From positions 1 through 26,671 of the forward strand of contig JAQUJJ010000041.1 of NCBI GenBank assembly GCA_028681035.1: DNA of 26,671 nt. The letters are read 5' to 3'. Positions 1 through 26,671 of this stretch are shown here, piece by piece. Under the pieces are notes generated by a model. It was not told the DNA's origin, did not search any database, and saw only the letters and a program-made list of their open reading frames with translations. This stretch comes from Candidatus Cloacimonadota bacterium (lineage in GTDB: Bacteria; Cloacimonadota; Cloacimonadia; Cloacimonadales; Cloacimonadaceae). The first letter of the stretch is position 1, and the number at the start of each line of letters is the position of its first letter. The translations under genes were made by a program, and so were the position numbers.

Positions 1-1
1 G

Positions 2-1537
2 GATAGAAAACCAGATATCAGGGCAAGTATCAGGTTAGCGCAAACAGGTGACATGGTAGTTATCTGTGGCAAGGGACATGAAAATTATCAGGAAATTGAA
101 GGTGTCCGCTATCCATTTGATGATTTTGAGGTAGCAAAGCAAGCTCTTAGCACTTGGAAACTAGCAAGCGAAAAAAGCGAAGATGAGCTGGTATTGCCTG
201 TGGACATTACAATGCTTGAGCTTCTATGTCAAATAGAGAAACAAGATTATACAGATGGCTACAAGCCACCGAAACACTTTTCGTATATTTCAACAGACTC
301 TCGCCAGATAAAAAAAGGAAGCCTTTTCTTTGCTATTGTTGGTGAACGTTACGACGGACATAGCTACATCCCAGAGGTACTTGCAAATGCAGAAAACTTT
401 GTTGTTTGTGAGAAGGCGCCTTCGCTAGCGGTTTCTTCCTCTAGTTATTACACTGTAGAAAATAGCGTTACCAGCTTAGGTATGTTGTGCCAGAAATACT
501 TACAAATGTTCGCTCCACAAAAGATAGCAATAACTGGGAGTACAGGCAAAACCACTAGCAAAGAACTGATTGCTCAGGTGTTAAACGATCATCTTCCTTG
601 CCTCAAAACCAGGTATAATGAGAATAATCTAATTGGCTTGTGTAAGACAATTCTTAGGGTTATCCCTGCTCACAAATATGCTGTTTTCGAGCTTGGAACC
701 AATCATTTTGGCGAGATAGCGATCCTTGCAGATATTGCATGCCCCGATATAGCTATAGTTCTCAATATTGGCCCTTCACATCTTGAATTTCTAAAAGATG
801 AAGATGGAGTGTATCTCGAAAAGAGTTCTTTGTTTAAACGACCATTAGCTTTGCGATTGTACCCAGGCGATGATCACCGATTTAAAGGTTTTAAATCAGA
901 GGGTGCAAGCATTGGTTATAGTGAAGATTGTGATTACCAAGTTTCTGGTCAATCACTATTATCAGATTCACAGAGTTTTCTTCTAGCAGGGTTTACCTGG
1001 CAGCTACCATATCCAGCCTCTCACTATGCGATCAATGCTGCCTTTGCAATTGTATTAGCATTAAAACTGGGATTAACAAAGGAAGAAATACAGGCATCGC
1101 TGCTAAAGCCAATTAACATAGACATGAGGTTGCAATTATTTCCTCGTGGTAAGGGTACTGTGATTGTAGATTGTTACAATGCTAATCCTTGTTCAATGCA
1201 AAAAGCATTGGAATATTGGCAACAAGTACACCCTGAATATCCTCACATAGCGATTCTTGGTGATATGCTGGAGCTGGGTGAAAACACGGCTATGTATCAT
1301 CAAATGATTGGTGCCATGCTTGCCGAAATGAAGGTTAGCGAGCTATATACCGTGGGTGAATTTGCCAAACTTTACCATGACAGTAGTGATATGGTTCCAA
1401 TGAATTTCGCAACGGTAGAAGATCTAAAAGATAGTGAAAAACTGAATAACTTAGCCGAAGATACGGTAATTCTAGTAAAAGCTTCTCATGGTATGCATTT
1501 GGAGAGGCTTCTATCCACCATTCAAGGAGGGTTGTAG
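2..1537 (+). CDS. murF: MurE (C-terminal end) fused in frame to complete MurF; 5' partial
   Basis: The reading frame is open from base 2, so the true start lies outside the window. The first ~50 codons are the end of MurE (UDP-MurNAc-tripeptide synthetase), with the family motif GKGHENYQ and PFDD at bases ~68-125. With no stop, and after a charged linker of ~20 residues, the frame continues into a whole MurF (UDP-MurNAc-tripeptide:D-Ala-D-Ala ligase). MurF hallmarks are STDSRQIKKGSLFFAI, the P-loop TGSTGKTT (~bases 533-556), NNLIGLCKT, ELGTNHFGEI, YNANPCSM and LGDMLELG. An internal ATG at 212 has no Shine-Dalgarno before it, so a separately started MurF is unlikely. The enzyme adds D-Ala-D-Ala to the cytoplasmic peptidoglycan precursor. 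Its stop overlaps the mraY start by one base. MurE-MurF fusions are known in a few bacteria. Confidence in the MurF assignment is very high; that both halves work as one protein is inferred. Confidence 0.93.
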   Translation, partial: DRKPDIRASIRLAQTGDMVVICGKGHENYQEIEGVRYPFDDFEVAKQALSTWKLASEKSEDELVLPVDITMLELLCQIEKQDYTDGYKPPKHFSYISTDSRQIKKGSLFFAIVGERYDGHSYIPEVLANAENFVVCEKAPSLAVSSSSYYTVENSVTSLGMLCQKYLQMFAPQKIAITGSTGKTTSKELIAQVLNDHLPCLKTRYNENNLIGLCKTILRVIPAHKYAVFELGTNHFGEIAILADIACPDIAIVLNIGPSHLEFLKDEDGVYLEKSSLFKRPLALRLYPGDDHRFKGFKSEGASIGYSEDCDYQVSGQSLLSDSQSFLLAGFTWQLPYPASHYAINAAFAIVLALKLGLTKEEIQASLLKPINIDMRLQLFPRGKGTVIVDCYNANPCSMQKALEYWQQVHPEYPHIAILGDMLELGENTAMYHQMIGAMLAEMKVSELYTVGEFAKLYHDSSDMVPMNFATVEDLKDSEKLNNLAEDTVILVKASHGMHLERLLSTIQGGL

Positions 1538-2640
1538 TGCTTTATCATTTATTGTATCCCCTTGCTAAATACAGCATCATTTTTAACGTTTTCAGATATG
1601 TTACGTTTAGGTCGATTGGAGCGTTTATCACTTCGTTGGTGATAGCTCTAATTGTTGGACCTGCGTTTATCCGTATGTTGAAAAGAAAAGCAGCAGTGGA
1701 AACTATCGACGAAGATTTGCCGGAGAAGCATCGCCTGAAACAAGGAACTCCTACAATGGGTGGGATTATAATTCTGGTTTCCTTGTTAATATCTTCTTTG
1801 CTCTGGAATATGCTAACTAACTCGGCGATAATGATGATGTATTTAACTATCGTGTGGTTGGGAATAGTAGGGTTTATTGATGATTATTTTAAAAACTTCG
1901 TAAAAGCTAAAAAAGGCTTGATTCCGAAATACAAACTGCTGGGGCAAATCTCGGTTGGTTTACTGCTCACCCTCGCGATTTATTACAGTTCTTCAGTTTC
2001 CGATCATATTACGGCACTTCAAATCCCCTTCATAAAGAATACTTACATTGAATTAGGATGGTTGTTCATTCCTTTCGTTGTGTTTCTTATAACTGGGACA
2101 TCAAATGCGGTTAATTTAACTGATGGTTTAGATGGTTTGGCTGCTGGCACGCTTGCCTTTGCCGCACTTGGATTGGGAGTGATGAGTTATCTGAAGGGTA
2201 ATTTTATCTCCGCAAATTACCTAAACTTGGAATACATATATAATGCAGGCGAGTTAACGGTATTCATTAGCGCATTGATAGGGACGTTGATTGGGTTCCT
2301 TTGGTTTAACAGCTATCCTGCCCAGGTATTTATGGGCGACACAGGATCGCTTACCTTGGGTGGTATTCTAGCTGTAATATCGGTCTTGCTTAAAGAACAG
2401 ATATTCTTTATGATCATTGGGCTAATATTTGTTGCAGAAACAGGAAGTGTGATTCTGCAGAGAAGCTGGTTTAAATGGACAAAACGCAAATATGGACAAG
2501 GACGCAGAGTTTTTCTTTGCGCTCCCCTTCATCACCATTATGAACTGAAAGGGATACATGAGACGAAGATTGTGATCCGCTTTTACATTGTGGCTATTCT
2601 ATTGGTTGCTTTGGGTCTCTCTACTTTAAAATTAAGGTAA
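1537..2640 (+). CDS. mraY: MraY, phospho-MurNAc-pentapeptide transferase
   Basis: MraY transfers phospho-MurNAc-pentapeptide to undecaprenyl phosphate, making lipid I in the inner membrane. The 367-residue length and roughly ten hydrophobic segments fit the family. Diagnostic motifs are GTPTMGG (70-76), the catalytic DDYFK (115-119), KYKLLGQ (131-137), NAVNLTDGLDG (190-200), MGDTGSL (266-272) and HHHYELKG (332-339). The start is a GTG at 1537, preceded by a strong AAGGAGG at 1524-1530 and overlapping the murF stop by one base, so the two are translationally coupled. The neighbours (murF upstream, murD downstream) are the standard dcw order. Confidence 0.97.
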   Translation: MLYHLLYPLAKYSIIFNVFRYVTFRSIGAFITSLVIALIVGPAFIRMLKRKAAVETIDEDLPEKHRLKQGTPTMGGIIILVSLLISSLLWNMLTNSAIMMMYLTIVWLGIVGFIDDYFKNFVKAKKGLIPKYKLLGQISVGLLLTLAIYYSSSVSDHITALQIPFIKNTYIELGWLFIPFVVFLITGTSNAVNLTDGLDGLAAGTLAFAALGLGVMSYLKGNFISANYLNLEYIYNAGELTVFISALIGTLIGFLWFNSYPAQVFMGDTGSLTLGGILAVISVLLKEQIFFMIIGLIFVAETGSVILQRSWFKWTKRKYGQGRRVFLCAPLHHHYELKGIHETKIVIRFYIVAILLVALGLSTLKLR

Positions 2641-2654
2641 ATTAAGGATTAACA

Positions 2655-4010
2655 ATGTTTGATACGACCAAGAAATACGGAATACTAGGCATGGCTCGCA
2701 GCGGGATTGCTGCTGCATACAAGATCAAGGAACTGGGAGGAAACGCCTTTCTCAGCGAACTACAATGGAAAGATAAGATTCCAGTTGCCAATCAAATACT
2801 GAAAGATTTCCCCTGTGAATTCGGTGGACATACAAATAAGCTGTTAGATTGCAATTGCTTGATTGTTAGCCCGGGGATCCCGATGAATATACCCATCTTG
2901 ACCAGAGCGAGAGCAAAAGGAATAGAATTGATTAGCGAAATTGAATTTGGCTATCAGATTAAAGCAGCTGATTCTAAGATAATTGCAGTAACTGGATCTA
3001 ATGGTAAGAGTACAACAGCAAGTTTGATTCACCATATTCTGGTACAAATGGGACATAATTCCATTCTTGCTGGCAACATTGGGGATGCATTTTGCAGCTA
3101 TCCTATACACAAATCTGGTATAGAATTTATAGTATTGGAAATTAGTAGTTTCCAGCTTGATCTGATAACTAGTTTCAAGCCAGATGTAGCTGTTTTGTTA
3201 AATATTACTCCAGACCATATGAATCGCTATGATTCTTTTGATGAGTATGCTGCCAGTAAGGCAAGCATATTCAAGCATCAGGATGAAAATGATTGTGCGG
3301 TGCTTTTCTTAGATTCACCCATTGTTGTTAAGTGTACCGCTAAAATTAAAGCACGTAAGCTTATGTTTTCTTTACAAGAGCTTCAACCCAAAGCCTATGC
3401 ATGTTTAAGCGGTAAGTTTATTCGCTTTGGTTTATCCACGATGGTGTCTATCTATGATCTTGGCATAAGAGGTCCACACAATTATGCTAACGCAATGGCA
3501 GCTATGTTGGCTGTGCATGCACTTGTTCCTGATTCTGAAGCTATCGGAGCTGCGGTGAAGGGATTCAAACCTTTAACCCACAGGCTCGAGTATGTTGGCA
3601 GCGTTAAGGGTGTGTCATTTTACAACGATTCCAAGGCTACTAATACAGATTCTGTCCGTAGTGCGCTTTTCAGTTTTGAGCGTCCTATCAGAATTATAGT
3701 GGGCGGTTCAGATAAGGGAGAAGATTTCAGTATTCTCACCGAAGATTTGCAACAAAAAGCCCAGAAGGTTTACATTACTGGCGGCACACAAGATCAAATG
3801 CGTCAAGCATGGTTGGGGAAAATACCTCTCGTATGTATTGATGACTTTGAAACATGTATAAAAACTGCTTTTGAAGAATCGCTTGCAGGAGATGTGATAG
3901 TTCTTTCACCAGCATGTGCCAGCTTCGACCATTTTCATAATTTCGAACATCGTGGCGAAGTATTTAAACAAATAGTCGAAGCTATAATAGAAGAGAATGA
4001 AAAGAAATAG
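2655..4010 (+). CDS. murD: MurD, UDP-MurNAc-L-Ala:D-Glu ligase
   Basis: MurD adds D-glutamate to UDP-MurNAc-L-alanine using ATP in the cytoplasm. The 451-aa protein has an N-terminal Rossmann-like UDP-binding region (GILGMARSGIAA, 9-20), the Mur ligase P-loop TGSNGKST (113-120) and a central-domain EISSFQLD / NITPDHMNRY pair. The C-terminal domain shows THRLEYVG, YNDSKATN and the late SPACASFDHFHNFEHRG, which is typical of MurD. The start at 2655 follows an AAGGAT purine stretch and lies 14 bases after the mraY stop. The 3' end overlaps ftsW by 14 bases. Confidence 0.96.
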   Translation: MFDTTKKYGILGMARSGIAAAYKIKELGGNAFLSELQWKDKIPVANQILKDFPCEFGGHTNKLLDCNCLIVSPGIPMNIPILTRARAKGIELISEIEFGYQIKAADSKIIAVTGSNGKSTTASLIHHILVQMGHNSILAGNIGDAFCSYPIHKSGIEFIVLEISSFQLDLITSFKPDVAVLLNITPDHMNRYDSFDEYAASKASIFKHQDENDCAVLFLDSPIVVKCTAKIKARKLMFSLQELQPKAYACLSGKFIRFGLSTMVSIYDLGIRGPHNYANAMAAMLAVHALVPDSEAIGAAVKGFKPLTHRLEYVGSVKGVSFYNDSKATNTDSVRSALFSFERPIRIIVGGSDKGEDFSILTEDLQQKAQKVYITGGTQDQMRQAWLGKIPLVCIDDFETCIKTAFEESLAGDVIVLSPACASFDHFHNFEHRGEVFKQIVEAIIEENEKK

Positions 4011-5136
4011 AACCCAACGGTATATTGTAAGTTTCGATAAAGTAATCTTACTTTCGTACGTGCTTCTATGCATTGTGGGGCTTATAGTCATGCTCGATAT
4101 CTCATCAGTACAAAGCTCAATGATGTATTTTTATCGTCAGATTCTATTTTTAGCAGTATCCATGATCGTTGCAGTTGTTATTCTCTACGCATTTGATTTG
4201 GAGAAAACCCGAGTTTTGGCTCCATATATGGTTTATCTAACGTTAATCTTGCTAATCATTGTGTTGTTTAAGGGAAGCACTATCAAAGGTGCAACACGCC
4301 AGATAAGCCTCGGTTTTATTAGTTTTCAACCAAGTTTTCTTGCCCGAGTTGTCCTCGTATTCTATTTTGCACACATACTGGATAAGAGGCACGAGGAATT
4401 GTTAGCTGCAACTCCTATTAAATTCTTAACAGATTTTGCACCATTGATCACTCTCACCGGATTTACTTTCTTGCTGATAATATTGGAACGTCATCTCAGC
4501 ACTTTAATTATCGGGGGAGCTACCCTTTATGGTATGTTGGTGTATGCTGGCACTAAAAAGCGGGTGCTCCTATTAATTGCATTAATTGGGATACTGGGAG
4601 CAGTAGCTATTCTAACTCATGGTGCAGATTATCGAAAAGCGAGGCTTACGACATATAAAAAGTACAGTCTATTCTTTAAGGATAGGAATACTGCCAAAGC
4701 TGATGATAGTGATTATCAAGTAAAGGAAAGCTTAACTGCTTTAACAAGTGGGGGATTGATAGGAACCGGTATTGCGAGAGGAAGAGCAAAGCATTATTTC
4801 CTGCCTGAAGCCAGGACGGATTACATTTTCACAATTATTGCCGAGGAGTTTGGGTTTTTGGGAGCAATATTCGTTTTCGGTTTACACTGCTTACTATTTT
4901 TTAGGTCTTTTCGCATGGCTAATTCCCAAGAAAGCAGGTATTTAAAGTTTTTAGGTGTAGGTTTGGCTATGAACATCTTCTTTAATGTGCTCGTAAACAC
5001 AGGAGTTTCGATGTCCATTCTGCCTCCAACTGGGAACACATTACCCTTTATCAGTTATGGTGGCTCTGCATTATTGATAGATTCTGCCTCTTTGGGAGTA
5101 ATTCTCAATATCAGTGCTGTACGGAGGATAGTATGA
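3997..5136 (+). CDS. ftsW: FtsW, septal peptidoglycan glycosyltransferase (SEDS family)
   Basis: FtsW is a polytopic SEDS protein that polymerises lipid II at the division site with a partner class B PBP. The 379-aa product has about ten hydrophobic helices, an ARGRAKHYFLPEARTDYIF loop and the SEDS signature PPTGNTLPFISYGGSALL near residues 343-360. It is assigned as FtsW rather than RodA because of its place between murD and murG. The start codon lies inside the last codons of murD (14-base overlap), preceded by a purine-rich AGAAGAGA. The end overlaps murG by ATGA. Confidence 0.93.
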   Translation: MKRNRTQRYIVSFDKVILLSYVLLCIVGLIVMLDISSVQSSMMYFYRQILFLAVSMIVAVVILYAFDLEKTRVLAPYMVYLTLILLIIVLFKGSTIKGATRQISLGFISFQPSFLARVVLVFYFAHILDKRHEELLAATPIKFLTDFAPLITLTGFTFLLIILERHLSTLIIGGATLYGMLVYAGTKKRVLLLIALIGILGAVAILTHGADYRKARLTTYKKYSLFFKDRNTAKADDSDYQVKESLTALTSGGLIGTGIARGRAKHYFLPEARTDYIFTIIAEEFGFLGAIFVFGLHCLLFFRSFRMANSQESRYLKFLGVGLAMNIFFNVLVNTGVSMSILPPTGNTLPFISYGGSALLIDSASLGVILNISAVRRIV

Positions 5137-6206
5137 AGATAGCTTTTGGTGGAGGAGGAACCGGGGGACACATTGTTCCTGCACTTGCGATAGCGGAATG
5201 TTTGAAACAGTTAGGGCATGAAGCTTTGTTTATTGGAAATAGAAATAGCATCGAAGAACGTTTAGTTCGAGCTGAAAACTATCAATTTCAAGCTATCAAA
5301 GTTCAAAAGTTATATCGTAGTTTTAGCTTTCGAAATCTGCTTTTCCCATTTTACCTTGTTGGCAGCATTATTAGCTCTTGTAGAATTCTTAAGCATGAGA
5401 ATCCTGATGCTGTGTTTGTAACGGGTGGTTTTGTTGCAGGACCTGTTGCGCTATCGGCTATAATACTCCGAATTCCTGTATATGGTCATGAGAGCAACAG
5501 TTATCCCGGCTTGGTTACCCGAACTCTGGCAAAATACTTCAGGCATATCTACATATCATTTGAATCAAGCAGAAAGTATCTTCCGCAAGCCAAGCTATCA
5601 AACTTCGGAATCCCACTAAAGAGTGGTTCGGAATCTTCATTTTTAGCAGAGTCAATTGGTCTAGTGGCAGATAAACCGATAATTATTGTAAGCGGAGGCA
5701 GCCAGGGTTCTCTTGCAATAAACAATGCGATAGAAAGCATTATCCCAGATTTGATCAACAAGGGTTATCAGCTAATATGGCAAACTGGTAGGACAACATA
5801 TAATAAGTTTGCGGATAAATTCAAGCCGTTCTCTGGTCTTTATCTTTTCGACTTTTCACCAGATTACATAAACATGTTGAGTGTTGCCAAGTTGGCTATT
5901 ACACGTGCTGGGGCGATGACAATTGCAGAATTGGAAGAGAACCGCGTGCCATCAATTCTCATTCCTCTTCCTAGTGCGGCAGAAAACCATCAGTACTTTA
6001 ATGCACTGGAACAGCAAGAGAAGGGAGTATCATTATTGCTGGAGCAATTCAAGCTAACTCCTGAAACTCTAATTAATGCCATCGAAATAGTTGTAAGCAA
6101 TGTAAGCGAATATAAGGCTAAGCTCGAGGGATTACCCCAAAATCAAGCTACTCAAAAAATAACGAATGACCTGCTGATTCATCTAGTGAAGAGTGGGAAT
6201 AAATGA
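5133..6206 (+). CDS. murG: MurG, UDP-GlcNAc:lipid I GlcNAc transferase
   Basis: MurG adds GlcNAc to lipid I on the cytoplasmic membrane face, giving lipid II. This is a 357-aa GT-B enzyme. The N-terminal glycine loop is GGGGTGGHIVPAL (6-18), followed by FVTGGFVAGP (95-104), GHESNSYPG (118-126, in place of the commoner HEQN version) and GGSQGS (188-193). The donor-site region RAGAMTIAELEENRVPSI (258-275) and the ENHQYFNA segment (284-291) are also present. It shares ATGA with the ftsW stop, so translation is coupled. A 77-base gap follows before murC. Confidence 0.96.
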   Translation: MKIAFGGGGTGGHIVPALAIAECLKQLGHEALFIGNRNSIEERLVRAENYQFQAIKVQKLYRSFSFRNLLFPFYLVGSIISSCRILKHENPDAVFVTGGFVAGPVALSAIILRIPVYGHESNSYPGLVTRTLAKYFRHIYISFESSRKYLPQAKLSNFGIPLKSGSESSFLAESIGLVADKPIIIVSGGSQGSLAINNAIESIIPDLINKGYQLIWQTGRTTYNKFADKFKPFSGLYLFDFSPDYINMLSVAKLAITRAGAMTIAELEENRVPSILIPLPSAAENHQYFNALEQQEKGVSLLLEQFKLTPETLINAIEIVVSNVSEYKAKLEGLPQNQATQKITNDLLIHLVKSGNK

Positions 6207-6283
6207 TGCTAATCATAAATATCAAACCCATGCTCAATAACATGAATCAAACAAACAGAATTATGCAATCAAAGGAGTATTAG

Positions 6284-7702
6284 ATGCTCGGTAGAACAAA
6301 AAAAATACACTTCATTGGAATCGGTGGTATAGGAATGAGTGGGATTGCCGAATTCTTACACAATCAGGGCTTGGATATCACTGGCTCTGATATGAAAAAA
6401 ACGGATATTACCGCCCATTTGGAGAGCTTGGGAATCAGGATTGATGAAGGGCATAACCCCTTGTTTATTGGTGAAGCAGATGTTGTGGTAAAGTCCAGTG
6501 CAGTTAAGGACGATAATCCTGAAATCGTAGCGGCAAAATCCTTAAGGATACCTGTTATCAGGCGAGCAGAAATGTTGGCTGAGATAACCCGTATGAGTTT
6601 CAGTATCGGGATTTCAGGTACACATGGGAAAACAACAACAACCTCCATGGCGGGATTAGTATTGGAAAGTGCCGGATTAGACCCCACGATCATTGTAGGT
6701 GGAAAAGTTAAAAACTTTGGCAGCAACAACGTTATGGGTAGTGGAAAATACATTGTTGTGGAAGCCGATGAATATGATCACTCTTTTCTATCGCTTACAC
6801 CATGCATTGCTGGAATCACAAATGTGGATGAAGACCATTTGGATTGTTACCGGAATTTGGATGATATAAAAAGCTCATTCATAGAGTATGCCAATAAGGT
6901 GCCATTCTTCGGCAGCGTAATTGCATGTTTAGACGATCCAGGTGTACAAGATATATTGCCTTCTATCAATAAGAAGGTAGTTACCTATGGTTTCTCCAGA
7001 CAGGCTGATGTGCAAGCTCGTGACATTAAAATGAAGGATTTCGTGGCATCATACGATCTTAGTTTTAAAACCTACAAACTTGGGCGTATTACCATGAATG
7101 TAACAGGTAAACATAACATCCAAAACTCTCTGCTGGCAGCTACGATAGGTCTGGAACTTGATATACCCTTCAAAGCGATTCAGGAAGGACTGGCGAAATA
7201 TAGTGGGGTGTATAGACGTTTCGATTTGAAGGGTGAGGAAGCAGGGATAACAGTTTATGATGATTATGCGCATCATCCTACAGAAATCAAAGCAACACTG
7301 GAAGGGTTTAAGGATAGTGCCAAACGCAGAATCGTAGCTTTGTTCCAACCACATTTGTATTCGCGAACCCGTGATATGTATATTCAATTCGGAAAGGCAT
7401 TCTTTTCGTGCGATTGCCTTATTATGGCACCGATCTATCCAGCAAGAGAGTTGCCAATTCCCGGTGTAAATGCCAAAATGATTACCGATGCCGCCATTCA
7501 ATCTGGTCATAACAACGTACATCTTATCGAAGAAAATGCTCAAATTGTACCCAATACTTTAGCTTTATTAAAGGAAGGAGATGTCCTAATCACGATGGGT
7601 GCCGGGAACATATGGCAGTATGGAGAAGAAATATTAGCGCAATTGAAAATAAACGTTGACACAAAGCATAACGTCAAAAATCTTAGTAACTTAAATGCTT
7701 AA
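6284..7702 (+). CDS. murC: MurC, UDP-MurNAc:L-alanine ligase
   Basis: MurC catalyses the first amino-acid addition to UDP-MurNAc. The 472-aa protein begins with the Rossmann-type FIGIGGIGMSGIAE (10-23). It has the P-loop SGTHGKTTTTSM (111-122) with the MurC-type histidine, VVEADEYDHSFL, NVDEDHLDCY and the diagnostic DDYAHHPTEIKATL. The late GAGNIW is also typical. The start is set by AAAGGAG about 7 bases before ATG 6284. The 77-base gap after murG has no clear promoter or terminator. A 56-base gap leads to ftsQ, with no murB or ddl in between. Confidence 0.97.
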   Translation: MLGRTKKIHFIGIGGIGMSGIAEFLHNQGLDITGSDMKKTDITAHLESLGIRIDEGHNPLFIGEADVVVKSSAVKDDNPEIVAAKSLRIPVIRRAEMLAEITRMSFSIGISGTHGKTTTTSMAGLVLESAGLDPTIIVGGKVKNFGSNNVMGSGKYIVVEADEYDHSFLSLTPCIAGITNVDEDHLDCYRNLDDIKSSFIEYANKVPFFGSVIACLDDPGVQDILPSINKKVVTYGFSRQADVQARDIKMKDFVASYDLSFKTYKLGRITMNVTGKHNIQNSLLAATIGLELDIPFKAIQEGLAKYSGVYRRFDLKGEEAGITVYDDYAHHPTEIKATLEGFKDSAKRRIVALFQPHLYSRTRDMYIQFGKAFFSCDCLIMAPIYPARELPIPGVNAKMITDAAIQSGHNNVHLIEENAQIVPNTLALLKEGDVLITMGAGNIWQYGEEILAQLKINVDTKHNVKNLSNLNA

Positions 7703-7758
7703 CCTTCATTTTCTAAAAGTGATAGTCACTAAGCTAAAGAGTTTAACTGCAAGGAGCT

Positions 7759-8526
7759 ATGGAAAAGAGTAACAATGCCCGAAAACGCCGAGGCAATAGC
7801 AGGTATTACCTGTTCTTCTTTGTCTCACTACTTGGAGTAGTGAGCTTGGGCTTTGGTGCGTGGTTTGCCCTTACCAACTTAAATATCTTTCAATTAAAGA
7901 ATATTCGCTTTACAGGCAACACTGCGATTCCTGATAGCCTTCTTCAAAAAGCCACAAATCATTACATTGGCATGAATCTCATTTCCATATCATCTTCAGA
8001 TGTGAAACGCGACCTCAATCGTTTTTCCCGAGTTAAAGAAATCAAATTACGCAAGAAGTTGTTGCACACTTTGGATGTTTCAGTAATAGAACGGAAAGGA
8101 ATCATCTATGTGAAGAGTTATCAGGGCGACCTGTTTCCGATAGACGCTGAGGGCACCATCCTAGCAAAGTACTCAACAATATATTCTGAAGATATCCCGA
8201 TATTTAGTACATATTACAATGGATCTCAGTTAAAAGCTGGTATCAAGCTAAAGAAACCGGATTTAACACGCATTATTAATCTACATCAGCGCATAACCAA
8301 GGAAGCACCAGATTTCCTTCCATTTATATCAGAATACTATCTTATTGATAATACGATCAATATAGTGGATGCAAAGCATGGTACCAGAATTATTCCTTCG
8401 GAAGACGATCTTATAAACCAGTTGGGTCGATATCTTTTTGTCCAGGACAATGGCAACATTGATCGTCGTAGTGTCGTTGACCTACGTTTTAAGAATCAAG
8501 TAGTAGTTAAGGCGGGAAACAAATGA
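7759..8526 (+). CDS. ftsQ: FtsQ/DivIB-type division protein with POTRA domain
   Basis: FtsQ is a bitopic membrane protein that links FtsB/FtsL to the divisome. The 255-aa sequence has a basic cytoplasmic tail (KRRGNSR), one membrane helix at about residues 16-38, then a POTRA domain (about 43-112) beginning FQLKNIRFTGNTAIP and ending in the SVIERKGI stretch usual for FtsQ. The rest resembles the FtsQ beta domain. Sequence conservation in this family is weak, so the call relies on the POTRA signature plus position between murC and ftsA. AAGGAGC precedes the ATG. The stop overlaps ftsA by ATGA. Confidence 0.88.
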   Translation: MEKSNNARKRRGNSRYYLFFFVSLLGVVSLGFGAWFALTNLNIFQLKNIRFTGNTAIPDSLLQKATNHYIGMNLISISSSDVKRDLNRFSRVKEIKLRKKLLHTLDVSVIERKGIIYVKSYQGDLFPIDAEGTILAKYSTIYSEDIPIFSTYYNGSQLKAGIKLKKPDLTRIINLHQRITKEAPDFLPFISEYYLIDNTINIVDAKHGTRIIPSEDDLINQLGRYLFVQDNGNIDRRSVVDLRFKNQVVVKAGNK

Positions 8527-9794
8527 AAAACAATATTATAACTGCTTTGGATATCGGTTCTTCCTTTGTTCGGGCGATAATTGCCAAGGAAGTTGGTGGT
8601 GGTCGGTTAGAGATTATGGGTATCGGCGAATCCACATCAGAAGGCATCGAACGAGGCATCGTAAAAGATATACAAGCTCTCTCAACTACCGTAGCAAAAG
8701 CATTAAATGATGCAGAGAAAGCAGCCAATACCTCAGCTCAGAACATCCATGCTAATATTACTGGAGAGCACATAAAAACCCATATTGGCGACGGCAGGAT
8801 ATCTATCCCAACCGAAACTCCAAATGAACCAGGAGAGATTACTCTCGACCATATGGAGCAAGTGATAAATGATGCGAAAAATAGTGTTAAGATTCAGAAA
8901 GGTTTCGAGCGGTTTCGGATTTTGCATGGCATACCACACAACTTTGTGATTGATAATCAGGATGATATCCACAACCCGATTAACATGAGCGGTTTTCATC
9001 TAATAGCCAAAGTATATGCCATTTTATCTGAGCTTACTCCCTTACGCAATCTTAGCAAATGTATTGAACTTGCAGGCTATTCTATTGAGCCGGAGAACTT
9101 TATCTTGAATCACATAGCCGTCTCAGAAGCGGTTTTAAACGAAGATGAACGGCGTCTTGGTGCCATTGTTTTGGATATTGGGGGTGGAACCTGTGATCTG
9201 GCTATATTTAGCCGTGGTTCTCTCGAGAAGATTATGGTAATCCCTATGGCGGGTAAGAACATTACCGAAGACCTTGCTATTGGTTTAAAAACAACGATTG
9301 ACAATGCTGAATACATAAAGCTTGAATACGGTAATGCACTAGCAAGTAGTGTTGATCAATCCTTGGAGATAGATGTTGAAGGCATCAGCGGACGCATCGG
9401 CAGCAGGAAAACACAGTATCTGGTAAGCAATGTAATCCAGCATCGTGTGGAAGAAATGCTTTCTATATGTTACAACAAAGCAAAGGACTTCTACACTCCG
9501 GAATTGGTCACGGCGGGAATCGTGCTTTGTGGAGGGACTGCAAACCTTAACAATATCGACACAGTTCTTTCTGAAGCGTTTAACCTGCATGTAAAAATAG
9601 CGACACCTGACCTTTCACGCTTAAATGGTATGATAAGTCGCTTGGAAGACCCCGCTTATGCCACCGCAATTGGTATTTTATATCACGCTGCTGGGCAGGA
9701 CAGTGAACCAAGCGTTAAAAGCTTCAATTTAACAAATCTCAAATCCAGCAAATTCGCAGAAAAGTTTAAGAAAATATTAAAGGACTTTACCTAA
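8523..9794 (+). CDS. ftsA: FtsA, actin-like division protein
   Basis: FtsA is the actin-fold protein that tethers FtsZ filaments to the membrane. The 423-aa protein has the phosphate-1 loop ALDIGSSFVRAII near its start. It has the FtsA-specific 1C region (SAQNIHANITGEHI onward), phosphate-2 VLDIGGGTCDLAIF (~residue 216) and the adenosine motif GIVLCGGTANL (~337). The C-terminus (about 407-422, KSSKFAEKFKKILKDF) is a short amphipathic lysine/phenylalanine-rich helix matching the membrane-targeting segment of the family. It is coupled to ftsQ by a 4-base overlap and followed 9 bases later by ftsZ. Confidence 0.96.
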   Translation: MKNNIITALDIGSSFVRAIIAKEVGGGRLEIMGIGESTSEGIERGIVKDIQALSTTVAKALNDAEKAANTSAQNIHANITGEHIKTHIGDGRISIPTETPNEPGEITLDHMEQVINDAKNSVKIQKGFERFRILHGIPHNFVIDNQDDIHNPINMSGFHLIAKVYAILSELTPLRNLSKCIELAGYSIEPENFILNHIAVSEAVLNEDERRLGAIVLDIGGGTCDLAIFSRGSLEKIMVIPMAGKNITEDLAIGLKTTIDNAEYIKLEYGNALASSVDQSLEIDVEGISGRIGSRKTQYLVSNVIQHRVEEMLSICYNKAKDFYTPELVTAGIVLCGGTANLNNIDTVLSEAFNLHVKIATPDLSRLNGMISRLEDPAYATAIGILYHAAGQDSEPSVKSFNLTNLKSSKFAEKFKKILKDFT

Positions 9795-9803
9795 GGGGGA
9801 ATA

Positions 9804-10982
9804 ATGATTGAATTCGACGACAAAGCCGCACAACTTGGAACTAACATCAAAATTATCGGAGTAGGCGGAGCTGGTGGAAACGCTATTAATGCCATGATCC
9901 GCAACAACCTATTTGGAGTGGAATTTATTGCCGCCAACACTGACGGAAGTGATCTAACCAAAAGCTGTGCCAATATGAAGCTGCAAATTGGCAAGAAGTT
10001 AACCCGTGGTTTGGGAACAGGTGCTAATCCTGATATTGGTTCCCGCAGTGCTGAAGAATCCAAGGATGAGATTAAATCTCATTTGGATGGTGCAGACATG
10101 GTATTTATCGCCGCCGGTATGGGTGGTGGAACAGGTACTGGTGCAGCTCCGGTGATTGCCAAGATAGCCCGTGAAATGGGCATCCTTACGCTTGGTATTG
10201 TAACTTCTCCTTTCCCTTTTGAGGGTAAAAAACGTGCAGAGAATGCCGATCATGGTATCCGTAATTTGCGAGAGTATGTAGATACTCTCATAGTAATCCC
10301 CAATGAAAAACTAATCGAGATTTACTCTGGAATAACCCTTGAAGAAGCATTTAACCAAGCAGATAACATTCTCTTCGAGGCAGCCAAAGCAGTAAGTGAC
10401 ATTATTAATGTAACTGGTTTTATGAACGTGGATTTTGCAGATGTAAAATCAGTGATGCAAAACATGGGCTACGCATTAATGGGTAGCGGTGTTGGCGAAG
10501 GCGAAAACCGTGCCATAAACGCTGCCAGAGCAGCCATAGATAATCCTTTGCTGCGCGACCTTAATCTTCAGGGGTGCCAATCTTTGTTGCTTAACATAAC
10601 CGCAGGGCATGATATCTTGATGAGTGAATTTGAAGAAGTAAATAATGTAATCGTGAACGAGACTGGTAAGGCAGGCAACATAATTACAGGTGTTATACTG
10701 GATGATACAATGACAGGGAAGATTAACGTTACTCTCATCGCCACGGGGTTGGATAGAGAAGAGAATAGCAAATTGATTGATTTCCCAAGTTTATCTGTAC
10801 ATACTCCTGTTGTACCACAGGTTCTAGAGAAGACTCACGACGACGAGATGGTAGATATCCTTGCACGGCTGAACATTAACCAACCCTTAGCCAAAGAAGA
10901 AAGAAACCCTACTGCTGATGAACCCACCCGTATTCCAAACTTACGTACCGATGTTCCTTCCTTCTTGAAAGCACTGGATTAA
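9804..10982 (+). CDS. ftsZ: FtsZ, tubulin-like division GTPase
   Basis: FtsZ polymerises into the Z ring. The 392-aa protein has [13 protein letters not shown] (19-31), the tubulin signature [12 protein letters not shown] (~105-116) and the T7-loop region [13 protein letters not shown]-terminal linker ends in a conserved-type tail peptide ([11 protein letters not shown]), which is the docking site for FtsA. AAGGGGG precedes the ATG by about 4 bases. It is the last gene of the dcw operon; a terminator follows at 11070-11110. Confidence 0.98.
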
Positions 10983-11006
10983 TACAAGAAATATCTAGAC
11001 AACTTG

Positions 11007-11031
11007 GTGCAAATCCCTCCCTGGTTTGCAC
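11007..11031 (+). other. small hairpin downstream of ftsZ
   Basis: Perfect 7-base arms GTGCAAA / TTTGCAC enclose an 11-base loop, 25 bases after the ftsZ stop. There is no T-run after it, so it is not a terminator by itself. It may protect the 3' end of the ftsZ mRNA or be incidental. Confidence 0.4.
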
Positions 11032-11069
11032 GATAGGTAGATATACTAGAGCTAAAATAGCTAAACTGG

Positions 11070-11110
11070 AACGCCGCTGGCACCCCCCTGTCGGCGGTGT
11101 TGTTTATTTT
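11070..11110 (+). terminator. Rho-independent terminator of the dcw operon
   Basis: A 13-base-pair stem (11070-11082 with 11089-11101, three G-U pairs, otherwise paired and G+C-rich) closes a loop of six C residues. GTTTATTTT follows it. It lies 88 bases after the ftsZ stop, before the tandem array. Confidence 0.8.
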
Positions 11111-11140
11111 GAATACGAATTGCTAATGTTTCAGTGTAAT

Positions 11141-11364
11141 GCATTGGGGTGGCAAAGCATTGGGGTGGCAAAGCATTGGGGTGGCAAAGCATTGGGGTGG
11201 CAAAGCATTGGGGTGGCAAAGCATTGGGGTGGCAAAGCATTGGGGTGGCAAAGCATTGGGGTGGCAAAGCATTGGGGTGGCAAAGCGTTGGGGTGGCAAA
11301 GCATTGGGGTGGCAAAGCATTGGGGTGGCAAAGCATTGGGGTGGCAAAGCATTGGGGTGGCAAA
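11141..11364. repeat. tandem array, 14 units of 16 bp
   Basis: Fourteen head-to-tail copies of GCATTGGGGTGGCAAA run without interruption from 11141 to 11364. Only the unit at 11285 differs (GCGTTGG). Because 16 is not a multiple of three, all frames through it stay open and give artificial 16-residue repeat translations on both strands; none looks like a real gene. The final unit runs directly into the first hairpin of the paired repeat at 11357-11438, so the array reads as an amplified flank plus left arm of that element. It fills much of the ~470-base gene-free gap between ftsZ and the methyltransferase gene. Confidence 0.95.
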
Positions 11365-11438
11365 CTCCGATTTGCCACAGCATCCGGAGGATGCTTCTAA
11401 GACAGCTCCGCTTTCTCTGCCAATTCGGAGATTGGCAG
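11357..11438. repeat. paired REP-like hairpins (BIME-type), copy 1
   Basis: Hairpin one has arms GTGGCAAA / TTTGCCAC with loop CTCCGA (11357-11378). Hairpin two has arms CTGCCAAT / ATTGGCAG with loop TCGGAG (11417-11438). The loops are reverse complements, so the two hairpins face opposite ways, as in bacterial interspersed mosaic elements. A third small palindrome (AGCATCC / GGATGCT, 11379-11395) lies between them. A near-identical unit occurs at 18252-18332. Hairpin two starts 13 bases past the stop of the - strand methyltransferase gene. Confidence 0.85.
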
Positions 11439-11451
11439 ACCAATGCGTGGG

Positions 11452-12630
11452 TTATGCTTGCGGTAAAGCAATATCTTGGTGCTTATTAGTCCCTTTTATT
11501 ATCACCTTCGCCAGTTTTACATCTAAATCCCCGTTTTTTAGGCTTTTCTTCCAATGCGCTCTAAGGTGTAATTCCGGAACCAGTTCTTTGTTACCGCACA
11601 GAATATAGGCTTCACTATCAGGGCATTTTTGTTTAAGGAAATCACCAAGTTCATGGTACAGCTTTTTAGTGGTTTCATCATTACCCATGCGCACTCCATA
11701 GGGTGGATTGGTAATTATACAGCGTCCATTTCGTTTGGGTAAATCCTGAAAGCGGCTTACCCGCAAATCTACATTCTCGCCTCCGGGTAGCTTAGCCAGG
11801 TTGTCTTTGGCATAGGTGATACTGCCTACACTTATATCCGAACCGCAGATCAAACCTTTGGGCAAGGGGATAATAAGTGAGTTTTCATTTGCACGAACTT
11901 CTCTGTTTAACTTGCTATCGAAATCTGGCATAAAAGGTAAACCTGTATCATTTCTTAGGTAACCTGCGGGAACATGGCAATAGTGCATCAATGCTTCAGC
12001 CAAGATAGTTCCAGAGCCACATAGAGGGTCAAGTAAGGGCATATCGCCTTTCCAGCCGGACAGCACTATCATGGCAGCAGCTAAGGTCTCTTGCAATGGT
12101 GCGAGATTTGCCCCCATGCGATAGCCCCTTTTATGCATGCTTATGCCAGTTAAATCCAATGCAATCGAAGCCCAATTTTCACGTATATGCAAGTTAAAAT
12201 TGATATCTGCATCTTTCGTCTTAAAATCTGGTCTGCGTCCGTATTTACTCCTAAAACTATCACAGATTGCATCTTTCAGCAATTGCCCTGCATACAAAGA
12301 ATGGCTGATATTGCTGTTACTCACATTGCTATCTATGCTAAAGCTTTGGTCGGGGCTAAACAGGGCAGTCCAATCTATAGCTTTGCTCGCCTGTGCATAC
12401 AGGTATTTCTCGCTGTGGCACTGGAAACTGATGAGCGGGGCTAACACTCTTTGCAGTAACCGCGAACAATAAACGATGCGGTATAATGTTGCCTTGTTAC
12501 AGCTAAAGCGGATACCACGTGGAACTTCTTGCAACACTTTGGCACCCAATTGCTCAAGCTCTGCAATAGCGTGTGTCTCCAGACTTCCTGCTACCAGTGC
12601 GAAGTACTTATCTGTCTTTAAATATTCCAT
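11452..12630 (-). CDS. THUMP-domain class I rRNA guanine-N2 methyltransferase (RlmL N-half/YpsC type)
   Basis: The 392-aa protein has an N-terminal ferredoxin-like/THUMP region (about 10-160, with the VPRGIRF turn) and a C-terminal SAM-dependent methyltransferase domain. The latter has motif I-like DPLCGSGTILAEAL (201-214) and catalytic NPPYG (308-312), the signature of N2-guanine or adenine-N6 enzymes. The length matches stand-alone YpsC-type proteins rather than the ~700-aa RlmL/K fusion of E. coli. By family it is expected to methylate a guanosine of 23S rRNA; the exact site is not readable. Its start is set by GAGGA 5 bases before ATG 12630, and that GAGGA abuts the GTAG foot of the neighbouring REP array. 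It is convergent with the dcw operon. Confidence 0.85.
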   Translation of the reverse strand: MEYLKTDKYFALVAGSLETHAIAELEQLGAKVLQEVPRGIRFSCNKATLYRIVYCSRLLQRVLAPLISFQCHSEKYLYAQASKAIDWTALFSPDQSFSIDSNVSNSNISHSLYAGQLLKDAICDSFRSKYGRRPDFKTKDADINFNLHIRENWASIALDLTGISMHKRGYRMGANLAPLQETLAAAMIVLSGWKGDMPLLDPLCGSGTILAEALMHYCHVPAGYLRNDTGLPFMPDFDSKLNREVRANENSLIIPLPKGLICGSDISVGSITYAKDNLAKLPGGENVDLRVSRFQDLPKRNGRCIITNPPYGVRMGNDETTKKLYHELGDFLKQKCPDSEAYILCGNKELVPELHLRAHWKKSLKNGDLDVKLAKVIIKGTNKHQDIALPQA

Positions 12631-12638
12631 CTTTCCTC

Positions 12639-12804
12639 GTAGGTTCGCTCTCTGAAGCGAACATCATGTTAATCTCGCTCTCTGAAGCGAACTTTTATTT
12701 TAATCTCGCTCTCTGAAGCGAACATCATGTTAATCTCGCTCTCCGAAGCGAACATATATCAATCCCGCTTTCTTTTGTAAGGTCGGTTCAGAGACCGACC
12801 CTAC
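12639..12804. repeat. REP-like hairpin array flanking the RAYT gene, left copy
   Basis: GTAG (12639-12642) directly abuts a hairpin with arms GTTCGCT / AGCGAAC and loop CTCTGA (12643-12662). Three shorter versions (arms TCGCT / AGCGA) follow at 12675, 12706 and 12736, a 30-31-bp period with AT-rich spacers; the last has loop CTCCGA. The array closes with an oppositely oriented hairpin, arms GGTCGGT / ACCGACC and loop TCAGAG (12781-12800), followed at once by CTAC (12801-12804), which is GTAG on the other strand. This is the REP architecture recognised by RAYT transposases. Confidence 0.9.
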
Positions 12805-13448
12805 GGTGCAATATATGTGCCACGCCAGTCTTTCCAATCTTCCACCAATCCTGCATTCACCGGATTCTGGGCAATGTAATCCACAGTATTGTAAAGCTCT
12901 TTCTCATCTCTCACCATGCGGTCATAGCTTTCTTTTTGCCACAGACTTCCCTGTCGGGATAGCAATTTGTTTATTGCCTTTGCGGTGTAGGTTTTCCAAG
13001 TGTATGTGATGCGAGCAGGGGGGTATATTTCTCCTGTTTCCTGCTTTTTGGGATATATTAACACATGCACATGATTTGGCATTATACAATATGCCAGAAG
13101 CTGATATCGAACTTTATCATGAAACAATAAAGCCTCTGCAATAATCTTACAGATATCATCCCTGTGAAGTATCTGTGGAGTTTCGCTGCTTTTTGCTATC
13201 AGTTCATCAAACCAAACAAATAACTGATGGTCTTTTGTTTTCAGAGCATTTGCTTTTTCCGGCTCATTCATGGTTTGGAATTGAGTGTGCCATTCATTTA
13301 TTTGCTTATTATAGTCTTCAAGCACGTGTTTGGGCAAAGTAAACTTCAGACGAAACGTGAAGAAGATTGGCTTATCAATATCAAACATATGGGGAAGATG
13401 CCGGGATTTGTAGTAGGGTTTAAAATTTTCTTCTGAGATATTGTTCAT
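12801..13448 (-). CDS. REP-associated tyrosine transposase (RAYT, Y1/HUH family)
   Basis: This 215-aa single-strand transposase of the IS200/TnpA-REP class would nick and rejoin REP DNA. It shows the metal-binding HUH motif in MPNHVHVL (His126, His128). It also has SLWQKESYDRMVR and the C-terminal VDYIAQNPVNAGLV, whose Tyr191 corresponds by position to the catalytic tyrosine of E. coli TnpA-REP. The N-terminal extension (about 60 residues) is longer than in E. coli. GAGGA precedes the ATG by about 4 bases and touches the GTAG foot of the right-hand REP array. The TAG stop is itself part of the GTAG foot of the left array. The gene therefore sits exactly between two REP arrays. No IS-type ends are seen, as expected for a domesticated RAYT. 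Confidence 0.9.
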   Translation of the reverse strand: MNNISEENFKPYYKSRHLPHMFDIDKPIFFTFRLKFTLPKHVLEDYNKQINEWHTQFQTMNEPEKANALKTKDHQLFVWFDELIAKSSETPQILHRDDICKIIAEALLFHDKVRYQLLAYCIMPNHVHVLIYPKKQETGEIYPPARITYTWKTYTAKAINKLLSRQGSLWQKESYDRMVRDEKELYNTVDYIAQNPVNAGLVEDWKDWRGTYIAP

Positions 13449-13456
13449 AAATCCTC

Positions 13457-13620
13457 GTAGGTTCGCTCTCTGAAGCGAACTTTTATTTTAATCTCGCTCT
13501 CTGAAGCGAACATCATGTTAATCTCGCTCTCCGAAGCGAACATCATATTAATCCTGCTTTCTTTTGTAAGGTCGGTTCAGAGACCGACCTTACGGTGGGC
13601 ACTTCGGAGAGTGCCCCTAC
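13457..13620. repeat. REP-like hairpin array flanking the RAYT gene, right copy
   Basis: A direct repeat of the left array with one unit fewer. GTAG (13457-13460) abuts arms GTTCGCT / AGCGAAC, loop CTCTGA (13461-13480). Short units follow at 13494 and 13524. Next is the inverse hairpin GGTCGGT / ACCGACC, loop TCAGAG (13570-13589), with foot TTAC. A further hairpin with a third stem, GGGCACT / AGTGCCC and loop TCGGAG (13597-13616), is followed directly by CTAC (13617-13620). Loops and feet are conserved while the stems are unrelated. Confidence 0.9.
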
Positions 13621-13727
13621 GGTGGCTACGCTAAAACAACATGTTTTTTTGTCAATTTAAATTGGCATCACATCTTAGGAAAACCTGCAACTATATTACT
13701 AGGCTAATCCATAGCCATAAATATTAC

Positions 13728-14174
13728 CTAAATGTTGCCTTCCAGTCTCTCATAGCCTTTCACTACAGGCAACAAACCTGCCTCAACAGCTATATTTATG
13801 CTTATGCAGGGCAAGTTATTTTCATAGATTTGCGAGCGGGTTAGGGTCTTTAAGTTTATACTGCTATCTTGCTTTGCCATGTCATACATCAGCTTCAGGT
13901 ACAATGCAGACCACGAACGTACAGGCTTTGTGTTGTTTATTCGCAAAGCATTATAGCGGGTAAGGTATATGGATATATCTTCCCTAAAAGCCGGAGATGG
14001 CTTTATCCTAAAGAGATTACTGCTTATGCTGCCCACTCTTTCATTTTCCGCGGTTAGCTTAGGATATGTGTTTTTACGGGCATAAACCCTGCCCAAAGCC
14101 TTGTTATAGCAATACACCAAGCCATCTGCCTTGCCTGTATAGCCTGCTAATCCATACTGAAACGATACTTTCAT
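13728..14174 (-). CDS. conserved-looking hypothetical protein, 148 aa
   Basis: I do not recognise this protein with confidence. It starts at an ATG preceded by GAGGA at about 8 bases, and a good promoter lies just upstream (TATAAT at 14192-14197, minus strand). It is basic, rich in Tyr/Arg/Asn, has no signal peptide or membrane segment and no cysteine cluster. The N-terminal half (FQYGLAGYTGKADGLVYCY, YARKNTYPKLTAENERVGSI) looks ordered and evenly composed, as in a real protein. The middle has a YLTRYNAL / SWSALYLKLMYDMA helix-like part. It stands alone between the RAYT array and umuC. It may be a lineage-specific family; no function is assigned. Confidence 0.65.
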   Translation of the reverse strand: MKVSFQYGLAGYTGKADGLVYCYNKALGRVYARKNTYPKLTAENERVGSISSNLFRIKPSPAFREDISIYLTRYNALRINNTKPVRSWSALYLKLMYDMAKQDSSINLKTLTRSQIYENNLPCISINIAVEAGLLPVVKGYERLEGNI

Positions 14175-14191
14175 CTGTCTTTCCTCACTTT

Positions 14192-14221
14192 ATTATAGTC
14201 TCTATAATGTAAGGAGGACAA
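14192..14221 (-). promoter_or_regulatory. putative promoter of the 148-aa gene
   Basis: On the minus strand, TTGTCC (14216-14221) and a perfect TATAAT (14192-14197) are separated by 18 bases, just upstream of the ATG at 14174. The predicted transcript leader would be very short, about 10 bases, so the exact start is uncertain. Confidence 0.4.
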
Positions 14222-14307
14222 ATCTCAGATTTTGGGACAGAATTGTGATTTATTTATTTGTAGTATCTTAAAACCCTTCCTGCAATGGCTTTTCATGCAG
14301 ACGAGCT

Positions 14308-14349
14308 TCCCACGTGATTCCCACGTGGCGACGTGGGGGTTACGTGGGA
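14308..14349. repeat. 42-bp nested palindrome built on CACGTG words
   Basis: Inner arms CCCACGT / ACGTGGG enclose GGCG. Outer arms TCCCACGT / ACGTGGGA are separated from the inner ones by GATT and GGTT, which can pair through wobbles, so the RNA would form a ~19-bp hairpin with a 4-base loop. It lies in the ~450-base gene-free gap between the 148-aa gene and umuC. A related sequence (16 of 18 bases identical over one arm) is at 21091-21108. No T-run follows. Confidence 0.7.
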
Positions 14350-14450
14350 GTCATGTGGCGATGAGGTGAAAGTGCAGCAAGGGACATAGCCAAAGCGACT
14401 CCACACACCCAGAAGGTACTGTTGCACGCCGCTGCGACATTTTCACAATA

Positions 14451-14476
14451 AGGGGCGGAACGGCGTCCGCCTCTAC
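14451..14476. repeat. solitary REP-like hairpin, different loop
   Basis: Arms GGCGGA / TCCGCC with loop ACGGCG (14454-14471) extend by three weaker pairs. CTAC at 14473-14476 is GTAG on the minus strand, one base from the stem. The foot matches the RAYT-flanking hairpins; the loop does not. A smaller hairpin (ACGGC / GCCGT) lies at 14495-14507. Confidence 0.5.
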
Positions 14477-14562
14477 AGAAGCCAAATCGCTGGCACGGCA
14501 AAGCCGTAAACCAATTTATGCATTACTAAATAACGAGTGTATGTGTTGCGCTCCGTTTCATC

Positions 14563-14590
14563 TTGACACTTTGCACAGCCTTGTAACAAT
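14563..14590 (+). promoter_or_regulatory. putative promoter of the umuC-led operon
   Basis: A perfect TTGACA (14563-14568), a 16-base spacer and AACAAT (14585-14590, four of six consensus bases) lie 38 bases before the umuC start. No LexA-type palindrome was seen nearby. Confidence 0.4.
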
Positions 14591-14627
14591 GTAATCCTGC
14601 CTTTATGCATCGAAGAAAAGAGGTTAA

Positions 14628-15917
14628 ATGAACATTACGGGACTGATACAAGACAACATCATTGCATTAGTAGATTGCAACAGCTTCTACGTTTCCTGCG
14701 AGCGGGTTTTCAATCCTGCTCTGCTGGGGAAACCGGTAGCGGTGCTATCTAACAACGATGGCTGTATTGTGTCCCGTTCACAGGAAATTAAAGACCTCAA
14801 AATCCCGATGGGCGCACCTGGATTTAAGTACGAAGGATTAATTAAGAAACATGGAGGAGCCTTGCTTTCCTCCAATTATGCCCTCTATGGCGATATGAGT
14901 GCCAGAGTGATGGAAGTGTTATCCATGTTCTCTCCCGATATAGAGATTTACAGCATAGATGAAGCCTTTTTAGGTTTAACGGGCTTTCGCACGCGAGACC
15001 TGGAGGAATTTGGACGCAGGATGAAACGCACGGTGGAGAAATGGACGGGAATCCCTGTATCTGTGGGCATCTCCAGCACCAAGACGCTGGCGAAAATAGC
15101 CAACCACCATGCCAAAAAGATCCCTGCTTTCAAGGGTTCGCTATGTGTTATGGAAGAAGATAGAATCGTAAAAGCTTTGGAAAGAACACCGGTCGGCGAG
15201 ATCTGGGGGATTGGCAGGCAGTACGATAAGTTCTTAAGGCAGAATCATATAGATACAGCCTTGCAGCTTAGGGATGCGGATGATAAGTTTGTGGATCATT
15301 ATATGACCAGCGTGGGTCTTAAAACCGTGCTGGAACTGCGCGGATATTCCTGCATAGATATGGACGAAGCTCCCAGTGCCAAGAAGAGCATTGTAAATTC
15401 CCGTTCTTTTGGCAAGCAAGTTTCGGACTTGGCAGAGCTGCGGGAAGCGGTGTCCAATTATATCACCCGCGCCGCAGAAAAGCTGCGCAACCAGAAAAGT
15501 GTGGCGGGGCATTTGATGGTGTTTCTCTCCACCAATCGCTTTAAGGAAGGTGCGCAATATAACAATTCGCTTTCCACCACGCTGTTTCCGCCGACTGCCT
15601 ATACACCAGAGCTTATCAGGACTGCTTTGTCTCTTCTGGAAGAGCTGTATCTTCCTGGGTTTGAGTATAAAAAGGCAGGTGTGATGCTTGCCGATATTAT
15701 CGCCGAAGCAGATGTGCCGCTTAGTTTTATTGAAGATTGCTATCTGGATGATAAGCGCAAAGACCTGATGGATATAGTGGATAAGCTGAATCGTAAGCAT
15801 GGACAGGATACCTTGTTCTTTGCCAGCAGCGGGATTCGAAAGGATTGGCAGATGCGCAGGGCGAAGCTTTCACCCAGTTTTACCACTCGCTGGAACGATT
15901 TGCCCAAGGTTAAATAA
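14628..15917 (+). CDS. umuC: Y-family translesion DNA polymerase, UmuC type
   Basis: This 429-aa Y-family polymerase is the catalytic subunit type of DNA polymerase V and would copy past lesions with low fidelity. Seen directly are the first metal-binding motif VDCNSFYVSCERVFNP (Asp16), SNNDGCIVSRS, the palm motif SIDEAFLGL with Asp111-Glu112, PVSVGISSTKTLAKIANHHAK and the helix-hairpin-helix-like GEIWGIGRQY. The little-finger region with LRNQKSVAGHLMVFLSTN and the UmuC-type C-terminal DUF4113-like end (KLNRKHGQDTLFFASSG) fit UmuC rather than DinB. No umuD is adjacent. AAGAGG precedes the start by about 6 bases. The stop overlaps the next gene by one base. Confidence 0.93.
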   Translation: MNITGLIQDNIIALVDCNSFYVSCERVFNPALLGKPVAVLSNNDGCIVSRSQEIKDLKIPMGAPGFKYEGLIKKHGGALLSSNYALYGDMSARVMEVLSMFSPDIEIYSIDEAFLGLTGFRTRDLEEFGRRMKRTVEKWTGIPVSVGISSTKTLAKIANHHAKKIPAFKGSLCVMEEDRIVKALERTPVGEIWGIGRQYDKFLRQNHIDTALQLRDADDKFVDHYMTSVGLKTVLELRGYSCIDMDEAPSAKKSIVNSRSFGKQVSDLAELREAVSNYITRAAEKLRNQKSVAGHLMVFLSTNRFKEGAQYNNSLSTTLFPPTAYTPELIRTALSLLEELYLPGFEYKKAGVMLADIIAEADVPLSFIEDCYLDDKRKDLMDIVDKLNRKHGQDTLFFASSGIRKDWQMRRAKLSPSFTTRWNDLPKVK

Positions 15918-16525
15918 TGTTTTATACGATAAAAACTAAAGTTAGCTCTGAAATCAAAATCCTGCGTTCGCAGTTCATTGCGGTGTTATATCCGGTGGCA
16001 AATGTGGAAGAGGCACGCACACAGCTAAATGAGCATATCAAAGAATATAGCAAAGCCACGCACAATTGCTATGCTTACCTGTGTGGAACGAACCAAGAAA
16101 CCAGCTATTATTCCGATGCCGGAGAACCAGGTGGCACTGCCGGGAAACCGATGCTAAACACCATGCTTAGGCACGAGCTTACCAATACCTTGGCTGTGGT
16201 AACTCGCTATTATGGCGGGATAAAGCTGGGAGTTAAAGGCTTGATAGATGCCTATGGGGAGGCAGTGGAAGAAGCGGTCAAACTAGCAGAGCTGATTCCT
16301 GCCAGGGATTACGTATCTTATTTATTAAGATGCGATTACCAGACCTTCGAGAGCTTTAAACACAAAGCCAGAGAACTGGAAGCAAGCTTTAGTGATGCCG
16401 AATTTGCCAGCCAAGTATCTATTAGCATAGAGGTTCCCTGTGAAATGCAAGATAGGCTGCTGGAAATTCTTGATGGCTATGCCACGCAATCCCGTTTATC
16501 ATATAAAGTAAAGACTACAAAATAA
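15917..16525 (+). CDS. YigZ/IMPACT family protein (UPF0029)
   Basis: The 202-aa protein matches the IMPACT/YigZ family. The N-terminal domain has the family hallmark YSDAGEPGGTAGKPML and VTRYYGGIKLGVKGLIDAY, and a ferredoxin-like C-terminal domain (about 135-200) follows. The eukaryotic relative IMPACT regulates the eIF2-alpha kinase GCN2; bacterial YigZ has no settled role, though ribosome or translation links have been suggested. It is tightly coupled to umuC (TAATG, one-base overlap), so it is probably co-transcribed. The following gene starts 10 bases later. Confidence 0.9.
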   Translation: MFYTIKTKVSSEIKILRSQFIAVLYPVANVEEARTQLNEHIKEYSKATHNCYAYLCGTNQETSYYSDAGEPGGTAGKPMLNTMLRHELTNTLAVVTRYYGGIKLGVKGLIDAYGEAVEEAVKLAELIPARDYVSYLLRCDYQTFESFKHKARELEASFSDAEFASQVSISIEVPCEMQDRLLEILDGYATQSRLSYKVKTTK

Positions 16526-16535
16526 GGATAGCTAT

Positions 16536-17426
16536 ATGAGATTTATAGTCCTGCTTATCACCCTGTTATCCCTAAGCTTAGCATGGGCAGGAGATTTGCG
16601 TATCGTTCAGGCTAAGGACGGTAAAACCTTAACGCTGCAAAACCTCGCCAAAGGCTTGGAAGCTTATGACATCATATTTTTTGGTGAGTTTCACGATAAT
16701 ACCACTCTGCATCAATTGGAAAGGGATATACTGCCTTTGCTAGATGGGAAAAGAGAATTGGTGCTATCTTTCGAGATGTTCGAGCGGGATGTGCAGCAGT
16801 ATTTAACAGATTATGTGGAAGACAAGATTGATGAAGCAAGCTTTCTGGAAAACTCGCGTCCTTGGGGAAATTACGACCCCGATTACCGCCCCTTGGTAGA
16901 ATATGCCAGGATGCACAAGTTAAACGCCATAGCTGCCAATGTTCCCCGTATTTATGCCGGCAAACTTGCCAGACAGGGTATGGGATTTCTGGAAGAAATG
17001 GATGCCGAAGAACGCACTTGGTTAGCTCTCAAGATAACTGCTCCTGATGATGAATACAAAACTGCTTTTTATACGTTGATGGGTGCAGACAGCTCTCCGA
17101 TGCATGCCATGAGTGCAGATATAAACGCTATCGAACCCATATATCAGGCACAATGCTTGAAGGACGACACCATGGCAGAAAGCATTGTTTTTGCCCTGAA
17201 GGCAAAGCCCAAAGCCCGGCTAATCCACTTTAATGGAGACTTTCACAGCCATGCTTTTTTGGGGACAGTTTCGCGGGTTAAAGAAGCACTGCCTAAGCTT
17301 AAAATTGCCGTGATTAGCCCTGTTTATGCTCCGGACTGGCAAAATCAGAAACTTAGCGATGATGATAAACAAGCAGGCACATACATCATCTATTTACCAG
17401 AACCGCTTGCAGGAGGTGACGATTGA
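16536..17426 (+). CDS. exported ChaN-like haem-binding-family protein
   Basis: The 296-aa protein starts with a signal peptide (MRFIVLLITLLSLSLAWAG, cleavage expected near residue 19) and no lipobox cysteine, so it is likely periplasmic rather than a lipoprotein. The mature part belongs to the ChaN/PF04187 fold: FFGEFHDNTTLHQLE near the start, ELVLSFEMFERDVQ, the RPWGNYDPDYRPLVEYAR segment and the late IHFNGDFHSHAFLG. Campylobacter ChaN binds haem; whether this one does is unknown. Its last bases overlap the MEMO-family gene by four, which makes a functional link worth testing. Confidence 0.85.
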   Translation: MRFIVLLITLLSLSLAWAGDLRIVQAKDGKTLTLQNLAKGLEAYDIIFFGEFHDNTTLHQLERDILPLLDGKRELVLSFEMFERDVQQYLTDYVEDKIDEASFLENSRPWGNYDPDYRPLVEYARMHKLNAIAANVPRIYAGKLARQGMGFLEEMDAEERTWLALKITAPDDEYKTAFYTLMGADSSPMHAMSADINAIEPIYQAQCLKDDTMAESIVFALKAKPKARLIHFNGDFHSHAFLGTVSRVKEALPKLKIAVISPVYAPDWQNQKLSDDDKQAGTYIIYLPEPLAGGDD

Positions 17427-18241
17427 TACGAAATCCGGCTCATGCAGGAACCTTTTACCCAAGGTTTGGGGATCAGGTGAAACGTCAGATAGAAACCTGG
17501 ATTAGTGCTGCCGAGGAACCCAAACACAATGAACGAAACCTGGGAATTATTTTGCCCCATGCAGGCTATATGTATTCGGGTCAGTGCGCTGCGCTTGGCA
17601 TGCACAGCATTAGTGATGAGAATATTGATTGCTTTATATTGCTTCATCCCAGCCACCAGGGGCATCACTTCGATTTTAGCATATCTCCTTATAGCGAATA
17701 TGTAAACCCATTGGGGAGCTTGAAGCTGAACAGTGATTTTTACGATAAGCTATCGCCACAAACAAATCAGAATATTGAGCTTAGCTATCATCAAAACGAG
17801 CATTCCATGGAAATCCAGCTTCCATTTATTAGCTATTTCTATCCTAATGCCACTATCTTGCCGATTATGATTGGCAATCAGATTCCCTCTGTGGCAAAGC
17901 GATTGGCATCCATGCTGAATGATGTGATGTATAAGTCGTCTCAGAGAGTAGTAATCCTTTGCTCCACAGATTTATCCCATTACCATAAGGCGGATAGGGC
18001 AGAGGAACTTGATAAGGAACTAGTAGCTAATGTGTTGGCAATGCAGCCTGATAAGCTGTGGGATTCTATTCAACAGGGACGTGCAGAAGCTTGTGGGATT
18101 GGGGCTATTTTAACTCTACTCTATGTAGCAGATTATTATACAGCTCCGGAAGCAAAGCTAATCAACTACACACATTCAGGGATAGTATCAGGTAACAACC
18201 AACAGGTGGTTGGTTATTTAGCTGCTAAAATAAGCATATAA
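17423..18241 (+). CDS. amrB: MEMO1-family protein (AmmeMemoRadiSam system protein B)
   Basis: The 272-aa protein is a MEMO family member, with a fold like class III extradiol dioxygenases. Signature parts are RNPAHAGTFYP at the N-terminus, LPHAGYMYSGQCAA, LLHPSHQGHH, HSMEIQLPFISYF, STDLSHYHKA, EACGIGAI and YTHSGIVSG. Bacterial and archaeal copies are paired with AMMECR1 and often a radical SAM enzyme; the reaction is not settled. The start is TTG at 17423, chosen because AGGAGG sits 6 bases before it and the TTGA overlap couples it to the ChaN-like gene. Its AMMECR1 partner is 111 bases downstream, beyond a hairpin repeat. Confidence 0.92.
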   Translation: MIRNPAHAGTFYPRFGDQVKRQIETWISAAEEPKHNERNLGIILPHAGYMYSGQCAALGMHSISDENIDCFILLHPSHQGHHFDFSISPYSEYVNPLGSLKLNSDFYDKLSPQTNQNIELSYHQNEHSMEIQLPFISYFYPNATILPIMIGNQIPSVAKRLASMLNDVMYKSSQRVVILCSTDLSHYHKADRAEELDKELVANVLAMQPDKLWDSIQQGRAEACGIGAILTLLYVADYYTAPEAKLINYTHSGIVSGNNQQVVGYLAAKISI

Positions 18242-18251
18242 TGTGGTGGTG

Positions 18252-18332
18252 GTGGCAAACTCCGATTTGCCACAGTACCCAGAGGATGCTTCGAATACAG
18301 CTATCGGTCTCTGCCAATTCGGAGATTGGCAG
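18252..18332. repeat. paired REP-like hairpins (BIME-type), copy 2
   Basis: The same two hairpins as at 11357-11438: GTGGCAAA / TTTGCCAC with loop CTCCGA (18252-18273), and CTGCCAAT / ATTGGCAG with loop TCGGAG (18311-18332). The ~37-base middle has diverged and lost its own palindrome. The left side carries a short TGG triplet run instead of the 16-bp array. It sits between the MEMO and AMMECR1 genes, just ahead of the AMMECR1 Shine-Dalgarno. Confidence 0.85.
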
Positions 18333-18352
18333 CCCAATCTTAAGGAGGTTTT

Positions 18353-18898
18353 ATGTTTAGTCCTCAGCAAAAAAAGGCACTGCTTGGTTTAGCCAGGAGT
18401 GTGATAACTTCTCATTTCGAGCAACAGCGTATTAGCAGACCTGCTGATGCAGAGTTTGAAGCCAAGCGGGGAGTATTTGTCAGCCTTCATATCGGTGCTG
18501 AATTGCGTGGTTGCATAGGCTATATCAAGGGTTATAAATCCATCGTTGCCAGTATTGTAGAGATGGCAGATGCTGCGGCATTCAAAGACCCACGCTTTGC
18601 TCCGCTGGAAAAAAGGGAACTGGATAGTATCTGCATTGAACTCTCGATATTAGGCGAATTAGAATTGTTGCAACCAGCAGAAGAACCGGTAATTGGCAGA
18701 GATGGCTTGTATATCATCCATCCCTATGGTAGCGGTTTATTGCTTCCTCAGGTGGCAGTGGAATGTGGTTGGGATGCACATACTTTCCTGCGTGAAGTTT
18801 GCCGCAAAGCGGGTTTGAACAGTAGCGCATATAAAGATGCCAACAGCCGTGTTTACCGCTTTACTGCGGAAATCTTCAGCGAGAAAGATACTTTTTGA
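18353..18898 (+). CDS. amrA: AMMECR1-domain protein (AmmeMemoRadiSam system protein A)
   Basis: The 181-aa protein is a complete AMMECR1 domain. It shows RGVFVSLHIGAELRGCIGYI with the family's RGCIG core, AAFKDPRFAPLEKREL, SILGELELL, GRDGLYII, GLLLPQVAVECGW and the final FLREVCRKAGL. The function is unknown, but it almost always accompanies MEMO-type proteins in prokaryotes, as here. TTAAGGAGG precedes the ATG at 6 bases, a strong site that immediately follows a REP-like hairpin. A radical SAM partner is not present in the window. Confidence 0.93.
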   Translation: MFSPQQKKALLGLARSVITSHFEQQRISRPADAEFEAKRGVFVSLHIGAELRGCIGYIKGYKSIVASIVEMADAAAFKDPRFAPLEKRELDSICIELSILGELELLQPAEEPVIGRDGLYIIHPYGSGLLLPQVAVECGWDAHTFLREVCRKAGLNSSAYKDANSRVYRFTAEIFSEKDTF

Positions 18899-18930
18899 TT
18901 GACAGATTACCCCCCACTTTTTTCTTGTAA
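18899..18930 (+). promoter_or_regulatory. possible promoter of the tRNA cluster
   Basis: TTGACA at 18899-18904 is a perfect -35 box. The -10 is unclear: CTTGTA or TTGTAA lies 19-20 bases further on, which is longer than the optimum. It is supported mainly by position, just before the first tRNA. Confidence 0.3.
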
Positions 18931-18951
18931 CGAGAATGATGTTTCACATTA

Positions 18952-19026
<75 letters not shown>

Positions 19027-19034
19027 GTTTATAA

Positions 19035-19108
19035 GGCGACATAGCCAAGCGGTAAGGCAGAGGTCTGCAAAATCTCCATCCCCGGTTCAAATCCGGGTGT
19101 CGCCTCCA
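19035..19108 (+). tRNA. tRNA-Cys (anticodon GCA)
   Basis: Acceptor GGCGACA / TGTCGCC, anticodon stem GAGGT / ATCTC with loop CTGCAAA, T-arm CCCGG-TTCAAAT-CCGGG, and encoded CCA. It lies eight bases after tRNA-Gly, so it is probably one transcript. Confidence 0.96.
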
Positions 19109-19117
19109 ATATTACGT

Positions 19118-19204
19118 GCCGGAGTGGTGGAACAGGTAGACACAAGGGACTTAAAATCCCTCGGGTGCAAGCCCGTGCCGGTTCGATTCCGGCCTCTGGT
19201 ACCA
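19118..19204 (+). tRNA. tRNA-Leu (anticodon UAA)
   Basis: An 87-base class II tRNA: acceptor GCCGGAG / CTCTGGT (two G-U pairs), anticodon stem AGGGA / TCCCT around CTTAAAA, a long variable arm (TCGGGTGCAAGCCCG region), T-arm GCCGG-TTCGATT-CCGGC, and encoded CCA. Confidence 0.96.
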
Positions 19205-19213
19205 TACTTTAGT

Positions 19214-19237
19214 GTAGAGCAGGATGCCAATCCTGCT
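19214..19237. repeat. solitary GTAG-footed hairpin between tRNA genes
   Basis: GTAG (19214-19217) directly abuts arms AGCAGGA / TCCTGCT around a 6-base loop TGCCAA. The geometry (4-base foot, 7-bp stem, 6-base loop) equals the RAYT-flanking hairpins, but the loop differs. It sits between tRNA-Leu and the second tRNA-Gly. Confidence 0.5.
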
Positions 19238-19271
19238 TTATGCTAATTCAAGTGTTCAACAATTTATGCGA

Positions 19272-19346
<75 letters not shown>

Positions 19347-19397
19347 TTCTTTTTTGCTATTGACTTTTTTACCCTCTGCAATTTCCTGTTTCGTTAT

Positions 19398-20060
19398 ATG
19401 AAGTATAAAGCAATAATCTTTGATCTCGATGGAACTCTGATAGATTCTATGTCGCTTTGGCGGCGCGTTGATACGGAATTCCTGAATAGCAGAGGCATTG
19501 AAGTGCCCGCTGACCTCTTTGCACACCTCCCGCACGGCAATAGCTTTATCCAAACAGCACAGTATTTTAAAGACCGTTTTGGCTTGCCGGATAGCACCGC
19601 CAGCATAATGCAGGAATGGACTGATATGGTTAGCTACCATTACGAAAGCGATGTCCAATTGAAACCCGGTGTGGGCGATCTTGTGCGCGAGTTATACAGC
19701 AAACAATACCTTATCGGCTTGGGAACTAGCAACTCTCTGGAATTAGCAAAGAAAGCCTTAATTCACAATGATTTGTGGCAATACTTTAGCTGCGCTGTAA
19801 CAGGTGATGAACACCTGAAAGGTAAGCCTTTTCCGGATATCTATTTACTTGCGGGAGAGCGGTTGGCTGTGTTCCCTCTGGACTGCCTTGTAATTGAAGA
19901 TACGCTAACCGGTGTGCAAGCTGGCAAGGCAGCAGGAATGGACGTTTTTGCCATATACGATGCCGATAGCGCAGAGTTTCATCCCATAATAAAGACAATA
20001 GCAGATGGCTTTTATGAAGACTACAAATCACTTAGAGCAGCGGTATTTAACAAAGAGTAA
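19398..20060 (+). CDS. HAD-superfamily hydrolase, beta-phosphoglucomutase-like
   Basis: The 220-aa protein has HAD motif I FDLDGTLIDS (nucleophile Asp9, acid Asp11), a helical cap (about 17-85), motif II LGTSNS, the motif III lysine in KGKPFPDIY, and motif IV VIEDTLTGVQAGKAAGM. It would be a small-molecule phosphatase or phosphosugar mutase; the substrate cannot be read. The start is placed at ATG 19398 because motif I then begins at residue 8, as is usual. An earlier in-frame start would run into the tRNA-Gly gene. The Shine-Dalgarno is weak. The stop lies inside the left arm of a purine-rich inverted repeat. Confidence 0.85.
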   Translation: MKYKAIIFDLDGTLIDSMSLWRRVDTEFLNSRGIEVPADLFAHLPHGNSFIQTAQYFKDRFGLPDSTASIMQEWTDMVSYHYESDVQLKPGVGDLVRELYSKQYLIGLGTSNSLELAKKALIHNDLWQYFSCAVTGDEHLKGKPFPDIYLLAGERLAVFPLDCLVIEDTLTGVQAGKAAGMDVFAIYDADSAEFHPIIKTIADGFYEDYKSLRAAVFNKE

Positions 20061-20201
20061 AAGAGTGAAAGAGATAAAGAGAGAAAAAGTCAATTATTGT
20101 GTTGTGTAACTATGGATCATAGCTTTTTATCAGTATTTATTGACGGAATGGATCTACACTTTCCTCTTTCCTGCTTTCTCTCTTTTGCTCTTTTACTCTT
20201 T
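20052..20201. repeat. purine/pyrimidine inverted repeat around an intergenic region
   Basis: A perfect 14-bp inverted pair, AAAGAGTAAAAGAG at 20052-20065 and its complement at 20188-20201, extends imperfectly. The left tract to ~20089 is almost all purine and the right tract from ~20158 is almost all pyrimidine. About 120 bases lie between the perfect arms. The left arm includes the HAD stop codon. It may form a long hairpin; no gene is seen inside. Confidence 0.65.
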
Positions 20202-20257
20202 GTAAAACCTTGTCCATAACCCATTTATTACTAAATACTTAAACTAGGAGTTACTTA

Positions 20258-20947
20258 ATGAAATCTAACTTATACATTGTAATCGGTGCGTACGGAAGCG
20301 GTAAGAGCGAATATTCCATTCACCTTGCCAGAAAGCTTAAGGACGCAGGACAGGATGTTGTTTTGGCAGACATGGACGTGGTAAATCCCTATTTTCGGTC
20401 ACGCGATGTACGTGAAGATTTCGCCAAAATAGGTATTGACGTGATAGCCCCGGAAGGGGAATTCAAACATGCCGATTTACCTATGATATCTCCCCGTATC
20501 AAGGGAGCTATCGAAAACTATAGCAAAACTGTGATACTGGATGTAGGTGGCGATCCCGCAGGTTGTCGCACTCTTGGCAGGTTTGTGGATATTATTAACC
20601 AGCGTGGCTATGAAATGCTGTTTGTGGTTAATACTTTGCGTCCATTTACCGCCTCGGTAGAAGAGATTTTAACGATGAAAGAGCATTTGGAGTTTACTTC
20701 CAAGCTAAAGATTACCGAATTCATCTGTAACACAAATCTAATGGCAGATACCACGCTTAGCCTTGTTGAGGAAGGAATAGCCATCATCCGTAAAGCTGCA
20801 CAGATGAGCGATGCCAAGTTAATCACCTATCTTGTTTTAGATGAATACAAAAGCATAGTCCCTGAAGGCTTAAATGGCTTGCATAGGGAAGTGATGCTAT
20901 ACACGCTGAAGAAACCTTGGGAAGCTATTATCGCCAAAGGTATCTAA
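20258..20947 (+). CDS. P-loop NTPase of the SIMIBI/CobQ-MinD-like group, function unknown
   Basis: The 229-aa cytoplasmic protein has Walker A VIGAYGSGKSEYS (G9-S15 region), then VVLADMDVVNPYFRSRD, which resembles the switch I/deviant-Walker region of SIMIBI ATPases. VILDVGGDPAGCRTLG (Walker B / switch II-like, near residue 91) and a late FICNTNL also fit that group. Such proteins often act as metallochaperones, ligases or partitioning ATPases; nothing here selects one. AGGAG precedes the ATG by about 8 bases. It appears to be a single-gene unit with ~370 gene-free bases after it. Confidence 0.75.
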   Translation: MKSNLYIVIGAYGSGKSEYSIHLARKLKDAGQDVVLADMDVVNPYFRSRDVREDFAKIGIDVIAPEGEFKHADLPMISPRIKGAIENYSKTVILDVGGDPAGCRTLGRFVDIINQRGYEMLFVVNTLRPFTASVEEILTMKEHLEFTSKLKITEFICNTNLMADTTLSLVEEGIAIIRKAAQMSDAKLITYLVLDEYKSIVPEGLNGLHREVMLYTLKKPWEAIIAKGI

Positions 20948-21080
20948 ATCTACCTTAATGCTTTTTGCAGAGCGAAAGATTACTCTGTTCATGCCAAGTT
21001 CTTGCTCCCCAGAAACTGATCCGCCCGAGATAGATATTGCACAATTTCATTTATGGCGGGTACATACATGCTTAAAACTC

Positions 21081-21136
21081 AGGTGATTCCCATGTGATTC
21101 CCACGTGAATCCCAGGTAAAAGCATGGGGATCACCT
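21081..21136. repeat. 56-bp stem-loop related to the 14308 palindrome
   Basis: Arms AGGTGATTCCCATG / CATGGGGATCACCT pair over 14 bp with one G-U, around a 28-base loop that holds its own small palindrome. Bases 21091-21108 match 16 of 18 at 14311-14328. It lies in the gene-free stretch 20948-21321, in which no other clear signal was seen. Confidence 0.6.
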
Positions 21137-21321
21137 GGAAAACACTTCGTTGTTAGCAGTGGTTGGAGCAAGCTCTCCACGAACAGAAGGCAGCAAACAT
21201 AGAAATAGCATTGTCAGAACAGAGCTGGCTTAGTATCGAGCAGTAGGTGTAATTTTTAGCTTTTTCGGCTTGAAAATTGTATCAGGATAAGCAGAATAGT
21301 ATTTTAAATGGAGTGTGGTTA

Positions 21322-23337
21322 ATGAAGCCTTCCTTGAACTCACGCATCTTGCTGTTAATGTGCACGATGGCACTAATAACAGTATTGTTGGGAGCACATA
21401 GTGTGCTGCCTGCAGACCTTAACAATGCAGGAACGAGGTTCTCTGAAACCAATCCTCCCGTGGGACAAGTACGCCCCATAGCGGAATTTGAGCCGGCAAC
21501 TTCGGTGTTGATTAGTTATCCGCTTGGCATTCCCGTGTCGCTTGTAACTCAGCTTTCGAATACTGCCACAGTTATATGTTTGGTAAGCAGCAGCCAACAG
21601 AATGCAGCCAATACTTCCTTTGCCAATGCAGGTGCTAATATGGCGAATATCACTTACTTCAACGTATCAACTGATTCATATTGGACAAGGGATTTCGCGC
21701 CCTGGTTTGTCTTTGATGGTAATGGACAATATGGTGTGGTGGATTTTGTTTACAATCGCCCTCGCCCCAATGATAATATGGTACCACAGCTTTTTGCAAC
21801 GCACTTTGGCTTGAATTACTATGGCATGAATCTGAAACAAACGGGTGGCAATTATATGACCGATGGCATCAATACTGCTGCACAAACTACCATTGCTTAC
21901 ACCGAAAACGGGAGCAATCAGGCTAATGTAAATGCTAAAATGCAGAGTTATATGGGTATCACGAATCTACAGGTACTAGAAGACCCAAACGACACTTACA
22001 TAGACCATATTGATTGCTGGGGTAAGTTCCTGGCACCAGATAAAGTGCTGATTCGCAGCGTACCAAACAGCCATGCTCAATATGGTGCGATTGAAGCCAC
22101 AGCGAATCATTTTGCAGCTATGAACTGCGCTTGGGGCTATCCCTACAAAGTTTACAGGGTAAATACGCCTTACGACCAACCTTACACCAATTCCCTTATC
22201 TTGAATAATAAGGTATTTGTTCCAATTATGGGTTCTAGCTATGATGCTGCTGCTTTACAGGTGTATCGTACTGCGATGCCGGGGTATGAGGTTATCGGAG
22301 TAAACGGCTCTTCCTCTGCCCCTTGGGAATCTACCGATGCGCTGCATTGCCGTACGCATGAAATACCAGATAAGAATATGCTGCACATTGCCCACTCTCC
22401 CCTGCATGGACAAGTGGATATAGATTCAAGCTACCAGCTTTGGGCAGATATTAATGCACATAGCGGACAGCCCTTGTATAGCGATTCTTTGTTTGTATGC
22501 TATAATGTGAACTCTGGAGAATGGAATCGTAGTTATCTTCAAGCAGAAGGTGGTGATGATTATGCCACAAACTTAAATGGCTTTGCTGTCGGTGATACGA
22601 TACGCTACTTTATTCATGCAGCAGACCAATCTGGCAGGAGCTATAACCATCCTTCGTTTGCCGCTCTTGATCCACACATCTTTGTTATTCAGCCAGATAA
22701 TACTGCTCCTGTTATTCAGCATACCGCTCTTGCAAATATAGGTAACCAGCTTAATCCAGTTAACTTCACTGCACATGTTTCGGACAACAACGGAATCAGC
22801 CAGGTTATCTTTAGCTACAAAGTGGATAACAACCCAGCGCACGAGCAGAACATGGAAGATATTGGTGATGGAGATTACCGCTTTTCCTTTTTGCCTAACT
22901 TCGCCCCAAGCGCTACGTACTTTTATTACCAAATCGTAGCTTATGATACTGCTAATCCTCCTAATACCAGCGAGTTCCCCGGTTTCGATACTTGGTGGGA
23001 TGTGCCGATCCAAACAGTTTCTTCGGAAGATAATACAGTTCCTCTGCTTTCTGAAGGGATAAAATCCGTTTACCCCAATCCTTTTATTGTGGGGAAAACT
23101 ACCTCAGTAAAACTTAGCTATTATACGGGAAAGTCCGTGCCTCTAGTATGGAAAGTTTTCAACATGAGGGGGCAGCTAATCTATGAACAACATTCAATAT
23201 CCACAAGCAAGGGCTTACAGGAGCTAAGTTGGAATGGGAAAGACATGCGTGGAAATATCTCCACAAGTGGGGTATATTTAGTAGAAGTTTCTCTAGGTGA
23301 AAAGAGCTACAAACACAAGCTGCTAATGAGTAAATAG
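21322..23337 (+). CDS. secreted peptidylarginine/agmatine deiminase-family enzyme with C-terminal sorting domain
   Basis: The 671-aa protein belongs to PF04371 (agmatine deiminase / PPAD). It starts at ATG 21322, with GGAG 8 bases upstream and a signal peptide (about 1-31); an earlier TTG at 21277 lacks such support. The catalytic domain (about 45-360) has WTRD (Asp124), FVYNRPRPN (Arg146, Arg148), GGNYMTDG (Asp181), DHIDCWGKF (His229, Asp231), Asn290 and LHCRTHEIP (Cys343). These match recalled PPAD residues at nearly constant offset, including the two arginines that bind a C-terminal arginine carboxylate. Ig-like regions follow (about 365-575). Residues ~582-671 form a type IX secretion sorting domain (SVYPNPF, MRGQLIYE, SGVYLVEV). 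It probably citrullinates peptides outside the cell; agmatine as substrate cannot be excluded. Confidence 0.85.
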   Translation: MKPSLNSRILLLMCTMALITVLLGAHSVLPADLNNAGTRFSETNPPVGQVRPIAEFEPATSVLISYPLGIPVSLVTQLSNTATVICLVSSSQQNAANTSFANAGANMANITYFNVSTDSYWTRDFAPWFVFDGNGQYGVVDFVYNRPRPNDNMVPQLFATHFGLNYYGMNLKQTGGNYMTDGINTAAQTTIAYTENGSNQANVNAKMQSYMGITNLQVLEDPNDTYIDHIDCWGKFLAPDKVLIRSVPNSHAQYGAIEATANHFAAMNCAWGYPYKVYRVNTPYDQPYTNSLILNNKVFVPIMGSSYDAAALQVYRTAMPGYEVIGVNGSSSAPWESTDALHCRTHEIPDKNMLHIAHSPLHGQVDIDSSYQLWADINAHSGQPLYSDSLFVCYNVNSGEWNRSYLQAEGGDDYATNLNGFAVGDTIRYFIHAADQSGRSYNHPSFAALDPHIFVIQPDNTAPVIQHTALANIGNQLNPVNFTAHVSDNNGISQVIFSYKVDNNPAHEQNMEDIGDGDYRFSFLPNFAPSATYFYYQIVAYDTANPPNTSEFPGFDTWWDVPIQTVSSEDNTVPLLSEGIKSVYPNPFIVGKTTSVKLSYYTGKSVPLVWKVFNMRGQLIYEQHSISTSKGLQELSWNGKDMRGNISTSGVYLVEVSLGEKSYKHKLLMSK

Positions 23338-23390
23338 GGGTTGTTGACATTTGTCAATAGGGAATAGTGAATAACATCGACATTTTGTTC

Positions 23391-23419
23391 TTGACACAAA
23401 ACAGGACGTAGATAACTAT
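23391..23419 (+). promoter_or_regulatory. possible promoter upstream of the pot operon
   Basis: A perfect TTGACA (23391-23396), a 17-base spacer and a weak AACTAT (23414-23419). A second TTGACA at 23344-23349 is part of a small palindrome (TTGACA-TT-TGTCAA). The terminator at 23459-23498 lies downstream, so transcription from here would have to read through it. Confidence 0.3.
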
Positions 23420-23458
23420 GACTACAGCCTACAGACCCTACATAGAATGCCCTCCGAG

Positions 23459-23498
23459 CAGTGGGGATGCCGACCGGCATTCCCCACTGTATTTTTTT
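23459..23498 (+). terminator. Rho-independent terminator between the deiminase gene and potA
   Basis: A 13-bp stem with a single bulged T (23459-23471 with 23476-23489), a four-base loop GACC, then seven consecutive T (23492-23498). It lies 122 bases after the deiminase stop and 25 bases before a small leader ORF. It could end the deiminase transcript or act as an attenuator for the pot operon. Confidence 0.8.
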
Positions 23499-23523
23499 GC
23501 CTATAAGTATTGGGGAGTTTAAC

Positions 23524-23622
23524 ATGAAGAACCTAATCATGACTTACAAAGCTGTCTTTAATACATGCAGCCCGTTGTTTGGCAAGTGTTCCTCTGCCAA
23601 CACTAAAAACCTTATTACTTAA
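23524..23622 (+). CDS. possible 32-aa leader peptide ahead of potA
   Basis: A short frame with ATG 23524 and GGGGAG about 5 bases upstream, a better ribosome site than potA itself has. It encodes 32 residues (MKNLIMTYKAVFN... to ...NTKNLIT), ends 19 bases before the potA start, and shows no known domain. Inside its 3' half, two stems exclude each other: TTGGCA/TGCCAA (23579-23600) and AGTGTT/AACACT (23585-23604). It could be a regulatory leader; coding is not proven. Confidence 0.35.
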   Translation: MKNLIMTYKAVFNTCSPLFGKCSSANTKNLIT

Positions 23623-23641
23623 TAAAGGAGTGTAGCTACTG

Positions 23642-24829
23642 TTGGAAGAAATACGTATTGAGAACTTAACTAAGGATTTTGACGGTTTCGTAGCTGTTGA
23701 TGATGTGTCTCTAACGATTAATAGCGGAGAGTTGTTTTCCTTCCTAGGTCCCAGCGGTTGTGGCAAAACAACCTTGCTGCGCATGATTGCCGGCTTTGAA
23801 ATCCCCCGTAACGGGAAGATAATGATTGGCAATACGGATATCACGGACATTCCGCCTTACAAAAGACAAGTGAACACTATATTCCAGAACTATTCCCTCT
23901 TTCCCCACATGACGGTGTATGACAATGTGGCGTTTGGTCTGCGTATTCGCAAGACTCCTAAGGCTGAAATAAGAGACCGAGTGGGGGAGATGCTTACTCT
24001 GGTGAAGATGGAAGACCAAGCGGCTAAGTACCCAGACCAAATCTCCGGCGGGCAGAAACAGCGTATCGCCATCGCCAGGGCTTTGATAAACAAGCCAAAA
24101 GTGCTCCTCTTAGATGAACCTTTAGCCGCCTTAGACCTCAAGCTGCGCCAACACATGCTAATAGAGCTGATGAACATCCACGATGCGGTGGGCATCACCT
24201 TTATCTATGTTACTCACGATCAAGGCGAAGCTATGAGTATTTCGGATAGAGTAGCGGTGATGAACCACGGCAAGATTGTGCAGTCCGGTCCCCCAGACGA
24301 TATCTATGAACGCCCCACGAGCATCTTCTCTGCGTATTTTATCGGCGAGACAAACCTTGTTACCGGCGAAGTAACACTCATTGAGGACGATTATATTCAG
24401 TTGAAATGCCCTGATGGCAACGATGGTTTCTTAGAAATAGACAGCACTTTTCACTTTCCTCCAGAGCTGGGAACAGAGTTAACCCTATCCCTCCGCCCCG
24501 AGAAGATTGCTATCACCCGAAGTAAGCCCCGCTATCAAGACGATATTAACATGCTACGTGGCACGATAGAGGATATTCTATATCTCGGCACGCATACGCA
24601 ATATATCGTGCGTGTAGGTGCCTTAAAGTTCCGTGTATTCAGCCAGCATAAAAGGGTATATTTCGATGAAAAAGCGCTGGACTGGGAAGAAACTGTTTGG
24701 CTTTTCTGGCACGATACCGATACTTGGCCCATAGACGAAATCCCTGTTCAAGAGCTTTCCCCCAAAGAAACGGCAGATGGCAATACAAACCTTTACCAAC
24801 GCTCCACCAAGCGACCCATCCAACCATGA
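23642..24829 (+). CDS. potA: PotA, spermidine/putrescine ABC transporter ATPase
   Basis: PotA is the ATP-hydrolysing subunit of a PotABCD-type polyamine importer. The 395-aa protein has Walker A GPSGCGKTT (36-44), Q-loop TIFQNYSLFPHM (Gln82), the ABC signature ISGGQKQRIAIARAL (134-148), Walker B VLLLDEPLAALD (154-165), the switch histidine in YVTHDQGEAMS (His192), and a C-terminal TOBE region (about 250-360, SLRPEKIAI). The start is TTG 23642, with AAGGAG 11 bases before it; no ATG lies in a better position, and residue 1 then aligns with family starts. The stop overlaps potB by ATGA. The closely related thiamine or iron importers share the fold, but the permease pair supports PotA. Confidence 0.9.
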   Translation: MEEIRIENLTKDFDGFVAVDDVSLTINSGELFSFLGPSGCGKTTLLRMIAGFEIPRNGKIMIGNTDITDIPPYKRQVNTIFQNYSLFPHMTVYDNVAFGLRIRKTPKAEIRDRVGEMLTLVKMEDQAAKYPDQISGGQKQRIAIARALINKPKVLLLDEPLAALDLKLRQHMLIELMNIHDAVGITFIYVTHDQGEAMSISDRVAVMNHGKIVQSGPPDDIYERPTSIFSAYFIGETNLVTGEVTLIEDDYIQLKCPDGNDGFLEIDSTFHFPPELGTELTLSLRPEKIAITRSKPRYQDDINMLRGTIEDILYLGTHTQYIVRVGALKFRVFSQHKRVYFDEKALDWEETVWLFWHDTDTWPIDEIPVQELSPKETADGNTNLYQRSTKRPIQP

Positions 24830-25737
24830 GCAGAGATAACAAGAACGACTGGAGCCGCCAAAACGAGCTTGCCAACAAGACTGATAGCCGGCGCAACCTT
24901 GCGTCTTGGGCTTTAACTGCTCCTGTACTGTTTTGGCTGATTGTCTTTTTCCTGGTGCCCTATCTAATCGTGGTGATCTATAGCTTCCTAACGCCGGATA
25001 TCTATGACGTTAAGTTCGAGCTATCCTTCGAAGCCTATAGGCAAGCCTTTAACAGCGATTATCTAAACACATTCTTCCAATCCTTCCGGCTGGCATTTTT
25101 AACCACTTTGCTCTGCTTACTATTTGGTTTTCCGGTGGCGTATTTCATTGCCAGAGCGAAGGATAAAACCAAGAACGCTCTGCTGGTGTTCATCATCATC
25201 CCTTTCTGGACAAATCTTATTATCCGCATCTTTTCCTGGCGTATCTTTTTGGCTTACAACGGTGTGCTGAATGATGTGCTGATGAATATCGGGCTAATCT
25301 CCAAGCCTCTGGAGATCATGCGCACCGATCTTGCCGTGATGCTGGTGATGGTCTATGTCTATTTGCCTTACATGATTCTGCCGCTTTATAGTGTGCTTGA
25401 AAAGCTGGATTTCACGCTATTACACGCAGCTATGGATCTCGGAGCTAACGAAGTTAAAGCCTTTTTCCATATTACTTTACCGCTATCTATAGAAGGCATC
25501 TTTGCCGGCTCGCTGCTGGTGTTTATTCCTGCTTTGGGTGCTTACCTCATTCCGCAATTAGTGGGGAACCAGAAAACGCTGTATCTTGGGCAGGTGATTA
25601 CCTACAAAATCAAGAACATCCCCCGCAACTGGCCTATGGCATCAGCATTATCGCTTACTCTGCTGTTTTTTGTGGCGATGCTGCTAATCTTGGGATTTAT
25701 GCTCTATAAACACCAGAAATCCCGGCGGATATCATGA
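24826..25737 (+). CDS. potB: PotB, polyamine ABC transporter permease
   Basis: This 303-aa inner-membrane permease has a polar ~25-residue N-terminus and then six hydrophobic segments beginning at ALTAPVLFWLIVFFLVPYLIV. The coupling (EAA) loop is HAAMDLGANEVKAFFHITLPLS, the site that docks on PotA. The PALGAYLIPQLVG motif after it is typical of PotB. The start is placed at ATG 24826, overlapping the potA stop by 4 bases; an upstream in-frame extension would lie wholly within potA and is basic, non-family sequence. It also overlaps potC by ATGA. Confidence 0.92.
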   Translation: MSRDNKNDWSRQNELANKTDSRRNLASWALTAPVLFWLIVFFLVPYLIVVIYSFLTPDIYDVKFELSFEAYRQAFNSDYLNTFFQSFRLAFLTTLLCLLFGFPVAYFIARAKDKTKNALLVFIIIPFWTNLIIRIFSWRIFLAYNGVLNDVLMNIGLISKPLEIMRTDLAVMLVMVYVYLPYMILPLYSVLEKLDFTLLHAAMDLGANEVKAFFHITLPLSIEGIFAGSLLVFIPALGAYLIPQLVGNQKTLYLGQVITYKIKNIPRNWPMASALSLTLLFFVAMLLILGFMLYKHQKSRRIS

Positions 25738-26534
25738 AACGACTAAGCACAGCCCGCTTTTTCAAAGGCATGAATCTCACTGCCTTCAGCTTAGTAATGG
25801 TTTTCCTCTATATTCCCATCCTTATCCTGGTGATCTTCAGCTTCAATGATGCCAAGATTATCACAGGCTGGAAGGGTTTCACGCTAAAATACTATGCTCA
25901 GCTTTGGGAAAACGACTCTATCAAAGAAGCTTTTAGGAATACCATGATGATAGCAGGTTTATCCACGCTGGTATCCACCGTATTGGGCGTGCTAACCGCT
26001 TTGGGCTTGGAAAATAAGAAGTTTAGCGGACGCAAGCTAATCTCTGCCCTCATCTACGTGCCATTGGTAATGCCGGATATCCTGATGGGCGTATCTCTGG
26101 CTTTGCTATTCAACTTTACGCGGGTTAATACTGGCATGTTTACCGTGCTGATAGCGCACATCACTTTTTGCGTATCCTACACGGTTATTGTGATCAATTC
26201 ACGTCTGGAAGGCTTCGATTACTCTCTGGTGGAGGCTGCCATGGATTTGGGTGCCAAACCAGCACTTATCTTCTGGAAGATCAAGTTTCCCCTTATGCTT
26301 CCCGGTATTATAGCTGCGGCACTGCTCGCCTTCACCCTCTCAATAGATGATTTTATCATCACTTTCTTCACCTCCGGCAGAGGGTTTGACACGCTTCCCA
26401 TCTATGTGGAAGGCACCATCCGCCGTGGCACGATCACCACCATCAATTCCCTTTCCACCCTGATGATTGCCTTCACCCTGTTCTTGGTGGTAATCACCAA
26501 ACGGGTACGCAAGGTAATGATCTCAGCTCTGTAA
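25734..26534 (+). CDS. potC: PotC, polyamine ABC transporter permease
   Basis: The second permease of the importer, 266 aa with six hydrophobic segments. PotC-type features are the opening LVMVFLYIPILILVIFSFNDAK, YAQLWENDSIKEAFRNT, PLVMPDILMGVSLALLF, the EAA loop VEAAMDLGAKPALIFWKIKFP (shifted to PotC form) and the LSIDDFIITFFTSG segment. It overlaps potB by four bases. The usual next gene, potD for the binding protein, does not follow; 78 bases later a transposase gene begins. Confidence 0.92.
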   Translation: MKRLSTARFFKGMNLTAFSLVMVFLYIPILILVIFSFNDAKIITGWKGFTLKYYAQLWENDSIKEAFRNTMMIAGLSTLVSTVLGVLTALGLENKKFSGRKLISALIYVPLVMPDILMGVSLALLFNFTRVNTGMFTVLIAHITFCVSYTVIVINSRLEGFDYSLVEAAMDLGAKPALIFWKIKFPLMLPGIIAAALLAFTLSIDDFIITFFTSGRGFDTLPIYVEGTIRRGTITTINSLSTLMIAFTLFLVVITKRVRKVMISAL

Positions 26535-26553
26535 ATCCTACACACTAGTGTCA

Positions 26554-26567
26554 TGTCAAGCTTGACA
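26554..26567. repeat. 14-bp perfect palindrome near a putative IS end
   Basis: TGTCAAGCTTGACA reads the same on both strands, 20 bases past the potC stop and 46 before the transposase ATG. It may be part of the left end of the insertion sequence that follows; the other end is outside the window. Confidence 0.4.
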
Positions 26568-26612
26568 AGACGTATGGGGTAGGAATAATTGTCTCACTAA
26601 AGTGAGGTGATT

Positions 26613-26671
26613 ATGATAAAGTACAAGGTAACCCTAGCCAAAGCAGAACGAGACGAGCTTGAAACCTTTGT
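26613..26671 (+). CDS. N-terminus of an IS630-type transposase, 3' partial
   Basis: Only the first 19 codons are in the window: MIKYKVTLAKAERDELETF. This opening (YKVTL followed by a charged ERDEL helix) is characteristic of the helix-turn-helix head of IS630/Tc1-like transposases. AGGTG lies about 5 bases before the ATG. The catalytic DDE domain would be beyond the end. With so little sequence the call rests on N-terminal resemblance only. Confidence 0.55.
   Translation, partial: MIKYKVTLAKAERDELETF

Follow-up and report, generated by a model that had tools for sequence, protein, structure and literature searches.

A RAYT gene of a Cloacimonadota bacterium between REP clusters whose inverted neighbours share foot and loop and carry different stems

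Background

What guides REP-associated tyrosine transposases (RAYTs) in the choice of REPs, and why REPs next to each other in inverted orientation often differ, appear as open questions in the portions of the published work considered here. Both are raised by a 26,671-nt stretch of DNA from a Candidatus Cloacimonadota bacterium (contig JAQUJJ010000041.1, "the window" in the following), in which GTAG REPs in inverted orientation stand on both flanks of a RAYT gene. For group-3 TnpA-REPs, SELEX and mutation experiments have established that certain loop bases and perfect pairing are needed, that many stem swaps are tolerated, and that GTAG selects the cut (PMC8266576). PMC2817692, PMC3686654 and PMC3116915 cover, in their accessible sections, RAYT-REP coevolution, orthologous RAYTs with different REP classes, and REPINs of identical partners. 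A literature search returned no study of RAYTs or REPs in Cloacimonadota, the titles retrieved dealing with other subjects, and a search for REP heterodimers led to PMC3733652 alone.

Results and discussion

The RAYT gene and its REP hairpins

The RAYT gene has five full REPs at distances of up to about 175 nt from its ends (Table 1); each combines a GTAR foot with a perfect 7-bp stem that carries a CTCYGA loop. The initial annotation had described three 7-bp stems (GTTCGCT, GGTCGGT, GGGCACT) around CTCTGA or CTCCGA with a GTAG (once GTAA) foot, and these were found where it had placed them. It had also proposed weighing loop matches against chance: perfect stems of at least 7 bp surround nine of the 28 CTCYGA hexamers of the window, as against two in total over 1000 simulated windows (first-order Markov). 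These counts rule out a chance origin: the hairpins are real and well in excess of what chance would give. The flanks of the RAYT gene are direct copies of one BIME, sharing two segments (81 and 53 nt) spaced 788-789 nt apart. Judged by this arrangement, the locus is a REPtron, with a RAYT gene between two direct BIME copies (REP clusters in both orientations). At 14454-14476 (-) there is a further REP-like hairpin, in which a single base separates GTAG from GGCGGA[CGCCGT]TCCGCC.

Table 1. Positions of hairpins and genes in the window
Feature	Position	Strand	Details
Inverted pair of non-GTAG hairpins, CTCCGA loops	11357..11439	.	+ GTGGCAAA, - TCTGCCAAT; loops at 11365 (+) and 11425 (-)
RlmL-like gene	11452-12630	-	
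REP, GTAG foot, stem GTTCGCT, loop CTCTGA	12639..12662	+	GTTCGCT[CTCTGA]AGCGAAC
Three shortened REPs, 5-bp TCGCT stems	12675..12751	+	Loops at 12680, 12711 and 12741; tandem 30-31-nt units, without GTAG
REP, GTAG foot, stem GGTCGGT, loop CTCTGA	12781..12804	-	GGTCGGT[CTCTGA]ACCGACC; the RAYT stop codon TAG lies inside its foot (12801-12804)
RAYT gene	12801..13448	-	215 aa; HUH motif His126/His128; probable catalytic Tyr191
REP, GTAG foot, stem GTTCGCT, loop CTCTGA	13457..13480	+	Just upstream of the RAYT start
Two shortened REPs, 5-bp TCGCT/AGCGA stems	13494..13539	+	Loops at 13499 and 13529; tandem, without GTAG foot
REP, GTAA foot, stem GGTCGGT, loop CTCTGA	13570..13593	-	GTAA at both sides
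REP, GTAG foot, stem GGGCACT, loop CTCCGA	13597..13620	-	GGGCACT[CTCCGA]AGTGCCC
Second copy of the inverted non-GTAG pair, CTCCGA loops	18252..18332	.	+ GTGGCAAA, - CTGCCAAT; loops at 18260 (+) and 18319 (-)
REP of another class, GTAG foot, stem AGCAGGA, loop TGCCAA	19214..19237	+	The RAYT of L007 is flanked by REPs of this class

Residues 125-128 of the RAYT read NHVH, the HUH motif, and Tyr191 is present; a profile alignment places it opposite Tyr115 of 4er8, which is catalytic (PMC8266576). PF01797 scores 25.4 bits on the protein (cut-off 23), and the NCBIfam RAYT family NF047646 77 bits, under its cut-off of 80, which is an annotation threshold and not a biological feature. The TnpA-REP structure 4er8 was the sole match of a profile search at E ≤ 0.01 (E 2.2e-5). 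With the predicted model (pLDDT 86), Foldseek likewise put 4er8_A first (E 3.9e-8, TM 0.53/0.68), followed by IS200 2f4f (E 6e-4), the IS200/IS605 enzymes ranking below 4er8; the predicted fold of the protein resembles RAYTs more than IS200/IS605 transposases. The gene looks intact, with a predicted Y1 HUH transposase domain in which motif and tyrosine are kept. Among the 120 relatives listed of 318, 56 (P0002-P0057) are 48-62% identical to it, and the two of these that carry an organism name are from Cloacimonadota; the RAYTs of L001-L007 and L011 in our genome collection are 50-61% identical, all in Cloacimonadota. The window also holds dcw cell-wall genes (MurF, MurC, FtsA, FtsZ) and a UmuC-like gene.

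The same inverted REP stands directly 5' of GAGGA, which resembles a ribosome-binding site, and an ATG both at the RlmL-like gene (12628-12665) and at the RAYT gene (13446-13483), and it may affect the translation of both. These two positions, together with the RNA functions of REPs discussed in the accessible text of PMC3733652, would suit hairpins that act mainly in RNA, as terminators or as folds by ribosome-binding sites, the RAYT neighbourhood being incidental. We regard this as extremely improbable, since hairpins next to RAYTs in many phyla again carry a GTAR foot that is unpaired and strand-specific, and Rfam recognises four tRNAs and no other family in the window, on which ground membership of the hairpins in a known RNA family was rejected. 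The four tRNA genes lie at 18952-19343, the first and the last both scoring 71.2 bits (Rfam), and the AGCAGGA REP at 19214 sits between the third and the fourth.

Stem types in the window and in related genomes

The three window stems had been taken as unrelated. Pairwise, however, only two or three of the seven pairs are different (2, 3 and 3), which rules this out; G1, C4 and T7 are common to all three, and simulation with random stems of the same composition put the chance of a summed distance this small at 0.013. The inverted partners found on either side of the RAYT gene, GTTCGCT and GGTCGGT, are distinguished by pairs 2 and 6 alone. Because the stems are two or three compensated substitutions apart, the new stem-making mechanism suggested by the initial annotation is not needed.

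Matches to GTAG-N7-CTCYGA, with the reversed pattern as control, were scored across 124 genomes of the phylum. The pattern occurs at least once in 115 of them, mostly near the control level; clear excess was seen in G006 (64 versus 6) and G106 (372 versus 12), with 12 versus 3 matches in G057 and seven in G011, six of the latter with REP-like stems. In G006 the CTCYGA REPs occur as repeats, as do similar REPs in G106; stretches from G006, and most of the first ones from G106, were picked for pattern matches, so that the densities given below are not genome averages. The 97 REPs in 20 stretches of G006, counted with loops restricted to NNCYRN, carry the stems GTTCGGA (35), TGTCGCA (29), AGCAGCA (10), AGCAGGA (7), TGTCGGA (5), GGTCGGA (4) and seven singles. 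Nine loops were found on GTTCGGA and six on TGTCGCA; stem and loop are therefore not tied together. In G106, the REPs have the architecture GTAG-NN-5bp-[CTCYG], and the 146 copies in 38 stretches comprise the stems GAAAT (108), GAGAA (17), CCAAT (9), GCAAT (6), TCAAT (3) and GCTAT (3). A scan of G106 for GTAG hairpins with a 7-bp stem and a 6-nt loop found none, because the REPs there are built with a spacer of 2 nt, a stem of 5 bp and the loop CTCYG. Scanning the relatives, as the initial annotation had advised, thus confirmed a loop common to different stems (G006, G106) but uncovered few stem types per genome.

As to the RAYTs of these genomes, a remnant in G006 (L111) shares 61% identity with the window RAYT across 61 residues and has CTCYGA REPs directly after it, while the full-length RAYT of that genome (L007) is accompanied by TGCCRA-type loops, not CTCYGA. 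A further G006 RAYT (in L112), with 40% identity to the window RAYT, has tandem GTAACATAGGCTTTAGCCTG-type palindromes on its flanks, at 4520-4760 and 5370-5590. Within a REP cluster of G106, a weak RAYT match was noted (22.1 bits, below the cut-off; 29% identity over 109 residues).

Orientation of neighbouring REPs

Opposite-facing REPs carry different stems and same-facing ones mostly agree, in the window and, on the sequences compared, at most other RAYT loci. In G006, opposite-facing neighbours at up to 150 nt had unlike stems in 42 of 43 cases (permuted mean 33.0, P 0.00015), and same-facing neighbours within the same distance identical stems in 18 of 21 (permuted mean 4.9, P 0.00005); BIMEs spread as whole units, and neighbour pairs within one genome are not independent. 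In G106, same-facing neighbours were alike in 98 of 99 cases, but close opposite-facing ones were unlike in only three of five, and at the RAYT locus of that genome a stem is shared in 16 of 34 opposite-facing pairings, against the rule.

A survey of 87 distinct RAYT loci, with 450 nt on each side, found at least two REPs by the scoring rule in 57, one in 10 and none in 20. No identical stem occurred across orientations at 36 of the 45 loci with opposite-facing REPs (15/17 in Cloacimonadota and 21/28 elsewhere, the split being made by record title), an identical same-facing pair occurred at 46 of the 49 loci with same-facing REPs, and a sign test gave 31:0 with 6 ties. At least one identical inverted pair is present at the nine exceptions (L009, L010, L023, L045, L068, L069, L074, L075, L177). 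Set aside were duplicate RAYT loci, RAYT fragments of up to 350 nt other than L111 and L177, stems below 25% G+C, and hairpins footed on both strands, save those with GTAG at a single side. The last rule removed the window REP at 13570-13593; with the four REPs kept, none of the four opposite-facing pairings in the window has like stems.

The CTCCGA loop also closes four 8-9-bp hairpins of the window without GTAG, with a foot like TTGGGG or TTGGTC, arranged as two inverted pairs. The sequence TGCCAATCTCCGAATTGGCA (at most 2 mismatches) was present in 13 of the 124 genomes, chiefly G001 (32) and G045 (15). The class occurs as unlike inverted pairs in the window and in L214-L222 and L226-L233; in the stretches examined, the inverted pairs were unlike in 7/7 cases (stems with at most 1 mismatch). 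No RAYT for this class was found in two RAYT stretches of G001 and one of G045. A 16-nt tandem repeat, GCATTGGGGTGGCAAA, runs in four copies (11300-11364) into the first of these hairpins.

Distribution of differences along the stem

Each locus contributed its closest inverted pair with unlike stems and equal length (37 pairs). Identity between the partners was 0.38 and 0.45 at pairs 1 and 2, 0.92 at each of pairs 3, 4 and 5, 0.51 and 0.57 at pairs 6 and 7, and 0.80 for the closing pair and loop. In the 22 pairs lacking a spacer, positions 1-8 were identical in 10, 11, 20, 22, 20, 13, 11 and 21 of 22, and the apex in 52 of 70. Identity between loci at positions 1-8 was 0.26, 0.32, 0.86, 0.46, 0.48, 0.38, 0.30 and 0.53 (apex 0.43), and position 3, being conserved among loci as well, is less telling. 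Of the 48 differences, just 5 fell on positions 3, 4, 5 or 8 (P 7e-9 under even spread, ignoring locus kinship), and the pattern is present in both halves of the data. GGGCACT breaks it, differing from GTTCGCT at 2, 3 and 5. In these comparisons, inverted-partner differences lie mainly in pairs 1-2 and 6-7, with pairs 3-5, closing pair and loop mostly kept.

The initial annotation had suggested that the RAYT may read foot plus loop and leave the stem free to vary. The first part holds in so far as foot and loop are the constant features and are probably read by the RAYT, as sequence comparison indicates and as experiments have established for two other group-3 TnpA-REPs (PMC8266576); it is partly right, and already known in other RAYTs. 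A fully free stem was rejected on the position pattern between inverted partners, in which pairs 3-5 and the closing pair are fixed like the loop or more so; in addition, few stem types make up most copies per genome, and stem type tracks orientation.

In its strong form, the earlier proposal would have the RAYT read foot and loop only while an active process keeps making perfect stems. Quasipalindrome correction, in which one hairpin arm is copied from the other, is an example of such a process. In favour of such a process, 61 of the 97 G006 REPs have perfect stems, and of the remaining 36, with one mismatch, 31 are mismatched at the outermost pair (pair 1) only. Against it stand the few stem types per genome, the conservation of pairs 3-5 and the closing pair between partners, and the relatedness of the window stems, and we consider this form very unlikely.

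Folding of inverted pairs

For 26 unlike inverted pairs, DNA energies of explicit structures were calculated, with either two separate hairpins or one long pairing. Separate hairpins win in 21 of the natural pairs, with a median margin of 7.0 kcal/mol, whereas they win in none of the 26 after the second stem has been replaced by a copy of the first (median -6.7); the other five natural pairs favour the long form or tie. The long form is favoured in the four natural like pairs, in one of them by just 0.2. The left GTTCGCT/GGTCGGT pair of the window comes to -13.7 as separate hairpins and to -12.0 in the long form; made alike, it comes to -13.2 and -25.9. On these calculations, the fold is decided by small stem differences, on which selection may act.

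Taking the evidence together, we propose, with roughly even credence, that the locus is a REPtron whose RAYT reads foot, central stem and loop, that the other pairs vary, and that inverted partners are kept unlike. The RAYT would bind the folded single strand through foot, central stem and loop; GTAG would guide the C|T cut, by analogy with characterised TnpA-REPs; and the remaining stem pairs (1-2 and 6-7) would change through compensated substitutions. Inverted partners would be kept unlike because identical ones would pair into one long hairpin, hiding the foot and both small hairpins.

Drift might suffice instead: the RAYT would ignore pairs 1-2 and 6-7, pairing would be the sole constraint, and no selection would keep the partners apart, same-facing copies being young tandem duplicates and inverted partners older. 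Identity at pairs 1, 2, 6 and 7 in inverted partners (0.45-0.59, 22 pairs) is near that between loci (0.26-0.38), tandem arrays do hold same-facing copies, and any stem difference weakens the long pairing, so that folding energies alone do not show selection. Less easily reconciled with drift are stem types that stay near-constant in tens of G006 copies, GTTCGGA and TGTCGCA above all, and an orientation rule that recurs in two G006 REP classes and at loci in several phyla. We see drift as a real possibility, though short of an even one.

Comparison with known RAYT-REP systems

The group-3 duos of Stenotrophomonas maltophilia and Marinomonas resemble the REPs described here in their GTAG foot and short perfect palindrome, in the importance of loop bases, in the need for pairing and in the tolerance of many stem swaps; their loops have 3-4 nt, as compared to 6 nt here (or, in relatives, 4 nt and a further pair), and stem differences of inverted partners are not the subject of PMC8266576 in the sections available. 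The TnpA-REP of E. coli (fold 4er8) also serves REPs with different stems and loops (the y, z1 and z2 REPs of BIMEs), but these are long bulged palindromes without loop reading, whereas perfect stems and a constant loop prevail here. The GTAG families of Di Nocera 2013 (PMC3733652) comprise sub-families with complementary stem changes and inverted dimers of unlike stems; as far as the accessible text goes, these heterodimers are given "with no obvious explanation", protection from SbcCD is put forward as an idea, and neither Cloacimonadota nor a clustering of differences in pairs 1-2 and 6-7 appears. Selection for complementary mutations in REPs was suggested earlier, in what is accessible of PMC2817692. 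The REPINs of Pseudomonas are likewise units of two inverted REPs linked to RAYTs; according to the accessible part of PMC3116915, however, they join partners of the same REP, with a single hairpin predicted, and are abundant, which is the opposite of the orientation rule found here.

Conclusions

Earlier publications already cover GTAG and loop reading, the tolerance of stem swaps, and REP heterodimers. Two points are worth keeping: the orientation rule combined with loop constancy, and the two-stripe position pattern, of which no description was found in the accessible parts of the REP literature cited. Tentatively, the pattern might be a code used by RAYT systems in several phyla, with foot, pairs 3-5, closing pair and loop as the address and pairs 1-2 and 6-7 as a separate channel keeping inverted neighbours different, which would let every hairpin fold and undergo processing on its own; we think this rather unlikely. 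The position pattern predicts that swaps at pairs 1-2 and 6-7 would be tolerated and those at pairs 3-5 or in the loop would not, and that an identical inverted pair would be a worse cutting substrate than an unlike one. If true, such a code would answer why REP heterodimers prevail, a question left open in the accessible text of PMC3733652.
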